A DNA stretch of 64,000 nucleotides from Pontibacter beigongshangensis. GTDB lineage: Bacteria > Bacteroidota > Bacteroidia > Cytophagales > Hymenobacteraceae. Within the stretch, counting starts at the first letter, position 1, and each line of letters opens with the position of its first letter. The position numbers and the translations under genes are program-made. The notes beneath the pieces are model-generated. The model had not been told where the DNA came from. It saw only the letters and a program-made list of their open reading frames with translations, and searched no databases. The stretch covers positions 62,001-126,000 of the forward strand of contig NZ_VFSD01000020.1 in the NCBI RefSeq assembly GCF_014332515.1, read 5' to 3'. Below, piece after piece: positions 1-64,000 of the stretch.

Positions 1-788
1 AAAAAGGCCGTGGTATAGACTCCATTGTCGCTCAGGCTGTAGGAGCCGATCATGAACTGGTCGATGGTGATGATAATGGTGGTGGAGATGGTGCCTAAAA
101 AGGTAAACACCCCGTAGTGCAGCAACTCCCGCAGGGGCATGACCCGGAGCACCGCCCAGGAGGGCATCAGGAAAAGCTGGCGCAGCCACATGGTGTAGAG
201 CAGCAGCACCAGCAACAGCACAGAATTTATGCCGATATAGCACAGCACAAACTGATGAAACTCCATCCAGCCCAGCGAATACACCAGTATCAGTACCGAG
301 GTAAGCACTTTCAGCAGAAAATCCTGCACAAACGACGACACAATGGTTTTGTAGAGCGACCGCAGGTAGGAGGTAAGCAGGTTGACCAGCAGCGTGAAAA
401 AAGCCAGCGGAATGATGTAATAGTAGTAGTCCAGCAGCAGGGGCGAACTGTCCTGGTAAGCGGCTACCACCAGCGGCTTGCTGAACAGAAACAGCGCTGT
501 GATGATGGCAAAACCGAATATCGGGATAAGGAGCAGCAGGAAGAGAAAGCCGTTGTGCGCTTTGGCCTTGTCGCGGAAGTAAGGAAAATACCGCGCGCTC
601 ATGCTGTTGAAGCCCAGCGCCGAAAACTGCGCATACATCAGCGCCAGCGAAATGAGCAGTCGCGTGAGGCCAACCTGCTCCTCTTCCAGAAAATTCGGGA
701 ACAGCAGCACCGTGTTCACATACCCTATGCCGATGCCGGCATATGATATAATGGTGTTCCAGATACCTTCGCGCTGCAGTTTTCCCAT
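1..788 (-). CDS. Oligosaccharide flippase family protein (Wzx-like), 3' end cut by window edge
   Basis: This is an open frame from ATG at 788 to the left edge, about 262 residues with no stop, so the C-terminal part lies outside the window. The protein is strongly hydrophobic with several membrane-spanning stretches, and it begins with a short cytoplasmic end (MGKLQREGIWNTIISYAGIG) typical of Bacteroidota polysaccharide flippases of the MATE/Wzx type. Such proteins move lipid-linked glycan units across the inner membrane. It lies 73 nt downstream of the deacetylase gene, in the same direction as the pseudaminic acid genes, so it probably exports the glycan made by this locus. The substrate is inference. 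Confidence 0.8.
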   Translation of the reverse strand, partial: MGKLQREGIWNTIISYAGIGIGYVNTVLLFPNFLEEEQVGLTRLLISLALMYAQFSALGFNSMSARYFPYFRDKAKAHNGFLFLLLLIPIFGFAIITALFLFSKPLVVAAYQDSSPLLLDYYYYIIPLAFFTLLVNLLTSYLRSLYKTIVSSFVQDFLLKVLTSVLILVYSLGWMEFHQFVLCYIGINSVLLLVLLLYTMWLRQLFLMPSWAVLRVMPLRELLHYGVFTFLGTISTTIIITIDQFMIGSYSLSDNGVYTTAF

Positions 789-861
789 CAGGTGCTTTGT
801 AGTTCAGCCTGCAAAACTATACTTTAAAGCCGGGCAGGCAACCCGGTACGGCCGCAATTTT

Positions 862-2211
862 TTACAGATCACCTCTAAAAGCCGCTGCCGCCTCTGCACA
901 GGTCAGGTAAACAGTGCCAGCTTCGGTGGTCTGCTGAAGAATGCCCTGCAGTACTTCGCGCCAGTTCTGCTCGTGCGCACCCAGCGGATATTCCGGATAA
1001 TCAGAAATATTTTCGTTGTGCCAGAGTATGGTGAATAAGCCGTTAAACTTTTTTATTTCCTGCAACAGCGGGTGCAGCAACGGGAAAACCTCTGCCGGAC
1101 GCAGGTGCATGTAGTTGGGGTTATACAGGGTGGTGTCCATTAGAGTAAGCGGCAGCTCCAGGTAGCTGCAGGCCTTCCTTTTCTTAAAATCGAAGGGGTA
1201 GAAAGGGTGGCAGAAAGAATTGCGGAAGCCGAACTGCTCGGCAAAGCCCAGGCTGCTGTCGTAGAGCAACTGGCTCTCCTCCAGCACCTGCGGCGTGAGG
1301 TCAGGCTGGTATTGGAGGTAGTGAAAGCGGTTCCCTTTTACGGGCACGGCCAGTTTAACCGCTTCTGCTAGCAACCGGCTGCTGCTGGCGGATGTGCCGA
1401 AGCTGCCATGCAGGGCTACTTCATGCCCCTGCTGCACAAGCTTCTGCAGCAGCAGCTGGTACTTTGGGTGCTGCACCTCATAATCTGCATTGGAGTGGCC
1501 GCGGTATTTGGCTGTGCTGGCCATCCAGAAACAGGTGGCTTTCAGCTGGTGCAGGTCTGCCAGTGCCATTACCTCCTGCATATTATCCCAGGCATCCTGG
1601 CGAAGCAGCTTTTTAGTGATCAACCGGGCAACTGATAAGTACCTGTCTTTCTTCACACGCTGTAGGCCGGCAACTTTCCAGGCCGAGTGGAGCCTGTCTA
1701 TGTCGTGGGTGAGGCAGGTGGCAAAGCTGCCTGTTTCCCACAGCCTTTGCTCCAGCCTTACTTTTGTGTGGGCCTCAATGGCTTCTTTCAGGATACCGAA
1801 ATAATAGTTGACCACAGGCCGCGCAATAAAGCCATATTTCGACTGCACACTGGCGCTGTAAGGAAATCGTCCGAACCTGTCGCGGTGGGTGCAATGGTAC
1901 TCCTGCCACCCGCTTAGCAGGTAAAAAGCAGAGGCAATGATGTCGTAATTAATAATGGCAGACCCGCTTTTATAGCGGATGACTTCTGCCGGGCTGCCGA
2001 CGTCAAAAAAAAAGGGGAGCCTGACGCCATTCCACTCGTGCCATACGATCTGCTCCGGCTGCGGCTCCCTGCCCTCAAAGAAGCTGCCTGCGTACTTTCT
2101 GATTTGAATGCCCGTGCCTCCCTTTTCTTTTCCATAAGTTATAGGAATGCCATTTGCCTGCGGGTAAAGGCGGTAGAAGTGGGCAAGGACGTAGTCGAGC
2201 GGTATTTCCAT
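862..2211 (-). CDS. Polysaccharide deacetylase-like protein
   Basis: A 449-residue protein. The NodB-fold signature is visible as THDID (residues 168-172), where the aspartates would be the catalytic and metal-binding residues, followed by an HGS motif (268-270) and a late LWHNE motif. The first 150 residues form a separate N-terminal region, as in the Bacteroidota polysaccharide deacetylases that carry an extra N-terminal domain. The family removes N- or O-acetyl groups from polysaccharides. There is no signal peptide, so it may act on a cytoplasmic precursor. It sits between the putative nonulosonate transferase and the flippase in the glycan locus. The substrate is unknown. Confidence 0.75.
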   Translation of the reverse strand: MEIPLDYVLAHFYRLYPQANGIPITYGKEKGGTGIQIRKYAGSFFEGREPQPEQIVWHEWNGVRLPFFFDVGSPAEVIRYKSGSAIINYDIIASAFYLLSGWQEYHCTHRDRFGRFPYSASVQSKYGFIARPVVNYYFGILKEAIEAHTKVRLEQRLWETGSFATCLTHDIDRLHSAWKVAGLQRVKKDRYLSVARLITKKLLRQDAWDNMQEVMALADLHQLKATCFWMASTAKYRGHSNADYEVQHPKYQLLLQKLVQQGHEVALHGSFGTSASSSRLLAEAVKLAVPVKGNRFHYLQYQPDLTPQVLEESQLLYDSSLGFAEQFGFRNSFCHPFYPFDFKKRKACSYLELPLTLMDTTLYNPNYMHLRPAEVFPLLHPLLQEIKKFNGLFTILWHNENISDYPEYPLGAHEQNWREVLQGILQQTTEAGTVYLTCAEAAAAFRGDL

Positions 2212-2333
2212 TTGGTCAGGAGAGGGGATAAGATAGAAGTTAATAATCCTTTGTGCAACAGCTAAGTTATTATTCTGTAGGCGGGAGATCAGAACCTAGT
2301 TCAGCCAAAAAGAGGTTCTTTCAGAAACTGGCA

Positions 2334-2365
2334 AATTATTTGAATGAAATTGCCCCTCCGAAGAC
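2334..2365 (+). repeat. Interspersed repeat copy 1
   Basis: It reads AATTATTTGAATGAAATTG followed by CCCCTCCG. The palindrome is incomplete (CTCCGAAG) and the CTGCTG tail is replaced by the AAGACTCAGGACGCAGGAC module. Confidence 0.75.
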
Positions 2366-2471
2366 AAAATAAGACTCAGGACGCAGGACTTTTTATGCAT
2401 GAGGAGTTAATTTCAATTTTAACTTCAAATTCCCAGATCTAGCAGTCAACAACAAATGATCAGTACCCAGC

Positions 2472-2512
2472 AATTATTCTAATGAAATTGCCCTTCCGGA
2501 GCCTTTGCAGCT
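2472..2512 (+). repeat. Interspersed repeat copy 2
   Basis: It reads AATTATTCTAATGAAATTG, then CCCTTCCGGAG and a short tail. It ends one base before the stop codon of the downstream-facing glycosyltransferase gene at 2514, and is in direct orientation with copy 1. Confidence 0.85.
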
Positions 2513-2513
2513 T

Positions 2514-3827
2514 TTAATCGATAGGTTCTGTCCGGTGCTGTAACTGCTGCTCCTGCCGCAGGAAATCCTTAATCAACTGCAGGGCCAGTTCACTGCTTTT
2601 GCCATCAAAGGCTGTTGCGACGGTGGCATTATAATATTTTGCTCGTAAAAGCACATCTGGCTTGTTCTGCAGGTTTTGCTGCAGCAGTTGCAGTAGTTCT
2701 TCTGTACTGGCTGCTGCTTCTACTAAACCAGTCTTAATAAAGCCATAATAATCATGTAGTTGCTCCTTCTGGTTCAGGTTGAAAAAGACAGACCAGACAT
2801 TAAGTAGTACCGCTTCCAGGTGGATGCCGGAGTTGGCACTGATCTGCACGTCTATCCTCTTTAGATAATCAAAGGTAGTTTCGGTGCTTGCAGCAGAAAG
2901 CGATACCTGAGGGGAAAGCTGCTGCAGAAAATCGAAATTTCTGGTATCACGAGGGTGAGGTCTAACCACCACCTGCACCTGCTGGAAACGCCTAATCACG
3001 CTCTTTACCAATTGCTCCACTTCACTTATGTCGTCCATTAGATTACAGCCTAAACCAATCGTGCTGATAAGTTTTTTTCGGCTCCGGTAGAGGACATAAG
3101 CATCGGATTTGGGCATACCCACCAGCTCTACCTGTCCGCTAATAGGGCCGCATTGCTTGTACTTGTCCCACGAATCCTGGCCCTCCAGCAGGTTCAAGTC
3201 AAACTGCAACGGCGGAAAATGAGGGCTTACACTGGCGTGCTGGATATAAACCGTTTTTATGCCCAGCTTTTTTGCGGCCAGCAGCATGGCACGGGCATCC
3301 GGGGTATGATCGTTGGCGAAAATGATGCACTGTGGTTTGTATTGCTGCAGCTTCTGCAGGTACACCTCGTAGAAGCCGATGGCATCATATAGAACATCGA
3401 AAAAACGGAGGGTGCTTTTTGGTTTACGAAGCAGAAACAAAAGCAGAAGCGGTAAGAATTTGTAGTAATACAGTATTTTACGCCGCAGCGAAATGCGCTC
3501 CACCAGCGTTTCATATCTGCCTACCGCCTTACTCTGTCCTGCTACGAGCACAGCTTCCGGAATTGCGTCGGCAATGAAGTTAAGGCTGTCGCAGTTGTTC
3601 TGGCTAACGGCATAGAGCCAGATTTTGCCCTCCAGCTGGCCAGGTTTCTCTACGGATTTAAATAAATTGCCCATTAACCGCACCACCGAATAGCCTGCAA
3701 TTTTTAACAGCCGCATCCAGCCTTGGGTAGGCGACACGGCATTTTTGGCACTCTCCGGCAGCCGGTAAAAACTCTCTGTGAAGTAGAGGTAAAGAATGTT
3801 GCTGTATAAGCGGAACCACTGCTTCAT
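2514..3827 (-). CDS. GT-B-type glycosyltransferase, probable nonulosonate (pseudaminic acid) transferase
   Basis: A 437-residue protein starting at ATG 3827, only 3 nt after the stop of pseI, so it is almost certainly cotranscribed with the pseudaminic acid genes. It shows an RPHPRD motif (289-294) and a serine-containing ISANSGIHLEAV stretch (from 329). These resemble the HP and Ser motifs of bacterial sialyl/polysialyl transferases and other CDP/CMP-sugar GT-B enzymes. A role in transferring CMP-pseudaminic acid to the growing glycan is an inference from position and motifs. A CDP-glycerol-type transferase is the main alternative. Confidence 0.6.
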   Translation of the reverse strand: MKQWFRLYSNILYLYFTESFYRLPESAKNAVSPTQGWMRLLKIAGYSVVRLMGNLFKSVEKPGQLEGKIWLYAVSQNNCDSLNFIADAIPEAVLVAGQSKAVGRYETLVERISLRRKILYYYKFLPLLLLFLLRKPKSTLRFFDVLYDAIGFYEVYLQKLQQYKPQCIIFANDHTPDARAMLLAAKKLGIKTVYIQHASVSPHFPPLQFDLNLLEGQDSWDKYKQCGPISGQVELVGMPKSDAYVLYRSRKKLISTIGLGCNLMDDISEVEQLVKSVIRRFQQVQVVVRPHPRDTRNFDFLQQLSPQVSLSAASTETTFDYLKRIDVQISANSGIHLEAVLLNVWSVFFNLNQKEQLHDYYGFIKTGLVEAAASTEELLQLLQQNLQNKPDVLLRAKYYNATVATAFDGKSSELALQLIKDFLRQEQQLQHRTEPID

Positions 3828-3830
3828 CTG

Positions 3831-4874
3831 CTACACCATTTCCCAACTCAGAGGTGTGCCTGCCGGGATGGCAGTGCGTGCTCTTTTCCCTAAAAGTTCT
3901 TCGAAATACTTTGGCGCCAGCCCCAGTCCAGGCCGTATTACGCGTATATTCTCCTTTGTGAAAAGCTCACCTGCTTCTATATGCTGGGCGGCATACACAG
4001 ATCGTTTAAAGAGCCTGCTTTTCTCCTCTGCCCGCTGCACCCCGTACTGCACCTGCCCTAAGGCCAGAAAAGCCCTGTTTGATTCTATGGCTAATGCTTT
4101 CAGCTCCTCCGGCTCCAGCGAAAAAGCGGCATCTACGCCACCATCTGCCCGGCGCAGGGTAAAATGCTTTTCTATAACCGTAGCGCCTAGTGCCACAGCT
4201 GCCACGGCTGCCCCAATGCCCATGGTGTGGTCCGATAGCCCCACCTGCACGTTATAAAGCTCACGCATGTGCGGGATGGTGCGCAGGTTGGTGTTTTCGG
4301 GTGTGGCGGGGTATGTGCTGGTGCATTTCAGCAAAATCAGATCCTTACAACCAGCCTCACGCAGCACACGCACCCCTTCCTCTACCTCTGCTATGGTTGC
4401 TGCTCCTGTGCTCATGATCACGGGCTTGCCTGTGGCAGCTACTTTGCGCAGGAGCGGGTGGTCCGTGTTTTCAAAAGAAGCGATCTTGTACACTGGTGCT
4501 CCCAAACCCTCCAGAAAGTCAACGGCCGTTTCGTCAAAGGGAGAGGAGAAGGCGATAAGGCCCCGTGCTTTGGCCCTGTCGAATAATGGCTGGTGCCATT
4601 CCCATGGCGTATAAGCCTCCTGGTAGAGATCGTAGAGTTCTCGCCCTTTCCAGAGAGAACCAGGATCCTCGATGGTGAAGGCTCCTGGCAGTGTCATGGT
4701 ATCGGCTGTATAGGTCTGGAGTTTTATGGCATCGGCACCGGCATCGGCAGCGGCATCTACAATGGCCAGCGCACGCTCCAGCGACTGGTTGTGGTTGCCC
4801 GACATCTCCGCAATGATGAACGGGCTATGATCTGGCCCTACCAGGCGGCCGGCAATATTTATTTCTTTTGTCAT
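3831..4874 (-). CDS. pseI: Pseudaminic acid synthase
   Basis: A 347-residue NeuB-family synthase. It condenses phosphoenolpyruvate with 6-deoxy-AltdiNAc to give pseudaminic acid. The N-terminal barrel starts with IAEMSGNHN (residues 21-29), and the last about 60 residues (RSVYAAQHIEAGE onward) form the SAF/antifreeze-like domain of this family. The length is normal for PseI. The gene lies 13 nt after the PseG-PseH fusion and 3 nt before the glycosyltransferase. The choice of PseI over NeuB/LegI rests on the surrounding pse genes. Confidence 0.9.
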   Translation of the reverse strand: MTKEINIAGRLVGPDHSPFIIAEMSGNHNQSLERALAIVDAAADAGADAIKLQTYTADTMTLPGAFTIEDPGSLWKGRELYDLYQEAYTPWEWHQPLFDRAKARGLIAFSSPFDETAVDFLEGLGAPVYKIASFENTDHPLLRKVAATGKPVIMSTGAATIAEVEEGVRVLREAGCKDLILLKCTSTYPATPENTNLRTIPHMRELYNVQVGLSDHTMGIGAAVAAVALGATVIEKHFTLRRADGGVDAAFSLEPEELKALAIESNRAFLALGQVQYGVQRAEEKSRLFKRSVYAAQHIEAGELFTKENIRVIRPGLGLAPKYFEELLGKRARTAIPAGTPLSWEMV

Positions 4875-4887
4875 GGGTCACTTCTAT

Positions 4888-6378
4888 TTAAAAAGCAGGT
4901 GCATTTTTTAGTTCCAACACAAAGCGGTGGGCCTGCGGGTATTTTTTGTCTGGCTCTGTGACTATAAATCCGGCTTTCTCAAAAGCTCTAATCGAGGCGG
5001 GGTTGTCCTGCTGCACCAGTCCCTCCACCTGTGTCAGGCCCGGTCGCTGCTCGGTTAGCCTGCGGATTCCTTTCAGTAATACCGTATGGCCCAGTCCTTT
5101 CCCTCTGTATTCTTCCCCGATCATGTAGCTGATCGAGGCGCTGTTATCAGTTACTTCGAACCGTATATGAGCGGCGGCGTCTCCATTAACAACGGCGATG
5201 TACAGGTAAGCGTCTTTTTGCAGAAGTTTTTGCTTAAACCACACTTTATGGCCGTCCAGCGGAATCGGTTTACTATTGAAGGAGCGCCGCCTTACCTCCA
5301 CCTCGTTCGACCAGTTGAACAGCAGCAGCATGTCTTCTTCTGTTACGTCACGTAAGGTTAAACTTGCACTTAGGGAGAGCATGGCCATGACCTTCCTTAG
5401 CCGTTCAGCGCTCTTGCCATCAAAATATTGCCGCTGTAAGGCAACATTAGCCCCAAAATCAGAGATGAGGCTATCGTTTAGAAAATTGGGATCAAGCGCT
5501 GCCAGGTCAGCGGCGATACCGGTGCTGAGCAGGAACTGATACAGGCCGCGCTGGTTATCTGCGGTTTGTTTTATGAACAACAGACCTCCTACTGCGGCAT
5601 ACTCGTAAGCTATGCCACTGGCTGAGGTCACGGCCACGGCGCACGCCCGCATGAGCTCGCACATGTCGTTTGCCGGCAGGTTGCGGTGCAGCTTTATGCG
5701 GGGTTTATCTGCTGCCCAGTTCTCCAGCGCCTGCTGATACCGGTAAGCACTCCCGGTCACTATTTCAATCGCTGAAAGTTCCGCCATAGCATGTAGCCTT
5801 CTCGCTTCCTGCAGGGTGATATTCAGAGGATCAGCGCCACCAAAGTTCAGCATTACTTTAAGGGAACCCGCTGGTAAGGTCCGGGCTGACAGTGTTGCCT
5901 CCAGAAAAGGGCGACGGAGTAGTGCATAGCCAGGGCCAAGCAGTAACCTGGTATAGGGTGCCACCAGATAGGCTGCTGCTGTTATGCCCCCCGCCTGGTT
6001 CAGTACCGCATCCGCTACAAAAGGAAAGCTGTGAATATCGTCGATGCACAGGATCGTGCAGCCGCGCATTTTGAGGGTTTCCTGGTATTCTGTTTTAAAC
6101 ATATACCCATCAAGTACCACCACATCGTTAGGAGAGAGCACCTGCTCAGCCAGAAAAGAAGCTTCCTTTGGGTAATCCTTTTCAGCTGGCAGTGCTATAA
6201 GGGTGGGGCAAACCGTTTGTATCTGCGCTTGCAGGGCCGGCTCCGGTTGCTGTATGGCGAAAACCAGGGTGAACTCCTCCTGAAGCATGTGCGCCAGCGC
6301 CAGCGATCGCACCACATGCCCCAGGCCTATCTGGCTTCCTCCGTCTGCTCTGAAAATAACTCGTTTCGTTACTGGCAT
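4888..6378 (-). CDS. Fused PseG hydrolase / PseH N-acetyltransferase
   Basis: A 496-residue two-domain protein. Residues 1 to about 330 match PseG, which removes UDP from UDP-6-deoxy-AltdiNAc. They include the glycine-rich start GSQIGLGH with the likely catalytic histidine at 21. Residues from about 339 to 490 are a GNAT domain with the acetyl-CoA loop EEYRGKGLG (422-430), matching PseH, which N-acetylates the 4-amino group in the preceding step. Single-domain PseG and PseH are usually separate proteins. Two consecutive steps are therefore joined, and no separate pseH is seen in the window. Start at ATG 6378. Confidence 0.9.
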   Translation of the reverse strand: MPVTKRVIFRADGGSQIGLGHVVRSLALAHMLQEEFTLVFAIQQPEPALQAQIQTVCPTLIALPAEKDYPKEASFLAEQVLSPNDVVVLDGYMFKTEYQETLKMRGCTILCIDDIHSFPFVADAVLNQAGGITAAAYLVAPYTRLLLGPGYALLRRPFLEATLSARTLPAGSLKVMLNFGGADPLNITLQEARRLHAMAELSAIEIVTGSAYRYQQALENWAADKPRIKLHRNLPANDMCELMRACAVAVTSASGIAYEYAAVGGLLFIKQTADNQRGLYQFLLSTGIAADLAALDPNFLNDSLISDFGANVALQRQYFDGKSAERLRKVMAMLSLSASLTLRDVTEEDMLLLFNWSNEVEVRRRSFNSKPIPLDGHKVWFKQKLLQKDAYLYIAVVNGDAAAHIRFEVTDNSASISYMIGEEYRGKGLGHTVLLKGIRRLTEQRPGLTQVEGLVQQDNPASIRAFEKAGFIVTEPDKKYPQAHRFVLELKNAPAF

Positions 6379-6431
6379 ACTGGTAAATCAACTACCGCTG
6401 ACCTCCTTTAAATTTACTGATTAACAGAAAG

Positions 6432-7169
6432 CTACTCACTCAGCTTTTTCTGCTCCACATGCGCATTTACTTTACTCAGTTCCGGAGTAATTTCCATGAT
6501 ACGGATAATTTCTTCTGCACTTAAGTGCTGTGCCTGATGCTCTTCGATGAGTGTTCTGATTAACTGGAGATCTTCCAGCGTGTCTACGGTTAATCGGTAT
6601 TGGCTGGCGTCGGTAGTACGGGTGTAATGGACTAATTTTGTGCCCTTTATCTTCTGCTGATAAATATAAGGTGTAACGTGTTCTATTTCCGGCTGGGCTC
6701 TGGCCTTGCGGTAAGTTTCTTCCAGAAGCCTGATTGAAAAAATTTCGAAATCGAATCCTCTGGGATAGGTACGGTCTAGAACATTCGAGAGGTAAACCAG
6801 GTCATCCTCTAAAGTCAGGTATTTTTGGATGGCATCCTTGATCAGGTGCCCATCTATTAATGGACAGTCTGATGTTACCCGGACAATAACATCTAATTCG
6901 TTTTTTGTGGCGCAAGTGTAGAAGCGGCTGAGCACATGCTGTTCATCTCCTCGGCAGTATTTCAGGCCTTCCTGTTGGGCAAATTCAGCAATGACATCGT
7001 CGGTTGTGTTGGTAGTGGTCGCTATGTACACATCAAGCCCTGCTTCTCTTAATCTGTCCGTATGGTGTTGCAGAAGCGTTTTCCCGCCGGCCTGTAGCAG
7101 CACTTTGCCAGGAAGCCGGGTACTTGTCATGCGTGCCTGCGTTACGACGCCTATTTTTTTACTACACAT
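6432..7169 (-). CDS. SpsF-type cytidylyltransferase (probable CMP-pseudaminic acid synthetase)
   Basis: A 245-residue protein of the SpsF (COG1861) cytidylyltransferase family. The nucleotide-binding start TQARMTSTRLPGKVL is clear, with RVTSDCPLID in the middle. In a pse cluster its expected role is activation of pseudaminic acid with CTP, normally done by PseF, which belongs to the related NeuA-type family. I chose ATG 7169 rather than the upstream TTG at 7178. From there it overlaps the pseC end by 8 nt, suggesting translational coupling. Confidence 0.8.
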   Translation of the reverse strand: MCSKKIGVVTQARMTSTRLPGKVLLQAGGKTLLQHHTDRLREAGLDVYIATTTNTTDDVIAEFAQQEGLKYCRGDEQHVLSRFYTCATKNELDVIVRVTSDCPLIDGHLIKDAIQKYLTLEDDLVYLSNVLDRTYPRGFDFEIFSIRLLEETYRKARAQPEIEHVTPYIYQQKIKGTKLVHYTRTTDASQYRLTVDTLEDLQLIRTLIEEHQAQHLSAEEIIRIMEITPELSKVNAHVEQKKLSE

Positions 7170-8352
7170 GAGCAACAAACTCCTTCACCTTCTCTATCAC
7201 ATACTGCTGTTCCTCCGCCGTCAGGGAAGGGTACATGGGCAGGCTGAGGCACTCGCTGTAGAAGTGCTCTGCTACGGGGAAATCGCCTTTCTGATAACCC
7301 AGGTTACGGTAGTATGGCATGGTGTGGGCCGGGATGTAGTGCACCTGTGCGAAAATGTGGTGCTGGCGCAGAAAATCGTATAGCCCTTTGCGGTCCTGCA
7401 CTCTAATGATAAAGAGGTGATAGGCATGACCAGTGTCACCGGATGCCCCTATGGCGGCTGGCGCAGTGGCTACTTCCTGTATGCCTGGCACCTCCTTAAA
7501 AGCCTGTTCATATACTTTGGCTATTCCTCTTCTTCTGGCCAGGCCGGCATCTGCACGCTGCAACTGCGACAGGCCCAGGGCACACAAAATGTCGGAAATG
7601 CGGTAGTTATAGCCGAGGTCCTGCATCTCCATGTACCAGCCGCCGTGGTTTTCGTGCAGGTGGGCCGGGTCTTTGGTAATGCCGTGGGTGCGGTAGCGCA
7701 GCAGCTTCTGGTAAAGGGCTTCGTTGTTGGTCGTGATCATGCCGCCTTCGCCGGTAGCGATGTGCTTAACCGGATGGAACGAGAAAATAGCGAGGTCTGC
7801 GTAGTTGCCATTGCCACACAGCTGCTTTTCGCCGTGGCTGTCGTAGAAATAGCCGCCGGGGGCATGGCAGGCATCCTCTATTATCCAGAGATTATGGGCA
7901 TCGGCCAGTTCCCGCAGCTCCTGCAGGTTTACGGGGTTGCCGCCAAAATCGACCGGGATAATGCCGCTGTAGTAGCCTTTGGGCTTGCTCTCGACCAGGC
8001 GGCGCACATGGTTTATATCCAGCAGGATGGTGGCAGGGTCAACATCAGCAAATTCTACGGTGCCGCCGCAGTAGCGGATGCAGTTGGCGGAGGCTACAAA
8101 AGTAATCGGCGTGGTGATAACACGTGAGTGCTCGTTTACCTCCAGCGCCAGCGCACACAGGTGGAGCGCTGCAGTTCCGTTTGCCACGGCCACGGCATAC
8201 CTGGCTCCTACGTAACTGGCAAATGCCTCCTCAAAAGCTGCCACCTTCGGCCCCTGCGTCAGGAAGTCGGAGCGCAGCGTTTCTACCACCGCCGCGATGT
8301 CTGCTTCGGTAATGTGTTGCCTGCCGTACGGGATTGGCTGCTGTTCTGCCAT
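7162..8352 (-). CDS. pseC: UDP-4-amino-4,6-dideoxy-N-acetyl-beta-L-altrosamine transaminase
   Basis: A 396-residue DegT/DnrJ/EryC1/StrS aminotransferase. The PLP lysine is visible in SFHPVKHIATGEGG (Lys196), and the PLP-contacting aspartate in IIEDACHAPGG (Asp160). PseC converts the 4-keto product of PseB into the 4-amino sugar. The start is ATG 8352. It overlaps the downstream cytidylyltransferase gene and is separated from upstream pseB by 307 bp carrying two repeat copies. Confidence 0.9.
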   Translation of the reverse strand: MAEQQPIPYGRQHITEADIAAVVETLRSDFLTQGPKVAAFEEAFASYVGARYAVAVANGTAALHLCALALEVNEHSRVITTPITFVASANCIRYCGGTVEFADVDPATILLDINHVRRLVESKPKGYYSGIIPVDFGGNPVNLQELRELADAHNLWIIEDACHAPGGYFYDSHGEKQLCGNGNYADLAIFSFHPVKHIATGEGGMITTNNEALYQKLLRYRTHGITKDPAHLHENHGGWYMEMQDLGYNYRISDILCALGLSQLQRADAGLARRRGIAKVYEQAFKEVPGIQEVATAPAAIGASGDTGHAYHLFIIRVQDRKGLYDFLRQHHIFAQVHYIPAHTMPYYRNLGYQKGDFPVAEHFYSECLSLPMYPSLTAEEQQYVIEKVKEFVAHV

Positions 8353-8500
8353 TCTTATTAATTCAAAATTAGAAATTCAAAATTAGAAATGTAGCTGAAA
8401 ACGCGATTGTAATTGGTGCCTTAACGACCTTATTTCTCTCTCCGTGTCGATCCGACAACCGGGAAGGTGATTTTACTCCACATGAGAATTCAGGATCTGG

Positions 8501-8546
8501 ATTATTCTAATTAAAACGGCCCTCCGGAGCCTTTTTGCTACTGCTG
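8501..8546 (+). repeat. Interspersed repeat copy 3
   Basis: It reads ATTATTCTAATTAAAACGG, then CCCTCCGGAG and a TTTTTGCTACTGCTG tail. It lies between pseC and pseB, in direct orientation with copy 4. Confidence 0.85.
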
Positions 8547-8577
8547 GTACGCCTTCGTCCAAGTGTTTTTAGAGCAG

Positions 8578-8630
8578 AATTATTCTAATGAAAACGGCCC
8601 TCCAGAGTCTTTTCTGTTGTTCCTGCTCGT
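8578..8630 (+). repeat. Interspersed repeat copy 4
   Basis: It reads AATTATTCTAATGAAAACGG, then CCCTCCAGAG and TGTTGTTCCTGCTC. It is only 31 bp from copy 3 and ends about 30 bp from the pseB stop codon. Confidence 0.85.
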
Positions 8631-8659
8631 TCCTCTCCGGGCACCGACCAAATGCTACT

Positions 8660-9679
8660 TTAAACAGTAAAATCCGGATCTACATGCCTGCGGATCTGCT
8701 CTCTTATCTGTTCTACGCTAAGCCAGTCGTGGTTGGTGCCGGAGTTGTATTTAAAGCCCATTTCCACCATCTTGCCCTGCTGCGCCTGCAGGAAATCTTC
8801 TGGTTTCCAGATGGGGGTGGAGGGGAGAATGACATAGTATTTTTCCAGTTCCACCGTGAGGAGGGAATCTGTTTCGGTAATCATTTCTTCGTGCAGTTTC
8901 TCGCCTGGCCGGATGCCTACAATCTCTTGCTCGCAGTCCGGGCCGATTGCCTCTGCCACTTCGGTGATGCGGTAAGAAGGGATCTTCGGCACAAAGATCT
9001 CCCCGCCCCAGTGGTTGCCCAGGGCATGGAAAACCAGTTCCACACCTTCTTCCAGGGAGATGTTGAAACGGGTCATGTCGGGGTGGGTGATCGGGAGCAC
9101 GCCTTCTTTGCGCTTGTTCAGGAAAAACGGCACCACCGAGCCGCGGGAGCCAATGACGTTGCCGTAGCGCACCACCGAGAAACGGATATCGCGCTTGCCC
9201 TTCATGTTGTTGGCGGCCACAAACAGCTTGTCGGAGCAGAGTTTGGTGGCGCCGTAGAGGTTTATGGGTGCGGCTGCCTTGTCTGTGGAAAGCGCCACTA
9301 CGTCTTTCACGCCACAATCCAGGGCCGCATTAATGACGTTCTCCGCGCCCAGCACGTTGGTTTTGATGCACTCCATGGGGTTGTACTCGGCGGCAGGAAC
9401 CTGTTTGAGGGCAGCGGCGTGCACAATAATGTCGATGCCTTCGCAGGCGCGCTTAAAGCGGTCCCCATCACGCACATCGCCAATAAAATACCGGATGGAA
9501 GGGTAGGTGCTGTGCGGGAAAACCTGCGACATCTCAAACTGTTTCAGCTCATCGCGGGAGTAAATTACCAGTCGCTTTACCTGCGGAAACCGTTTGTAGA
9601 CCATTTCTACAAACTTTTTCCCGAAGGAGCCTGTGCCGCCCGTTACCAGGATGGCTTTATGGTTTAGGTCTAATGCCAT
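8660..9679 (-). CDS. pseB: UDP-N-acetylglucosamine 4,6-dehydratase (inverting)
   Basis: A 339-residue short-chain dehydrogenase/reductase that starts the pseudaminic acid pathway by converting UDP-GlcNAc to a 4-keto-6-deoxy-L-arabino sugar. The NADP-binding motif TGGTGSFG (13-20) is present. The STDKAAAPINLYGATK segment supplies Asp133, Lys134 and Tyr142, which correspond to the Asp-Lys-Tyr set of the FlaA1/PseB family. The length is standard. It is the first pse gene in transcription order and is separated from pseC by a repeat-bearing spacer, so it may have its own transcript. Confidence 0.92.
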   Translation of the reverse strand: MALDLNHKAILVTGGTGSFGKKFVEMVYKRFPQVKRLVIYSRDELKQFEMSQVFPHSTYPSIRYFIGDVRDGDRFKRACEGIDIIVHAAALKQVPAAEYNPMECIKTNVLGAENVINAALDCGVKDVVALSTDKAAAPINLYGATKLCSDKLFVAANNMKGKRDIRFSVVRYGNVIGSRGSVVPFFLNKRKEGVLPITHPDMTRFNISLEEGVELVFHALGNHWGGEIFVPKIPSYRITEVAEAIGPDCEQEIVGIRPGEKLHEEMITETDSLLTVELEKYYVILPSTPIWKPEDFLQAQQGKMVEMGFKYNSGTNHDWLSVEQIREQIRRHVDPDFTV

Positions 9680-10027
9680 ACTTTAAATTAAACTTGATTT
9701 GTTCGGGTGCCAAAAGGCAACCAATGGTGACGCAAGTTACAGAATTTATAAGGATGATGGGAGTAGCCGGTACAGCATATTTGCCTGTAGGCAGTATTTA
9801 TACAAAACAGAATTATGCGAATGAAAATGGCCCTCCGGAGCCTTTCTCTTTTTCTGCCGCTGCACTTCTTTTAAGGTGCCAGCTGTTAGAGTAAGGGCTT
9901 TTATCTGAACCAGGATGCTGGCGCCTCAGGAAACAGGACGCAGTTCTTTTTAACACTTTTGTTGAAATCCTACATGCCAACCCTTGAATTCCCGTAAGCC
10001 AGCGATGCTGGCTGTCATCTCTAAGTA
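9680..10027. other. Gene-free stretch with one repeat copy
   Basis: This 348-bp spacer lies between the GT4 gene and pseB. It contains repeat copy 5 (9811-9862) and a TCAGGAAACAGGACGCAG module at about 9926-9943. An open frame across the repeat ends in the NYANENGPPE reading and is not considered a gene. Confidence 0.65.
9811..9862 (+). repeat. Interspersed repeat copy 5
   Basis: It reads AATTATGCGAATGAAAATGG, then CCCTCCGGAG and a TTTCTGCCGCTGC tail. Confidence 0.85.
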
Positions 10028-11350
10028 TCACCTGAAAAGCCTCCTGATGACCTCTGCCAGTTGCTCGGTTAGCACACGCCTGGAGTAGTAGGTGTGGTTA
10101 ATGAGCGGCAGGTCGAGGTTGTGGTTTATTTTCCAGGCCCGGCTAAGCTGGGTCATGTGGTCCAGCATGAGCTCGTAGGCGGTGTAGTGGAACATGCGGC
10201 CGGCCCCGCACTCGTCAATGATCCGGTCAGTGTCGGAGTGAACGGGACCTAGGCACACAATGGGCTTGTTCGACGCCAGGTATTCAAACAGCTTGCCCGG
10301 CACGTTGGCGAACACGTTCGGAACATCGGCCATGGCCAGGAACAGGATCGTGCTTTCCATCATGTACTGAATGGCCCGCTTGTGCGGCACGTGCGGAATG
10401 TATTCGGTAATTCCCTCCAGCCCCGCCTTTTCGATCCGGCTACGGACCCCATCCGATACTTTCCCGACAAAGCGCAGCTTGTAGTTGATCTCGTGGTGCA
10501 CCGAGCGCAGGTGTGCCAGCACTTTCAGAAACACATCAATGTTATAGTTTTCTGCGATGGTGCCGGTGTAGGTAATCAGGAATGTGTCGGCGGGAGGAGC
10601 CGACGGATAAATAAAATCGTCGTCGTCGTACCCGTTCGGGATTACATGAATCTTGTGGTGGTCGATGCCTGCCGGCTTGTTTAGGAAGAGGCGTTTGGTG
10701 TCTTCGCTGGTCACGATTACGGCATCGGCCTGCTCCAGCACCTGTCGCTCGTAGCTGGCATCGAGGCGTTTGGCAATAGCCGTGTGGTAGAGCTGGTCGT
10801 AGTAGTGGATGTTGGTCCAGGGGTCGCGCAGGTCGGCTATCCACTTCAGGTTGTGCTTTTTGCGCAGCTCCAGCCCGATCAGCTGGGTAGAGTGTGGCGG
10901 ACTGGTGGTGACAACCGCTTTGTATTGCCCGTTCTGAAGCAACTGGTCTGCCTGTCGTATGGCATGCTTGTTCCAGCCTACCCGAGCATCGGGTATAAAC
11001 AGGTTGCCGCGCACAAATTTGAACACCTTATCGAGAAAGGAGTCTTGGCCTTTCTGGTTGGCGAAGCCGCTATAGGGAATTTCCTTTTTGCCGGAAAGCT
11101 TCTTGTAATACTCAAAAGGCTCCGAAGTGGAAGTGCGGTAAACAGCCAGACCCTCAGGTACTTCGCTCTGGAAAGTGGAGTCCAGCAGGGGGTACGAAGC
11201 CTGCTTCTCATCTACGGTGATGACAGTGGGCCTTATGCCCGCCTGCGGAAAGTACTTGATAAATTTGAGTCCCCGTTGCACGCCAGGCCCGCCCGATGGT
11301 GGCCAGTAGTAGGAGATATAAAGCAGTTCTAGAGGGTCGTGTGATTTCAA
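10028..11350 (-). CDS. Glycosyltransferase family 4 protein
   Basis: A 440-residue GT-B glycosyltransferase. Its start region (LLYISYYWPPSGGPGVQRG) and a later HVIPNGYDDDDF segment are typical of Bacteroidota GT4 enzymes. A C-terminal KLFEYLASNKPIVCLG segment matches the nucleotide-sugar-binding E-x7-E-like region. The start codon must be TTG at 11350: the upstream in-frame stop is two codons away, and no ATG is available near the N-terminus. It is the most upstream gene of the pseudaminic acid locus. Donor and acceptor are unknown. Confidence 0.82.
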   Translation of the reverse strand: MKSHDPLELLYISYYWPPSGGPGVQRGLKFIKYFPQAGIRPTVITVDEKQASYPLLDSTFQSEVPEGLAVYRTSTSEPFEYYKKLSGKKEIPYSGFANQKGQDSFLDKVFKFVRGNLFIPDARVGWNKHAIRQADQLLQNGQYKAVVTTSPPHSTQLIGLELRKKHNLKWIADLRDPWTNIHYYDQLYHTAIAKRLDASYERQVLEQADAVIVTSEDTKRLFLNKPAGIDHHKIHVIPNGYDDDDFIYPSAPPADTFLITYTGTIAENYNIDVFLKVLAHLRSVHHEINYKLRFVGKVSDGVRSRIEKAGLEGITEYIPHVPHKRAIQYMMESTILFLAMADVPNVFANVPGKLFEYLASNKPIVCLGPVHSDTDRIIDECGAGRMFHYTAYELMLDHMTQLSRAWKINHNLDLPLINHTYYSRRVLTEQLAEVIRRLFR

Positions 11351-11527
11351 TTCTTAGCCTGATAATCTGAGGTTCTAACTAATTAGTGTTTTCTGCCAGT
11401 ATGGCTGTACGCGTACTTTTCCATACTGTCTGAATCAGGATTAATAGAAATTTAAAGGTAACAGAATTTTTGATGAATGTAAATCCGCCTTCTCAGGCTA
11501 AAGTACGTCTGTGCCATGGCGGCAGGC

Positions 11528-12175
11528 CTACTGCTGCCTGGTCATAATCTTCCGGAGTTCTGTAAAAGAATGAAGCGGGCCGGATGTAACAACAGTATTT
11601 ACAACCCAGGCCGGCAGCGAACCGCCCGGATTTACGCTGAATATATATTCTGCCAGGATCGTGTTTTTTGTAAGCGGCACGATTTTCCAGGAGGCAGTGG
11701 AGTAGGGAACCCGGACTTTGCCTTTCTGGGGAGGCATATAATCCTGCAGGCTTTTAGAGCTGATAAGCACATGCTGTGTGTTTTGGTCTTTGGATACGGT
11801 AAGCTGCAGCACCATGTCGCGGTTGCTGACCGGCCAGGGCAGGTCGGCCACATTGTAGTAAATAATGGTGTGGTCGTTTACCTTTTTTAACAGGCGGGTT
11901 TCCTTTAGGCCATATACCCATTCTTTATGGTTAGCTACGTCTAAAATAACAGCCACCAGTTGGGCGGGTGTGCCAGGCATCTCTGTTACTACTTTTATTT
12001 CCTTCAGCTTATCATCGGTCAGCCGCCTGGTATATACCTTTATTCCATTCTCATCTTTTTTCAGGTCCCAGCCGTCCTGTGCTAAAAGAGCAGGTGTAAC
12101 TGCTAGCAGAAAGAGCAGCGAAAGGATATGCCTTGCTTTGCCGATTACGGGCCAAATATAATTTATCGGGTACAT
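11528..12175 (-). CDS. START-domain-like secreted protein
   Basis: A 215-residue protein with an N-terminal signal peptide ending near AQDGWDLKKDENGIKVY. The body resembles the START/SRPBCC lipid-binding fold (WDLKKDENGIKVYTR, then DLPWPVSNRDMV and a late NPGGSLPAW), as in short bacterial START proteins. A role in binding a hydrophobic ligand in the periplasm is family-level inference. It stands alone, 177 bp upstream of the GT4 gene, and is divergent from ffh. Confidence 0.75.
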   Translation of the reverse strand: MYPINYIWPVIGKARHILSLLFLLAVTPALLAQDGWDLKKDENGIKVYTRRLTDDKLKEIKVVTEMPGTPAQLVAVILDVANHKEWVYGLKETRLLKKVNDHTIIYYNVADLPWPVSNRDMVLQLTVSKDQNTQHVLISSKSLQDYMPPQKGKVRVPYSTASWKIVPLTKNTILAEYIFSVNPGGSLPAWVVNTVVTSGPLHSFTELRKIMTRQQ

Positions 12176-12502
12176 AGGTTATGAAAAAGGAAATGCCAAA
12201 AATTCAATATACTGAGCTGAAGCAGGAGAAAAATGTCCTTTCAGCGTGGCTAATCTTTGGTAGTACGCAAATTTTTAAAAAAAAGAACGGCTTTTAGGGC
12301 AGTATCAGGCGCTTCCTTAATTGCATTAATGGCGAAGGGTTTTCAGTTAAGCTCCCAGCCACGCCTGGTGCCACCGGCAAAGACCTCTGCCTTCGCTACC
12401 TTCAGCCTTCAACTTTTATGGGCAAACTTATAAGCTTTAGCTGTTGCAGGTATCATATAAAAAGAAAAATCCTTATTTTTGTAGGTAAATCCAGAAAAAG
12501 AG
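12176..12502. other. Divergent intergenic region between START protein and ffh
   Basis: A 327-bp region between divergent genes that must hold promoters for both. The only clear site is the -7 box before ffh (12474-12481). I looked for a signal recognition particle RNA here and did not recognise its conserved hairpin. Confidence 0.5.
12474..12481 (+). promoter_or_regulatory. Candidate -7 box of ffh promoter
   Basis: TATTTTTG fits the Bacteroidota TAnnTTTG consensus and lies 21 bp before the ffh start codon. No TTG at the usual 17-23 bp distance is seen, so only half of the promoter is supported. Confidence 0.5.
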
Positions 12503-13837
12503 ATGTTTGATAATTTAAGTAACAAGTTAGACCGCGCCTTTAAAACCCTGAAAGGGCAGGGAAGCATTACCGAAATTAACGTTGCCCAAACCATAAAAGA
12601 GGTACGCCGCGCCCTGGTAGATGCTGACGTAAACTATAAAGTTGCCAAAACTGTAACCGACAAGATCAAAGATGAGGCCATGGGCCGCGACGTGTTGATC
12701 GCTGTGTCGCCGGGGCAGCTGATGGTGAAGATCGTGTACGAGGAGCTGACGGAGCTGATGGGCGGCGAGAAGCAGGACATCAACATCAAAGGCGATCCGG
12801 CTATCATCCTGATAGCGGGTCTGCAGGGTTCTGGTAAAACCACTTTCACGGGCAAACTGGCCAGCTACCTCAAAAAGCAGAACCGAAATGTACTGGTGGC
12901 AGCCTGCGACGTGTACCGCCCGGCTGCGATAAACCAGCTGATGGTGCTGGCTGAGCAGGTAGGCGTAGAGGCCTACACCGAGATGGAAAACAAAAATCCG
13001 GTTCAGATTGCCCTCAACGCCATTGAGCACGCCCGTAAAACAAATAAGAAAGTAGTGATCATTGATACCGCCGGCCGTTTGGCCGTGGACGAGGCGATGA
13101 TGAATGAGATTGCCGAAATTAAGCGCGCCGTAAAACCAACCGAAACCCTGTTTGTGGTCGACTCCATGACAGGTCAGGATGCGGTGAACACAGCCAAAAC
13201 CTTCAACGACCGCATCAATTTTGACGGGGTGGTGCTGACCAAGCTCGACGGTGACTCCCGTGGTGGTGCAGCTCTTTCTATCCGTTCTGTGGTGGAGAAG
13301 CCGATTAAGTTTATCTCTACCGGCGAGAAGATGGAGGCGCTCGACCTGTTCTACCCAGACCGGATGGCACAGCGGATCCTGGGCATGGGCGACGTGATCT
13401 CCCTGGTGGAGCGCGCGCAGCAGGCCTTCGACGAAGACGAAGCGAAGCGCATCAACAAGAAGATCCGCAAAAACCAGTTCAACTTCGATGACTTCCTCAC
13501 ACAGCTGGAGCAGATCAAGAAGATGGGCGACATCAAAGACCTGGTAGGCATGATACCAGGTGTAGGCAAGGCCCTGAAGGATGTGGAGATAGACGACAAT
13601 GCCTTTAAACCAATAGAAGCCATTATCAGATCCATGACGCCATACGAGCGCGAGAACCCGGATGTGATCTCCGGCGGCCGACGTGCCCGTATTGCCAAAG
13701 GCAGCGGCACCGATATTCAGCAGGTAAACAACCTGATGAAGCAATTCAATGATATGCGCAAGATGATGCGCTCCATGAACAAGATGGCCGGTAAACCAGG
13801 TGGTCTGGCCAACCTTGCCAAAATGATGGGTAAATAA
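12503..13837 (+). CDS. ffh: Signal recognition particle protein
   Basis: A 444-residue SRP54-family GTPase that, with 4.5S RNA, delivers nascent membrane proteins to FtsY at the inner membrane. The N domain is followed by the G1 motif GLQGSGKT (106-113), DTAGR (188-192) and TKLDGDSRGGAA. The methionine-rich M domain ends the protein (many Met in MRKMMRSMNKMAG). Length and domain order are standard. It is followed by a strong terminator. Start at ATG 12503. Confidence 0.97.
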   Translation: MFDNLSNKLDRAFKTLKGQGSITEINVAQTIKEVRRALVDADVNYKVAKTVTDKIKDEAMGRDVLIAVSPGQLMVKIVYEELTELMGGEKQDINIKGDPAIILIAGLQGSGKTTFTGKLASYLKKQNRNVLVAACDVYRPAAINQLMVLAEQVGVEAYTEMENKNPVQIALNAIEHARKTNKKVVIIDTAGRLAVDEAMMNEIAEIKRAVKPTETLFVVDSMTGQDAVNTAKTFNDRINFDGVVLTKLDGDSRGGAALSIRSVVEKPIKFISTGEKMEALDLFYPDRMAQRILGMGDVISLVERAQQAFDEDEAKRINKKIRKNQFNFDDFLTQLEQIKKMGDIKDLVGMIPGVGKALKDVEIDDNAFKPIEAIIRSMTPYERENPDVISGGRRARIAKGSGTDIQQVNNLMKQFNDMRKMMRSMNKMAGKPGGLANLAKMMGK

Positions 13838-13863
13838 GGATACGATCCCTTCCTTTTTATAGT

Positions 13864-13904
13864 AGCAGTGGCTGCACCAGACAAGGTGCAGCCACTGCTA
13901 TTTT
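13864..13904 (+). terminator. Rho-independent terminator after ffh
   Basis: A perfect 15-bp stem (AGCAGTGGCTGCACC at 13864-13878 pairing with 13885-13899) around a 6-nt loop is followed by ATTTT. It starts 26 bp after the ffh stop codon and separates ffh from the convergent guaD gene. Confidence 0.9.
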
Positions 13905-13916
13905 AAGACCGCCCTG

Positions 13917-13965
13917 AATTATTCAAATGAAAATAGCCCTCCGCAGTTTCTGCTGCTGCTGCTCC
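13917..13965 (+). repeat. Interspersed repeat copy 6
   Basis: It reads AATTATTCAAATGAAAATAG, then CCCTCCGCAG and TTTCTGCTGCTGCTGCTCC. The CTGCTG tail is directly followed by the GGACATAAGACATAAGACAC module. Confidence 0.88.
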
Positions 13966-14103
13966 TAGCAGGACATAAGACATAAGACACAGGAATTTTG
14001 CCTGAGCCAGGACATCAAATAGATAAGAGTAAGAATTAATTGTTTGTTGAAGCCAGCACAGGTCATTCATCTCCAAATTTCCAATTAGCCAATTAGCCAT
14101 TTA

Positions 14104-14142
14104 CTAATTAGCACATCAGCACATTAAGCTATTAGCACATTA
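14104..14142 (-). repeat. GTGCTAAT-type repeat starting in the guaD stop codon
   Basis: On the minus strand this 39-nt unit begins with the guaD stop codon TAA and continues TGTGCTAATAGCTTAATGTG. It aligns without gaps to the 39 nt starting at the scoA stop codon (50534-50572), 32 of 39 bases being identical by eye. It is not part of any coding sequence apart from the stop codon itself. Confidence 0.8.
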
Positions 14143-14613
14143 ATAAGCATTTTTATTTTCATGCTGTTCCCAGGCTTTAAAGCCTGCCAGGGCTTCTTCG
14201 TGCAGCAGTTGCACCATGGGTATTTGTCTGTTGGCCAGTGGTTTATCCAGTTCTTCGTATATAAAATAGTCGTCGAAGCCGATGCGGGCAGCGTCGGATT
14301 TGGTGTTGCCGTAGTACACTTTGCGGGGGCGGGCCCAGTAAATGGCGCCCAGGCACATGGGGCAGGGCTCACAACTGGTATACAGGTCGCAGTCTGTGAG
14401 TTGAAAGGTGCCCAGTGCCTGGCAGGCTTTCCGGATGGCGTCGACCTCGGCATGGGCCGTTGGGTCGTTTGAAGCGAGCACATTGTTGAACCCACGGGCA
14501 ATGATCTCCCCATTGCGCACGATTACGGCTCCGAATGGCCCCCCGAAACCAGCTCTCATTTTTTCTATAGACAAACGGATGGCCTCCCGCATAAATTCTT
14601 CTTGCTCCTTCAT
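14140..14613 (-). CDS. guaD: Guanine deaminase-like nucleoside deaminase
   Basis: A 157-residue cytidine-deaminase-fold enzyme. Zinc and catalytic residues are visible as HAEV (His54, Glu56) and PCPMC (Cys84, Cys87). The HAEVDAIRKAC, CEPCPMCLGAIYWARP and GFDDYFIYEE segments and the KNAY end closely resemble the Bacillus-type guanine deaminase, which swaps its C-terminal part between subunits. It would convert guanine to xanthine in the cytoplasm. A related purine or tRNA deaminase activity cannot be excluded, but TadA is less likely given the C-terminus. Its stop codon is the first triplet of a repeat. Confidence 0.82.
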   Translation of the reverse strand: MKEQEEFMREAIRLSIEKMRAGFGGPFGAVIVRNGEIIARGFNNVLASNDPTAHAEVDAIRKACQALGTFQLTDCDLYTSCEPCPMCLGAIYWARPRKVYYGNTKSDAARIGFDDYFIYEELDKPLANRQIPMVQLLHEEALAGFKAWEQHENKNAY

Positions 14614-14889
14614 ACAGATTGGAATTTTGGTTATATTAAATGGTTACGTAAAACTCCTGTAAGTATTGTATAAGTTTTTTCTACCTATACGTTAGATATG
14701 CCTGGAGAACTTTGTTTTGGCCTGGTCTGCGCCCTTTCTGGCTTTGCTCCCGGCAGTGAATACCATCTGGCCCAGCTACATGCTGTTGTATGGATGTTGG
14801 CATCAAAATGGCTATAAACGGCCTGTTGCAGCCCGGCTCCGGTTTAGCCTGATTTTTGTTATACATGAACAAGCAAACTACATAAAGCT

Positions 14890-15378
14890 ATGACATTTAT
14901 CTTATCGCTACTGCTGTGGTTGGTAGCCCCTGCTGAAGTGCCGGAAATCCTGCCTCCGGTGGAAGAACCTGTCTCATATGCCCGCCAGGATTCAGTCGCC
15001 TACTTGTCGAAGGTTTGGATTCTGCGGGAGCGCATTTTAAAGGAAAAGGAGGAACTCGTATCGGTGCGGCCAGTGCTGAAACTTATCCTCTCCTTGCACC
15101 CGGATAAAACCTATCAGCTTATACAGGAGAATGACCTGCCAAATGCTGTTAATGGCGCAGAAGTGGTGGAGGAAGGCATTTGGGAGCTCGACGAAGACAA
15201 CGGGTATATCGGCGTGCAGGTAACGCAGGTAGACGGCCGGGCTATCCGGAGCGCCCTGGCTTACCGCTGGCAGATTGCCCGCATGCTACCAAGCCGGTTA
15301 GTGTTGTCTACGGTAACCCAGGAAGGAGAACTTCTGGTTTTTGAAGAGAAGCACGAGACCAGCAGCCAGAAACTGTAG
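14890..15378 (+). CDS. Hypothetical secreted protein
   Basis: I do not recognise this 162-residue protein. The first about 16 residues (MTFILSLLLWLVAPAE) look like a signal peptide, followed by a proline-rich linker (PEILPPVEEPV). A middle part (LHPDKTYQLIQEN, then GIWELDEDNGYIGVQ) resembles the beta-strand pattern of small lipocalin-like Bacteroidota proteins, but this is weak. It stands alone between guaD (divergent) and a lipoprotein gene, and is followed by a short terminator-like hairpin. Confidence 0.6.
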   Translation: MTFILSLLLWLVAPAEVPEILPPVEEPVSYARQDSVAYLSKVWILRERILKEKEELVSVRPVLKLILSLHPDKTYQLIQENDLPNAVNGAEVVEEGIWELDEDNGYIGVQVTQVDGRAIRSALAYRWQIARMLPSRLVLSTVTQEGELLVFEEKHETSSQKL

Positions 15379-15911
15379 GCAGCAAACCTGCCAGGGCAAG
15401 GTTAACCCCGACGGAATCAGAGGCCGGCCAGGCTGAAACAACCCCCCGGCCTGTAACACAGCTTAAAATAAAAGGCAGCCTGGGTGTCAGAACCTGTGCT
15501 GCCTTTTACTTTCTTCGCTTGTGCCACATTTTACCAGCTCTCAGGGCGGCAAGGGCTTTTAGCTTAAAGAAGCCTTTTCCTGCCTATATCGCTATAAGCA
15601 CCATATGGGACTAAATGTATATTATATTAGTAGTACGAGTTGTTTATCAGGAGGTTTGATGAATCACTGCAATCTTCCGGTAAGGGTTGAAAGGATAGCT
15701 GGAGCAGGCTTCAATCCATAGCCGGGTTCGGGTTCTAAGTTTATTAAAGTAGATTCTTGTCAGCTCGTTCAAGGGGCCTGGGTACGTAGCTCCTTGCGAA
15801 CCACGAGGCGCCCGGACGGATGCAACGCTGAATTGGAAATGGACGCTAAAAATCAAAAAAAATCAGGTTTCGTATCAAAGGAGAGCATTGTACCTATTAC
15901 CTTTCCGGCCT
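15379..15911. other. Gene-free stretch with an unexplained GC-richer block
   Basis: This 533-bp stretch holds the hairpin at 15470-15507 and then a GC-richer block at about 15640-15840. The block has several inverted segments (for example GGGGCCTGGG and AGGCGCCC) and a 69-residue minus-strand frame that I do not recognise. It has no T-loop or acceptor features of a tRNA. It could be a structured RNA or a gene remnant. Confidence 0.4.
15470..15507 (+). terminator. Terminator-like hairpin after the hypothetical secreted protein gene
   Basis: AAAAGGCAGC (15470-15479) pairs with GCTGCCTTTT (15498-15507) around an 18-nt loop. The flanking A and T runs let it work in either direction. It lies 91 bp after the stop at 15378. 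Confidence 0.6.
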
Positions 15912-16538
15912 ATGAAAAATTTTAGCAGTTTTACCTTTCCTGTTTTGCTCTGCCTCCTGCTGGTGAGCAGTTGTGCGCTTACCCGTGAGCAGCGGCTGCA
16001 AAACGACTTTGATGATTTCAGAGCCTGGATCTCAAACCTGGGGCAGCAACTGGAGCACCAGTCGGAGGAGAGCTGGCAACAGGCAAGTGCGGAGTTTAGT
16101 GCCAGAACGACCAGCCTGGACGAGCAGCAGCAGCACCTGACCAGGGAATTAAAAGAAGAGTATCAGGCCTTGAAAGCGCAGTTTGCGGAACTGGAGGAGG
16201 AACAGGCGCAGCTTAGAATTAAAAATAAATGGCGAACCGACTTGTTAGAGGATGCAGCCGATATCTCTGCTATCACGGCCGGGAGCCTCTGGCAGGCTTA
16301 TGCCACCTTTATGAGCAATGTGCGGCTGCGCTGTGCAAATTGGGAAGATGAGGACTGGAGAATGGCCCATGAGGTATACCAGCAACTAGCACGCCGACAG
16401 GATGAGGTTGCAGCAGGTATCACAACAGAAGATGAGGTCAGGATAAAAGCCCTGCAAATGGAGTACCATGCCCTCCGAACCGGCGCTGACGAGGACGAAG
16501 ATAAAGTAACAGGCACCGAACCTGAAACAGAGTCCTGA
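15912..16538 (+). CDS. Hypothetical lipoprotein with coiled coil
   Basis: A 208-residue protein from ATG 15912. The upstream frame start at 15888 would put eight residues before the signal peptide and is less likely. It has a lipoprotein signal ending in LLVSSC. This is followed by a glutamine- and glutamate-rich helical region (about residues 40-110) that looks like a coiled coil, and an acidic tail (GADEDEDKVTGTEPE). It is probably anchored to a membrane facing the periplasm. Function unknown; no neighbour suggests one. Confidence 0.65.
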   Translation: MKNFSSFTFPVLLCLLLVSSCALTREQRLQNDFDDFRAWISNLGQQLEHQSEESWQQASAEFSARTTSLDEQQQHLTRELKEEYQALKAQFAELEEEQAQLRIKNKWRTDLLEDAADISAITAGSLWQAYATFMSNVRLRCANWEDEDWRMAHEVYQQLARRQDEVAAGITTEDEVRIKALQMEYHALRTGADEDEDKVTGTEPETES

Positions 16539-16596
16539 AAAACTCCAGGAAGGCTGCTCTCAGACATGCTGGCTTAGATATCACCAAAGTTGCCGA

Positions 16597-16716
16597 TCAG
16601 CCGAAAAGGAGTTTGGCGCCTCCCAAAAAAATAAAGATCCAGATCAGCCCTTTAATAAAGAAGAATAAAAATCCGGCTATCCCAAATTTTTTCAGGCCAC
16701 TTTTTAACTTAGACAT
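16597..16716 (-). CDS. Small hydrophobic membrane protein, 39 residues
   Basis: A short open frame from ATG 16716 to TGA 16597. The protein begins MSKLKSGLKKFGIAGFLFFF and continues with IKGLIWIFIFLGGAKLLFG: a lysine-rich N-terminus followed by one or two membrane-spanning stretches. This matches the layout of small membrane proteins common in Bacteroidota, but I cannot name a family with certainty. It lies between a lipoprotein gene on the other strand and the dinB-like gene. Codon use and clean charge/hydrophobic partitioning argue that it is real. Confidence 0.6.
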   Translation of the reverse strand: MSKLKSGLKKFGIAGFLFFFIKGLIWIFIFLGGAKLLFG

Positions 16717-16947
16717 AAGCTGCTATCATTAATTACCATTTCCAGACTCAGAACGCACAAATATACAAAAATGTCCCCGCCAATCCATAGAATGATAACA
16801 ATCATAATCGGGTTAGGGGAGCAGCTGTTTAATAAGTGAATGAATTCCCGGCCTGATGAGCCAATTGCCAAATAGCGTAAGCGTGAAATAGTGGATGCCC
16901 AGATGCCCTATTTGTGAGAGGCATGTGCCGTACGGGCCGTCAAACTT

Positions 16948-17478
16948 TCAGCTTTTAACTTTGATAAGCTGCTTGATCTGGGCGGCATGGTGGTCGAAAT
17001 GGTCCTGTAGAAAAGTGAGGCATTGTGCTGCCGAAAGCGGCCCTGCATAGGGGTGTTTAAACAGGCATTTGTGGAGCAGTTCGGGTGGCAGGTCGGTCAG
17101 CAGGTCTTCGAACTGGAAGCGCAGATGGTCCCATTTGCTTCGCAGCTCGGGTAGACAAACTTCTTCCGGAACATCAGCCATCCTGGGCGGCGCCTTAAAT
17201 CTGACCTGCGACTTAAGCAGAATGGTTAACAGAATAGATTTTACGGTGTGGGAAAGGGAGGAACTGATGAGCTTTTCCGGCTCCTGCAGCTTGCGTTGCA
17301 TATAGCAGACCGTAAACTCCTCTACCAGCACCAGGTGCGCTACGATTTGCCCCACCGACCATTTGTTATCGGCAGCTGGAGTGTTCAGGATTGCAGGATC
17401 CAGCTGCTCCAGATTATCCAGAAGGCGGTTCCTTGATTTCTCGAGGCGTAGGTACTTAGCTTCTAAGTTTGGATTCAT
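16948..17478 (-). CDS. DinB family protein
   Basis: A 176-residue four-helix-bundle protein of the DinB superfamily. The usual pattern of metal-binding histidines is visible: NKWSVGQIVAHLVLVEE near residues 39-55 and a C-terminal DHFDHHAAQIKQL. Many such proteins are predicted thiol-dependent transferases or metal-binding enzymes, and the substrate is unknown. It is transcribed divergently from the methyltransferase at 17704. Confidence 0.8.
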   Translation of the reverse strand: MNPNLEAKYLRLEKSRNRLLDNLEQLDPAILNTPAADNKWSVGQIVAHLVLVEEFTVCYMQRKLQEPEKLISSSLSHTVKSILLTILLKSQVRFKAPPRMADVPEEVCLPELRSKWDHLRFQFEDLLTDLPPELLHKCLFKHPYAGPLSAAQCLTFLQDHFDHHAAQIKQLIKVKS

Positions 17479-17681
17479 CAGCGATCAGGCAATTTAGAAG
17501 CCTGTAGGTAGGCAGATATTGACCAGTGTTATATATCAATTACGGCATATATCCTGAAAAATGCAAATAATAACCTGTTTTTTAGGTGTTAATAAAAGAT
17601 GACATCCTTAAAGTTATGTTTTTATTTACCTATTATCCTATTGCTCCAATCAGGTTATTTCGGATTGGCTGAAATATCTGG

Positions 17682-17689
17682 TAAATTTG
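17682..17689 (+). promoter_or_regulatory. Candidate -7 box upstream of the methyltransferase
   Basis: TAAATTTG matches TAnnTTTG exactly and lies 14 bp before the ATG at 17704, giving a leader of only about 8 nt. No TTG at 17-23 bp is seen, so the match is partial. Confidence 0.4.
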
Positions 17690-17703
17690 TTTTTTGATCT
17701 GAA

Positions 17704-18420
17704 ATGGAAGATTTACAAGACCCTATAGGAGCCGCTCTCCTCGATAAAATGCGAGGAGTAGAAGGTGCCGAAATAACGGTAGAGAGCAACTTAACCGAAG
17801 ACGACATTATTCCGGTCGATTATCTTTTCAGGAGTATCAGCCAGATGCCTGAACTGGAGCAACTAGCCCTGGAAACATGCCGGGGAACCGTGCTCGATAT
17901 AGGTGCCGGAGCCGGCAGCCATAGCCTTGCCCTGCAGGAACGGGGAGTGCAGGTAACGGCGTTGGATATATCGGCCGGCGCCGTGCAGGTTATGCAGGCA
18001 AGAGGCGTTAGGCAGGTGCTGCACCAGGACATCCTGAAGCTGCAGGGGCCGACCTACGATACCATGCTGTTGCTGATGAACGGCATCGGCATAGCCGGTA
18101 ACCTGACAGGCTTATCGCGCTTTCTGAACCATGCCCGCACGCTGCTGGAGCCGGGAGGACAAATACTGCTAGAGTCGTCGGATATTCTGTACATGTTTGA
18201 GGAGGAAGATGGCAGTGTGCTGCTCGACCTGAATGCGGGCTACTATGGCGAAGTAATGTACAACATGCGGTACAAAGCCCATGAAACCGGCTGGTTTAAC
18301 TGGCTCTTTATAGATGCCGCCCTCCTGGAAGATTATGCCACAGATCAGGGTTTTGACTTCCGGTTGCTCTACCAGGGAGAGGATGGCAACTACCTGGCCA
18401 GCCTGACGCTGCTGCAATAA
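17704..18420 (+). CDS. Class I SAM-dependent methyltransferase
   Basis: A 238-residue protein with the SAM-binding motif VLDIGAGAG (63-71) followed by the acidic TALDIS motif. The fold is complete through a late ESSDILYMFEEEDG segment. The methyl acceptor is not indicated by sequence or context. It stands as a single gene upstream of a repeat-rich spacer and yihY. Start at ATG 17704. Confidence 0.82.
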   Translation: MEDLQDPIGAALLDKMRGVEGAEITVESNLTEDDIIPVDYLFRSISQMPELEQLALETCRGTVLDIGAGAGSHSLALQERGVQVTALDISAGAVQVMQARGVRQVLHQDILKLQGPTYDTMLLLMNGIGIAGNLTGLSRFLNHARTLLEPGGQILLESSDILYMFEEEDGSVLLDLNAGYYGEVMYNMRYKAHETGWFNWLFIDAALLEDYATDQGFDFRLLYQGEDGNYLASLTLLQ

Positions 18421-18571
18421 GCAAACCTGCCGCCGCGTCAGGCTGGCCAGGAGGCAAACGGAAGTACGTCTTCATAGAAATAAAACTTGATGAGGTAAAA
18501 ATCACTTTAAGAGATGGAAGAAAGGCTTTCGTTTTTTCCAAAAGCTAAATCAACACATCAGCACCCAACCC

Positions 18572-18626
18572 AATTATTCTAATCAAATTACCCCTCCAGA
18601 GGTATTTACTGCTGTTGGTGCTGCTC
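18572..18626 (+). repeat. Interspersed repeat copy 7
   Basis: It reads AATTATTCTAATCAAATTAC, then CCCTCCAGAGG and a tail containing CTGCTGTTGGTGCTGCTC. Confidence 0.86.
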
Positions 18627-18784
18627 TTTGAAGAGGATATAAGATGCAGGACACAGGATTTGTGTATCACGATGATCTCATCACGAAGCACGACATAAGA
18701 CTTCTGGCTATAGATCAGCTGTCTGTTAATCAGGATTTCTAAATTGATTTCCCAATATCCAAATCAACCACTCAACAACCAGCA

Positions 18785-18829
18785 AATTATTCTAATAAAA
18801 TAGCACCTCCCAAGACTTTTGCTGCTGCA
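18785..18829 (+). repeat. Interspersed repeat copy 8
   Basis: It reads AATTATTCTAATAAAATAGC, then ACCTCCCAAG and GCTGCTGCAG. The palindrome is damaged. It is in direct orientation with copy 7. Confidence 0.8.
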
Positions 18830-18946
18830 GCACTTCTCTTTTGCCTGTTATCCTGTTGCGCCGGGAACCGTATGAGTAAGCATTGTAAGACGTAAGAGCG
18901 TTGCAGAAGCGTTCTAGCTGTCCGTAAAGCAATAGTGTTGGAGCTT

Positions 18947-19894
18947 ATGAAACAAACGTTTAAGACCACCTGGGAGATTACCAAGCAGACATTTAAAGAA
19001 TTTGCCGATGACCGACCGCTGGATTATGCTGCCATCATCGGCTTCTATACCATATTCTCGCTTCCTGCCGTGCTTATCATCATGATCCGGATAGCAGGGG
19101 CGGCTTTTGGGCAGGAGGCCGTGCGCGGAGAGGTCGTGAACCAGATCGGCGGCATAGTAGGGCGGAACAGTGCGGAGCAGATTCAGAACATCATCGAGAA
19201 TGCCAGCCAGTCGGAAGCCAGCACCATCGGCACAATAATAGGCGTAGCCACCATGATCTTTTCGGCCACTACTGTTTTTGTGGCCCTGCAGGATTCGCTC
19301 AATGCCATGTGGGAAGTAAAGGCCAAACCCGAGAAAGGCTGGATAAAGCTGGTGATAGACCGGGTGCTCTCCCTGGCCATGGTCGTCAGCCTTGGTTTTT
19401 TGCTGCTGGTTTCGTTGTCGCTGGATGTGGTGCTTGGTGTTGTGAACGACTACCTGAAGCAGGAGATATCGGGAGTGGCGGTTTACTTTATGACGGCAGC
19501 CAATGTGGCCGTTTCTATCGCGATCGCCATCCTTATTTTTGCCGTCATCTTTAAAGTGCTTCCGGATGCCAAAATCCGCTGGCCCAATGTGTGGGTAGGC
19601 GCCACGGTTACGGCCTTACTTTTTGTGATAGGGAAGTTTGTGCTCAACATCTATTTTCAGCACGACCCGCTGGCCGATACCTATGGTGCCGCCGGCTCGC
19701 TGGTCCTGATCCTGGTGTGGGTGTACTATACGTCCGTTATTTTCCTGCTGGGGGCAGAATTTACGCAAGTTTATTCACGTGAGCACGACAGAGGCATCAG
19801 GCCACAGGACAATGCCGTAAAAGTGCGTACGGAGGAAGTTGAAACGGATGAATATGGTGAAAGACGGGAAATAAAAAAAGGGAAAGCTCTTTAA
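18947..19894 (+). CDS. YihY/virulence factor BrkB family membrane protein
   Basis: A 315-residue integral membrane protein with about six hydrophobic segments and the family pattern DYAAIIGFYTIFSLPAVLI near the start and DPLADTYGAAGSLVLILVWV near the end. YihY/BrkB proteins are inner-membrane proteins of uncertain transport role. I chose ATG 18947 over a GTG four codons upstream. The stop codon lies inside the loop of a terminator hairpin. Confidence 0.88.
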   Translation: MKQTFKTTWEITKQTFKEFADDRPLDYAAIIGFYTIFSLPAVLIIMIRIAGAAFGQEAVRGEVVNQIGGIVGRNSAEQIQNIIENASQSEASTIGTIIGVATMIFSATTVFVALQDSLNAMWEVKAKPEKGWIKLVIDRVLSLAMVVSLGFLLLVSLSLDVVLGVVNDYLKQEISGVAVYFMTAANVAVSIAIAILIFAVIFKVLPDAKIRWPNVWVGATVTALLFVIGKFVLNIYFQHDPLADTYGAAGSLVLILVWVYYTSVIFLLGAEFTQVYSREHDRGIRPQDNAVKVRTEEVETDEYGERREIKKGKAL

Positions 19895-19913
19895 CAGGAG
19901 CTTTCCCTTTTCT
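19880..19913. terminator. Bidirectional terminator overlapping the yihY stop codon
   Basis: GGGAAAGCTC (19880-19889) pairs with GAGCTTTCCC (19898-19907). The yihY stop codon (19892-19894) is in the 8-nt loop. A T run follows on the plus strand, and an A run precedes it, which becomes a T run for the minus strand. It can serve both yihY and the converging pdhB. Confidence 0.88.
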
Positions 19914-19930
19914 ATAATCTAAACAAGCAC

Positions 19931-20914
19931 TTAGACTTTCGTGTACATTACCTGCTTTACAGCCGCAATCGTGCGCTCTACGTTTGGCAGCGAAGCCTCG
20001 ATGAGCGTAGGGGCGTAAGGAAGCGGCACATCGCGGCAGGTAACGCGCTTCACAGGGGCGTCCATGTAATCGAAGGCGTTGCTCTGGATGTGGTAGGCGA
20101 TCTCTGAAGAAATAGAGGCCAGCGGCCATGCTTCTTCCACTACCACCATACGGTTGGTTTTCTTTACAGACTCAATTAAGGTCTTATAGTCGATTGGTCT
20201 TACCGTGCGCAGGTCAATTACTTCCGCGTTTACACCGTCTTTGGCAAGTTCTTCGGCAGCAGCCAGGGCTACTTTCATCATTTTGCCGAAAGATACGATG
20301 GTAACGTCAGAACCTTGGCGCTTAATGTCGGCCACACCGATCGGGATCAGGTATTCTTCCTCAGGTACCTCGCCCTTGTCGCCGTACATCTGCTCCGATT
20401 CCATAAAAATAACCGGGTCGTTGTCGCGGATGGCGGTTTTAAGAAGACCTTTGGCATCGTAAGGGTTAGAGGGCACTACTACCTTAAGGCCGGCCGTGTT
20501 GGCAAACCAGTTCTCAAAGTTCTGGGAGTGCTGCGAAGACAGCATGCCGGCACTGCCCGTAGGACCACGGAACACCATAGGGGCACCATACTGGCCGCCA
20601 GACATGGACATTACCTTGGCAGCCGAGTTAATTATCTGGTCGATAGCCACCAACGAGAAGTTGAAGGTCATGAACTCGATGATAGGGCGCAGACCGTTCA
20701 TGGCTGATCCAACGCCGATACCTGCAAAACCAAGTTCTGCAATGGGAGTGTCGATTACACGCTCCGGACCAAATTCGTCCAGCATGCCCTGGCTTACTTT
20801 ATAGGCGCCATTGTACTCGGCCACTTCTTCACCCATCAAATAAACGCTTTTGTCACGGCGCATTTCTTCGCTCATGGCTTCGCGCAAGGCTTCTCTAAAC
20901 TGTATACTTCGCAT
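19931..20914 (-). CDS. pdhB: Pyruvate dehydrogenase E1 component, beta subunit
   Basis: A 327-residue transketolase-like protein. It forms the E1 heterotetramer with PdhA and decarboxylates pyruvate with thiamine diphosphate. The conserved start RSIQFREALREAMSEEM, the GEEVAEYNGAYKVSQG segment, the TPIAELGFAGIGVG stretch with the TPP-contacting glutamate, and GPTGSAGMLSSQHSQ are all present. The length is standard. pdhA and the E2/E3 genes are not in the window. Related branched-chain E1-beta proteins are the alternative, but the sequence pattern fits pyruvate. Confidence 0.93.
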   Translation of the reverse strand: MRSIQFREALREAMSEEMRRDKSVYLMGEEVAEYNGAYKVSQGMLDEFGPERVIDTPIAELGFAGIGVGSAMNGLRPIIEFMTFNFSLVAIDQIINSAAKVMSMSGGQYGAPMVFRGPTGSAGMLSSQHSQNFENWFANTAGLKVVVPSNPYDAKGLLKTAIRDNDPVIFMESEQMYGDKGEVPEEEYLIPIGVADIKRQGSDVTIVSFGKMMKVALAAAEELAKDGVNAEVIDLRTVRPIDYKTLIESVKKTNRMVVVEEAWPLASISSEIAYHIQSNAFDYMDAPVKRVTCRDVPLPYAPTLIEASLPNVERTIAAVKQVMYTKV

Positions 20915-20999
20915 ATAGGATGTTTATTTCTATTTCTGCAGGTAAAATTAAGATAAGTCCGCCAATTTACAATGCCTTCTTCATAATTATGCAGCCGGC

Positions 21000-22781
21000 C
21001 TATGGCAGAAGGGCCTCCTGAAAGAAACGGGTACGGTGGTAATCCCTGAATTCGAGGTCCTCCACTGCCTCTTTAATCAGCGCCTGGTTACTGCGGATGG
21101 CTCTGCGCAGGTGCTCTGCCAGCATTTGCTCCTGCTTGCTGCGCGCAGCCACTACTGCCAGAAAATAATGAGCCCGGGCATCGTTGGGCTTATGTTGCAG
21201 GGCGAGTTGGTAAAAACGTTCGGCCCCTTCGTGATTTTCTTTGAGGAGGTAGCTCAGGCCCAGGTTCATTTGCGTCTGGTAGCTGTCGCCGGCATAACGC
21301 AGGCTGGCAATAGCCTCATCATACAGGCCCATCTCAATCTCAAGGGCGGCTTTATCGGCAAAAATGCGGGTTAGCAGGGTGCTGTCGCCGCCCATCCGGA
21401 TGGCATAGTTGTAAGATTCCAGCGCTTTGGGTTTATCTCCCCGCACATGCCGGGCGCTGCCAAGGCCATAGTGCACGGCGGCTGTCGGGTTGCGGTAGCC
21501 GGCATAGGAGAGGTGGTGAATGGCACTGTCCAGCAACCGGTGCTGTACTGCTGGCCGGTATTCTTTATCGGCCATCTGCAGATATACCACTCCCAGATTA
21601 AAATAAGCGGGCCATTTATCCGTGAGTTTAACAGAGGCCTCAAATAGCTTTTTTCTTTCGCTGAGCAGCGGGGTTAGGGTAGCGGCATAGAGCAGCTCGT
21701 CGGCGGTGAGCTGGTCCGGGGCGGCTTTCTGGTCTGCGATCTTCTGTGCGAGCAGGTAAAGGCGGTAATCCGGTTTGCGGCTTCGCTTATAGTTTATTTC
21801 TGCCCGTGCGGTCCGGAGGCTGGGGTAGATGTACCGCTGCAGGTAAGGGTATGCCTGCGTGTGCTGCAAGGAAGTAGCCATGGCAGTGAGAGAGCCTCTT
21901 TTGCCGATAACAGCCAGTATCTCCGCCACCTGCTTTTTGGGCAGGGCCGATTGCTTTACCTTTGTGGCCAGCTGTTCCTGCAAATCCGCTGCATCGTCGG
22001 TCGTAATGGTTACCTTTTTCCCGGAGTAGTCGAGCATCTCCACTTTCTGCTGGTAATATTGTTTTAGTTCAGCCGCTCTCCTGGCTGCCAGGCCCTGTCC
22101 TGCCTCGTCGGGCGACTGGCTGCCGGATACGCTTATCTGCTGCGCCTCCACGTTGTCCATGATGTACTGGTCCAGCGATTGCAGGTTAGAGCCCACATAG
22201 TTGCGCAGCTGGTGCTCATCTTTCTCGAAGAAAAACTCCAGGTGCTCTTTGGTATGGTCATCGGGGTTGTAGGCACTGGGAATGTAAAGCACCTGGTTGT
22301 CTTTCACAACAGAGAGGGGAGTGGTCAGGATACCGGAAGCAAGCCTTTTAGGTTCGGCATACACCACCTGCTCGGTTTTGGCGTCCATTGCCCGGCCCTG
22401 CACCATCAGGTGGCCGTTTCTTTTAGCGGGAGTATAAGCAAATGCCAGCGTTTTGGTGATGGTCGGCTTTTTGTTTTCGTACAGAAACTCCCCGAACTGA
22501 AAATTGAGGGTGGCAATATTCTCACGCTTGTTCTCGCCATACGCATAATAAACATCGACCTTATACGGGTATTTTTTGTTCACCAGGCGCTGAGGCACCC
22601 TGGCCTTTAACTCAAAAGTTACTTCATCGCCCGATGCGGCCAGGGGCTCGGGCTGTATGGTTATTTCCTGCTTCTTATCTGCATGGCGAAGAATGCGTGG
22701 CAGTGTGCAGGACGATATGAAGCAGCTGATAATGAAGATGAAAGGCGTTAGCTGGTTAAGTGAGACTCTGATAAGTGGCAT
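21000..22781 (-). CDS. Tetratricopeptide repeat lipoprotein
   Basis: A 593-residue protein with a lipoprotein signal (CFISSC, lipid cysteine near residue 25). The middle region (about residues 155-290) resembles an OmpA-like domain (QQISVSGSQSPDEAGQGLAA, RRAAELKQYY). The C-terminal half has at least four TPR-like helical pairs (for example YFNLGVVYLQMADKEYRPAV and AHYFLAVVAARSKQEQML). It is probably tethered to the outer membrane and involved in envelope or protein-complex organisation. The exact role is unknown. It is a single gene with spacers on both sides. Confidence 0.75.
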   Translation of the reverse strand: MPLIRVSLNQLTPFIFIISCFISSCTLPRILRHADKKQEITIQPEPLAASGDEVTFELKARVPQRLVNKKYPYKVDVYYAYGENKRENIATLNFQFGEFLYENKKPTITKTLAFAYTPAKRNGHLMVQGRAMDAKTEQVVYAEPKRLASGILTTPLSVVKDNQVLYIPSAYNPDDHTKEHLEFFFEKDEHQLRNYVGSNLQSLDQYIMDNVEAQQISVSGSQSPDEAGQGLAARRAAELKQYYQQKVEMLDYSGKKVTITTDDAADLQEQLATKVKQSALPKKQVAEILAVIGKRGSLTAMATSLQHTQAYPYLQRYIYPSLRTARAEINYKRSRKPDYRLYLLAQKIADQKAAPDQLTADELLYAATLTPLLSERKKLFEASVKLTDKWPAYFNLGVVYLQMADKEYRPAVQHRLLDSAIHHLSYAGYRNPTAAVHYGLGSARHVRGDKPKALESYNYAIRMGGDSTLLTRIFADKAALEIEMGLYDEAIASLRYAGDSYQTQMNLGLSYLLKENHEGAERFYQLALQHKPNDARAHYFLAVVAARSKQEQMLAEHLRRAIRSNQALIKEAVEDLEFRDYHRTRFFQEALLP

Positions 22782-23024
22782 ATCCTGTTTCTAAATAAAC
22801 CGTAAAATACATCAAAATTCCGCTTTAGCCGTTATGGGCATGTCCGGACGCTGTAATTTTCACGATGGCATCTGCTTAATAAAAGAAACTTTTGCAGCTT
22901 TTTTCTGTTTAAGCAGAAGAATTTTGCCGGAAAAATGAGGTGGGAAGGTGAAACAGCCTCCGTATTTTTATTTTGACGGAAAAAAATTATAGTATATTTT
23001 TAGATTTTAATTTTTAAACGAATT

Positions 23025-23243
23025 ATGAGACGGCTCCAGTACTTTATCGAATCTCAGGCTTTTGGTGTGTGCACCATGCTGGGGGAGAAGCTTGGAATCG
23101 CTTCCAGCAGCATACGATTTTCTTTTGTTTACCTCTCGTTTCTCACATTCGGGTCTCCGGTGCTGCTTTACCTGATGCTGGCCTTCTGGATGAATGTGAG
23201 CAAGCACCTGCGCCGTGAGCGCAGCACTATCTGGGATCTATAG
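23025..23243 (+). CDS. PspC-like small membrane protein
   Basis: A 72-residue protein of the short PspC type found in Bacteroidota. It opens with RRLQYFIESQAFGVCTMLGE, and SFLTFGSPVLLYLMLAFWMN forms the membrane-spanning part. PspC proteins take part in envelope-stress responses, but the short forms have no proven role. The gene ends at the palindrome CTATAG, shared with the converging GT2 gene. Confidence 0.78.
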   Translation: MRRLQYFIESQAFGVCTMLGEKLGIASSSIRFSFVYLSFLTFGSPVLLYLMLAFWMNVSKHLRRERSTIWDL

Positions 23244-24260
23244 CGCCTGCACCGTCCGCTTCTGGCGGATAAAGTACGCCCACACGATACTGCCCTTGTA
23301 GACGCCGTTCATCTGTGCAATATTGTGTTTGGTGAGCTGCAATTTTCGGCGGCTATGCCAGTAGGCTGCATTCCGCAGCAGGGAAGCATGTGCCTCTAAC
23401 ACAGCTTTGGCATCTGCCGCCTGGCCTGCCACGAGCATACGGGCAGCCGCAATCCAATCCAGTATAATCCTGAAGATCATGACAGGCAGGAGTTCCCTGA
23501 AGGGGAGGTTCTTGTAGAGCATGGCCAGCCCGTTGCGGAAGTTCAGAAACGTTTTGTGCGGGTTCGACTTGTGCAATGTGCCACCTCCCAGGTGGAACAC
23601 CTGGCTCAGGCCGCTGTACATGACTTTATACCCGGCGTTTCTGACGCGCCAGCAAAAGTCTATTTCCTCCATGTGCGCGAAAAAAGCGGGTTCGAGCCCA
23701 CCCAGCGCATGAAAGGCATCGGCCCGTACAAACATGCAGGCCCCCGTTGCCCAGAATACTTCCTGCACATCGTTATACTGCCCCTGGTCATCTTCCAGGT
23801 GCTCAAACAGCCTGCCACGGCAAAAGGGGTAGCCCAGCGCATCGATCATGCCTCCGGCTGCCCCTGCATACTCGAACATGTGCGGATGCTGGTAGGCATT
23901 GATTTTGGGCTGGCAAACGGCTATATGCTCATCCGATTCCAGCAGCGATAAAACAGGAATCACCCAACCTGGCGTTACAGCCACATCGGAGTTGAGGAGC
24001 ACGTAATAGGTTGCCTCCACTTGCCTGAGTGCCTGGTTATAGCCTTCGCAGAAACCCAGGTTGGTCTGGTGCCGGATCAGGCGCACCTGCGGGAAATGCT
24101 CCTGCAGGTACACCACCGATTCATCCGTGGAGGCGTTGTCGGCCACAATTATTTCGCAGCCGGGGCTGTGTTCCAGCACTGATGGAAGAAACTGCTGCAG
24201 GTGGTGCCGCCCGTTCCAGTTAAGTATGACAACGGCCGTGTGGCCTGGTTTACATGCCAA
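23238..24260 (-). CDS. Glycosyltransferase family 2 protein
   Basis: A 340-residue GT-A enzyme. The start VVILNWNGRHHLQQFLP, the ADNASTDESV motif and the LLNSDVAV metal-binding motif are clear, and the acceptor-side segment FFAHMEEIDFCWRVRNAGY matches rhamnosyl-type GT2 enzymes. The only possible start is TTG 24260, since an in-frame stop lies two codons upstream. It overlaps the end of ybaB by 11 nt, suggesting translational coupling. Its stop interlocks with that of the convergent PspC gene. Donor sugar unknown. Confidence 0.85.
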   Translation of the reverse strand: MACKPGHTAVVILNWNGRHHLQQFLPSVLEHSPGCEIIVADNASTDESVVYLQEHFPQVRLIRHQTNLGFCEGYNQALRQVEATYYVLLNSDVAVTPGWVIPVLSLLESDEHIAVCQPKINAYQHPHMFEYAGAAGGMIDALGYPFCRGRLFEHLEDDQGQYNDVQEVFWATGACMFVRADAFHALGGLEPAFFAHMEEIDFCWRVRNAGYKVMYSGLSQVFHLGGGTLHKSNPHKTFLNFRNGLAMLYKNLPFRELLPVMIFRIILDWIAAARMLVAGQAADAKAVLEAHASLLRNAAYWHSRRKLQLTKHNIAQMNGVYKGSIVWAYFIRQKRTVQAL

Positions 24261-24585
24261 AGTTTCCTAGATCTAATCCGGGGATGTTGGGGAGCAGGCC
24301 TTCGGTGTTTTTTTTCAGCTCTTCCTGTGCCTTCTCGTTGGCTGATTCCATGGCGCTGTTCACGGCGGCAACCACCAGGTCGTTTACCATGTCGCGGTCG
24401 TTGGTGTTCAGGATCGAGTCATCTATCTCTATTTTGAGGAGTTTGCGCTGCCCGTTTACGGTGGCCTTTACCAATCCGGCCCCCGACTCGGAGGTAACGG
24501 TGATGTGCTGCAGCTTATCCTGCGCTTCTTTAATCTTGGCCTGGACTTCTTTTACCTTGCCAAGCATTCCGAACATATCAAACAT
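24250..24585 (-). CDS. YbaB/EbfC family nucleoid-associated protein
   Basis: A 111-residue protein that starts MFDMFGMLGKVKEVQAKIKE, with the central conserved TVNGQRKLLKIEIDDSIL segment of YbaB/EbfC DNA-binding proteins. In other bacteria ybaB usually follows dnaX or precedes recR. Here it precedes a GT2 gene, an unusual partner. The proline-, glycine-rich C-terminus LPNIPGLDLGNFGM is typical of Bacteroidota members. Confidence 0.88.
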   Translation of the reverse strand: MFDMFGMLGKVKEVQAKIKEAQDKLQHITVTSESGAGLVKATVNGQRKLLKIEIDDSILNTNDRDMVNDLVVAAVNSAMESANEKAQEELKKNTEGLLPNIPGLDLGNFGM

Positions 24586-24674
24586 GATGCTTCTCTCTAA
24601 AAATGAATTACTGCCAGCTTAAACCTAAACCGGCACTTTTGTTACTGCAAATATACGGATTGGCGGCAAATGAA

Positions 24675-26567
24675 TCAGCGAATCAATGTAACGGTGCCTT
24701 TTCTGTTCTTCTTTTCTCCGTCGGCGGCTGTTACCTCAATTTCATACACGTACACTCCTGCTGGCTGCTGCTGCCCTTTATAGGTGCCGTCCCAGCCTTC
24801 GGTGGCGCTGGCTGACTGGTATACCACCTGCCCCGAGCGGTTATAGATCCGGATACTGAAGTGCTGGAAGAATTTCCCCTTTACGGTAAAAATGTCGTTG
24901 AGCCCGTCGTTGTTGGGGGTAAAGCCGCTGGGCACGAACAATTTTACGGACTGTTCCACCTCCAGTATATTGGAGTAGGAGTAGTAGCTTCCGTCGCGAG
25001 AGCTTGCCTTTACCCGGTACCGTAACTGCTGCTCATCTGGCAGGTTTTGTTGCGTAAAGCTCGTGCCGGAGACCGGGAAGGAACCTGTCACAATATAATC
25101 CGGGTCCAGGAGCTCTACCTCGTACTGTAGCGCGCCATCCCGAAAACCGCTGTAAGCAGACCACTGCAGCACAATGCCAGCCTCGCTCTGTTGCCGTAGA
25201 GCCAGGAGCATGGGACAAGTGATGTTGCTCACGGCCGAGACCATGCTGCAGGAGTCGGTGTAGGTGACCTGGTAGCAGTAGGCTGCTGGCTTGCCGGGCA
25301 GATCTGTGAAAAAGGCATTGCCGGAAGTGCCCAGGGTCTGCCAGCTGTTCCCCGTGCCCTGCCGCTGCACCGACAACTGCTTGAAAGTCTGTCCCTGGGG
25401 TGCCTCAAACGTAAGCATCACTTCATTGACGTTGTTATACGTAGAGAGCAGGCGGCCGGCTGGTGGAGCCGAAGTAGAGGTAACGCCCACACACTGGGTG
25501 GCAGAGATGGCAATGGCAGTTCCGCTGGCCGAAAGGCTGCGCATGCTGTAGCAATACGCCTGGCCGCATTTCAGGCTGGTGTCGGTGTGGCTGCCTTGTT
25601 GAGTTTGAGGGCTAAGGATGCGGGTGGTGCCCCGGAAGAGCTCCAGCCTTTGCTGCGGCACCTGGATGGTGCTCCAGGCAATGCCAGCTTCCTTGTCGCC
25701 CGGGGTTGCCTGGAGCACGATGGTGCAAAGGGTGTTAGAGAGGCTGGTGTTGCCGCAAACGTCTCTTACCCGAATCCTGTAGCAAGCCGCTTCTGCGGTG
25801 TTTATGTTCTCTATCGAAAAAGTATGCCTGCCGGGTTGCCTGATGCCGGAAATGGTGTCGGTGGAGAGGACGCTGCTGCCGGGTAGTTGCACCTGCTCCA
25901 GCAGATAGCTATACCCCGGAACTACCTGCTCTAGTGTTACCCGTAGGCTGCCATCTGCAGTGCCTTGCCTCTCAGTAAGCAGTTCCGATATAAAAGGGGG
26001 TTGCAGTGCCGGAATGTCTTGAAGCGTAAGAGAAGAGCTGTTGGTGCAGGAGCCCTCCGCAAAAGAGCCGGTGACGGTGAGCTGATAGGGGCCGTCGGCG
26101 GAATATCTGTACTTGAGCGGTTGGTCAGGTGCTATGGCTTCTGTATGGCCGTTCCCAAAGTCAACCTGGTAGGTATCGTAGCTGTTGTCGGTGAGGGTGA
26201 TGCGAACGGTGCGGTCGGCGCAGATGCTGGCCTGGAAAGCGGGCTCAGGGCTTTCTTTCACCTCAAATGTTTGAGTGAAAAAATACCGGTTTCCCTGCAT
26301 ATTCACAAACTGAGTTATCTGGAATGTGCCGGGGGTGCTTGGGGTAAAAACTTTGCTGGTGTCCTTGTTCGGGTTGTTGCGGTCTTCCTCGTTAATAAAG
26401 TAGTACTCGTGTTCCGGGTTTACCTGGCCGGTGCAGTCTTTAAACCTGACTGTTTTGCCTACACAGAGCACCGTAACCTCTCTGCCTGCCTCATACACCT
26501 TAAAGCAGCCCTGGGCAAAAGCAGCAAGATTAGCGAACAGCAAAAAAACGGTCAGCAGGTACTTCAA
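24675..26567 (-). CDS. Secreted protein with gliding-motility-type (T9SS) C-terminal domain
   Basis: A 630-residue protein. The signal peptide ends near FAQG (residue 19). Middle parts look like PKD and fibronectin-like beta domains (VDFGNGHTEAIAPDQPLKYR and repeated SNTL/SNILEV segments). The last about 90 residues (LFVPSGFTPNNDGLNDIFTV, later GWDGTYKGQQQPAGVYVYEI) form the type B sorting domain of the type IX secretion system. It is probably exported to the cell surface. The start is TTG 26567: an in-frame stop lies five codons upstream and no ATG is available. A -7 box precedes it. Confidence 0.87.
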   Translation of the reverse strand: MKYLLTVFLLFANLAAFAQGCFKVYEAGREVTVLCVGKTVRFKDCTGQVNPEHEYYFINEEDRNNPNKDTSKVFTPSTPGTFQITQFVNMQGNRYFFTQTFEVKESPEPAFQASICADRTVRITLTDNSYDTYQVDFGNGHTEAIAPDQPLKYRYSADGPYQLTVTGSFAEGSCTNSSSLTLQDIPALQPPFISELLTERQGTADGSLRVTLEQVVPGYSYLLEQVQLPGSSVLSTDTISGIRQPGRHTFSIENINTAEAACYRIRVRDVCGNTSLSNTLCTIVLQATPGDKEAGIAWSTIQVPQQRLELFRGTTRILSPQTQQGSHTDTSLKCGQAYCYSMRSLSASGTAIAISATQCVGVTSTSAPPAGRLLSTYNNVNEVMLTFEAPQGQTFKQLSVQRQGTGNSWQTLGTSGNAFFTDLPGKPAAYCYQVTYTDSCSMVSAVSNITCPMLLALRQQSEAGIVLQWSAYSGFRDGALQYEVELLDPDYIVTGSFPVSGTSFTQQNLPDEQQLRYRVKASSRDGSYYSYSNILEVEQSVKLFVPSGFTPNNDGLNDIFTVKGKFFQHFSIRIYNRSGQVVYQSASATEGWDGTYKGQQQPAGVYVYEIEVTAADGEKKNRKGTVTLIR

Positions 26568-26597
26568 GAGAAACAGGTTTTATATCTTCAAATCAAG

Positions 26598-26605
26598 CAA
26601 AAATA
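26598..26605 (-). promoter_or_regulatory. Candidate -7 box of the T9SS cargo gene
   Basis: On the minus strand TATTTTTG matches TAnnTTTG, 30 bp before the TTG start at 26567. No matching -33 TTG at the usual distance is seen. Confidence 0.4.
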
Positions 26606-26801
26606 ATTCAGAAATGCAGCAGGAAAGGCTGTATGCCTGCTGCCGTAAAGAATAAACTACTGCGCTTTTTGTTTAGTATGTTTTGGCAAGGTTAGTTTTC
26701 TGCTGACCAAGGGTGGTTACAGTTACAAAAGCCATTTGTTGTGTGTTGTTGCCTATAAATATCAGATAATCAGGAGACAACTGGTTTGTTGTTCAAGCTT
26801 A

Positions 26802-26844
26802 AATTATTCTAATAAAAATGCCCCTCCGGAGGTTCTGCTGCTCC
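26802..26844 (+). repeat. Interspersed repeat copy 9
   Basis: It reads AATTATTCTAATAAAAATG, then CCCCTCCGGAGG and TTCTGCTGCTCC. This is one of the closest copies to the consensus. Confidence 0.9.
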
Positions 26845-26932
26845 GGAGGCTGTAGCTTTAAGTTGCCTTACCTTATAGCTTCCGCCAACTGCCACTCTTT
26901 CTTACTTACCTGATCGGAAGGAAACAAGAATG

Positions 26933-28432
26933 TTAAATCTTCTCTACCTCCACCTTCCGCATGAAAGACAGCGTACTCTTGAGGTGCGGGTGCAACAGGG
27001 TGTCTGCAGCAATAAACGGAACCTCTTGCCGGAAGGCGCTCACCAGCTTTTCGAGGGCAGGTGACGTTTGGAGTGGCCTGCGGAACTCCAGAGCCTGCGC
27101 GGCATTGAGCAGCTCTATGGCCAGGACCGTCTCCAGGTTCTGCACCACCTGGTATAGCTTGGTGGCAGCGTTGGCGCCCATGCTCACATGGTCCTCCTGC
27201 CCGTTAGACGACGGGATGGTGTCGGTGGAGGCGGGGGCGCAAAGCTGTTTGTTCTGGCTCACCAGGCTGGCTGCCGTGTACTGACTGATCATGAGGCCCG
27301 AGTTTAAGCCAGACTCCGCCACCAGGAACTCAGGTAAGCTGTTCTTCCCTGCCAGCAGCTGAAAGATTCTTCGTTCCGATATGCTGCTCAGCTCTGCCAG
27401 GGCTATCGCCAGAAAGTCCAGGGCCAGGGCCAGTGGCTGCCCATGGAAATTTCCGCCCGATATAATTTCATCCTCCTCCGGAAAAATGCTGGGGTTGTCG
27501 GTTACGGCATTGACCTCTGTTGTGAAAACGTCTGCAGCATATTTGATCGCGTCTTTGCTGGCACCGTGCACCTGCGGCATGCAGCGGAAGGAGTAAGGGT
27601 CCTGCACATGCTCTTTGGGTTGCAAAATGATCTCGCTGCCTTGCAGGAGCTGCCGGAGCCGCTCAGCCGTCTGTATCTGGCCCTGGTGAGGGCGTATCTG
27701 GTGCAGCAGGGGGTGGAAAGGATCTATGCGGCCACTAAAAGCATCCAGAGAGAGAGCCCCGATCACATCGGCCCAGGCCGACAGCCGCTTTGCCTGCAGC
27801 AGGCACCAGGTGCCGTAGGCGCTCATAAACTGGGTGCCGTTGAGCAGGGCCAGGCCTTCTTTGGCTTTGAGGTTGATGGGCTCCCAGCTGAACATCTCCA
27901 GAATATGCTTGCTGTCGAGCTTATAGCCCTGAAAATTGGCTTCGCCCAGGCCCAGGAGTGGCAGGCAGAGGTGCGCCAGTGGGGCCAGGTCGCCGCTGGC
28001 GCCTAGAGAGCCCTGCTGGTACACCACCGGGTACACTTCGCGGTTAAAAAAATCGATAAGGCGTTTTACCGTTTGCAGCTGCACCCCGCTATGCCCGTAG
28101 GCCAGCGACTGCACTTTGAGCAGCAGCATCAGTTTGACCACCTCAGCTGGCACCTCGGCCCCAATGCCACAGGCATGCGACATCATGAGGTTGCGCTGCA
28201 GCTGTTCCAGATCTTGTGCGGGCACTTTCTTGTCTGCCAGCGCCCCAAAGCCGGTATTGATGCCATAGATGCGCTGGTCGGTCTGCTTTATCTTCTGCTG
28301 CAGGTAATCATAGCAAGTCTGGATGCGCGTTTCTGCCTCAGCTGAAAGCGCCAGCGTGAAGTTGGCGGAGAGAATCGCTCCGATGGCTTCGAGGCTGAGA
28401 TGACTGCCGGAGATTGTGTGAACGCCGCTCAT
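26933..28432 (-). CDS. hutH: Histidine ammonia-lyase
   Basis: A 499-residue MIO-type lyase that converts histidine to trans-urocanate. The self-processing triad Ala-Ser-Gly that forms the MIO cofactor is at 145-147 within GSLGASGDLAPLAHL. YGINTGFG (56-63) supplies the catalytic tyrosine. The length is standard. No hutU, hutI or hutG gene is in the window, so the gene is unlinked from the rest of the degradation pathway here. A tyrosine or phenylalanine lyase is possible, but the overall pattern is of HutH type. Confidence 0.9.
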   Translation of the reverse strand: MSGVHTISGSHLSLEAIGAILSANFTLALSAEAETRIQTCYDYLQQKIKQTDQRIYGINTGFGALADKKVPAQDLEQLQRNLMMSHACGIGAEVPAEVVKLMLLLKVQSLAYGHSGVQLQTVKRLIDFFNREVYPVVYQQGSLGASGDLAPLAHLCLPLLGLGEANFQGYKLDSKHILEMFSWEPINLKAKEGLALLNGTQFMSAYGTWCLLQAKRLSAWADVIGALSLDAFSGRIDPFHPLLHQIRPHQGQIQTAERLRQLLQGSEIILQPKEHVQDPYSFRCMPQVHGASKDAIKYAADVFTTEVNAVTDNPSIFPEEDEIISGGNFHGQPLALALDFLAIALAELSSISERRIFQLLAGKNSLPEFLVAESGLNSGLMISQYTAASLVSQNKQLCAPASTDTIPSSNGQEDHVSMGANAATKLYQVVQNLETVLAIELLNAAQALEFRRPLQTSPALEKLVSAFRQEVPFIAADTLLHPHLKSTLSFMRKVEVEKI

Positions 28433-28745
28433 TGGTTTTGTTTGTAAATCGTTAAAAGGAATAGCGAAGTTGTGATGTTATTTCTTTTAAATCCAGTGTT
28501 ATATCAAATAAAGTTCATCCTTTGGTTGAAGGTAATAGTCACCCAAAAAAGTTTTTTCCCCTGTCTGATTTCACGAATATTAGTTTCAGAAACTGTCCTT
28601 TCTCCTGGTGTGGTTCTCCTTGTAACTAAACGGAAAAGCTTTGCAATAAGCGTACCTTCGGCAATTTAGCAGCAGCCATTGGCTCCGGAGGGGCATTTTT
28701 ATTAGAATAATTCCGCCTCCGGAGGTACGCGGCTTTTGCTGCCAG
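28433..28745. other. hutH-hisS spacer with one inverted repeat copy
   Basis: This 313-bp spacer holds repeat copy 10 in reverse orientation and a second CCTCCGGAGG at 28717-28726, just before the hisS stop. No gene is seen. Confidence 0.65.
28668..28712 (-). repeat. Interspersed repeat copy 10
   Basis: In reverse orientation it reads AGCAGCAGCC, then CTCCGGAGGGG and CATTTTTATTAGAATAATT. It is immediately followed by an extra CCTCCGGAGG palindrome at 28717-28726. Confidence 0.9.
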
Positions 28746-30143
28746 TTAACCTGCCAGCACCTTTACCAGCTCCTCGGTTGTTACGTCCTGCTGCTCGCCG
28801 GTAAGCATGTTCCGGAGCTTGAGTTTGCCACTGGCCATTTCCTCAGACCCGATCAGTACTACATACGGAATCCGTTTCTGGTCGGCGTAGCTCATCTGCT
28901 TTTTCAGCTTGGCCGCCTCCGGGTAAAGCTCAGAGGCTATGCCCGCATTGCGCAGCTGCTGCAGCACGGGCAGGGCGTATTGCTCCGATGCTTTGTCGAA
29001 CTGCACCAGCAGCACCTGCGTGCCTGCCTGGCTGCTGTCCGGGAACAGCTGAAGCTCCTCCAGCACGTCGTACACGCGGTCCACGCCAAAAGAGAAGCCC
29101 ACCCCCGACACGCCGGGCAGCCCGAACATGCCTGTGAGGTTGTCGTAGCGGCCACCGCCACTGATGCTGCCCATGTTCACATTGTTCACCTTCACCTCAA
29201 AAATGCAGCCGGTGTAGTAGGAGAGGCCTCGTGCCAGCGTCACATCCAGCTGCAGCCGGGGCTGACCGGAGGTGTTCTGGCTGATAAGCGCCTGGCTCTG
29301 CAGCAGCTCCAGGTACTGCCAGACCTCCCGCAGATCGGCGAGGCCCCGGTTGCCTTCGGCTGTTTCCGAAAGTAGGGTGGTGAGCTTGTCCAGAATCTCT
29401 TCGTTTGTGCCGGTCAGGTCGTAGAGTGGTTCTAATTTCTCGACAGCAGCGGTTTTGATGCCCCGCTCCAGCAGCTCTTTGCGCACGCCTTCCTTTCCGA
29501 TCTTGTCGAGCTTATCGATGGCGACGCAGATTTCGCTTTCGCGGCCTTTCTCGCCGATGGCCTCGGCAATACCGGCGAGTATGCCCCGGTGGTTTATTTT
29601 TATCGTAAAATCGGTGAGGCCGAGGGTGGTCAGCACTTCCTGGATCATCTGCACGATCTCCGCCTCGCAGAGCAGCGAGTTGGTACCCACCACATCGGCA
29701 TCGCACTGGTAAAACTCGCGGTAGCGGCCTTTCTGCGGGCGGTCGGCGCGCCACACCGGCTGTATCTGGTAACGCTTAAACGGAAAGGTAATGTCGTTGC
29801 GGTTCATGACCACAAAGCGGGCAAAGGGCACTGTGAGGTCGTAGCGAAGCGCTTTTTCAGAAATTTTCCGGGTAATGTGCTTCGAGCCCTGCTCTATGTC
29901 GGCAGCGGTGGTTTTGGACAGGAAATCGCCGGAGTTCAGGATTTTAAAGATCAGCTGGTCGCCTTCGTCGCCGTATTTGCCTGTGAGCACCGATAGCTGC
30001 TCCATGGCTGGGGTTTCGAGGGGCAGGTAGCCGTATTTCTCGAATGTGCGCTTGATTACGCCAAAAATATAGTTTCGCTTGACCACGACAGCGGGGCCAA
30101 AATCACGAGTTCCTTTCGGAATGGATGGTTTCTCTTTGCTCAT
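28746..30143 (-). CDS. hisS: Histidine--tRNA ligase
   Basis: A 465-residue class II aminoacyl-tRNA synthetase. The start PKGTRDFGP, motif 2 around WRADRPQKGRYREFYQCDAD (131-150), and the histidine-specific ARGLSYYTG and GGGRYDNLTG segments are all visible. Motif 3 is in GVGFSFGVDRV, and a C-terminal anticodon-binding domain follows. The length is in the usual range for Bacteroidota. It lies next to hutH on the same strand with a repeat-bearing spacer, so cotranscription is doubtful. Confidence 0.96.
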   Translation of the reverse strand: MSKEKPSIPKGTRDFGPAVVVKRNYIFGVIKRTFEKYGYLPLETPAMEQLSVLTGKYGDEGDQLIFKILNSGDFLSKTTAADIEQGSKHITRKISEKALRYDLTVPFARFVVMNRNDITFPFKRYQIQPVWRADRPQKGRYREFYQCDADVVGTNSLLCEAEIVQMIQEVLTTLGLTDFTIKINHRGILAGIAEAIGEKGRESEICVAIDKLDKIGKEGVRKELLERGIKTAAVEKLEPLYDLTGTNEEILDKLTTLLSETAEGNRGLADLREVWQYLELLQSQALISQNTSGQPRLQLDVTLARGLSYYTGCIFEVKVNNVNMGSISGGGRYDNLTGMFGLPGVSGVGFSFGVDRVYDVLEELQLFPDSSQAGTQVLLVQFDKASEQYALPVLQQLRNAGIASELYPEAAKLKKQMSYADQKRIPYVVLIGSEEMASGKLKLRNMLTGEQQDVTTEELVKVLAG

Positions 30144-30185
30144 GCCTTCAGAATTTGCTCCGCGAAGTTACTAAATAGGATGGGA

Positions 30186-30236
30186 TTTGAAGATTGGAGG
30201 ATTTGGAAATTTGAGAATTGAAGATTTGGTGATGAT
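30186..30236 (+). repeat. Low-complexity GATTTGAAGATTGG-type run
   Basis: A string of GATTTG/GAATTG/GAAGATTTG units. Similar runs occur at about 55662-55690 and 61520-61558, always between genes. Confidence 0.6.
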
Positions 30237-30279
30237 GGGCTGGCGATCTTGCGGTTTAATCTGGGTAGGAAGGTAAGCC

Positions 30280-30346
30280 AATTATTCTAATGAAAAAGCC
30301 CTTCCGGAGGTATCTGCTGCTCCTGCTGCTCCTGCTGCTGCTGCTC
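30280..30346 (+). repeat. Interspersed repeat copy 11
   Basis: It reads AATTATTCTAATGAAAAAG, then CCCTTCCGGAGG and the longest CTGCTGCTCCTGCTGCTCC-type tail in the window, about 33 bp of CTG/CTC triplets. Confidence 0.92.
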
Positions 30347-30497
30347 TATTAGACGTTAACTGATAGACTTTTTTAGATTCAGGACTTCTGGAGATTACGA
30401 GCTTTTGGCCTCTGGAAGCAACTCCGGCTATGGGTTTAAAAAACTTTGCATCTGGCAAATTGGCCCTTTAACAACTAGCAAATAGCAAGCAACAACC

Positions 30498-30555
30498 AAT
30501 TATTCTAATCAAAATGCCCATCCGGAGCCCAGTAGCTCTGCAGCTTCTGCTGCGG
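30498..30555 (+). repeat. Interspersed repeat copy 12
   Basis: It reads AATTATTCTAATCAAAATG, then CCCATCCGGAG and a tail of AGCTCTGCAGCTTCTGCTG. It ends about 20 bp before the downstream stop codon at 30574. Confidence 0.88.
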
Positions 30556-30573
30556 CTACCTACGAAGGGTTAA

Positions 30574-31956
30574 TTAAAATGCGTTATTGTCGCCTCGGAG
30601 CATGTTGTAGACGGTATAGAAGATAATTTTCATGTCGAGCATGAAGCTCCAGTTCTCCAGGTAGAAGATGTCGAGCTTTACGCGGGCGCGCATCTGGTAC
30701 ACTTCCTTGGTTTCGCCCCGGTAGCCCCGCACCTGCGACAGGCCGGTGATGCCAGGCTTAATGAAGTGCCGCACCATAAACTTGTCTACAATCAAGGCAT
30801 ACTCTTCGGTGTGCTTGAGCATGTGCGGGCGCGGACCCACCACCGACATGTTGCCGATGAGCACGTTAAAGAACTGTGGCAGCTCGTCTATACTGGTTCT
30901 TCTGATAAAGGCTCCGATCCTGGTAATTCTTTCATCGTCTCGCCTGGCCTGTAAAGAATCGGCATGGCTGTTGACGTACATGGAGCGGAGTTTCCAGCAG
31001 TTGAAAATTCTGTTGTCGATACCGGAGCGCTCCTGTTTAAAGAATACCGGGCCTTTTGAGTCCAGCTTTATAAGCAGGGCCACCACCGGAATGAGCCAGG
31101 AAAGAATAAAGATGATGACAAAAAGGGAGAAAATGATGTCGAAAGCACGTTTCAGGGTTTTGTTGATGGCATCATCGAGGGGGATAGACCTGAGGATGAG
31201 CACCGGCAGCATGTCGTAAAAATCTATCTTCAGGCGCTTGTACTGGAAATCGCCGGGCTCTGGCATGATTTTCATCCGCACCAGGTTGTTGTCAGTAAAA
31301 TCGAGCAGGCGCACCACCTGCTCCTTTGTCATTTCGTGGGGCGAGCAGTAAATTTCATCTATATTGTTTTCCAGCACAAAGCGTTCCACGTCCGCTATCT
31401 TGCCCATCACGTTTGGCTCGCCAATGGCCTTGTCGTCGAAAAAGCCGATAAAGCGGTAACCGTGCTCCGGATGCAGGTTAAAGAAACGCCTCAGTTCCAG
31501 GCCGGTGTTGCCATACCCCACGATAATCACCTTCCGGAAATTATAGCCCCTTCTTCTCAAAAACTTGAGGGCATACACCACAAAAAGCCGCCAGAAAAGC
31601 ACGGAGCCTCCCAGCAAAAGGTAATGGTAGACCAGAAAATCGCGGGAGAAGTAACTTATATTGAAGGCGTTGAGGGCGGCCTCTACGAGCAGAACATACA
31701 GGAAAATAACTTTAAGCGCATTTAGCAGCACCCGAATGGTACGGGCTACCCTGAAATACCTGTAGATACCCAGCAGAGAGGCACAGCTAAACCAGCCCAG
31801 TACGGAGTATAGTATGAACTGGGCGTGGTTTGAGGAAACGAAATCGCTTAAACTACCCTTCGCCAGTGCGTAAGCCGAAACGGCAGATGCCGTAACAGCC
31901 ACCAAGTCTCCAAGTGCATGTACCAGTTTAATGTATTTAGAATAGAGTCCTGGCAT
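30574..31956 (-). CDS. Undecaprenyl-phosphate sugar phosphotransferase (initiating transferase)
   Basis: A 460-residue polyprenyl phosphoglycosyltransferase of the WcaJ/WbaP type. It transfers a sugar-1-phosphate to undecaprenyl phosphate to start a repeat unit. Four or so N-terminal membrane segments are followed by a Rossmann-like CoA-binding region (RKVIIVGYGNTGLELRRFF, near 140). The catalytic bacterial sugar transferase domain (from about 265) has KRAFDIIFSLFVII, WKLRSM and VGPRP. It is the most downstream gene of the O-antigen-type locus. Confidence 0.9.
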   Translation of the reverse strand: MPGLYSKYIKLVHALGDLVAVTASAVSAYALAKGSLSDFVSSNHAQFILYSVLGWFSCASLLGIYRYFRVARTIRVLLNALKVIFLYVLLVEAALNAFNISYFSRDFLVYHYLLLGGSVLFWRLFVVYALKFLRRRGYNFRKVIIVGYGNTGLELRRFFNLHPEHGYRFIGFFDDKAIGEPNVMGKIADVERFVLENNIDEIYCSPHEMTKEQVVRLLDFTDNNLVRMKIMPEPGDFQYKRLKIDFYDMLPVLILRSIPLDDAINKTLKRAFDIIFSLFVIIFILSWLIPVVALLIKLDSKGPVFFKQERSGIDNRIFNCWKLRSMYVNSHADSLQARRDDERITRIGAFIRRTSIDELPQFFNVLIGNMSVVGPRPHMLKHTEEYALIVDKFMVRHFIKPGITGLSQVRGYRGETKEVYQMRARVKLDIFYLENWSFMLDMKIIFYTVYNMLRGDNNAF

Positions 31957-32215
31957 TAAAAATTTACAATGGTTGAATTGGGCAACATGTAATGGTCAAT
32001 ACTTTAAACCTTTCTGAGCCTTGGTAGAGACAAGGCCAAATTTACAGAGTTTAATCTTTTTTATGCCAATTTTATTTGATCTTGTTTTACACGTGTTCCG
32101 GTGCTGAAGAAACAGCTGAGTTTTTTTCAGGAGCCAGGCAGCGCACAGGGCGGCACCTGCTTCCAGTAAAAAAGAATCTTGCCACTTCTGCCTGCCATGC
32201 CTGTGATGCTCCTTT

Positions 32216-33478
32216 TTAATCGTCTCCTGGTTTTTGTTCTTTGCCTGTGTAAAGCCGTAAGGCGAACAGGGAATTAAATAAGGCATAGGTAACAATGCCC
32301 TTATTGCTGCTGAGAAGAGATTCTGTGAGGGAGCAAAGAATAAAAACAAGCAGAAAGGCCACGTACAACAGGTGGTTTTGCCTGAGTGCCAGCAACAAAG
32401 GGAGCAGGAATGCGGCCAAATGCAGGGTAAGAGCCGGAATGCCAGCCGTTAACCAGGCATCGAGGTACACATTATGAGGTCCGTAATTGTCTTTGTAGAG
32501 CACATCGCTGTAGCCATTGGTCTGGTAGCAGTTGTTCAGGTTCTTCTGTACATTACCTGTGCCCAACCCCAGGAGCCAGTTCTGGTCCAGCAGTTCCATC
32601 GTACAAAGCATAATGCCGACTCTTATGTTGGTGGAGTTGTGGTATATGCCACGTGGCGGCTCCAGAGTTGTTTCCTGTATCTCCATAAACCGGTGTGCAA
32701 CAATAGGAGTGCGTGCCAGCACCATGGCGAACAAAACAAGCATAATGGCGCCTGCTACCAGTATGATATAGCGCTTATGCCTGATGACATAGCCAATGCC
32801 AAAACAGATTCCTGTAGTTGCCAGTGCTAGCTGCGGCATTCTGGAGGAAAGAGCCAATAGCAGCAGCAGCATATAGAGAAGCATGGCCGCACCGGCCAGT
32901 TTTTGCCAGATGGCTGCACGGCCCCAGTATTTATAGAGCAAATAGCAGGTGATAAGGATGGCCGTTACTGCAAAAAAGCTCAGATAAGTAGGATGCAGGT
33001 CTGTATAATCAGAGAACCTGTCGCGAATAATATTATTTGGGAACGTGCTCCTCAGGCCGGCCAGTGTTGGGTAGTCTCTTAGCAGCCTGGCAAACCCATA
33101 GGCGGAGAGAATGGTTATTCCGGTTACAAATGCCGCAAAAATAAGCAGGAAGGATTTCCGGGAAAGTGTGATGCTCCCGATAATAAGAGGCAATACGAGC
33201 AGCGTTAACTTTGTTTCGAGCAGCTTTAGAGCATCTGAAAAGTTATCGGCCCCGAGGGCGGCTATTCCAAACACCAGGTACAGGAGCAGGAACAGCAGGA
33301 AGAGCCTGCGCTGGCACAGAACCTGAAGCCGGGCCCTTATGTTGCCCCCTGCCAGCCAGGTAAGGAGCAATGCGCCTGTAGCCAGGCTGGTGGCGGCTAT
33401 GGAAAAAGGTACGAAGAATGCTATTGCTGCCAAACACCCTACAGTAGCGACCTGAGCTAACTCATCGCGTCTGCTCAT
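32216..33478 (-). CDS. O-antigen ligase/polymerase family membrane protein
   Basis: A 420-residue protein from ATG 33478 with about ten membrane segments and a large periplasmic loop (around THRFMEIQETTLEPPRG-like and GLGTGNVQKNLNNCY). This matches the Wzy_C/WaaL O-antigen ligase family. The longer frame starting at 33598 would overlap the upstream GT4 gene by 137 nt, so I rejected that start. ATG 33478 overlaps it by only 17 nt. Sequence alone does not separate a ligase from a polymerase. The locus also has a second such protein at 36769-38064. Confidence 0.8.
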   Translation of the reverse strand: MSRRDELAQVATVGCLAAIAFFVPFSIAATSLATGALLLTWLAGGNIRARLQVLCQRRLFLLFLLLYLVFGIAALGADNFSDALKLLETKLTLLVLPLIIGSITLSRKSFLLIFAAFVTGITILSAYGFARLLRDYPTLAGLRSTFPNNIIRDRFSDYTDLHPTYLSFFAVTAILITCYLLYKYWGRAAIWQKLAGAAMLLYMLLLLLALSSRMPQLALATTGICFGIGYVIRHKRYIILVAGAIMLVLFAMVLARTPIVAHRFMEIQETTLEPPRGIYHNSTNIRVGIMLCTMELLDQNWLLGLGTGNVQKNLNNCYQTNGYSDVLYKDNYGPHNVYLDAWLTAGIPALTLHLAAFLLPLLLALRQNHLLYVAFLLVFILCSLTESLLSSNKGIVTYALFNSLFALRLYTGKEQKPGDD

Positions 33479-34577
33479 AGCGATCCTGTACATATTGTTT
33501 AAATTTTGATGCGAAAACAGCTCTGCCAAATTGTTCGGCGTGCCTTCTGATAAGGCAAGGTTCAAAGCTTTCCTGCTGCGCTTCGAACCGGTTGACACAT
33601 GCTATCAGGCTTTGGGAAGTCTGCTTCTCAAAAAAGAGCCCTGTCTGGCCATCTATTACAGTTTCGAGGGCTCCCCCCTTGCCGTAGGCCAGCACCGGGG
33701 TGCCGCAGGCCTGTGCCTCTACCGGAGTTATGCCAAAGTCCTCTTCTGCCGCAAACACAAACGCTTTAGCCCGCTGCATATGATCTCTCAGCACCTCAAA
33801 TGGCTGGTACCCCATCATCAACACATTGGGGCCTGCTTTTTTTACGATCTTTTCCCAGTCAGGGCCCTCTCCGATCACGATCAGCTTTTTGTCTGGCATC
33901 TGGCTAAAAGCCTCCACCACCAGGTCTACCTTCTTGTAAGGCACCAGCCGCGAAGCTGTCAGGTAAAAATCTTCTTTGGCTGTGTGGAGCGTGAAGTTAT
34001 CGACATCCACAGGCGGGTAAATAACAGTGGCTTTTCGGTTGTAGATTTTGGCAATGCGCTTGGCAATGTAGTTTGAGTTGGCGATAAAGAAATCCACCCG
34101 GTTGGTAGAGCTTATATCCCACATCCTGATATAGTGAATGATGAATTTTGCCACAAAACCTATTATCCCTTTTTTCAGCCCCGACTCCCGCAAATACTGG
34201 TGATAAAGGTCCCAGGCGTAGCGGATAGGGGAGTGGCAATAGCAGATATGCAGCTGGTTGGCATGGGTAAGCACTCCTTTCGCCACGGCATAGGAGGAGG
34301 AAATAACAATGTCGTACTCCGAAAGGTCGAACTGCTCGATAGCCAGGGGGAAGAAAGGCAGATAAGACCGGTATTTCCGGGCTGAAAAAGGAAGCTTCTG
34401 AACAAAGGAGGTATGGATGGTGGCATGACGAAGCCTGCTCCCCTCCAGTACCTGCTTTTCGAGCACCAGCGTATGAATGGGGCCTGGATAAATGTCGTAG
34501 ATGGCCTCCAGTACCCTTTCTGCTCCGCCCATTACCGGAATCCAGTCATGTACCAATGCTATTTTGAGATCAGTCAT
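33462..34577 (-). CDS. Glycosyltransferase family 4 protein
   Basis: A 371-residue GT-B enzyme. The start KIALVHDWIPVMGGAERVLE, the ICYCHSPIRYAWDLYHQYL segment and the nucleotide-sugar-binding part FGITPVEAQACGTPVLAYGKGG are characteristic of GT4 mannosyl- or rhamnosyl-type enzymes in O-antigen loci. It is 6 nt from the epimerase gene and overlaps the O-antigen ligase gene, so it is part of one operon. Donor and linkage unknown. Confidence 0.88.
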   Translation of the reverse strand: MTDLKIALVHDWIPVMGGAERVLEAIYDIYPGPIHTLVLEKQVLEGSRLRHATIHTSFVQKLPFSARKYRSYLPFFPLAIEQFDLSEYDIVISSSYAVAKGVLTHANQLHICYCHSPIRYAWDLYHQYLRESGLKKGIIGFVAKFIIHYIRMWDISSTNRVDFFIANSNYIAKRIAKIYNRKATVIYPPVDVDNFTLHTAKEDFYLTASRLVPYKKVDLVVEAFSQMPDKKLIVIGEGPDWEKIVKKAGPNVLMMGYQPFEVLRDHMQRAKAFVFAAEEDFGITPVEAQACGTPVLAYGKGGALETVIDGQTGLFFEKQTSQSLIACVNRFEAQQESFEPCLIRRHAEQFGRAVFASKFKQYVQDRYEQTR

Positions 34578-34583
34578 TGCCTG

Positions 34584-35552
34584 CTATGCTTCAAAGTCTT
34601 CAGGAGCCACATGCTGCCAATGCTTAATGGAGCTCAAAAAATCAAAATTAAATATAAAACCCATATCTAGCAGCACCTGCGGAATAATATGTGTGGGAGT
34701 GGCTGCCTTTCTGACCCTAACCGGGTGAACTGGGCTTTTCTGACGCAGGAAAAACTGCAGAAAGGTTGCTGCTGTAACCAGAAACGGCGCAGGAATGGAT
34801 AGAATGGGCGCTTTGCTATGAAAAATATTTTTAATGATGCGGGTGATTTCCCCTACTGTTTCGGTAGGATGCTCCACATAGTTGTAGGTGATCTGCTGCT
34901 GCCTGCTGTCCAGGGCGAAATCAACACTTTCTATAAACCCATAAATGTAGGCATAGGACTTATGGATGTTTTTAGAGCCTGGAATAGCAAAATAGCCTTT
35001 CCGGATGGCTTTGATCATACGCATGATATTGCCTGGGTCGCCTGGACCATAAATAACGCCTGGCCTGCTGATCAGCAACCTCCTGTTAGCGCTGCCTGCC
35101 CGCCACTGGCTTAGCAATTCTTCGGACTTCAGCTTAGACGAACCATAGGGAGTGGTTGGGGCCAGTCTGCTGTGCTCGCTCGTAGGCGTGAGGCAGGGAC
35201 CATACACGGCAATGCTGCTGGTGAAGTAGATATGGGGGCAAGCTACCCTTGCGGCAAAATCGCAGACTGTCTCAGCTCCTTTTATATTGGTTTCGAAATA
35301 CTCTTCTGCCTCGTGCCCGGGTTCCCGGTGTATGGCCGCCAGATGAAATATCCAATCCGGACGCTTCGGCAGGTCCAGGTTTATGGGGAGCCGCACATCT
35401 GTAAGGGAGCTGGAAATATTTGGCAGGCCTTTAAGGGGCGTTTCTCTGATATCGGCAATGTGCACGTGCGAGAAGCGCCCGCTCTTAAGAAAGTGCTGTG
35501 CCAGATGAGTACCCACAAAACCTGCACCTCCAAAAATTATACACAAGGACAT
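34584..35552 (-). CDS. NAD-dependent epimerase/dehydratase family protein
   Basis: A 322-residue short-chain dehydrogenase. The Rossmann start IIFGGAGFVGTHLAQHFL is clear. The catalytic triad is visible as TSSIAVYG (Ser) and YGSSKLKSEE (Tyr-x3-Lys). Proteins of this type in O-antigen loci often reduce or epimerise nucleotide sugars such as 4-keto-6-deoxy-GlcNAc (WbpV/WbpK-like), frequently near an initiating transferase. The exact reaction is unknown. A good promoter match lies 26 bp upstream. Confidence 0.82.
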   Translation of the reverse strand: MSLCIIFGGAGFVGTHLAQHFLKSGRFSHVHIADIRETPLKGLPNISSSLTDVRLPINLDLPKRPDWIFHLAAIHREPGHEAEEYFETNIKGAETVCDFAARVACPHIYFTSSIAVYGPCLTPTSEHSRLAPTTPYGSSKLKSEELLSQWRAGSANRRLLISRPGVIYGPGDPGNIMRMIKAIRKGYFAIPGSKNIHKSYAYIYGFIESVDFALDSRQQQITYNYVEHPTETVGEITRIIKNIFHSKAPILSIPAPFLVTAATFLQFFLRQKSPVHPVRVRKAATPTHIIPQVLLDMGFIFNFDFLSSIKHWQHVAPEDFEA

Positions 35553-35577
35553 GTAGCTGCTTTTTATTTTCTGCTTT

Positions 35578-35606
35578 CAAAGATAAGCATATTTAAGTTG
35601 CCTCAA
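35578..35606 (-). promoter_or_regulatory. Bacteroidota-type promoter upstream of the epimerase operon
   Basis: On the minus strand TTG (35604-35606) is followed after 18 bp by TATCTTTG (35578-35585), fitting TTG-N17-23-TAnnTTTG. It would drive the epimerase, GT4 and O-antigen ligase genes, and perhaps the phosphotransferase. Confidence 0.65.
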
Positions 35607-35705
35607 CCAGGTAGGCCGCCAGGCAAAACGGCGTTCGCAACAAAGGGGGAGTAATGTTTTGAGTATCAGTAAGATTTACTGCACCAGGCCAGCACAAAAA
35701 CTGCA

Positions 35706-36776
35706 TCAGGCCGGCAACTGCTGCAGTATATCCAGAAGTTGCCGTGCAGATTGCCGCCAACTGTACCGACCGGCCTGCTCCAGGCCCTTAGCCCGCAGTT
35801 CCTCCTGCAGTGGTTGGCTAGCCAGCAACTGGTTTAGCCTGGCTGTGATATCAGTTTCCTGGTACGGGTCCACAAAAAGGGCTGCCTTGCCGCACACCTC
35901 CTCTATGGGACCTATTGCTGAGGTGATCACCGGGCACCCAAGCGCCATGGCCTCGATATTCGGGATGCCAAAACCCTCGTAAAGTGAGGGGTAGATAAAG
36001 GCGGTGGCATGCCGGTAGAGCCTGTGCAGCTCCTCATCCGGCACGTAGCCTATGGCCTGCGCCTGTGGCGTTTCTTTTAACAGCCGCTGCAGCTCCTGGT
36101 CTGCAAACACCTTGCTGGAGCCACCTATAATCAGCAGTTTGACTTCCTTGTCCTGTATGGCTCCAAACGCCTTGAGCAGGCGAACAAAGTTTTTGCGGGG
36201 ATCTAAAGAGGAAACAGCCAGCACATACCGGGCAGGTAAATCGTTTTTCTCACTTTTGGAGTTGGCAGGAGCGGAGCTGAAGGAGACTGCATTATAGATG
36301 ACCTCCACTTTTGTTGCCGGCACGTTCAGGATCTGAGTTATATCGGCCTTCATATGCTGCGTCACGGTTATAATCTTGAGGGAATTGCGCGCAATGTGTG
36401 GTATCAGGAAGTTATAATATAGGTAAAACGGCTTCGAAAACCAACCCGGATTTACTTTAAAGGCCAGGTCGTGGATCGTGACTACTTTGTTCGGGTAAAG
36501 GAGTGGTGCTGTATTGGCCAGGTTCAGCAGCAGCGGGTTGCCCTGTTTTTTCAGAAACAGGGGCAGCTCAAACTGCTCCCACAGGTGCCCATTCATTTTG
36601 CCGAACGTTACAACCCCTAGTTCTGCTGCCACTTCCTTGTGCAGAATATGTGGAGGCGCCACAAACACCGTCTCCGGCAATAGCTTTTTGATCTGGCGGC
36701 TTAGTTCTATGCCAAACCGTTGCACACCTGTTACAGGCTGCGTGAGGAAGCGGGCGTTTATGCAGAGGCTATTCAC
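35706..36776 (-). CDS. Glycosyltransferase family 4 protein
   Basis: A 356-residue GT-B enzyme with the segments RYVLAVSSLDPRKNFVRLLK and LYEGFGIPNIEAMALGCPVI, typical of GT4 mannosyltransferases. The start codon is GTG 36776, overlapping the end of the O-antigen polymerase-like gene by 8 nt, so the two are translationally coupled. The specific donor is unknown. Confidence 0.88.
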   Translation of the reverse strand: MNSLCINARFLTQPVTGVQRFGIELSRQIKKLLPETVFVAPPHILHKEVAAELGVVTFGKMNGHLWEQFELPLFLKKQGNPLLLNLANTAPLLYPNKVVTIHDLAFKVNPGWFSKPFYLYYNFLIPHIARNSLKIITVTQHMKADITQILNVPATKVEVIYNAVSFSSAPANSKSEKNDLPARYVLAVSSLDPRKNFVRLLKAFGAIQDKEVKLLIIGGSSKVFADQELQRLLKETPQAQAIGYVPDEELHRLYRHATAFIYPSLYEGFGIPNIEAMALGCPVITSAIGPIEEVCGKAALFVDPYQETDITARLNQLLASQPLQEELRAKGLEQAGRYSWRQSARQLLDILQQLPA

Positions 36777-38064
36777 TTGTTTCTAGAGATGCAGTAGAAC
36801 GGCTTGGCTTACTGGAATCTAAGGAGGCGATCAGTCCAAAATAAAACCAAATAAATAAGAGCGTGAAAGTAGGGAAGGCAATGAAGCAGATGAGCATGGC
36901 GATAAGGCCATTCCGCAATACCCGTGACTTATCTATAGTTGATTTTCTGAAAAGGCAATAAAGGAAAATAAGGAAAAGAAACAAGCCTGTATACCCAACC
37001 TCTGAAAGGATTTCCATATAGATGTTATTCGGGATGACTTTAAAATTCATGAATCTGAAACGTGGGTCTGCTAAATATTCAATATAATGCAAGGCATAAT
37101 TGGATATACCCACTCCAATGAATGGGTTTGCATTACCTACATTAAGTGCGGTAAGTGTCGAATTTGTCCTGTCAGCCTTAGAGAAAGTTGCATGAGTAAT
37201 TTTTGAGGTGTCGCTAAAAAGTTTGTCTACTATAATAAACCTGAATCCTTCTATCTGGAAAAGGAGGACAAGCACAATGCCAGCCACCGCCGCTACAACC
37301 AGAAAGCGGTGAAAATTCTTTGTGTTGAAGTAAGCATGGAAATAGTGGAGCGACAGAAAAATTCCCAAGCCGACAATAGATGTTGTGGAAGAAGTGGTTA
37401 TGATAGTAATAAAGAAAAGTATTGCAAACTTGTTCTTCTTTACATACATGGCCACTATGCCTGAAACGAGTAGAAACAGCCCCATATAGTTGCCTTCTTT
37501 AAAGGTGCCGCATCTGACCAGGGTCTTCCCAAATACGTACATCGTTTGTGGTTCTTCATCCATTCCGGGGAGTAACAGGTAGGGGACACCGATCAGGCTA
37601 CTGATAAAGAGATACCAACTATAAAGGGCTGCTATGGCGGCACCATAGAGAAATAAGCTTAAGTATTTGTAAGGCCGATCATGTAAGGCGTTAGCTGAAA
37701 CTATATAGGCAAGGTAGGCCAGAATCAAATAAGCCAGCTTCATGATACTATCAAACTTATACCCAAACCTGCTTTCATATTCGTGAAAGGAATAAGGGTA
37801 TTCCCAAAACAGGTTTACGGTAGTTGATAGTACGGTGAACAGGATGAAAGCCAGCAGGGCAATCTGGTAAGGATGTCGTAAACCCAAAATCCTGATCTTC
37901 TGATGGATCAGGATCAACAAAAAAATTAAGCCCAGCGCTATTTCCGAGATCTTTAAAGGGAACGCAATCTGTATGGTGAGCGCATAACTGTAAGCTAAAA
38001 AGAAAAAGAAGAATGCTATTACTGTATTATCGTATAGTTTAAACTTTAAAGAAGGTCTGTCCAT
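36769..38064 (-). CDS. O-antigen polymerase-like membrane protein (Wzy type)
   Basis: A 431-residue protein from ATG 38064 with about ten hydrophobic segments and a periplasmic loop near GVGISNYALHYIEYLADPRF. It is weakly related to the O-antigen ligase/polymerase family, as is common for Wzy proteins. The longer frame starts with TTG at 38121 and adds 19 residues that look unnatural. It is the likely repeat-unit polymerase of the locus. Its codon use is more AT-rich than the housekeeping genes nearby, as in many O-antigen genes. Confidence 0.72.
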   Translation of the reverse strand: MDRPSLKFKLYDNTVIAFFFFFLAYSYALTIQIAFPLKISEIALGLIFLLILIHQKIRILGLRHPYQIALLAFILFTVLSTTVNLFWEYPYSFHEYESRFGYKFDSIMKLAYLILAYLAYIVSANALHDRPYKYLSLFLYGAAIAALYSWYLFISSLIGVPYLLLPGMDEEPQTMYVFGKTLVRCGTFKEGNYMGLFLLVSGIVAMYVKKNKFAILFFITIITTSSTTSIVGLGIFLSLHYFHAYFNTKNFHRFLVVAAVAGIVLVLLFQIEGFRFIIVDKLFSDTSKITHATFSKADRTNSTLTALNVGNANPFIGVGISNYALHYIEYLADPRFRFMNFKVIPNNIYMEILSEVGYTGLFLFLIFLYCLFRKSTIDKSRVLRNGLIAMLICFIAFPTFTLLFIWFYFGLIASLDSSKPSRSTASLETSE

Positions 38065-38183
38065 AGAACAATTTGCATAATAGTGTATTTGGTACAGAAA
38101 GAAGGTGTCTTCCAGCTCCAACTTATGTGGAAAGGGGCCAGACCACTACTTTTACAGGTGCCAATGGCTATTGGTAAGTTGGT

Positions 38184-38222
38184 GCAGCAACTCTCTGGAA
38201 GGGCATTTTCATTAGAATAATT
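38184..38222 (-). repeat. Interspersed repeat copy 13
   Basis: In reverse orientation it reads GCAGCAACTCTCTGGAAGGG, then CATTTTCATTAGAATAATT. The palindrome half is degraded to CTGGAAGG. Confidence 0.83.
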
Positions 38223-38313
38223 TCTGCCGGCTCACTTGAAGCCTCTTCCCTTCGGGAAATAGGGCTTCCTTTTCTTTCAGGATGCCTAATGTGTACTTTG
38301 AGTAAGGTCGGCT

Positions 38314-39456
38314 TCATATTCTGGCTGGCATCATGCCATTCTTGACGTAAGCTAGCATACTCGCCACTACAGCTCGCTTGTTATACTGCTTTACTCTTTC
38401 TAAGCCAGCCTGCGCGTACATTGCTCGGTTTTGGTTTACCCGTTCGATGGTTTTTAGCCAGTCATCTTTACCCCATCCTTTTACTGTTTCTCCAACTCCC
38501 TCCACAACCTCAATCATAGCGGAGTTGTGGGGAGATATCACCGGACAGCCGCATGCCATGGCTTCCAGTTGAGGCATGCCAAATCCTTCGTTCTTAGAAG
38601 TGGATAGATATAAAGCTGCCATGTTGTAGATCTTAACCAACTCTTCTGTCGGCACAAATCCTCCAAACCTGACGCTATCAGCGAGTTGTTCCAGGAGTGC
38701 AGGATCGGTACCGGTCTGGTGGCTACCCCAACCTTTTGCACCTATTATGAGCAACCGATACCCCTTGGATACTAAGGTTGGCATTAATGACAGCAAAAAC
38801 GACAGGTTTTTCCGTGGCTCCAGAGTGCCGACGAACAAGATAGTTTTATCAGTGATTGCATACTTTTGTTTTAACGATCGTACTTCCGTCTCCTGGAGTT
38901 CAAGCGGTCTGAAAATATCGGTATTGATAAAAAAGCCGGTATAAACTCTTTCAGGACGCCATTCCGGGAAAAATTGTTCTAGACTTTGCTGGGTATAGGC
39001 CGAGTTTGTCCAAATCATGTCTGCAGATCTTATGGAATAGTCATGCAAGAGCCTGAAAAAAAGTTTGTTGCCGAAGGACATGGTTGACGGGAATACCTTA
39101 TATACCATGTCGTGGACTGTAACCAGCTTTTTCATATGCCGGGGAAGCCCTGGGGGGAGTAAGAAAGCGGGCCCCCAAAACAAATCTGCTTTTACTTCCC
39201 TCACAACCTGGCCCGCCTTAAGAAGGTACCAAAGGCTGGAAACGCTTCTGAAGATAGGCAGTGGCCGGACTATTACATGAACATTCTGGAACTTGTGCAG
39301 GTTATTCTCCAATTCCGCATTAAAAGGCTCATTGGTCAGCAGATAAAATGACCAGCCAGGTTCCTGACCAGCCATTTCGTTTATAGCTGTTACTAAGAAA
39401 TTAGGAATCCCTGAAGATGATTTTCGCAGGGATCTGCAATCAATGGCAACTTTCAT
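38314..39456 (-). CDS. Glycosyltransferase family 4 protein
   Basis: A 380-residue GT-B enzyme (KVAIDCRSLRKSSSGIPNFL, TILFVGTLEPRKNLSFLLSL, NEGFGMPQLEAMACGCPVI), similar to GT4 mannosyltransferases. I chose ATG 39456 because the longer frame begins with GTG 39483, which overlaps a promoter -7 box. It is separated from the polymerase gene by a spacer with repeat copy 13. Donor unknown. Confidence 0.87.
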   Translation of the reverse strand: MKVAIDCRSLRKSSSGIPNFLVTAINEMAGQEPGWSFYLLTNEPFNAELENNLHKFQNVHVIVRPLPIFRSVSSLWYLLKAGQVVREVKADLFWGPAFLLPPGLPRHMKKLVTVHDMVYKVFPSTMSFGNKLFFRLLHDYSIRSADMIWTNSAYTQQSLEQFFPEWRPERVYTGFFINTDIFRPLELQETEVRSLKQKYAITDKTILFVGTLEPRKNLSFLLSLMPTLVSKGYRLLIIGAKGWGSHQTGTDPALLEQLADSVRFGGFVPTEELVKIYNMAALYLSTSKNEGFGMPQLEAMACGCPVISPHNSAMIEVVEGVGETVKGWGKDDWLKTIERVNQNRAMYAQAGLERVKQYNKRAVVASMLAYVKNGMMPARI

Positions 39457-39482
39457 GAGGGGAATAAAAGGATGCTTCGGCA

Positions 39483-39490
39483 CAAAGATA
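39483..39490 (-). promoter_or_regulatory. Candidate -7 box of the GT4 gene at 38314
   Basis: On the minus strand TATCTTTG matches TAnnTTTG and lies 26 bp before ATG 39456. This helps decide that start. No clear -33 TTG is seen. Confidence 0.5.
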
Positions 39491-39611
39491 CAGGATATGC
39501 CTCTTTTAAACGAGATTTTTGGTGAAAGTCCCTTATCAATGCTTCTTGCCTGCTGTTTTAAGTTTTGCCACCGCCTACTTTTGTAGTTTTGTAGGAGCTT
39601 GTGCCTCCTCT

Positions 39612-40325
39612 TTATTTCGTGGTAACGGTAAGCAGGTTGCTCGTATAGATCCCGCCACTTGCAGACCCATTAGCGATAAGCAAAAATGCTTTGATCGCTG
39701 GACTTAGAAAATACCGCCAAAGAAGGGACCTTAGCAAACTGCTGGCGTTTTTAGCAATCGGGTTAAGTGCATAATGAGTTGTTTTGGTAAATCCGGCCAT
39801 GCGCAAGAGTTGCGACATACTGTCAGCAGAAAATGACCTTATATGGGTAATGTCGCCGTTAAAAGACGGGCGGAGAGGAGCAAAACTGTTCGGCACGTGT
39901 ATAATAAACTTGCCACCCTCATGGAGGCTTCGGTGTATCTTTTTAAGCAGGGTTACCGCATATGCAATTTCCAAGTGCTCCAGCACATCCATCAAAAGGA
40001 TGACGTCATATTTTTTATCCTGGTCTAAGAATTCCGATGCGTCAGCCAAAAATACATTTTTCAGACCCATCTTTTCTCTGGCGTAAGTAACCTGCTCCTG
40101 GCTAATATCTATTCCTACTATGTTCTGATAGCCCAAGTCGGTTATTGCTTTGTTGTACCTTCCATAGCCGCACCCGATTTCGAGTATCTTAATTTCCTTG
40201 TTTTCGGGAAAGTGTGGCAGAATGTGGTGCTTGAAATATATGATGCTGTTTTGGGTAAACTTGGCTTCATCTACATTGAACAGAACTGATGTAGTCGTGT
40301 AGTTCTCATATAAATCTACTTTCAT
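39612..40325 (-). CDS. Class I SAM-dependent methyltransferase
   Basis: A 237-residue protein with SAM motif ILEIGCGYG (47-55) and the following VGIDISQEQV, then LLMDVLEHL, as in Ubi/Coq-like and glycan-locus methyltransferases. In this setting it probably methylates a sugar of the surface polysaccharide, which is inference. It stands 155 bp upstream of the GT4 gene and is preceded by a long AT-rich gap. Confidence 0.82.
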   Translation of the reverse strand: MKVDLYENYTTTSVLFNVDEAKFTQNSIIYFKHHILPHFPENKEIKILEIGCGYGRYNKAITDLGYQNIVGIDISQEQVTYAREKMGLKNVFLADASEFLDQDKKYDVILLMDVLEHLEIAYAVTLLKKIHRSLHEGGKFIIHVPNSFAPLRPSFNGDITHIRSFSADSMSQLLRMAGFTKTTHYALNPIAKNASSLLRSLLWRYFLSPAIKAFLLIANGSASGGIYTSNLLTVTTK

Positions 40326-41068
40326 GGAGCAACGCTGTTAGCTGGTTTAATGGTGTTCAAAAAAATGAAGTAATGCAAATGCTGTTTTTATTTTGCCATT
40401 TAACTAGAACATAGTTAAAGTAAAAATTGTTGCTTGTTGTTTTACCGAAAGCTTTTGCTATACAAATGCAAAACGCTCCCTTTGTTTGGCATGGCAAATT
40501 GAACAACATACTTTTAGCGCCTGGATGTACGATTGCCAGGCAATTTGCCAGAACGAGCGACCGATGTCAAAACTCTCCACTGATTATCGTTCTGGTTTAA
40601 GAATAGTCAACCTGTTTCTACTAACTGTTTGTCCCTGGCCTCACCGCCTATGAAACACTTATACTTGTCTTTCTCTTCTTTTTAGGCAACACCGTCAGGA
40701 TGTGTCGCGCCAGTTAATTATTGAGCAGTAGTTAATTAAAATCGCTCTACTGATACTTTGAATAACTATTTGGTTTGCAAAAGTATGAAATTAGTCGATT
40801 TGCTTTGGCTGAAGACAAAGTTTTTTACTTGCAACCTGCACTCTGGCTCCTGGTCATAGCAATTCTCTCTTCAGGAGGTGTTCAAGCAAACAGCCTTCCA
40901 CCTAACGTGGCTCCGGCTAACTGTAGTATTAGTTGGTTAGCCTGCTGCTGATTTGGTTTTCCAGGTAATGCCGATTAAGCGGCCTAGAGCTAATTATTCT
41001 AATGAAAAAGCCCTTTGGGACCAATTTGGCCTTAGAAGTTGACATGGCAGTTACAAAGAGCTAGGACT
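40326..41068. other. Long gene-free AT-rich stretch with one repeat copy
   Basis: These 743 bp lie between the methyltransferase and the flippase genes. No open frame here resembles a gene. Repeat copy 14 is near the flippase end. The stretch may hold the methyltransferase promoter and the remnant of a lost glycan gene. Confidence 0.55.
40992..41020 (+). repeat. Interspersed repeat copy 14
   Basis: It reads AATTATTCTAATGAAAAAG, then CCCTTTGGGA. The palindrome is altered and the triplet tail is absent, so it is a degraded copy. Confidence 0.75.
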
Positions 41069-42424
41069 TTATTTATCTGGCCGGGTTATGTAGTTATAGA
41101 CCGCATAGATACCTGCAACCTTTAGCAAGGCTATGGTCTGCATCCTGAACATAGGGTAGGTCTTTTTAGTGAAAAGATTGAAGAAGTAGGAGGATACAAA
41201 TTGTGCCACAAGTGTAGAGATGGCAGCACCTAATCCACCGTAGAATGGTATTAGCAAATAATTCAATACTAAGTTGATGACCGCCCCTGCAAGCGTTTTG
41301 TAAAGCATGAATTTTTGCATATTATTGGTTATAAACCAATTAGTGGAGGCAAAACTCATAAATACGAAAATGCTCGTCCAGGTGTGTATTACCAGAATAG
41401 GAGCCGCCGGCGCATAAGCCGAGTCGTATAAGAAGTTAATGATAAATTCGGAAGATAAAGAAATAAGAATGGCTGTTGCAATACCGAGAGTGGCTGTGAT
41501 GTCCAGCGACCGTTGTACTTGTTTGTGAAAGTTCCTAATAGATTCTTTTTTAGCCCTAATAATAGAAGGCAATAGTGAATTGCTAATAATAAGTGGAATA
41601 AACCACCAGACCTCTGATAATCTTACTGCTGCAGCATATATTCCTACAGCCTTGTCTCCAACCATCTGGCCCAGCATAATTTGGTCTAACCGCATATAAA
41701 TCAGGATCACCATGCCTGCAATAGTTAGTGGCAGGTTGTTTTTGAGCAGGTATGCAATAATGTCCTTGTCTATTTTCCAGGATATGAGAGAGTTCACTTT
41801 GGAAGTATACATACCTGCCAGGAACACAGCGGTGAGAGCCAGTTCCAACAAATTTACCAGCACAAAGTGGATTAGCTCGCCATTGTTCAGGAGTAGGATC
41901 ACTTTCAGGATGGCGCCGATCAGAAAGGCGGCGTTGCGGGCAATTACTGTGAACCTGGACTTTAACTGCGATTGAAAGTAAAAGTCCACAACATCCAGCG
42001 ATTGAAAAATAAAGCCGGAAGCTATTAACGACACCAGGATGAGTGTGTACTCCTCATTCGGCCTTACCAGCAGGATGGAACCTGCCGCCAATAGTACGCC
42101 AGCAAGCCCTCCCCAGAACTTTAGGAAAAACGCAGCACCTAATATGCTATTACTCTTTCCGCTATCCTGAACAAGCTCTTTTATAACAACGCTATCCAGC
42201 CCCAACGTCGAAAAGATGCTGAAAAGCGCAACAAAGGCTATTGTGTAGTTCCAAAGGCCAAACTCTTCTGGTCCCAGATACTTCGCAATCCAGACCATCA
42301 GTGCAAAGGTTAATCCGGCACGTAATACTTTATCGATAACAAGCCAGATGATATTCTTTACCACAGCGGCTTGCCTGAGCCTGGTAGTTATAGTGGAAAG
42401 TAAGGTGAAGTATTTTGTATACAC
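41069..42424 (-). CDS. Oligosaccharide flippase family protein (Wzx)
   Basis: A 451-residue membrane protein with about twelve hydrophobic segments. The N-terminal KNIIWLVIDKVLRAGLTFAL and AKYLGPEEFGLWNYTIAFVA segments are typical of the RfbX/Wzx polysaccharide flippases. It is expected to flip the undecaprenyl-linked repeat unit. The start appears to be GTG 42424. It is the second flippase in the window, consistent with two separate glycan systems. Confidence 0.88.
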   Translation of the reverse strand: MYTKYFTLLSTITTRLRQAAVVKNIIWLVIDKVLRAGLTFALMVWIAKYLGPEEFGLWNYTIAFVALFSIFSTLGLDSVVIKELVQDSGKSNSILGAAFFLKFWGGLAGVLLAAGSILLVRPNEEYTLILVSLIASGFIFQSLDVVDFYFQSQLKSRFTVIARNAAFLIGAILKVILLLNNGELIHFVLVNLLELALTAVFLAGMYTSKVNSLISWKIDKDIIAYLLKNNLPLTIAGMVILIYMRLDQIMLGQMVGDKAVGIYAAAVRLSEVWWFIPLIISNSLLPSIIRAKKESIRNFHKQVQRSLDITATLGIATAILISLSSEFIINFLYDSAYAPAAPILVIHTWTSIFVFMSFASTNWFITNNMQKFMLYKTLAGAVINLVLNYLLIPFYGGLGAAISTLVAQFVSSYFFNLFTKKTYPMFRMQTIALLKVAGIYAVYNYITRPDK

Positions 42425-43078
42425 TATGTATAAAATTGAGAATTAAAGAGCAACCAACCTTTAGATTGCCAATCTTCAGGCCATAAATAGTTGATGTCCT
42501 TTCACTTAACCCACAGCTCTGATAAAGCTTAGGAAAGGCCCATTTCAAAATCCGAGGCTGTTGACATGAGGTACTAACTTAAAGAAGCATGTCAGTTTGT
42601 ACAAAACAGAACGTACTTCCTCAAGCAATTCCTTCCTAAAACCCTCAAAGATGAGACAAAATAAGGAAGGGTGGAAGAAAACACGCAATTTAATGCGGTC
42701 CTGTGCATACTGGAATCTGATTTTATTAAAATTACAAGAGTCAGCGCCAAAAATTGATAACGAAGCCCATACAAGTAAATCATCCTGGTAATTAATTCGT
42801 TACTTGCCATTACTAGCCTGTTTAATAATAATCCTGTACCCTGAAAAAAGCCCAGGTGTGAACTTTTTATGTCTCTTAGCTTGACTTAGAGACCCAAAAG
42901 CTGTTTCAATGGAATTTTTGCCGAACACTATTCACTTACAAACAGATCAAAAAAAAAGACTCTACCTATGAGAAAGTAGTATCGGTGAAAGGTTATTGTT
43001 GTGTCTATATCCATACTTATTGTAGTTTTGTATCAGTAAGACTACGGTTGTAAAGGGAAATTTTATTAAACGGTTACT
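42425..43078. other. Divergent intergenic region between flippase and Wzz-like gene
   Basis: These 654 AT-rich bases separate two divergent glycan genes. Two overlapping short frames on opposite strands (about 42590-42810) do not look like proteins. The only supported element is the promoter of the Wzz-like gene at 42999-43030. Confidence 0.55.
42999..43030 (+). promoter_or_regulatory. Bacteroidota-type promoter of the Wzz-like gene
   Basis: TTG (42999-43001), then 21 bp, then TAGTTTTG (43023-43030), fitting TTG-N17-23-TAnnTTTG. The start codon is 48 bp downstream. Confidence 0.7.
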
Positions 43079-43993
43079 ATGTTAAAAGAGCAGAAGGAGG
43101 AAGTAAGGGTTTTTTCCTCTAAGAATGAGTCTAGTGAGGAAGTTGATCTAGGAGCTTTTTTCCAGTTACTGAGGCGGGGGCTTAGAAGCATTGGGAATTT
43201 CTTCGGGTATTTAATCCACCTGATATTCAGGAAAATCCTGGTAATTGGTTTATTTATGGCGATAGGCTTAGGGATCAGCTATATAATGTACAAGCTTGCC
43301 AAACCTTTCTATACCTCCTACATGACAGTCTCTCTGGCTGAAATTCGGAACGATTTTGTGGGTGGGCAGCTAGGGGTGCTGGAGCAAATGGTGAACGAAG
43401 ACAACTTTGAGGCCTTGTCTGACAGACTGGACATCTCTCTGCAGGCGGCTCAGCAGATTAAAAGCCTTAAGTTCACCAATCTTGATGAGGATATTATTGA
43501 AGAGGACAGCGTTTTAACTGGGTCACCTATCCGGATTGAACTAAAGTTGTATGACAATACGCTTTTCACCGCCATGGAACCTGCCATTACCAACTTCCTG
43601 GAGAATAACCCCTACTTTTCAAAGCAGAAGCTTATACGCGAGAACAGGTACCGGAAGCTGATCGGCAAGTACAGAAATGATGTAAAGTCGATAGACAGTA
43701 TCAAAACCTCGCTTATAAAACCTGCCGGCCCTGTGAACGGTTTTGTTTATGGCGAGCCGTTAGACCCTACCGAGCTATACAGAGAAGGGATAAGCATCTA
43801 TAAGTTTCAGGTGGAAATGGAGGGTGAACTGGACAGGATTGAGAGTATACAGGTGGTGAATAGTTTTGCCCCGAAGCTCAGGCCAAATGGACCCAACCTT
43901 AAACTGCACCTGCTAGTCGGGGCGCTTATCTCCCTGATAATCGGACTAATTATGGCCCATTTCTTGGAGACAAGAAAGAAAGCGAGGATCTAG
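43079..43993 (+). CDS. Wzz-like chain-length determinant protein
   Basis: A 304-residue protein with two membrane segments (about residues 52-70 and 278-298) around a periplasmic, helix-rich region. This is the layout of polysaccharide co-polymerases of the Wzz family that set O-antigen chain length. The start at ATG 43079 is supported by the promoter 48 bp upstream. It is the only gene of the second glycan locus on the plus strand. It lacks a kinase domain, so it is of PCP-1 rather than Wzc type. Confidence 0.78.
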   Translation: MLKEQKEEVRVFSSKNESSEEVDLGAFFQLLRRGLRSIGNFFGYLIHLIFRKILVIGLFMAIGLGISYIMYKLAKPFYTSYMTVSLAEIRNDFVGGQLGVLEQMVNEDNFEALSDRLDISLQAAQQIKSLKFTNLDEDIIEEDSVLTGSPIRIELKLYDNTLFTAMEPAITNFLENNPYFSKQKLIRENRYRKLIGKYRNDVKSIDSIKTSLIKPAGPVNGFVYGEPLDPTELYREGISIYKFQVEMEGELDRIESIQVVNSFAPKLRPNGPNLKLHLLVGALISLIIGLIMAHFLETRKKARI

Positions 43994-44006
43994 CATTCAA
44001 TATCAC

Positions 44007-44050
44007 AAAAAAGCGCCAGGGTCGAAGTATGATCGTGGCGTTTTTTTTTG
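44007..44050 (+). terminator. Rho-independent terminator after the Wzz-like gene
   Basis: An A-rich stretch and CGCCA (44014-44018) pair with TGGCG (44036-44040), followed by nine T. The loop is 17 nt. It separates the gene from the convergent oxidoreductase gene. Confidence 0.8.
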
Positions 44051-44092
44051 TAGGGCTACCGTCCTGCGGTTGCAGCTATTATAAGAAGGCTA

Positions 44093-45133
44093 CTAAGGAT
44101 TGACTTTGTACCTGTGCGCATAAATTCTTTCAATAATCTCCACCACTTTTAGTCCTTCCAGGGCGTTTGTAGTGATCGTGTTTCGTCCTTTCAAGGTATC
44201 TACTACATTTTCTATAACATAATGATGGTTTTGCGCCGAACCTTTGTAGGCGCCATAGTCATTGCCGGGGTTGGTGGGCGCAAGTTCAGGAAGCGTGTAA
44301 TCTTTAATATGGCAATACTCCACCTTATCCATGTACTGGCCGCCTATTTTCACGGAGCCGTTTTCAGCAATAATGGTCATGCTGCTCTCCAGGTTCTGGT
44401 CCCAGATGGCGGTGGAGTAACTGAGGCAACCCATGCCTCCGTTCACAAAATCGAAACAAACGAAGCCGGAGTCTTCGAAATCGGTCAGGTGCTGGTGCGT
44501 AAAGTCGTTGAATTTGGCCTTTATATTTTCTATATCGCCGAAGAGCCAGTACATAATGTCCACGAAATGAGAGAACTGGGTAAATAAGGTGCCGCCATCC
44601 AACTCCTGGCAGCCATGCCAGCCACCCTGACTATAATAGCGCTCATCGCGGTTCCAGAAGCAGTTTAGCTGCACCATAAAAATCCTGCCCAGCACGCCCC
44701 GCTCCATCAGGTCCTTGATCCAGACGGATGGTGGTGAGTAGCGGTTCTGCATAACTGTGAAGACGTGTTTATGCACGTGCAGCGCTTTAAATATTACTTT
44801 TTCGGCATCGTGGCGGGTCAGAGTCATGGGTTTTTCCACTACAATGTGCTTGCGGGCTTCGAGGCATTGCAGCGCCTGCTGGGCATGGCAGCCGTTGGGC
44901 GTGGCAATGTTTATGACATCTGCCTCTACACCTGCTCCCAGGAAATCGTGCAGGGAATTAAAGTAGGGCAGGTGCCGGAACTCCGGTGCCAGGTTTAGCT
45001 CTTCTTTCGCCCTGGTGTCTATTAAAGCCACTAATTCGGATTCCGCATTCCTGAAGATCATGTCAGCATGGCGCTTGCCGATATGCCCCAGGCCCACCAT
45101 CGCAAATTTTATTTTCTGATCCTGAAAAGGCAT
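44093..45133 (-). CDS. Gfo/Idh/MocA family oxidoreductase (WbpB-like)
   Basis: A 346-residue oxidoreductase with NAD-binding start FAMVGLGHIGKRHADMI and the family motif EKPMTLT. In the company of a WbpD-like acetyltransferase and a WbpE-like aminotransferase, it fits the 3-dehydrogenase step on UDP-GlcNAc-uronic acid (WbpB/WlbA). It abuts the acetyltransferase gene (stop at 45134), giving a three-gene cassette. Confidence 0.82.
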   Translation of the reverse strand: MPFQDQKIKFAMVGLGHIGKRHADMIFRNAESELVALIDTRAKEELNLAPEFRHLPYFNSLHDFLGAGVEADVINIATPNGCHAQQALQCLEARKHIVVEKPMTLTRHDAEKVIFKALHVHKHVFTVMQNRYSPPSVWIKDLMERGVLGRIFMVQLNCFWNRDERYYSQGGWHGCQELDGGTLFTQFSHFVDIMYWLFGDIENIKAKFNDFTHQHLTDFEDSGFVCFDFVNGGMGCLSYSTAIWDQNLESSMTIIAENGSVKIGGQYMDKVEYCHIKDYTLPELAPTNPGNDYGAYKGSAQNHHYVIENVVDTLKGRNTITTNALEGLKVVEIIERIYAHRYKVNP

Positions 45134-45706
45134 CTAGGTAAGTTTGGTTACGGTATTGTTTTCCAATGTATAAATTTCTCCGCTCTCGGGGCAAACTGCG
45201 CGGCCCGTTGCATCGAAGTCCAGGCGGTGTCCGTATTCGCTCATCCAGCCTATTTGTTTAGATGGGTTCCCTACTACCAGGGCATAGGGCGGAACGCTTT
45301 TGGTAACCACCGCACCTGCTCCAACAAAGGCATAGGCACCAATCTCGTGGCCGCAAATGATAGTGGCATTGGCTCCGATGGTAGCCCCTTTGCCCACATG
45401 GGTGCTGGCATACTGGTCGCGCCTTTTTATGGCGCTGCGGGGGTTCACGACGTTGGTGAAAACCATGGAGGGCCCCAGAAACACATCATCGTCGCAGGTA
45501 ACGCCTGTGTAGATCGAGACGTTGTTCTGCACCTTTACGTTATTGCCGAGCACCACCATTGGCGAGATAACTACATTTTGGCCGATATTGCAGTTTTCAC
45601 CGATCCGGCAGCCGGCCATAATATGCGAGAAATGCCAGATCCTGGTGCCATCGCCGATCACGCTGCCTTCCTCGATTACTGCCGTTTCGTGGTTGGTGTA
45701 TCCCAT
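45134..45706 (-). CDS. UDP-3-amino-sugar N-acetyltransferase (WbpD-like)
   Basis: A 190-residue left-handed beta-helix acyltransferase with hexapeptide repeats (VIGDGTRIWHFSHI, CRIGENCNIGQNVVI, ATIGANATIICGHEIGAY). The conserved NPRSAIKRRDQY segment matches WbpD/WlbB, which 3-N-acetylates UDP-2-acetamido-3-amino-uronic acid. It starts 7 nt after the aminotransferase gene. Confidence 0.88.
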   Translation of the reverse strand: MGYTNHETAVIEEGSVIGDGTRIWHFSHIMAGCRIGENCNIGQNVVISPMVVLGNNVKVQNNVSIYTGVTCDDDVFLGPSMVFTNVVNPRSAIKRRDQYASTHVGKGATIGANATIICGHEIGAYAFVGAGAVVTKSVPPYALVVGNPSKQIGWMSEYGHRLDFDATGRAVCPESGEIYTLENNTVTKLT

Positions 45707-45712
45707 ATCTAT

Positions 45713-46843
45713 TTAATCCTGAAAAATGAATTGCCTGATAGCCTTTGTGATGTAAGCAAGCTGCTCCTCGTCCTGCTCGGTGTGGATGGGGAGGGACAGC
45801 ACCTGTGCACAAAGTTGCTCAGATACCGGGTAGCCTTCCGGGGCCTGTTTATAGTGGGCATAAGCTTTCTGCCGATGCAGGGGCACCGGGTAGTACACCA
45901 TGCTCGGAATCCCCTTCTCCTGCAGATAGGAACGAAGCCGCTCTCTGCTAACACCAGCGCATGTTAAGGTGTATTGATGAAACACATGGCTGGAGTTTTC
46001 TGCCCTTTTGGGTATTTTTATACCACTCAATCCACTTAACGCTTGATCATAAAACTCGGCAGACCTGTTGCGGCGGGAGCTATAAGCGTCTAAGTAAGGG
46101 AGCTTTACGCGCAGAATAGCGGCCTGCAGGGTGTCCAGCCTGGAGTTAATCCCGACCAGGTCGTGGTGGTACTTTACTTTCTGGCCGTGGTTGGCCAGCA
46201 TGCTCAGTTTTTCGGCAAGGGCATCGTCCTGCACCAACAGAGCTCCTCCATCGCCGTAGCAACCCAGGTTTTTGGATGGAAAAAAGGAGGTGGTGCCAAG
46301 ATGCCCCATGGTGCCAGCTTGTTTGGTAGTGCCATCTGAAAAAGTATAGGCAGCCCCCAGGGCCTGGGCCGTGTCTTCTATTACAAACAGCTGATGCGCC
46401 TGCGCCACGGCCAGTATCTGCTCCATGCCGGCACATTGCCCGAAAAGGTGGACGGGTACTACGGCCTTTGTTCTGGAGGAAATGGCTTTCTCGATGCCTG
46501 CTGCTGTCAGCATAAACGTAGCAGGGTCCACATCGGCAAACACGGGTGTCAGGCCCAGCAGGGCAATAACTTCTGCCGTGGCCACATAAGTAAACGTGGG
46601 CACAATTACTTCGTCTCCGGGTTTCAGGTCGAGCGCCATCAGGGCAAGTTGCAGGGCATCTGTTCCGTTAGCGCAGGTTATGGCATGCTTTGCACCCGTA
46701 TAGGCGGCCAGCTCCTTGGCAAACAGTGCTACCTCAGGCCCATTAATAAAGGCTGCCTTCTCCAATACACCCGACATGGCGGCATCTATTTCCTTTTTAA
46801 GGGCGAGGTACTGACGCTGAAGGTCAACCATCTGTATCTTCAT
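45713..46843 (-). CDS. DegT/DnrJ/EryC1/StrS aminotransferase (WbpE-like)
   Basis: A 376-residue PLP enzyme starting at ATG 46843 (MKIQMVDLQRQY). The longer frame to 47026 adds a 61-residue stretch that does not belong to the family, so it was rejected. The PLP lysine is Lys191 in SFFPSKNLGCYGDGG, and the PLP-contacting aspartate is Asp157 in VIEDTAQALGA. With WbpB- and WbpD-like neighbours it fits the 3-aminotransferase making the diacetamido uronic acid precursor. Confidence 0.87.
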   Translation of the reverse strand: MKIQMVDLQRQYLALKKEIDAAMSGVLEKAAFINGPEVALFAKELAAYTGAKHAITCANGTDALQLALMALDLKPGDEVIVPTFTYVATAEVIALLGLTPVFADVDPATFMLTAAGIEKAISSRTKAVVPVHLFGQCAGMEQILAVAQAHQLFVIEDTAQALGAAYTFSDGTTKQAGTMGHLGTTSFFPSKNLGCYGDGGALLVQDDALAEKLSMLANHGQKVKYHHDLVGINSRLDTLQAAILRVKLPYLDAYSSRRNRSAEFYDQALSGLSGIKIPKRAENSSHVFHQYTLTCAGVSRERLRSYLQEKGIPSMVYYPVPLHRQKAYAHYKQAPEGYPVSEQLCAQVLSLPIHTEQDEEQLAYITKAIRQFIFQD

Positions 46844-47092
46844 ATCGATAGGCCGTATTTGTTTTAAAGCGGTGAACTTCCTGAACTGCCAGTTTAATTG
46901 CTGGTGCCTTTGTCCGGACCGGCGCAGGATGCAAACTTCCGTAAAGTTATCTAAAATTTTACAATGGCTTTTCGCTTCAGCAGCCTTCGTCGGCTGTATT
47001 TTTTGAAGGTGCCATTTTGCCTGCATCTTTTTATAGGGTCCCTTCCCCAGGATTTTACAAACTTAAAGAATGTGCAGCCGGGAGCAGTTCTA

Positions 47093-47139
47093 AATTATGC
47101 TAATGAAAATGCCCCTCCAGAGGCTCTGATACTGTTGTC
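47093..47139 (+). repeat. Interspersed repeat copy 15
   Basis: It reads AATTATGCTAATGAAAATG, then CCCCTCCAGAGG and a CTCTGATACTGTTGTC tail. Confidence 0.87.
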
Positions 47140-47325
47140 TGTCTGAATCAGGAAGAGAGGATGTTAGGATTAGCGGGATTTTCTTTATCGTTTTTATTAC
47201 TCGCCCACCCGATCCCCCTAATCAAGTTCGGGAACTTCGAGGTTTAAGCTGACAACCATAGGGGCCTCTGGTTTTAAATCAACAATTAAACAATTTAAAA
47301 ATCAGCCACTAACAATTAACAACCA

Positions 47326-47382
47326 AATTATTTCAATGGAATTAGCCCTCCGGAGCTTCTGCTGTTCCTGCTGCTCCTGCTG
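47326..47382 (+). repeat. Interspersed repeat copy 16
   Basis: It reads AATTATTTCAATGGAATTAG, then CCCTCCGGAG and CTTCTGCTGTTCCTGCTGC. It is preceded by an AACAATTAACAACC module, as in copies 12 and 22. Confidence 0.9.
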
Positions 47383-47412
47383 GAGACTTGCTTAGGAATT
47401 GGGCCAGAAACA

Positions 47413-47443
47413 ACAAAGCCGCTCTCTTTGGGAGCGGCTTTGT
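47413..47443 (-). terminator. Terminator of the GNAT-nitrilase gene
   Basis: ACAAAGCCGCTC (47413-47424) pairs perfectly with GAGCGGCTTTGT (47432-47443) over a 7-nt loop. It lies 24 bp beyond the minus-strand stop codon at 47467, with a T-rich stretch on that strand. Confidence 0.85.
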
Positions 47444-47466
47444 CTGTAATAAAAATTTCATCGTCT

Positions 47467-49014
47467 CTAATCATCCTTCCGGAGAACCCAGCTCAGGTTG
47501 TACAGGTCTTTGCGTCTGTCTTTCAGGTTCCGGACGCTGCCTGCGGTGTTCAGGTCTTTGAGCAGGTCCAGGTCGAGGTCGGCGATCAGGGTCATCTCAG
47601 TATTTGGCGTTGCCTCTGCCACTACGGCATCGTGCGGGAAGGCAAAGTCAGAAGGGGAGAAAACGGCCGACTGCGAATACTGGATGTCCATGTTCTCTAC
47701 CTTCGGCAGGTTGCCCACGCTGCCTGTAATGGCCACATAGCACTCGTTCTCGATGGCGCGGGCCTGGGAGCAGAGCCGCACCCGCAGGTAGGCGTTCTTG
47801 GTGTCGGTCCAGAAAGGCACGAAGAGGATCTTCATGTCCATGTCGGAGAGCATACGGGCCAGCTCCGGGAACTCGATGTCGTAGCAGATCAGGATGCCGA
47901 TTTTACCAATGTCCGTATCGAAAATTTTGAGCTTGTGGCCGCCGCGCATCCCCCAATAGTGCGTCTCATCAGGCGTTACGTGCAGTTTGTACTGCTTGTC
48001 GTAGGTGCCATCGCGGCGGCAGAGGTACGACACGTTGTAGAGCTTGTTGTCGTAGTACTCCGGCATGCTGCCTGCAATAATGTTGATGTTGTAAGACAAG
48101 GCCAGGTGAATCATGCGCTCGCGGATCTCCTCGGTATACTCGGCCATGCTCCGGATGGCCTCAGACGGACTCTCCTCGTTGGTGAGCGCCATGAGGGGTG
48201 CATTGAAGAACTCCGGGAACATCACAATATCGGACTTGTAGGAGCTCACCGTGTCTACGAAGAACTCCACCTGCTGCATAAAATCGTCGAGCGACTTCAC
48301 GGCCCGCATCTGCCACTGCACAATCCCGATCCGGACAACCGTTTTTTTGCCGCCTATGAGCTTCTCCTTTTCCTCATAGTACACGTTTATCCACTCCAGC
48401 AGCGTGGCGTAGGCTTTCGATTCTTTGTCGTCGGGCAGGTAGCCTTTCAGGATCTTGCGCACGTGGAAGTCGTTGCTGATCTGGAAAGAGAGCACCGGGT
48501 CCGAAAGTTCTTTGTTCCGCACCATTTCTATGTACTTGGCTGGCGAGAGCTTATCGGCATAGTCGATGTAGCCGGGGATGCGGCCTCCGGCAATGATGGC
48601 GCGCAGGTTCAGCTTCTCGCACATTTCCTTACGGGCATCGTAGAGTCTGCGGCCCAGGCGCAGGTTGCGGTACTCCGGGTGTACAAACACATCCAGGCCA
48701 TACAGGGTGTCGCCTTCGGGGTCGTGGGTTTTAAAGGATCCTTTGGTTATGATCTGGTCGTAGGTGTGTTTGTCGCCGATGCTGGCATAGTCTACAATTA
48801 TACTCAGGGCGGCCGCCACCACATTGCCTTTGTCTTCGATACAGATCTGGCCCTCGGGGAATTTTTTCAGCAGACTAGAGAACTCTTTTCTGGTCCAGGC
48901 CCCCATGTTGGAGTACACCTTGTCCATGATCTCTTTTACTTCTTTATAATCTTTCAGTTCCAGCTGGCGTAGCAGCAGCCGGTGTTCGGTATTGTTGTCG
49001 TTTCTTTCACTCAT
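47467..49014 (-). CDS. Fused GNAT N-acetyltransferase / carbon-nitrogen hydrolase
   Basis: A 515-residue two-domain protein. Residues 10 to about 200 form a GNAT domain (VHPEYRNLRLGRRLYDA). From about 225 on is a nitrilase-superfamily hydrolase with the full catalytic triad: Glu268 in MFPEFF, Lys343 in QYKLHVTPDE and Cys377 in ILICYDIEFPE. Such fusions are found in several bacteria and are probably amidases coupled to acetylation. The substrate is unknown. It stands alone with a strong terminator. Confidence 0.88.
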   Translation of the reverse strand: MSERNDNNTEHRLLLRQLELKDYKEVKEIMDKVYSNMGAWTRKEFSSLLKKFPEGQICIEDKGNVVAAALSIIVDYASIGDKHTYDQIITKGSFKTHDPEGDTLYGLDVFVHPEYRNLRLGRRLYDARKEMCEKLNLRAIIAGGRIPGYIDYADKLSPAKYIEMVRNKELSDPVLSFQISNDFHVRKILKGYLPDDKESKAYATLLEWINVYYEEKEKLIGGKKTVVRIGIVQWQMRAVKSLDDFMQQVEFFVDTVSSYKSDIVMFPEFFNAPLMALTNEESPSEAIRSMAEYTEEIRERMIHLALSYNINIIAGSMPEYYDNKLYNVSYLCRRDGTYDKQYKLHVTPDETHYWGMRGGHKLKIFDTDIGKIGILICYDIEFPELARMLSDMDMKILFVPFWTDTKNAYLRVRLCSQARAIENECYVAITGSVGNLPKVENMDIQYSQSAVFSPSDFAFPHDAVVAEATPNTEMTLIADLDLDLLKDLNTAGSVRNLKDRRKDLYNLSWVLRKDD

Positions 49015-49383
49015 AAATTAAATTGATAATTCATCTGAACGTATACGAGGTTAAAGTATAGTAAAGATACGATGGGTAAGGATAGCCCACTCTGGAAGGG
49101 CTTCAACCACAAAAATAGCTAATTTTGATCAGCTTGTGTGGCTGCATGTTGCTTCCTCTTGTTAAAGCTGGTTTAAAATGGCAGATGTAGCGCCTTAAGA
49201 GGAGGTCCTGCTGCCTGCGTTTTAAGATTATCTTCCGATAATAGAGCAGCAGCAACAGGAGCGGCAATGCCTCTGGAGGTCGGTTTTTATTGAAATAATT
49301 GGTGAAGGTGCCGGTCTGCTAAGAAGGCAGTTATTACCTTTTGAAATCGCTCATCGGTTGAATACCCTTGTCTTTACCGGCTG
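49015..49383. other. Gene-free stretch with one inverted repeat copy
   Basis: This 369-bp spacer between scoB and the nitrilase gene holds repeat copy 17. No gene is seen. Confidence 0.65.
49244..49300 (-). repeat. Interspersed repeat copy 17
   Basis: In reverse orientation it begins AGCAGCAGCAACAGGAGC, then GCCTCTGGAGG and a diverged TTTTTATTGAAATAATT end. Confidence 0.83.
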
Positions 49384-50034
49384 CTACACCTGCACTTCCG
49401 GTATTTCGCCTTCTATTAGCAGTGTTCCTGCCGTTGCCCTTTTTATGTCTTCTACCGATACGCCTGGTGTCCGCTCCAGCAGTTTAAAACCCTGCCCGGT
49501 TACCTCCAGCACGGCCAGGTCGGTAACGATTTTCTTGACACATGCCAGGCCGGTAAGGGGGAGGGTGCAGTTTTTCAGAAGCTTGGAGGAGCCGTCGCGG
49601 GCGGTGTGCTGCATGGCCACGATAATGTTTTTGGCAGAGGCCACCAGGTCCATGGCGCCGCCCATGCCTTTCACCATTTTGCCCGGAATTTTCCAGTTGG
49701 CAATGTCGCCGCGCTCCGATACCTCCATGGCCCCGAGTATGGTCAGGTCCACATGCTCGCCGCGTATCATGCCAAAGCTGTCGGCGGAGCTGAACAAGGC
49801 GGAGCCCGGCAAGGTAGTGATGGTCTGCTTGCCGGCGTTGATCAGGTCCGGGTCCACCTTGTCTTCGGTGGGGAAGGGCCCCATGCCCAGCAAGCCGTTC
49901 TCCGACTGCAGCACCACCTCCAGCCCTTCCGGAATGTAGTTGGCCACCAGCGTGGGGATACCGATCCCCAGGTTGACGTACATGCCATTCTTCACCTCTT
50001 TGGCAATTCGCTTTGCAATTCCGTGTTTATCCAT
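49384..50034 (-). CDS. scoB: 3-oxoacid CoA-transferase subunit B
   Basis: A 216-residue class I CoA transferase beta subunit. The catalytic glutamate is Glu45 in [15 protein letters not shown]. With subunit A it moves CoA from succinyl-CoA to acetoacetate. The start ATG 50034 is immediately preceded by the GTGCTAAT-type repeat arm. scoA lies on the same strand 535 bp upstream, with an S23 gene inserted between the two. Confidence 0.92.
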
Positions 50035-50079
50035 GTTAATGTGCTAATGTGTTTAATGTGCTCATGTGCTAATTTTTTT
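50035..50079 (+). repeat. GTGCTAAT-type repeat arm next to the scoB start
   Basis: On the plus strand it begins GTTAATGTGCTAATGTG and continues with TTTAATGTGCTCATGTGCT, ending in T-rich sequence. It is an inverted match to the arm at 50534-50572 and to the repeat at 14104-14142, with a one-base insertion. It touches the scoB start codon. Confidence 0.78.
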
Positions 50080-50120
50080 CTTGCTTCGGGCCTAAGTTGT
50101 GGGCTAAAAAATGAGCTGAG

Positions 50121-50492
50121 TTATTTACTGTTTAATTTGCTGCTGTGAATGATCCTCGAGAGTAGCTTTTGTACTTCCAGAAGTTTATCTAATTTATCAG
50201 ACGTATCCGGATAACCTACACGTAACTTGCAGAGCAACAGCCAGTATTCAGTTTCTTTGGCTTCTTTGGCCGCAATTTTAAGTTTATGAATAAAATCTGC
50301 TTTGCTCTCAGCATGTTGCGATTCCCAGACATTGGCTCCTATAGACGTGCCGCTTTTCAGAAGTTGGTTGGCAATCACGTATTTCTTTTCACCTTCAAGG
50401 GCCTCTGCATACTGGATAATGGAGAGAGCAAACTGAAAGGACTTGTTTACTATTACGTTATCAGAAATTCCAGTATAATTAATCCCATTCAT
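50121..50492 (-). CDS. Four-helix bundle protein (S23 / 23S rRNA intervening-sequence type)
   Basis: A 123-residue protein of the S23 family, marked by LLKSGTSIGANVWESQHAES followed by FIHKLKIAAKEAKETEYWLL. Relatives are encoded in 23S rRNA intervening sequences and include the Avd accessory protein of diversity-generating retroelements. The stand-alone function is not established. The gene is flanked on both sides by inverted GTGCTAAT-type arms and lies between scoA and scoB, which are normally adjacent, so it looks inserted. Confidence 0.85.
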   Translation of the reverse strand: MNGINYTGISDNVIVNKSFQFALSIIQYAEALEGEKKYVIANQLLKSGTSIGANVWESQHAESKADFIHKLKIAAKEAKETEYWLLLCKLRVGYPDTSDKLDKLLEVQKLLSRIIHSSKLNSK

Positions 50493-50533
50493 TATATATA
50501 CCCAGTTACAAACTGAAAAAATTAAATCATCCT

Positions 50534-50572
50534 CTAATCAGCACATTAGCACATTAAAAAATCATCACATTA
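50534..50572 (-). repeat. GTGCTAAT-type repeat arm starting in the scoA stop codon
   Basis: On the minus strand the 39-nt unit starts with the scoA stop codon TAA and continues TGTGATGATTTTTTAATGTG. It aligns without gaps to the unit that starts in the guaD stop codon, and in inverted form to the arm at 50035-50079. Confidence 0.8.
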
Positions 50573-51262
50573 AACTACCGTCCGCTGCTCGATGCGTTTC
50601 TCGTAGTGGGTGCCCTGGAAGATGCGTTGCACGAAAATGCCGGGGGTGTGGATCATGTTGGGGTCGAGCTCGCCGGCGGGCACCAGCTCCTCCACTTCGG
50701 CCACCGTTATGTTGCCGGCTGTGGCCATCATGGGGTTGAAGTTGCGGGCCGTGCCTTTGTAGACCAGGTTGCCGGCCGTGTCGCCTTTCCAGGCTTTTAC
50801 AAAGGCAAAGTCGGCCTTGAGCCAGGTCTCCATCAAATACATTTTACCGTTGAACTCCCGGGTCTCCTTGCCTTCGCCTACCTCGGTGCCATAACCTGCC
50901 GGTGTGAAAAAAGCCGGAATACCTGCCCCACCTGCCCGGATGCGCTCTGCCAGCGTGCCCTGCGGAATCAGGTCCACCTCCAGCTCGCCGGTGAGCAGCT
51001 GGCGTTCAAACTCAGCGTTCTCGCCCACGTAGCTCGCTATCATTTTCCGGACCTGGTGCTTTTGCAGCAGCAACCCAATGCCGAAATCATCTACGCCTGC
51101 GTTGTTCGAGATACAGGTCAGGTTCTTTACCCCCAGCCGCAGCAGCTCGGCAATGGCATTTTCGGGGATGCCGCACAGCCCGAAGCCCCCGAGCATCAGC
51201 GTCATGCCGTCTTTGATGCCCGCCAATGCCGCGGTGGCATCTTTCACAGTTTTATTGATCAT
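50570..51262 (-). CDS. scoA: 3-oxoacid CoA-transferase subunit A
   Basis: A 230-residue class I CoA transferase alpha subunit. The CoA-binding glycine-rich start LMLGGFGLCGIPENAIAELL and the later FFTPAGYGTEVGEGKETREF segment are characteristic. It partners with ScoB encoded downstream. The stop codon is the first triplet of a repeat arm. A near match to the promoter -7 box, one base too long, lies just upstream. Confidence 0.92.
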   Translation of the reverse strand: MINKTVKDATAALAGIKDGMTLMLGGFGLCGIPENAIAELLRLGVKNLTCISNNAGVDDFGIGLLLQKHQVRKMIASYVGENAEFERQLLTGELEVDLIPQGTLAERIRAGGAGIPAFFTPAGYGTEVGEGKETREFNGKMYLMETWLKADFAFVKAWKGDTAGNLVYKGTARNFNPMMATAGNITVAEVEELVPAGELDPNMIHTPGIFVQRIFQGTHYEKRIEQRTVV

Positions 51263-51522
51263 AAGCCGGAACGGTTGTTAGCGTACAAAAAATAGAAAAA
51301 GAGCTATATGGTTATTATAGCTCTTCGTAATTTCAGTACAAATGGTTGTTGTTTGGGTAAGAGTTATGAGTTAAAAGTGAGGCGGAAGAAATAGACAATG
51401 ACAGAACTTATCGGGGTTCGACAGTTGATTTGTTCTCATGATGAAAAAATCTTGTATCTGATTTCCTGTGTCTTGTGTCCGGTAGAAGCCCGCTCTAGCG
51501 GCAAGTAGCTACCGCGAAAATG

Positions 51523-51570
51523 AATTATTCCAATCAAAATGCCCCTCATAAGACTTCTACAGCCGCCGCT
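51523..51570 (+). repeat. Interspersed repeat copy 18
   Basis: It reads AATTATTCCAATCAAAATG, then CCCCTCATAAG and an AGCCGCCGCT tail. The palindrome is lost. Confidence 0.8.
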
Positions 51571-51634
51571 CCGGCTACTCTAAAGTCTTAACTACCCAAA
51601 GAAGGTCCTTTCTCCTGCGTCTTGCGCCCTTTTT

Positions 51635-51685
51635 AGCAGCAGCAGCTTGATATACCTCTGGAGGGGGAATTTCATTCAAATAATT
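51635..51685 (-). repeat. Interspersed repeat copy 19
   Basis: In reverse orientation it begins AGCAGCAGCAGC, then CCTCTGGAGGGGG and ATTTCATTCAAATAATT. It faces copy 18, forming an inverted pair about 64 bp apart. Confidence 0.86.
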
Positions 51686-51829
51686 TGAGACGATGTTCAG
51701 TAGTTGCAGGTAATCAGTACTACAGAATTATTAGGTCCACAGAATCCTGCTACTCCTTTTATCCTGTAAATCCTTAGGGTTGGGGCGCTAACTAAAGGTT
51801 CAGACAAGCAACCACCAACCAAAACCAAT

Positions 51830-52759
51830 CTAAAGTCCCAGCGCTTGCTCTGTGGCTGCTTTGTCTTTGGCAAGCTGAGCTTTCAGGGCGTCCAGCCCTT
51901 CAAACTTCTGCTCCTGGCGGAGCTGCTGCACAAATTCTACGGTTAAGGTCTGGCCGTACAGGTCTCCGCTGAAATGCAGCAGATGCACTTCCAGGGTCAG
52001 TTTGCTGCCATCCACGGTGGGGCGGGTGCCAATGTTCATCATGCCGGGGAGCCGCTCACCCACTACATGTACCCAGACGGCATACACACCGTTGGCCGGA
52101 ATGAGTTTGTGTGGCACAGGCAGGGCCAGGTTGGCAGTCGGAAAGCCGATGGTTCGGCCAAGTTGCTGCCCTTTTTCTACCACCGAGCTCAGGCTGTAGT
52201 ATCGCCCCAGGTACCGGGTGGCCGTGGGCGGGTCGCCAGACTCCAGGGCCTTTCTGATTTTGGTAGAGCTCACGGCAATATCATCTACGTCCTGCTGCGG
52301 AATCTCCTCCACCTCAAACCCGTATTGCTGTGACCGCGCCTTCAGGTGCTCGAAGCTGCCTTCGCGGTTCTTGCCGAAGCGGTGGTCGTAGCCTATCACC
52401 AGCACTTTGGTGTTGAGGGCCCGCACCAGCACATCCGTAATAAAAGTACGGGAAGTAATGCGGGAGAAATCTCGCGTAAACGGGATGATAAGCAGGTAAT
52501 CTACGCCAAAGCTGCTGAGCTGCGCTATGCGCTCTTCTATGGTAGAGAGCAGCTTAAGCTTGTTGTCTTCGGGAAAAAGGACCAGGCGGGGGTGAGGCCA
52601 GTAGGTAACCACCACGCTCTGGCCACCGGCCTGGCGCGCGCGCTCCTGCACCCGCTTCAGGATTTTCTGGTGCCCTATGTGCACACCATCAAAGGTGCCG
52701 CTGGTTACAACGGCGTGGGTAAGCTTCGGGAAATCGGCAATGTCACGAATTACTTCCAT
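51830..52759 (-). CDS. ribF: Bifunctional riboflavin kinase / FAD synthetase
   Basis: A 309-residue protein. The N-terminal FAD synthetase part has the nucleotidyltransferase motif TFDGVHIGH (22-30). The C-terminal riboflavin kinase part includes TIGFPTANL and GMMNIGTRPTVDG. It makes FMN and FAD from riboflavin. Its start overlaps the end of truB by 17 nt. It is the last gene of the ftsX operon. Confidence 0.95.
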   Translation of the reverse strand: MEVIRDIADFPKLTHAVVTSGTFDGVHIGHQKILKRVQERARQAGGQSVVVTYWPHPRLVLFPEDNKLKLLSTIEERIAQLSSFGVDYLLIIPFTRDFSRITSRTFITDVLVRALNTKVLVIGYDHRFGKNREGSFEHLKARSQQYGFEVEEIPQQDVDDIAVSSTKIRKALESGDPPTATRYLGRYYSLSSVVEKGQQLGRTIGFPTANLALPVPHKLIPANGVYAVWVHVVGERLPGMMNIGTRPTVDGSKLTLEVHLLHFSGDLYGQTLTVEFVQQLRQEQKFEGLDALKAQLAKDKAATEQALGL

Positions 52760-53438
52760 CCGATGCTAATTGGGCATTTCTTATTTGCTGAATGTCTTCA
52801 ATAGAGAGCGCGTCTTCTACCTTATAGTCGCCGATACGGGTACGCACCAGCGCGGAGAGGTGGGCGCCACAGCCCAGCTTTTGCCCCAGGTCATGGGCCA
52901 GGCTCCGGATATAGGTCCCTTTGCTGCAGACTACTTTAAAATGAACCACTGCGCCTTCTACGGCCGTAATGTCGAACGCCTTGATGGTGATGCTGCGGGG
53001 TTTTATCTCAGCGGTTTGTCCTTTCCGGGCCAGCAAGTAAGCCCGCTTGCCATCTATCATCACAGCCGAGTAAATAGGCGGCACCTGCTCTATGGTGCCT
53101 ACAAAGGTAGCTGCGGCCGCTTTCAGGTCGTCTTCTGAAATATGGCTGATGTCGGTGGGCTCCGAAACCTCCGTCTCCAGGTCGTAAGAGGGGGTGGTCT
53201 GGCCGATGGTGATCGTGCCGGTATATTCCTTTTCCTGCGCCTGAATCTCATCGATGCGCTTGGTGAACTTGCCGGTGCACAAAATCAACAGCCCGGAGGC
53301 CAGCGGGTCCAGTGTGCCGGCGTGGCCTATCTTTTTCACCCGCAGGATGTTGCGCACCTTCTTCACCACATCAAACGATGTCCAGGTCAGGGGTTTGTCT
53401 ATCAGTAATATTTCTCCGGCTTCAAAGTCGTATACCAT
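52743..53438 (-). CDS. truB: tRNA pseudouridine(55) synthase
   Basis: A 231-residue pseudouridine synthase. The catalytic aspartate is Asp44 in IGHAGTLDPLASGLL. It modifies U55 in the T-arm of tRNAs. It has the short form without a long C-terminal domain, common in Bacteroidota. It starts 2 nt after the uppP stop and overlaps ribF, the usual truB-ribF pairing. Confidence 0.95.
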   Translation of the reverse strand: MVYDFEAGEILLIDKPLTWTSFDVVKKVRNILRVKKIGHAGTLDPLASGLLILCTGKFTKRIDEIQAQEKEYTGTITIGQTTPSYDLETEVSEPTDISHISEDDLKAAAATFVGTIEQVPPIYSAVMIDGKRAYLLARKGQTAEIKPRSITIKAFDITAVEGAVVHFKVVCSKGTYIRSLAHDLGQKLGCGAHLSALVRTRIGDYKVEDALSIEDIQQIRNAQLASDGSNS

Positions 53439-53440
53439 GC

Positions 53441-54274
53441 TTAGAATTTTAAATCGATACCCATGGCTAGCAGCATGAGTATGGCTATACCTACGGCAAT
53501 CCGGTAATATCCGAACACCCTGAATCCATATTTTGTGAGGAAGGAGATAAACGATTTGATGGCAATCATGGCTACCACAAACCCTACCACGTTCCCGATT
53601 AGCAGCAGCTTTACGTCTTCTGAGCTGATGATAGAGAAGCTGTGCTGAATTTTTGGCCAGTCGAAATACACGATGTCGGAAATTTCGAGCTTGAGCATGT
53701 CTTTGATGAACTTAAACGAAGCGGCGGCCAGCATGGTGGGCACCGCCAGGAAAAAAGAGAACTCTGCGGCGGCTTTCCGGTTCACGCCCTGCGCCAGCCC
53801 CCCGATAATAGAGGCCGCCGAGCGCGATACTCCCGGAATCATGGCGATGCACTGAAAAAAGCCGATCACAAAAGCATTCCTGTAGTTGATCCTGTCCCGG
53901 TCGGCGTGGGTAAACCATTTGTCTATGAACACCAGCACCACGCCGCCCACAATCAGCATCACGGCCGTGATGAGGATACTCTCCAGCATCGCGTCTATGG
54001 CTTCTTCGAGCAGCAGGCCCAGCACGGCAGCCGGTATAAAGGCCACCAGGATTTTCTTATACAGGTCTAAACTAGTGACAAACCGCCTCCAGTAGAGCAC
54101 CACCACCGACAAGATAGCGCCAAACTGAATACTAACCGCAAAAATCTTGGTGATCGGCAGCTCGTTAATGCCCATCAGGGTGGCTGCTATAATCATGTGC
54201 CCGGTAGACGAGACAGGCAGAAATTCGGTAAGTCCTTCTACGATCGCTAAAATAATAGCTTGCCAAACGCTCAT
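53441..54274 (-). CDS. uppP: Undecaprenyl-diphosphate phosphatase
   Basis: A 277-residue integral membrane phosphatase (BacA/UppP) that recycles the undecaprenyl carrier used for peptidoglycan and surface glycans. The two signature regions are clear: [16 protein letters not shown] (from residue 13) and [10 protein letters not shown]. It abuts the DUF3098 gene and truB with no spacers. Its presence near two glycan loci is consistent with high carrier demand but is not proof of a link. Confidence 0.95.
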
Positions 54275-54490
54275 CTACTCATTTGTTTTATCCTTCACCA
54301 GAATGGCAAAAAGCTCTATCACAAAACCGGCAAACACCACCAGCGGGCCCAGGGTTATTCCCAGAAAGCCGAGGCCATACTGCTCTTTGTCCATTGTCAT
54401 GATGATAAAGCCAAGGGCCAGCACAACGATCCCGGCCAGCATCAGTACATAGTTTTTCCTGCCAAAGGCAAGCTTAGGTTTGTTCTCCAT
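54275..54490 (-). CDS. DUF3098 family membrane protein
   Basis: A 71-residue protein from ATG 54490. A TTG two codons earlier is less likely. Two membrane segments make up most of it, and the KLAFGRKNYVLMLAGIVVL start is typical of DUF3098, a Bacteroidota family usually located between ftsX and uppP as here. Function unknown. Confidence 0.88.
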   Translation of the reverse strand: MENKPKLAFGRKNYVLMLAGIVVLALGFIIMTMDKEQYGLGFLGITLGPLVVFAGFVIELFAILVKDKTNE

Positions 54491-54492
54491 TA

Positions 54493-55392
54493 TCAATATA
54501 ATTCGTCTAATGACATTCCAAGGTATTTTCGCACGGCCCGGTAAGAGCTCAGGAACCCGATAATGCAGCCGAGCACGACCAGGGCAATCATGAGCAGGTA
54601 CATCTGGTGCTCATCGCGCAGCAGGCGCAGCTCCTCCATTTCGAAATAGGCGTACTGCATGAGCGCATAAAGCAGCACCGAGGCAATAATGCCACTTAAT
54701 ATTCCCTGCCAGGTAGCCCGGTTCAGGAAAGGGCGCTGGATAAAAAAGGAGGTGGCTCCCACCAGCTGCATGCTCCTGATCAGGAAACGCTGCGAGTAGA
54801 GCGCCAGCTTCACGGTATTGTTAATCAGGATGGTGACTACCAGCAGCAGGATGGCCGCAAAAGCGATCAGTACCAGGCTCACCTTCTGGATGTTGCTGTT
54901 GATAGACTCAATCAGATTGGCCACGTACTGCACCTCGTACACGCCGTTGATGTCCTGCAGGTCTTTTTGTATTTTCTGGAGCTCCTCGGAGCCGGAGTGG
55001 TCGGCGTCTATTTTCAGGATGTAGGCATCGCGGAGCGGGTTCTCACCCAGGAAAGCCATAAAATCTTCCTCTGTCTCATCCAGAAAAGCCCTGGCGCCCT
55101 CTTCTTTCGACACGAAGCGCACCTGTGCCGAATCATTTTTGTAGGCGATGTATTCTTTGGCTGCGAAGGTCTTCTGCAGGCGCACCAGCTGCACATCGGT
55201 CAGGTTGCGGTCCAGGTACACCTGCATCTCTATGCTTTCCTTCACGATCTCGGAGAGTTTGCCGGCATGAAGGAGCAGCAGGCCGAACAGGCCGATCACA
55301 AAAAGAGAAAGCGTAATGCTGAACATGACCATCGTGTGCGGATAGCTGCCAAGTTTTTTCTTTTTAACTAATTTAGGGTGCTGCTTTACCAT
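54493..55392 (-). CDS. ftsX: Cell division protein FtsX (permease-like)
   Basis: A 299-residue membrane protein with an N-terminal membrane segment, a periplasmic region with SEIVKESIEMQVYLD, and a C-terminal FtsX permease domain. With FtsE it controls cell-wall hydrolysis at division. I chose ATG 55392 because the promoter -7 box ends 17 bp upstream and the longer frame starts with TTG 55401. It is the first gene of a five-gene operon. ftsE is not in the window. Confidence 0.93.
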   Translation of the reverse strand: MVKQHPKLVKKKKLGSYPHTMVMFSITLSLFVIGLFGLLLLHAGKLSEIVKESIEMQVYLDRNLTDVQLVRLQKTFAAKEYIAYKNDSAQVRFVSKEEGARAFLDETEEDFMAFLGENPLRDAYILKIDADHSGSEELQKIQKDLQDINGVYEVQYVANLIESINSNIQKVSLVLIAFAAILLLVVTILINNTVKLALYSQRFLIRSMQLVGATSFFIQRPFLNRATWQGILSGIIASVLLYALMQYAYFEMEELRLLRDEHQMYLLMIALVVLGCIIGFLSSYRAVRKYLGMSLDELY

Positions 55393-55408
55393 AACTTTCA
55401 ATTCGGCA

Positions 55409-55442
55409 CAAAAATAGAAATATTATTCAAGAGCTTGTTCAA
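55409..55442 (-). promoter_or_regulatory. Bacteroidota-type promoter of the ftsX operon
   Basis: On the minus strand TTG (55440-55442), then 23 bp, then TATTTTTG (55409-55416), fitting TTG-N17-23-TAnnTTTG. The leader to ATG 55392 is about 10 nt. Confidence 0.65.
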
Positions 55443-55566
55443 AATTCGACATTTGCCTGAAATTCGTTTCCAAACACAAGCCGCCCGGCAGCTATCCTTT
55501 TTCTAACGACGCTGCCGGGCAATCCATTGCAGGCTCTTTATTTCGGCCCTGTTTCCTATAGCTGTG

Positions 55567-55618
55567 CAGCAGTAGCAGGCCATAAATGCCTGGAAGGGGC
55601 AATTTCATTAGAATAATT
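55567..55618 (-). repeat. Interspersed repeat copy 20
   Basis: In reverse orientation it begins CAGCAGTAGCAGG, then CCTGGAAGGGGC and ATTTCATTAGAATAATT. It is followed by a TTGTTGCTGATTGTTAAATT module. Confidence 0.86.
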
Positions 55619-55825
55619 GATGGATGGTGGTTGTTGCTGATTGTTAAATTGTAAAATGATGGATCTGGAGATGTGAAGATTTGAAAACTTGCAGCTGAGT
55701 TGGTTTGAAAGTGAATTTCTGAGAAAGTTTACATACCCGCTCAACTCTTTACGCATAACTCTTCACCAGTTAAATCCTTGTGCAGGTAGAAAGTCATTCA
55801 TTTAGCAACTACTACTAAATGTAGA

Positions 55826-55875
55826 GCAGCAGCAGCAGCAGAAACCGCCGGAGGCCCAATTTCATTCAAATAATT
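55826..55875 (-). repeat. Interspersed repeat copy 21
   Basis: In reverse orientation it begins AGCAGCAGCAGCAGCAG, then CCGCCGGAGG and ATTTCATTCAAATAATT. It is in direct orientation with copy 20. Confidence 0.88.
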
Positions 55876-55938
55876 GCCTCGCTTCAAAAGCAAGCAGACA
55901 ATCCTGTGTCTTACGTCCTGTGTCCTGTGTCTAAAAAA

Positions 55939-58900
55939 TTACAGCCGCAGGCGAGGGTCTGAGTCAAGAATGATCTGTTCCTGTTCCTGGAGCCTTCGGC
56001 GCTCCCGGCGGGAGGCTCTGTTGCGGCCAAACAGCTCGCGCACCGTGTCGAAGCGCTTGGTGTGCAGCAAGCTGACGCTCTGGCTCACCAGTGCCCTGCC
56101 GGTAAGGCCGCTGGGGTTGGTGTTGTACTCCAGGCGCGCCCGCAGCTCCCCGCTACGGGTTATGTAATATTCCAGCGACCAGTCGCCCTGGTAAGTGTTT
56201 TGGTTTCTGGTGCCGCCTGTGCCGGTTGCCCCACCGGCATTGCTGAAGCCCGACTGGCTGGTTACCCGCAGCCTGCCCTGGAAGAAGTTGTAGCTCAGCC
56301 GCACCTGCAAAGCCGAGAGCGCATCCTGGTTAAAGGTGTTGCGGCCAAGGCCAATATCTACCTGCAGGTTGCTGTCGATGCTGTTGAAGAAGGTGTTGAG
56401 CTGGCCGGATAGCAAGCTGCCCAGGCTGCCTCCCACGGCTGCTGTGCCGGCCCCCTCCAGGCCCAAAGAGCCGGGTGGCGCAAGCCGCTGCATCACCAAA
56501 AGGCTGAACACCTGCCGGTTGAGCTCATTCTCATCGTTCTTGATCGAGCTGATGAAAGGAGAAAGTATCGTTTGCGCATCCTGGGGCAGTTCATCGAAGT
56601 TCAGACCAAGCTTTATCTCGGGCGTAAGAATGGGCCCGCTCAGGTCGATTACGGCGGTAACCGGATAGCTGCCCTGCACTTCCGCGCCGGAAGGAGCAAA
56701 GTCGGCCAGCGAGGTCTGCTGCGAATAGGTGGCGTTTATGCGCATGGTGCCTGCCAGCGGGTCGCCGTTCCAGGAGATGGTGCCGCCGGGGGTAACCCTA
56801 AACTCCCGCGATACCAGGCCCTCCAGCAGGTTAAAGTTGTAGGCTCCCTGCGTAATCTCAAAAGTGCCGAACATGTTAAACTCTCCCCGCGTGTCGATCG
56901 TCATCCGGATCAGGCCATTGCCCGATCCCCTGATCACATCACCGGTCTGCCTGTCGATGATGATCTCGAAGTAGGCGTCGTCGGTTACATCGAGGTTAAA
57001 GTTCATGTTGATGCCGGAGAGGTTTACGCGCTGTTTTTCTACGGCCACTGCCACGCCGGTGGTGTCGGTGGTATTGCGGTTCACGAACCGGATAAAGTCT
57101 TTCTGCCCCAGCTCGGTCTGGTTGTCCATGGGCAGCACGATGCGGGTGTTCTCGTTGCTCCGGGCCGTCACGTTTATCTGCAGGTTATCTACGGGTCCCA
57201 GCACCGAGGCGGTGCCGGTGGCGAAGGCTGTGCCGTAGTAGAGCTCGTTCTGGCTGCTGGTGGTGTTGAGCACCATAAAGTTGCGGTAGCGTCCCTGTAT
57301 GTCGAGCACCATGTTCTTAAAGCCATCGTGGGCTATTCCTCCGGAGATGGTGGCTGTGTTGCCGTAGAGGTCGGTGAGGCGGGCATTGCGGAAACTGATG
57401 CTGTTGGCTCCGAAGTACACCCTGTCGGTCAGGCGGTAGGTGGTGCCCAGGTAGTCGAAACGGAACTGCCCGTTGTTCACCATCACCGATCCGGTCAGCA
57501 CAGGCGAGTTCAGGCGGCCCAGTATCCGGATGCGGCCTTCCATGGTACCCTCCAGGTTCGACATGATGGGTTTCAGGATCGGCTCCACAATTTTGAGCTG
57601 GGAGTTGTCCATCACGGCCAGCATGTCCAGCTGTTCCTCGGGGGCATCGGGCTTGTAATTGCCGGTGACCGACAGCACCTTTTTGCCGCCGTAACTGATG
57701 CCAAAATCCATGGCGAGCTGCTGCTGGCTGTTGTTCCAGTCAGACCGGCCCACCACATCACCGATGAGCACATTGTCGAAGTGCAGGGAATCTACCTGAA
57801 GCATGGAGTTCAGAATGGCCTGGTTGTACAAATCCTGCACGGTCAGCTCCCCGTTCAGCCTGCCCCGCAGCTGTTGCTCAATCAGCGGGTTCAGATTGCG
57901 CAGATCGAAATCCTGCACATTCACCTTCAGAATACTTTCCGGATTGTCGGAGATAAGGCCCAGGATGTTGAATACCTGGTTGCGGTTGGTCAGCGCGAAG
58001 TTCTCGAACAGGATGCTCCTGCCTCTGTCGCTGATCAGGATGGTGTTGCCCGGCGTAAAAGCCCAGGCATTATCGAGCAGCGTAATGTTGGAGCGGTTAA
58101 ACACCAGCTGCACCTGGTTTTCCAGAAAGTTGAGGTCCCCGGAAATGGTTGCCCGGTTGTCCTGGCCCGTCTGGGCAATGTTGGTGGAGAAGTTGATGGT
58201 TCTTTCGCTCCAGATGCCTTCCAGGTAGAAATTCTCTGTGTCGCCGACGGATGGCAGCAGTTGCTCCTCCGAGGTGATCAGGGCACTTGCCAGCACGTCG
58301 GGGGTTCGCTGCAGTTTGGATGTGTTGAGTTCGATGTTGTTGCTGTACAGGGCGATGTTGTCGTACAAGACGGTGTCTATGCGGGTAAAAAGATCGAAAA
58401 TAACGGTGTTGCCATGCCGGAAGGAGCCCTCAATCTTGGAAAAATCGGAGATGGTGAGCTGCGGCATGAACAGGTGCAGCAGCGGGTTGGCGCGTTTCAG
58501 GTAAATGTCGTAGTCTACCCGGTACTCCTGCTGCAGGGCACTATTCTTTTGGTTATAGTAGGCGGCTATGGCCACATCGTTGCTCTCGAAGTTCAGGGTA
58601 TACTCGTGCACGAGCTGCTTCAGGTCGTCTATAAGCACGGTGTAGTCAAAATCGCCGCGAGCCTGCAGGGCAATCAGATCTGAGACGAACGACAGGCTGC
58701 GGGTTCCCTGGTCTACGGTGGAGATAATATTGACAGAATCCAGCGCAAGCGTATTGCCATCGTAGCTTATTTCGGCGTTCTTAAAGAGGGCAGTCCCGGC
58801 AAAGTCGTCGAGCCGCAGACCCTTAAAGTTTAAGTCCGATTCGGCACGAATGGCCAATGGCTTCTCTGTAAAGCCCAGCCCCTGCAGGTCTGCTTTCTGC

Positions 58901-60507
58901 AGGTTGGCCACCAGGTTAAAAGCCTTGGCATTGGGGGCCAGGTGCACCACGCCATCGGCATTAATTACCAGGTTAGGATCGTTTACTGCTACCTTGCCGG
59001 TAAACATCTGGCGGCTCAGGGTGCCGTTGGCCTTTATGTTGCGGTAGTTGTAGTCGAGCAGGTGCAACTGCCGGATGGTGGCGTTTAAGGTCACCCGGGC
59101 TGTTTGCAGGTCGAAACCGGAACCTGCTATCCGGCCTTCCATCGAGATCGTCTTTAAAAGGTCCGTGTTGCCCACAAGCCGGCCCAGGTTAAAGCCGTTC
59201 GTTTTGAGGTAACCGGTGTAGGAGGAACTGCGGGTCTCGTCATCAATCTTCAGGTTTATATCCGATTCCAGGCTGCCCAGGGCGGTTGAAAAGGAGCCGT
59301 TGGCCACAAAGTCCTCGTAGAAACCGACAAAACGCCCTTCCAGCTCCACGGTGCCCAGGCGGGCTGCCACCGTATAAACCTCTTTGGGCAGAAAATGCCT
59401 GATGTCGCTGGCGTTGATGGTGGAGGGCCTGAGCCGTATATTGGCAAATGTCTCTTTGGCGTTGGGCAGGCCATCGGCGCTCAGGCTGCCCACGATGTGG
59501 GTGTTTTGGCCATAGGTCAGGTCCAGGTTAGAGGCTGTAAAATTGCCGACCTTCCCTTTTATCTCGGCTGTGCTCACGAGCAGGTTCTCGTCGTAGTTCA
59601 GCAGCTGGGGGGCGAAAACCGCAATGTCCTGGGAGTATACTTTGGTATTTTTTAAGTTCGCTGTTACGCTTACACTGTCTACAAACGATCTGAAGTTCAG
59701 GAAACGGTCATAATCGAAGCGCACATAGTGCTGCAGGTGGCTTTGGTTTACCCGCAGGTCCAGCTCATCAAATTCCCAGAAGGTAGGGGCATAGGTCATC
59801 CGTACGTCCAGGTTGTGGAGCTTTGTGCCGGACCTGGTTTCGTTTGCCCGCAGGTCGGTAATGCGTGCCCGTAGCGTGTCACCCGGCTCTAATTCTGTGA
59901 AGCGCCCGTTCAGTTTATCCACCGTCATATGAAAATAATCGATGCCATTGGGGGCAGGGGCTTTGCTGAAGTCGTCGTAGGTAAAGCGCCCGTTGTGGAT
60001 CAGGACCTCATCGATCGAGAAATCAAATGGCTGATTTTTTGGCTTCGTAGGATCTTTTCGGATCAGCTTGTTCAGGGCCTTCAGAAAAGTGCTCAGGTTC
60101 AGGGTGTCGGTGCCCTCGTACTTTACCAGGTTGGCGCGGGGTTCGTTCAGCTCCAGCGTGCCTATGTGGAGGGTATTGGGATCGAAAATTGAGAAGAGGC
60201 TTATTTCGGCTTCGGCACTGCCCAGGTAGAACAATTCCTGTTTGCGGTAATCGAGCACTTTTACTTTTTCCAGAATCACATTCCGGAAGAACTTAATGTT
60301 CACCTTCTCAATGGTGACCTCATGCTCGAGTGTCTGGGAGAGATATTCGGCTGCTTTCTTGGCCACTTTGGTCTGCACCTTCGGGTATTGCAGCGCAACA
60401 TAAGCCACGCCAAAGAGTAAGATTAGGAACAAGAGCAGCCCTAACGCTATTTTTAGAATAGCTTTTCCTATAACTTTGGCGTAATTCTTTGACTGTTCCT
60501 TTTCCAA
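55939..60507 (-). CDS. Translocation/assembly module TamB domain protein
   Basis: A 1522-residue protein with an N-terminal membrane anchor (GKAILKIALGLLLFLILLFG, residues 14-33), a very long beta-strand-rich region, and a C-terminal TamB/DUF490 domain (about residues 1080-1460). It belongs to the AsmA/TamB-like bridge proteins thought to carry lipids across the periplasm. It must start at TTG 60507, since an in-frame stop lies four codons upstream and no ATG is near. This puts its start codon only 2 nt from that of tsaD on the other strand. Confidence 0.88.
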   Translation of the reverse strand: MEKEQSKNYAKVIGKAILKIALGLLLFLILLFGVAYVALQYPKVQTKVAKKAAEYLSQTLEHEVTIEKVNIKFFRNVILEKVKVLDYRKQELFYLGSAEAEISLFSIFDPNTLHIGTLELNEPRANLVKYEGTDTLNLSTFLKALNKLIRKDPTKPKNQPFDFSIDEVLIHNGRFTYDDFSKAPAPNGIDYFHMTVDKLNGRFTELEPGDTLRARITDLRANETRSGTKLHNLDVRMTYAPTFWEFDELDLRVNQSHLQHYVRFDYDRFLNFRSFVDSVSVTANLKNTKVYSQDIAVFAPQLLNYDENLLVSTAEIKGKVGNFTASNLDLTYGQNTHIVGSLSADGLPNAKETFANIRLRPSTINASDIRHFLPKEVYTVAARLGTVELEGRFVGFYEDFVANGSFSTALGSLESDINLKIDDETRSSSYTGYLKTNGFNLGRLVGNTDLLKTISMEGRIAGSGFDLQTARVTLNATIRQLHLLDYNYRNIKANGTLSRQMFTGKVAVNDPNLVINADGVVHLAPNAKAFNLVANLQKADLQGLGFTEKPLAIRAESDLNFKGLRLDDFAGTALFKNAEISYDGNTLALDSVNIISTVDQGTRSLSFVSDLIALQARGDFDYTVLIDDLKQLVHEYTLNFESNDVAIAAYYNQKNSALQQEYRVDYDIYLKRANPLLHLFMPQLTISDFSKIEGSFRHGNTVIFDLFTRIDTVLYDNIALYSNNIELNTSKLQRTPDVLASALITSEEQLLPSVGDTENFYLEGIWSERTINFSTNIAQTGQDNRATISGDLNFLENQVQLVFNRSNITLLDNAWAFTPGNTILISDRGRSILFENFALTNRNQVFNILGLISDNPESILKVNVQDFDLRNLNPLIEQQLRGRLNGELTVQDLYNQAILNSMLQVDSLHFDNVLIGDVVGRSDWNNSQQQLAMDFGISYGGKKVLSVTGNYKPDAPEEQLDMLAVMDNSQLKIVEPILKPIMSNLEGTMEGRIRILGRLNSPVLTGSVMVNNGQFRFDYLGTTYRLTDRVYFGANSISFRNARLTDLYGNTATISGGIAHDGFKNMVLDIQGRYRNFMVLNTTSSQNELYYGTAFATGTASVLGPVDNLQINVTARSNENTRIVLPMDNQTELGQKDFIRFVNRNTTDTTGVAVAVEKQRVNLSGINMNFNLDVTDDAYFEIIIDRQTGDVIRGSGNGLIRMTIDTRGEFNMFGTFEITQGAYNFNLLEGLVSREFRVTPGGTISWNGDPLAGTMRINATYSQQTSLADFAPSGAEVQGSYPVTAVIDLSGPILTPEIKLGLNFDELPQDAQTILSPFISSIKNDENELNRQVFSLLVMQRLAPPGSLGLEGAGTAAVGGSLGSLLSGQLNTFFNSIDSNLQVDIGLGRNTFNQDALSALQVRLSYNFFQGRLRVTSQSGFSNAGGATGTGGTRNQNTYQGDWSLEYYITRSGELRARLEYNTNPSGLTGRALVSQSVSLLHTKRFDTVRELFGRNRASRRERRRLQEQEQIILDSDPRLRL
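60471..60478 (+). promoter_or_regulatory. Candidate -7 box of tsaD, inside tamB
   Basis: TAACTTTG matches TAnnTTTG and lies 31 bp before the tsaD ATG, within tamB codons 10 to 13 on the other strand. No -33 TTG is seen at the usual spacing. Confidence 0.45.
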
Positions 60508-60509
60508 AA

Positions 60510-61517
60510 ATGATTGAACCTACGATTTTAGCAATCGAATCTTCTTGCGACGAGACCTCTGCTGCCGTTATACGGGGCGGCCAGGTATTGTCTAATATAG
60601 TGGCCACACAGGCCGTGCACGAGCAATACGGCGGCGTGGTACCAGAACTAGCCTCCCGGGCGCACCAGCAAAATATTATACCGGTCGTTACCCAGGCGCT
60701 TAGCAAGGCAAATGTAACAAAAACTGATCTAAATGCAGTAGCTTTCACGCGTGGCCCCGGTTTGCTGGGTGCCTTGCTGGTTGGCTGCACCTTCGCCAAA
60801 TCGTTTGCCCTGGGCCTGGATATCCCGCTCATAGAGGTAAACCACATGCAGGCGCATATTCTGGCCCATTTCATAGATGAGCCTAAACCGAACTTCCCCT
60901 TCCTGTGCCTCACCGTAAGCGGCGGCCACACGCAGGTAGTGCTGGTAAAGAGCCACCTCGACATGCAGGTGATCGGCCAGACCACAGACGATGCCGTAGG
61001 AGAGGCCTTCGACAAGACCGCCAAGATGCTGGGCTTGCCATACCCCGGCGGCCCTATGCTCGACAAAACGGCCGCTACGGGCAACCCGAAGGCATTTCAA
61101 TTCCCGGTGGGCAATATGCCCGGCTACGACTTTTCGTTCAGCGGCATCAAGACCGCAGTGCTTTACTTCCTTAAAGACCAAACGAAGCAAAACCCTGACT
61201 TCGTACAGGAGAACCTGGCAGATATTTGCGCCAGTGTACAATTCACGCTCATTCAGACGCTGCTCAAAAAGCTGGTGCAGGCCAGCAAAGACCTGGGCAT
61301 ACGCGAAGTGGCCATTGCCGGTGGGGTATCGGCCAACTCGGGGCTGCGGCAGGCCCTGCAGGACTACGCCAAAAAGTATAACTGGACCGTATATATTCCC
61401 GCTTTTGAGTATTGCACCGATAATGCAGGTATGATAGCCATAGCGGCTCATTACCAATACCTTGCCGGCGACTTTACCGGTCAGCTCGCCAGCCCGGACC
61501 CGAGGATGAAAATTTAG
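60510..61517 (+). CDS. tsaD: tRNA N6-adenosine threonylcarbamoyltransferase
   Basis: A 335-residue ASKHA-fold enzyme that, with TsaB and TsaE, installs t6A37 in ANN-decoding tRNAs. The start MIEPTILAIESSCDETSAAV and the metal-binding histidines His112 and His116 in NHMQAHILAH are present, as are SGGHTQ and the late AGGVSANSGLR. I chose ATG 60510; the longer frame begins with TTG inside tamB. It is followed by spacer modules and then smpB. Confidence 0.96.
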   Translation: MIEPTILAIESSCDETSAAVIRGGQVLSNIVATQAVHEQYGGVVPELASRAHQQNIIPVVTQALSKANVTKTDLNAVAFTRGPGLLGALLVGCTFAKSFALGLDIPLIEVNHMQAHILAHFIDEPKPNFPFLCLTVSGGHTQVVLVKSHLDMQVIGQTTDDAVGEAFDKTAKMLGLPYPGGPMLDKTAATGNPKAFQFPVGNMPGYDFSFSGIKTAVLYFLKDQTKQNPDFVQENLADICASVQFTLIQTLLKKLVQASKDLGIREVAIAGGVSANSGLRQALQDYAKKYNWTVYIPAFEYCTDNAGMIAIAAHYQYLAGDFTGQLASPDPRMKI

Positions 61518-61519
61518 TA

Positions 61520-61558
61520 GATTTGGAAATGAGAAGATTTGAAAATTCGGAGATTGAG
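61520..61558 (+). repeat. Low-complexity GATTTGGAAATGAGAAGATTTG-type run
   Basis: It is made of GATTTG/GAAGATTTG-like units of the same kind as at 30186-30236. A second run (ATCTAACATCTATCATCTAA-like) follows at 61654-61688, up to the smpB start. Confidence 0.55.
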
Positions 61559-61689
61559 GCCTGGCTTAACTCTGATTATATAAGATAGAAATGCAATCAT
61601 ATATGTAGGTGATTAGTATAGCAAGAGGCTCTATGTTAAAAAATGCCTTTTATCTAACATCTATCATCTAAAATCTAGCATCTAATTTA

Positions 61690-62160
61690 ATGGCAAAAAA
61701 AGAGAAAGACCGGATAAAGAAGTTTGTAAACATCGTGAACCGCAGGGCTTCTTTTGAGTACCAGTTCCTGGAAAAATATGTGGCAGGCGTGATGCTGCGC
61801 GGCACCGAGATCAAATCTATCCGTGAGGGCAAGGTGAACCTGCAGGACGGCTACTGCGTGGTGCAGAACGGGGAACTGTGGCTGCACAACATGCACATCG
61901 CCACCTATACCGAGGGTACCCACTACAACCACGAGCCCATGCGCGTGCGCAAGCTGCTGCTGAACAGGAACGAGCTGCGCAAACTGGAGAAAAATGCCGA
62001 AGAGCAGGGGGTAACCATTATCCCGATCCGGGTGTTTATTAATGACCGCGGTTTCGCCAAAGTGGAGATCGCGCTGGCCCGAGGCAAAAAACTGTACGAC
62101 AAGCGCGAAGACATAAAAGCCCGCGATGTGAAGCGGGAGATGGACAGAAGCAGCTTCTGA
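61690..62160 (+). CDS. smpB: SsrA-binding protein
   Basis: A 156-residue SmpB, the tmRNA partner in ribosome rescue. Conserved segments FEYQFLEKYVAGVMLRGTEIKS and the C-terminal ALARGKKLYDKREDIKARD are clear. tmRNA (ssrA) is not in the window. It starts directly after a low-complexity run. Confidence 0.96.
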   Translation: MAKKEKDRIKKFVNIVNRRASFEYQFLEKYVAGVMLRGTEIKSIREGKVNLQDGYCVVQNGELWLHNMHIATYTEGTHYNHEPMRVRKLLLNRNELRKLEKNAEEQGVTIIPIRVFINDRGFAKVEIALARGKKLYDKREDIKARDVKREMDRSSF

Positions 62161-62356
62161 TTAGAGGATGCAGGACTTAGGGCATCAGACTAATTATTTG
62201 TGCTCTGGAAGCTCGTTTCATTCATGATAAGATAGGAGGCGTTATTTGATTACTGGTGATCAGGCCTTTATATCAGTGTTGTTGTGGCGTTTGTTGAAGA
62301 AGAAACCCTCGTGTTAAGTATAATTCTGATCCATTCTATACAAGTAAAAATAAGCT

Positions 62357-63451
62357 ATGGCGAAAAACAAACCGGAAACTGCTGCGCAACTTGTTCCTCA
62401 GATCAAAAAAGAGACCAGCCAGCTTTCGAAGCTGCAGCGGCAGTTTAACCTGAAGATAAAGCGGATCAATAAGCTGAAGGCGGAGCTGCAGCAACGCAGG
62501 GAGACCACCGCTATGCTGCAGGCCAGGGTGCAAAAGGAACTGCGACCGCTGGTAGATGAAACCATCGAGCTGAAAGTATCCATTGTGCAGCGGCTGGACG
62601 AGACATATGATCACCCTTCGCTCCGGAAAAAGGAGAAAGAAAAGCTGGCGGAGTTCATAGAAGACCTGGCGTACAACCTGATTGAGCGGCATGGTAGAGA
62701 AGAACTGGTAGCGATACACGATAAATATGCTCCTGTAACCCATGCCGAGGCGGTGCAGGAGGCAGAGGAAGAGGCGAAGAGTATGGCGCAGGATATGTTC
62801 AAAAGCTTTTTCGGCGTTGACATAGAAGCTGATGATCTGGACGATATGGAGAAGATGAAAGCGAAGCTGGACCAGAAGATGCAGGAGCAGGAAGAAGAAG
62901 CGGCCAAACGAAAGCAAAGCCGCGGGCCTAAAAAGAAAACCAAAGCGCAGCAGGAAAAGGAGGAAGCCATGAAAGCCGAGATGCAAAACATCAGCAAGGC
63001 CAGCAGGCGCATTTATACGGAGCTGGTAAAGCAGCTGCACCCCGACAAGGAGCAGGATGAGACGCAACGTGCCTGGAAAGAGGAGGTGATTAAGGAAGTG
63101 ACGCTGGCTTATAACAACGACGATTTCTTTGAACTGCTGCGCCTGCAGATGGAGTTTCTGCAGGACAAAAGCAGGACGCTGGAAGAAATGCCGGAGGAAC
63201 AGTTGAAATATTATGTAAAGCTGCTGAACGATCAGGTGCATGAGCTGCAGATGGAGTCGGCTCAGTTGACGTTTGGACCCGAAGCTCAACTCTTCTACCA
63301 GTTTGGCGGCACCCCTAAGGCGGTGGAGCAGAAGTTCAGAAGGGAGAAGAAAGCCCTGCGGGATGAGGTCCAGCAGCTGCAGGAAGAACTTAAAGGTTTC
63401 TCTGATCCGGAAGTAGTACGAGTATTTATTAAGTCATTGAAATTCATGTAG
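62357..63451 (+). CDS. J-domain protein with long coiled-coil N-terminus
   Basis: A 364-residue protein whose first about 110 residues are charged and helical (coiled-coil-like). A J-domain-like segment follows with the HPD tripeptide at 228-230 (YTELVKQLHPDKEQDETQRA), and the C-terminal part is again helical. J proteins stimulate DnaK ATPase. The unusual central placement of the J domain and lack of zinc fingers make this a specialised rather than classical DnaJ. Client unknown. Confidence 0.75.
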   Translation: MAKNKPETAAQLVPQIKKETSQLSKLQRQFNLKIKRINKLKAELQQRRETTAMLQARVQKELRPLVDETIELKVSIVQRLDETYDHPSLRKKEKEKLAEFIEDLAYNLIERHGREELVAIHDKYAPVTHAEAVQEAEEEAKSMAQDMFKSFFGVDIEADDLDDMEKMKAKLDQKMQEQEEEAAKRKQSRGPKKKTKAQQEKEEAMKAEMQNISKASRRIYTELVKQLHPDKEQDETQRAWKEEVIKEVTLAYNNDDFFELLRLQMEFLQDKSRTLEEMPEEQLKYYVKLLNDQVHELQMESAQLTFGPEAQLFYQFGGTPKAVEQKFRREKKALRDEVQQLQEELKGFSDPEVVRVFIKSLKFM

Positions 63452-63487
63452 ATGATGCAAGGTGTTTAAAGTGGATAAGCAGGCTCA

Positions 63488-63513
63488 GGAGGCCCGCTTT
63501 TGTTAGAATAATT
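63488..63513 (-). repeat. Interspersed repeat copy 22
   Basis: In reverse orientation it reads GGAGGCCCGC and TTTTGTTAGAATAATT. The CAGCAG part is replaced by CAGGCTCA. It is followed by a TTGTTAGTTGTTAATTGTTG module. Confidence 0.8.
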
Positions 63514-63625
63514 GCTGGTTGTTAGTTGTTAATTGTTGAATTATGTTTTGCGATTGGGCTTTATTTTTCAGCTTTTGTACTCTTTAAATATCGACTTTTC
63601 ATTCACTCATTCAAAATTAAACAAA

Positions 63626-64000
63626 GTGGAACACGGAATATCTACATTGAGCCTCGTGCCCATGCGGAAGGAGGCGGCCGACAGGGCGGAGCAGGTGTCG
63701 CAGTTGCTTTTTGGCGAGTGCTATTCTGTTCTGAACACACAGGGCAACTGGCTGCAGATAGAGCTGGCTACCGACAAATATCGTGGCTGGATAGACCAGA
63801 AGCAGCATACCCCTGTGAGCCCGGATTATTTTAAGCGCTGGTGCAGCCAACCTCATCCAAGGGTGCTGGGCCTGTTGCAGACGGTAAACAGTGCGCAGGC
63901 AGCCATTCCGGTAGGCATCGGGAGCTATCTGCCTTTTTTTGATGGTGTGAACCTAAGGATTAATGAAGAAAGCTATCAGTACGGTGGCCAGGCCTCCAAC
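63626..64000 (+). CDS. C40 (NlpC/P60) family peptidase, N-terminal part
   Basis: An open frame from GTG 63626 to the right edge, 125 residues without a stop. It begins with EHGISTLSLVPMRKEA, followed by an SH3b-like domain (QLLFGECYSVLNTQGNWLQI, later TDKYRGWIDQKQHTP). This is how Bacteroidota NlpC/P60 peptidoglycan hydrolases start. The catalytic Cys-His part would lie outside the window. Identification rests on the N-terminal pattern only. Confidence 0.72.
   Translation, partial: MEHGISTLSLVPMRKEAADRAEQVSQLLFGECYSVLNTQGNWLQIELATDKYRGWIDQKQHTPVSPDYFKRWCSQPHPRVLGLLQTVNSAQAAIPVGIGSYLPFFDGVNLRINEESYQYGGQASN

Follow-up and report, generated by a model that had tools for sequence, protein, structure and literature searches.

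Here, we report that the S23 gene found between scoA and scoB in Pontibacter beigongshangensis is enclosed by inverted arrays of a short word, and that paired arms of this architecture surround S23 genes in several bacterial phyla. The arms and the S23 gene change together and travel together from site to site, and the cassette is present or absent at one and the same junction in related species. The block is interpreted as a small selfish cassette in which an S23 gene lies between inverted arrays of a 7–8-nt word, a reading to which we assign a probability of about one half. The S23 protein is thereby tied to a long-known, unexplained class of bacterial repeats. To our knowledge S23/IVP genes have no agreed role outside rRNA, and we know of no agreed source for the short tandem word arrays of Cyanobacteria and Bacteroidota; these two puzzles may be one. 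Since the pairing of protein and word is lineage-specific, both puzzles become testable: each S23 protein predicts a putative binding site of its own, and a ready-made specificity set is available in the many natural pairs.

The S23 block between scoA and scoB

The window, i.e. the whole stretch of 64,000 nt that was analysed, contains the following features:

50035–50573, minus strand: whole S23 cassette between scoA and scoB (535-nt gap here)
50536–50573, minus strand: upstream arm (in the sense of S23), an array of GTGCTAAT-type 8-nt words that supplies the scoA stop codon
50121–50492, minus strand: S23 / 23S_rRNA_IVP / TIGR02436 four-helix-bundle gene of 123 aa (PF05635 and TIGR02436 profile scores)
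50036–50074, minus strand: downstream arm, the same word in an inverted array, ending at the scoB start
49384–50034, minus strand: scoB, 3-oxoacid CoA-transferase subunit B, host gene (TIGR02428, 322.8 bits)
50570–51262, minus strand: scoA, 3-oxoacid CoA-transferase subunit A, host gene (TIGR02429, 280 bits)
14068–14143, minus strand: loose array of the same word (AATTAGCACATCAGCACATTA) without an S23 gene, beside other short words (word scan)

The initial annotation had described an S23 gene bracketed by inverted arms within 535 nt between the scoA stop and the scoB start, with the arms touching both codons. This description is borne out: the TAA of the first arm word is the scoA stop codon and the other arm ends at the scoB start. 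The arms are complementary and inverted. One pair of 23 nt matches at 91% and another of 16 nt at 100%, and the pairing score of the arms, 45 (43 in a separate inverted-pair scan), was equalled by none of 200 dinucleotide shuffles. The arm self-match of 0.61 at lag 8 reveals a tandem array with a word period of 8. Allowing up to two mismatches, the 14-mer AATGTGCTAATGTG occurs four times in the window against an expectation of 0.44, a count reached in none of 100 shuffles. An Rfam scan of the window gave no match at the gathering score. In the predicted MFE and centroid folds of the block RNA the arms pair as a terminal stem; folding of the whole element reached a z of only −1.78, and 6 of 100 shuffles were as good.

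The protein scores well above the cut-offs of both family profiles (PF05635, 80.2 bits against 33.8; TIGR02436, 89.9 bits against 24) and is basic, with a pI of about 9. Among solved structures, its closest relative is 2rld (E 1.4e-23), and 2gsc, a weak match in the structure search, is a relative according to the profile search; both PDB entries have five chains. The remaining weak structure matches, at E 0.24 and above, were taken as chance. A work cited in PMC3936711 refers in its title to five four-helix bundles of Xcc0516 (2gsc), and the available part of PMC3936711 gives the family motif as GxxRxxxSxxxNxxE. At this motif the window protein reads QLLKSGTSIGANVWE, with S, N and E kept, Q in place of G and K in place of R, and a looser form of the motif is present in 90 of 94 S23 proteins of the genus. 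S23/IVP genes are widespread: of 118 genomes sampled in the phylum, 90 have them.

The scoA–scoB junction across the genus

That scoA and scoB normally abut, as the initial annotation held, is right for the genus. Among 50 genus genomes, that of the window included, the gap is 15–49 nt in 35, filled with an S23 gene in 12 (match threshold 1e-5) and longer without an S23 match in three; gap lengths run up to the first scoB codon that aligned, which in most cases takes in the scoB ATG. The same source had proposed a cassette inserted at the operon junction with both genes left open, for which empty sites in relatives would provide a check; both genes are open, such bare sites were found in 35 of the 50 relatives, and not all relatives hold S23 there. 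In all 12 filled junctions the S23 gene runs in the sense of the sco genes. The three longer gaps without S23 measure 279 nt (L075, genome G006), 215 nt (L113, G036) and 146 nt (L109, G033). Arm-like words are present in the G006 and G033 gaps, with a different word at each end, and the G006 and G036 gaps may, when read by eye, contain scraps of S23.

By reading, four of the filled junctions have GTGCTAAT arms and eight have ATTTGAAG-type arms; the script labelled three as A and eight as B and left one without label. Again by reading, 10 of the 12 take the scoA stop, TAA or TGA, from the first word. In a tree of the sco genes, types A, B and bare sites are intermixed and presence is patchy: the filled G011 adjoins the bare G042, G048 and G003, and G000 (A) adjoins G029 (B). 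This pattern fits repeated gain and loss, which a tree of one operon only cannot prove. The A and B proteins are 52–65% identical and adjacent on the S23 tree, so that one old insertion with a later change of word is as possible as two insertions.

Comparison by eye of bare and filled sites gave no clean or consistent target duplication. Also by eye, several bare sites already have bases that match the A-type end TTAA or the B-type end AAATCA, which could reflect joining at short matches. An unsystematic viewing of loci yielded no near-identical S23 cassettes at different sites, and no movement was caught.

Paired arms around S23 genes

Arm p-values express the complementarity of the two flanks relative to dinucleotide shuffles. 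The genus set comprised 94 loci (92 of 146 genus matches together with L001 and L003), 60 of them taken by E-value order and not randomly; complementary arms were found in 71 of the 94 at p≤0.005 and in 79 at p≤0.05. For the phylum set, in which 29 of 30 loci were new, the corresponding numbers were 16/29 and 21/29. Named genomes were represented by the best 80 of at least 584 confirmed named relatives, reduced to 79 by the omission of L242 with its short flank. Here 48, 61 and 71 of the 79 loci had arms at p≤0.001, 0.01 and 0.05, compared with 0, 1 and 1 of 73 displaced controls, and the own arm pair beat 95% of mismatched pairs at 46 of the 79 loci.

The plasmid set held 19 of 28 records, 18 of them cyanobacterial and one from Gemmatimonadota, and omitted H12 and H13 (near-copies by score), H20 and H24–H28 (partial) and H21 (distant). 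Arms were present in 17/19 at p≤0.01, as opposed to 0/19 controls, a count in which L338, L342, L343 and L345, whose arms resemble one another, are not independent cases. Some plasmid S23 genes lie inside gene sets (L332, L333 and L337), at cyanobacterial cas6/cas4 and cmr2/cmr3 junctions. The available text of PMC3936711 describes for Pleurocapsa an S23 gene that separates cmr3 from cmr2, and the reported links between 23S rRNA IVP and cas loci may be such S23 insertions. L331 and L334, also on plasmids, are antisense to both neighbours. In the genus set, a rough open-frame test placed a neighbour on the other strand at 9 of 94 loci, including 5 of 5 at site 8, with 18 loci left without a call.

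The window genome has five S23 genes. Four have inverted arms, each with another word, and in the fifth (L005) a single word array was seen by eye, without pairing. The expectation in the initial annotation that other S23 genes would have the same arms thus held for the inverted arms and failed for the identical word, which differs by S23 lineage. When 177 gene-like ORFs of 85–200 aa in 854 kb of this genome, S23 included, were submitted to the arm test, nine had arms at p≤0.01, namely S23, a Y1-match ORF between hairpin repeats and seven ORFs with other repeats or weak matches. Among the nine, word arms were seen by eye only at S23.

The arm word follows the S23 lineage

Periodicity was assessed in arms that were 24 nt or longer and had p≤0.01; the two from any one locus are not independent. 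In the named set (best 80 of at least 584) the self-match was 0.65 at lag 7 and 0.67 at lag 14, against about 0.3 after shuffling, and lag 7 was best in 81 of 100 arms. In the genus, the best lag was 7 in 50 and 8 in 43 of 94 arms. The median arm of 31–32 nt holds about four words.

Word labels were drawn by eye, L038 and L174 being labelled by hand, and a site label required one matching flank, which is looser than a two-sided match. On a tree of 94 S23 proteins the 15 word labels, counting 'none assigned' as one, need 16 changes, close to the minimum of 14 and far below the shuffled mean of 72.5. Without the unlabelled rows, the 14 labels need 13 changes, the least possible. A single arm family common to all S23 genes is rejected, each lineage having its own 7–8-nt word.

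Copies at the same site share their arms by descent, and crossings between sites are therefore the telling cases. One lineage keeps the same word at several sites in A (site 1 and L039), L (sites 9, 12, 15 and 16) and K (sites 7 and 14), and different lineages with different words occupy one site at site 0 (C, D), site 1 (A, B) and site 4 (H, L003). A label-free comparison of arms was made over 79 loci with arms at p≤0.05, grouped by S23 identity and site. At different sites, the median arm similarity was 0.71 for S23 identities of at least 70% (23 pairs) and 0.31 for 55–70% (541 pairs); at the same site it was 0.84 (181 pairs) and 0.33 (70 pairs), respectively. Together with the site crossings, these similarities indicate that the arms go with the gene and not with the site. 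S23 proteins that are about a third different have another word. Within a word class, the two arms of one locus had no pairing advantage over arms combined across loci in 10 of the 13 classes; such an advantage was seen in F, K and L, and the pooled test gave p 0.0005.

These crossings bear on whether the block could be a fixed regulatory unit that is not mobile, with the paired arms as an RNA stem tuning scoA/scoB output and S23 as a helper. Such a unit would suit the keeping of junctions over many species (sites 0–10), the sense orientation in 12 of 12 filled sco junctions and the predicted ability of the arms to pair. We nevertheless consider it unlikely, as 35 of the 50 relatives have no cassette, sites 0, 1 and 4 host different S23 lineages with different words, and the same S23 lineage is found at other junctions (L039; sites 12, 15 and 16).

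Word copies away from S23 genes

A 20-mer of the window word, with one mismatch allowed, has 82 copies in this genome and 158 in the 50 genus genomes. Of the latter, 142 belong to the five genomes with GTGCTAAT-armed S23 (82, 34, 12, 10 and 4), and the other genomes have a median of 0 and a maximum of 4. The one-sided rank test for this association gave 4e-6, and 3e-4 after deduction of four copies per carrier. Words D and B showed the same trend (p 0.003 and 0.028 after the four-copy deduction), and for word E the link was gone (p 0.25). These tests ignore kinship and score carriers from the 94 loci only. Among the D carriers, L128 failed the arm test (p 0.33), and high copy numbers also occur outside the scored carriers, with 71 copies of D in G029 and 40 of B in G000. 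With 82 copies as against five S23 genes in this genome, the GTGCTAAT word is mostly found away from S23. This, and the difference of the word between lineages, point to one architecture and not one repeat family.

A strict array scan of 854 kb of this genome detected 25 arrays with a period of 7–9, and none in two single-base shuffles. Thirteen were assigned by script to words of the genome's own S23 genes L001, L002, L003 and L005; by eye, the other 12 divide into eight that fit words C, A or B, two that resemble coding repeats and two that fit none. An inverted-pair scan of the same 854 kb returned 55 pairs, nine of which have arms of a 7–8-nt word (self-match of at least 0.59), that of the window S23 included, and the rest are mostly hairpin-type or other repeats. 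Five pairs without S23, with loops of 83–116 nt, are made of the words of the window (two), L001 (two) and L003 (one). An origin of such pairs by inner deletion of S23 cassettes was considered and rejected, as only the arms align in the six viewed.

Dispersal of the word at about 80 places in this genome, and the existence of arrays and of pairs without S23, are what one would see if the arms were host repeats at hot spots that belong to the site and at which S23 arrived later. One lineage keeps its word across sites, lineages at one site differ in word, and the abundance of words A, D and B is linked to the S23 that matches them; an origin of the arms as host repeats is accordingly given little credence.

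Other mobility systems and known relatives of the cassette

Passive carriage of S23 by a different mobility enzyme, be it a RAYT/Y1 transposase or a reverse transcriptase that spreads the words, has some appeal in view of the six Y1_Tnp (Y1 transposase) matches in the genome, four of which lie between inverted repeats, and of the S23-like Avd protein of diversity-generating retroelements (DGR), which works with a reverse transcriptase (PMC10053308, available part). A search of the genome (75 contigs) covering Y1 and RVT_1 produced no RVT_1 match. Within 700 nt of the six Y1 matches, seven word patterns gave no S23 word array and one stray match, and the repeats at the Y1 genes have no 7–8-nt period. 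We found no support for either enzyme as driver of word spread, and this origin is held to be improbable. A REP-type system is present in the same genome as the S23 cassettes and is a separate thing. At G000:C12:216815-217691, near L329, a Y1 match lies between long inverted hairpin repeats of the CGCGAGCTTTCAGCTCGCG type and forms a RAYT/REP-like unit.

The small size, inverted ends, bare sites and short pairs without S23 would also suit an ordinary insertion sequence or a MITE bounded by terminal inverted repeats. Inside the block there is no transposase, PF05635 being the sole family match of its gene. The ends are degenerate, lineage-specific word arrays without consistent target duplication, and no fixed terminal inverted repeat is common to the copies, the word differing by S23 lineage. 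We regard this origin as very improbable.

The S23 cassette fails tested features of rRNA IVS, RAYT/REP and IS. RAYT genes lie between inverted REP repeats that are also dispersed as pairs (REPINs) and singles. The window gene too sits within inverted repeats that are dispersed through the genome, but its protein is S23 and not a Y1 (HUH) transposase, and the repeats are word arrays and not palindromic hairpins. The likeness to DGR Avd lies in the S23-like protein family, and the difference in the lack of a reverse transcriptase match in this genome. Short tandem arrays like those of the S23 arms are named STRR. They are mostly intergenic, and differ from the arms described here in that the latter form inverted pairs around S23 genes with a word that follows the S23 lineage. 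The TAACTGA heptamer arrays of Cyanobacteria, Beggiatoaceae and Bacteroidetes have a period of 7, compared with 7 or 8 here; the abstract of PMC4679880 finds no transfer mechanism evident, and the available part of that paper makes no mention of S23, four helix or intervening sequence. No link between S23 genes and such repeats was found in the open-access literature consulted; most subscription papers and bioRxiv were outside the scope of the search, and absence of such a link is unproven.

In the known 23S rRNA IVS, an S23 ORF lies within complementary ends and RNase III cuts in vitro (PMC4990558, available part). The block resembles it in the S23 frame between stem-forming ends (428 nt there, 535 nt here). 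It differs in its position at a protein-gene junction and not in the 23S rRNA gene, and in ends that are arrays of a 7–8-nt word also dispersed in the genome.

A possible mechanism

If the block is a selfish S23 cassette, the arms of its transcript may, as folding predicts, form a stem that closes a loop containing the S23 frame, an arrangement like that of the 23S rRNA IVS. By analogy, RNase III would cut at the arm stem and the host operon would remain unharmed. The S23 protein would recognise and bind its own repeated word and might, together with host enzymes, help to place copies of the arms at further gene junctions. Arm pairs and single, STRR-like arrays without S23 could then be non-autonomous offspring of the cassette. 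A putative five-subunit ring and the roughly four words per arm might even mean one word per subunit, which is a guess. Where S23 genes are antisense (L331, L334 and others), a role in operon splicing cannot hold; cutting of the transcript would bring no gain and the explanation must rest on the word alone. The mobility or RNA-related role suggested in the initial annotation is still plausible.

More tentatively, S23 proteins may be the makers and keepers of bacterial heptamer and octamer tandem repeats, a two-part parasite unlike a transposon, intron or retroelement. Each S23 lineage would then recognise one word, keep inverted arrays of it as cassette ends and seed arrays of that word between genes.

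Other dispersed repeats

Two further repeats were observed in genome G000. A CTCCGGAGGGCCTTTTTCATTAGAATAATT-type dispersed repeat occurs in inverted pairs, for example at C12:65554-65928, C1:44090-44383 and C1:103548-103701, and adjoins GTGCTAAT words in several places. Inverted pairs of TAACCCAAGTTGTGCGGTAG or a shorter form, 265–337 nt apart, are located at C12:74609-74964, 115570-115925 and 277991-278367 and at C1:161634-161936, and the TAACCCAAGTTGTGCGGTAG pair in C1 is nested within a pair of the GAGTGAAT word that lacks S23.
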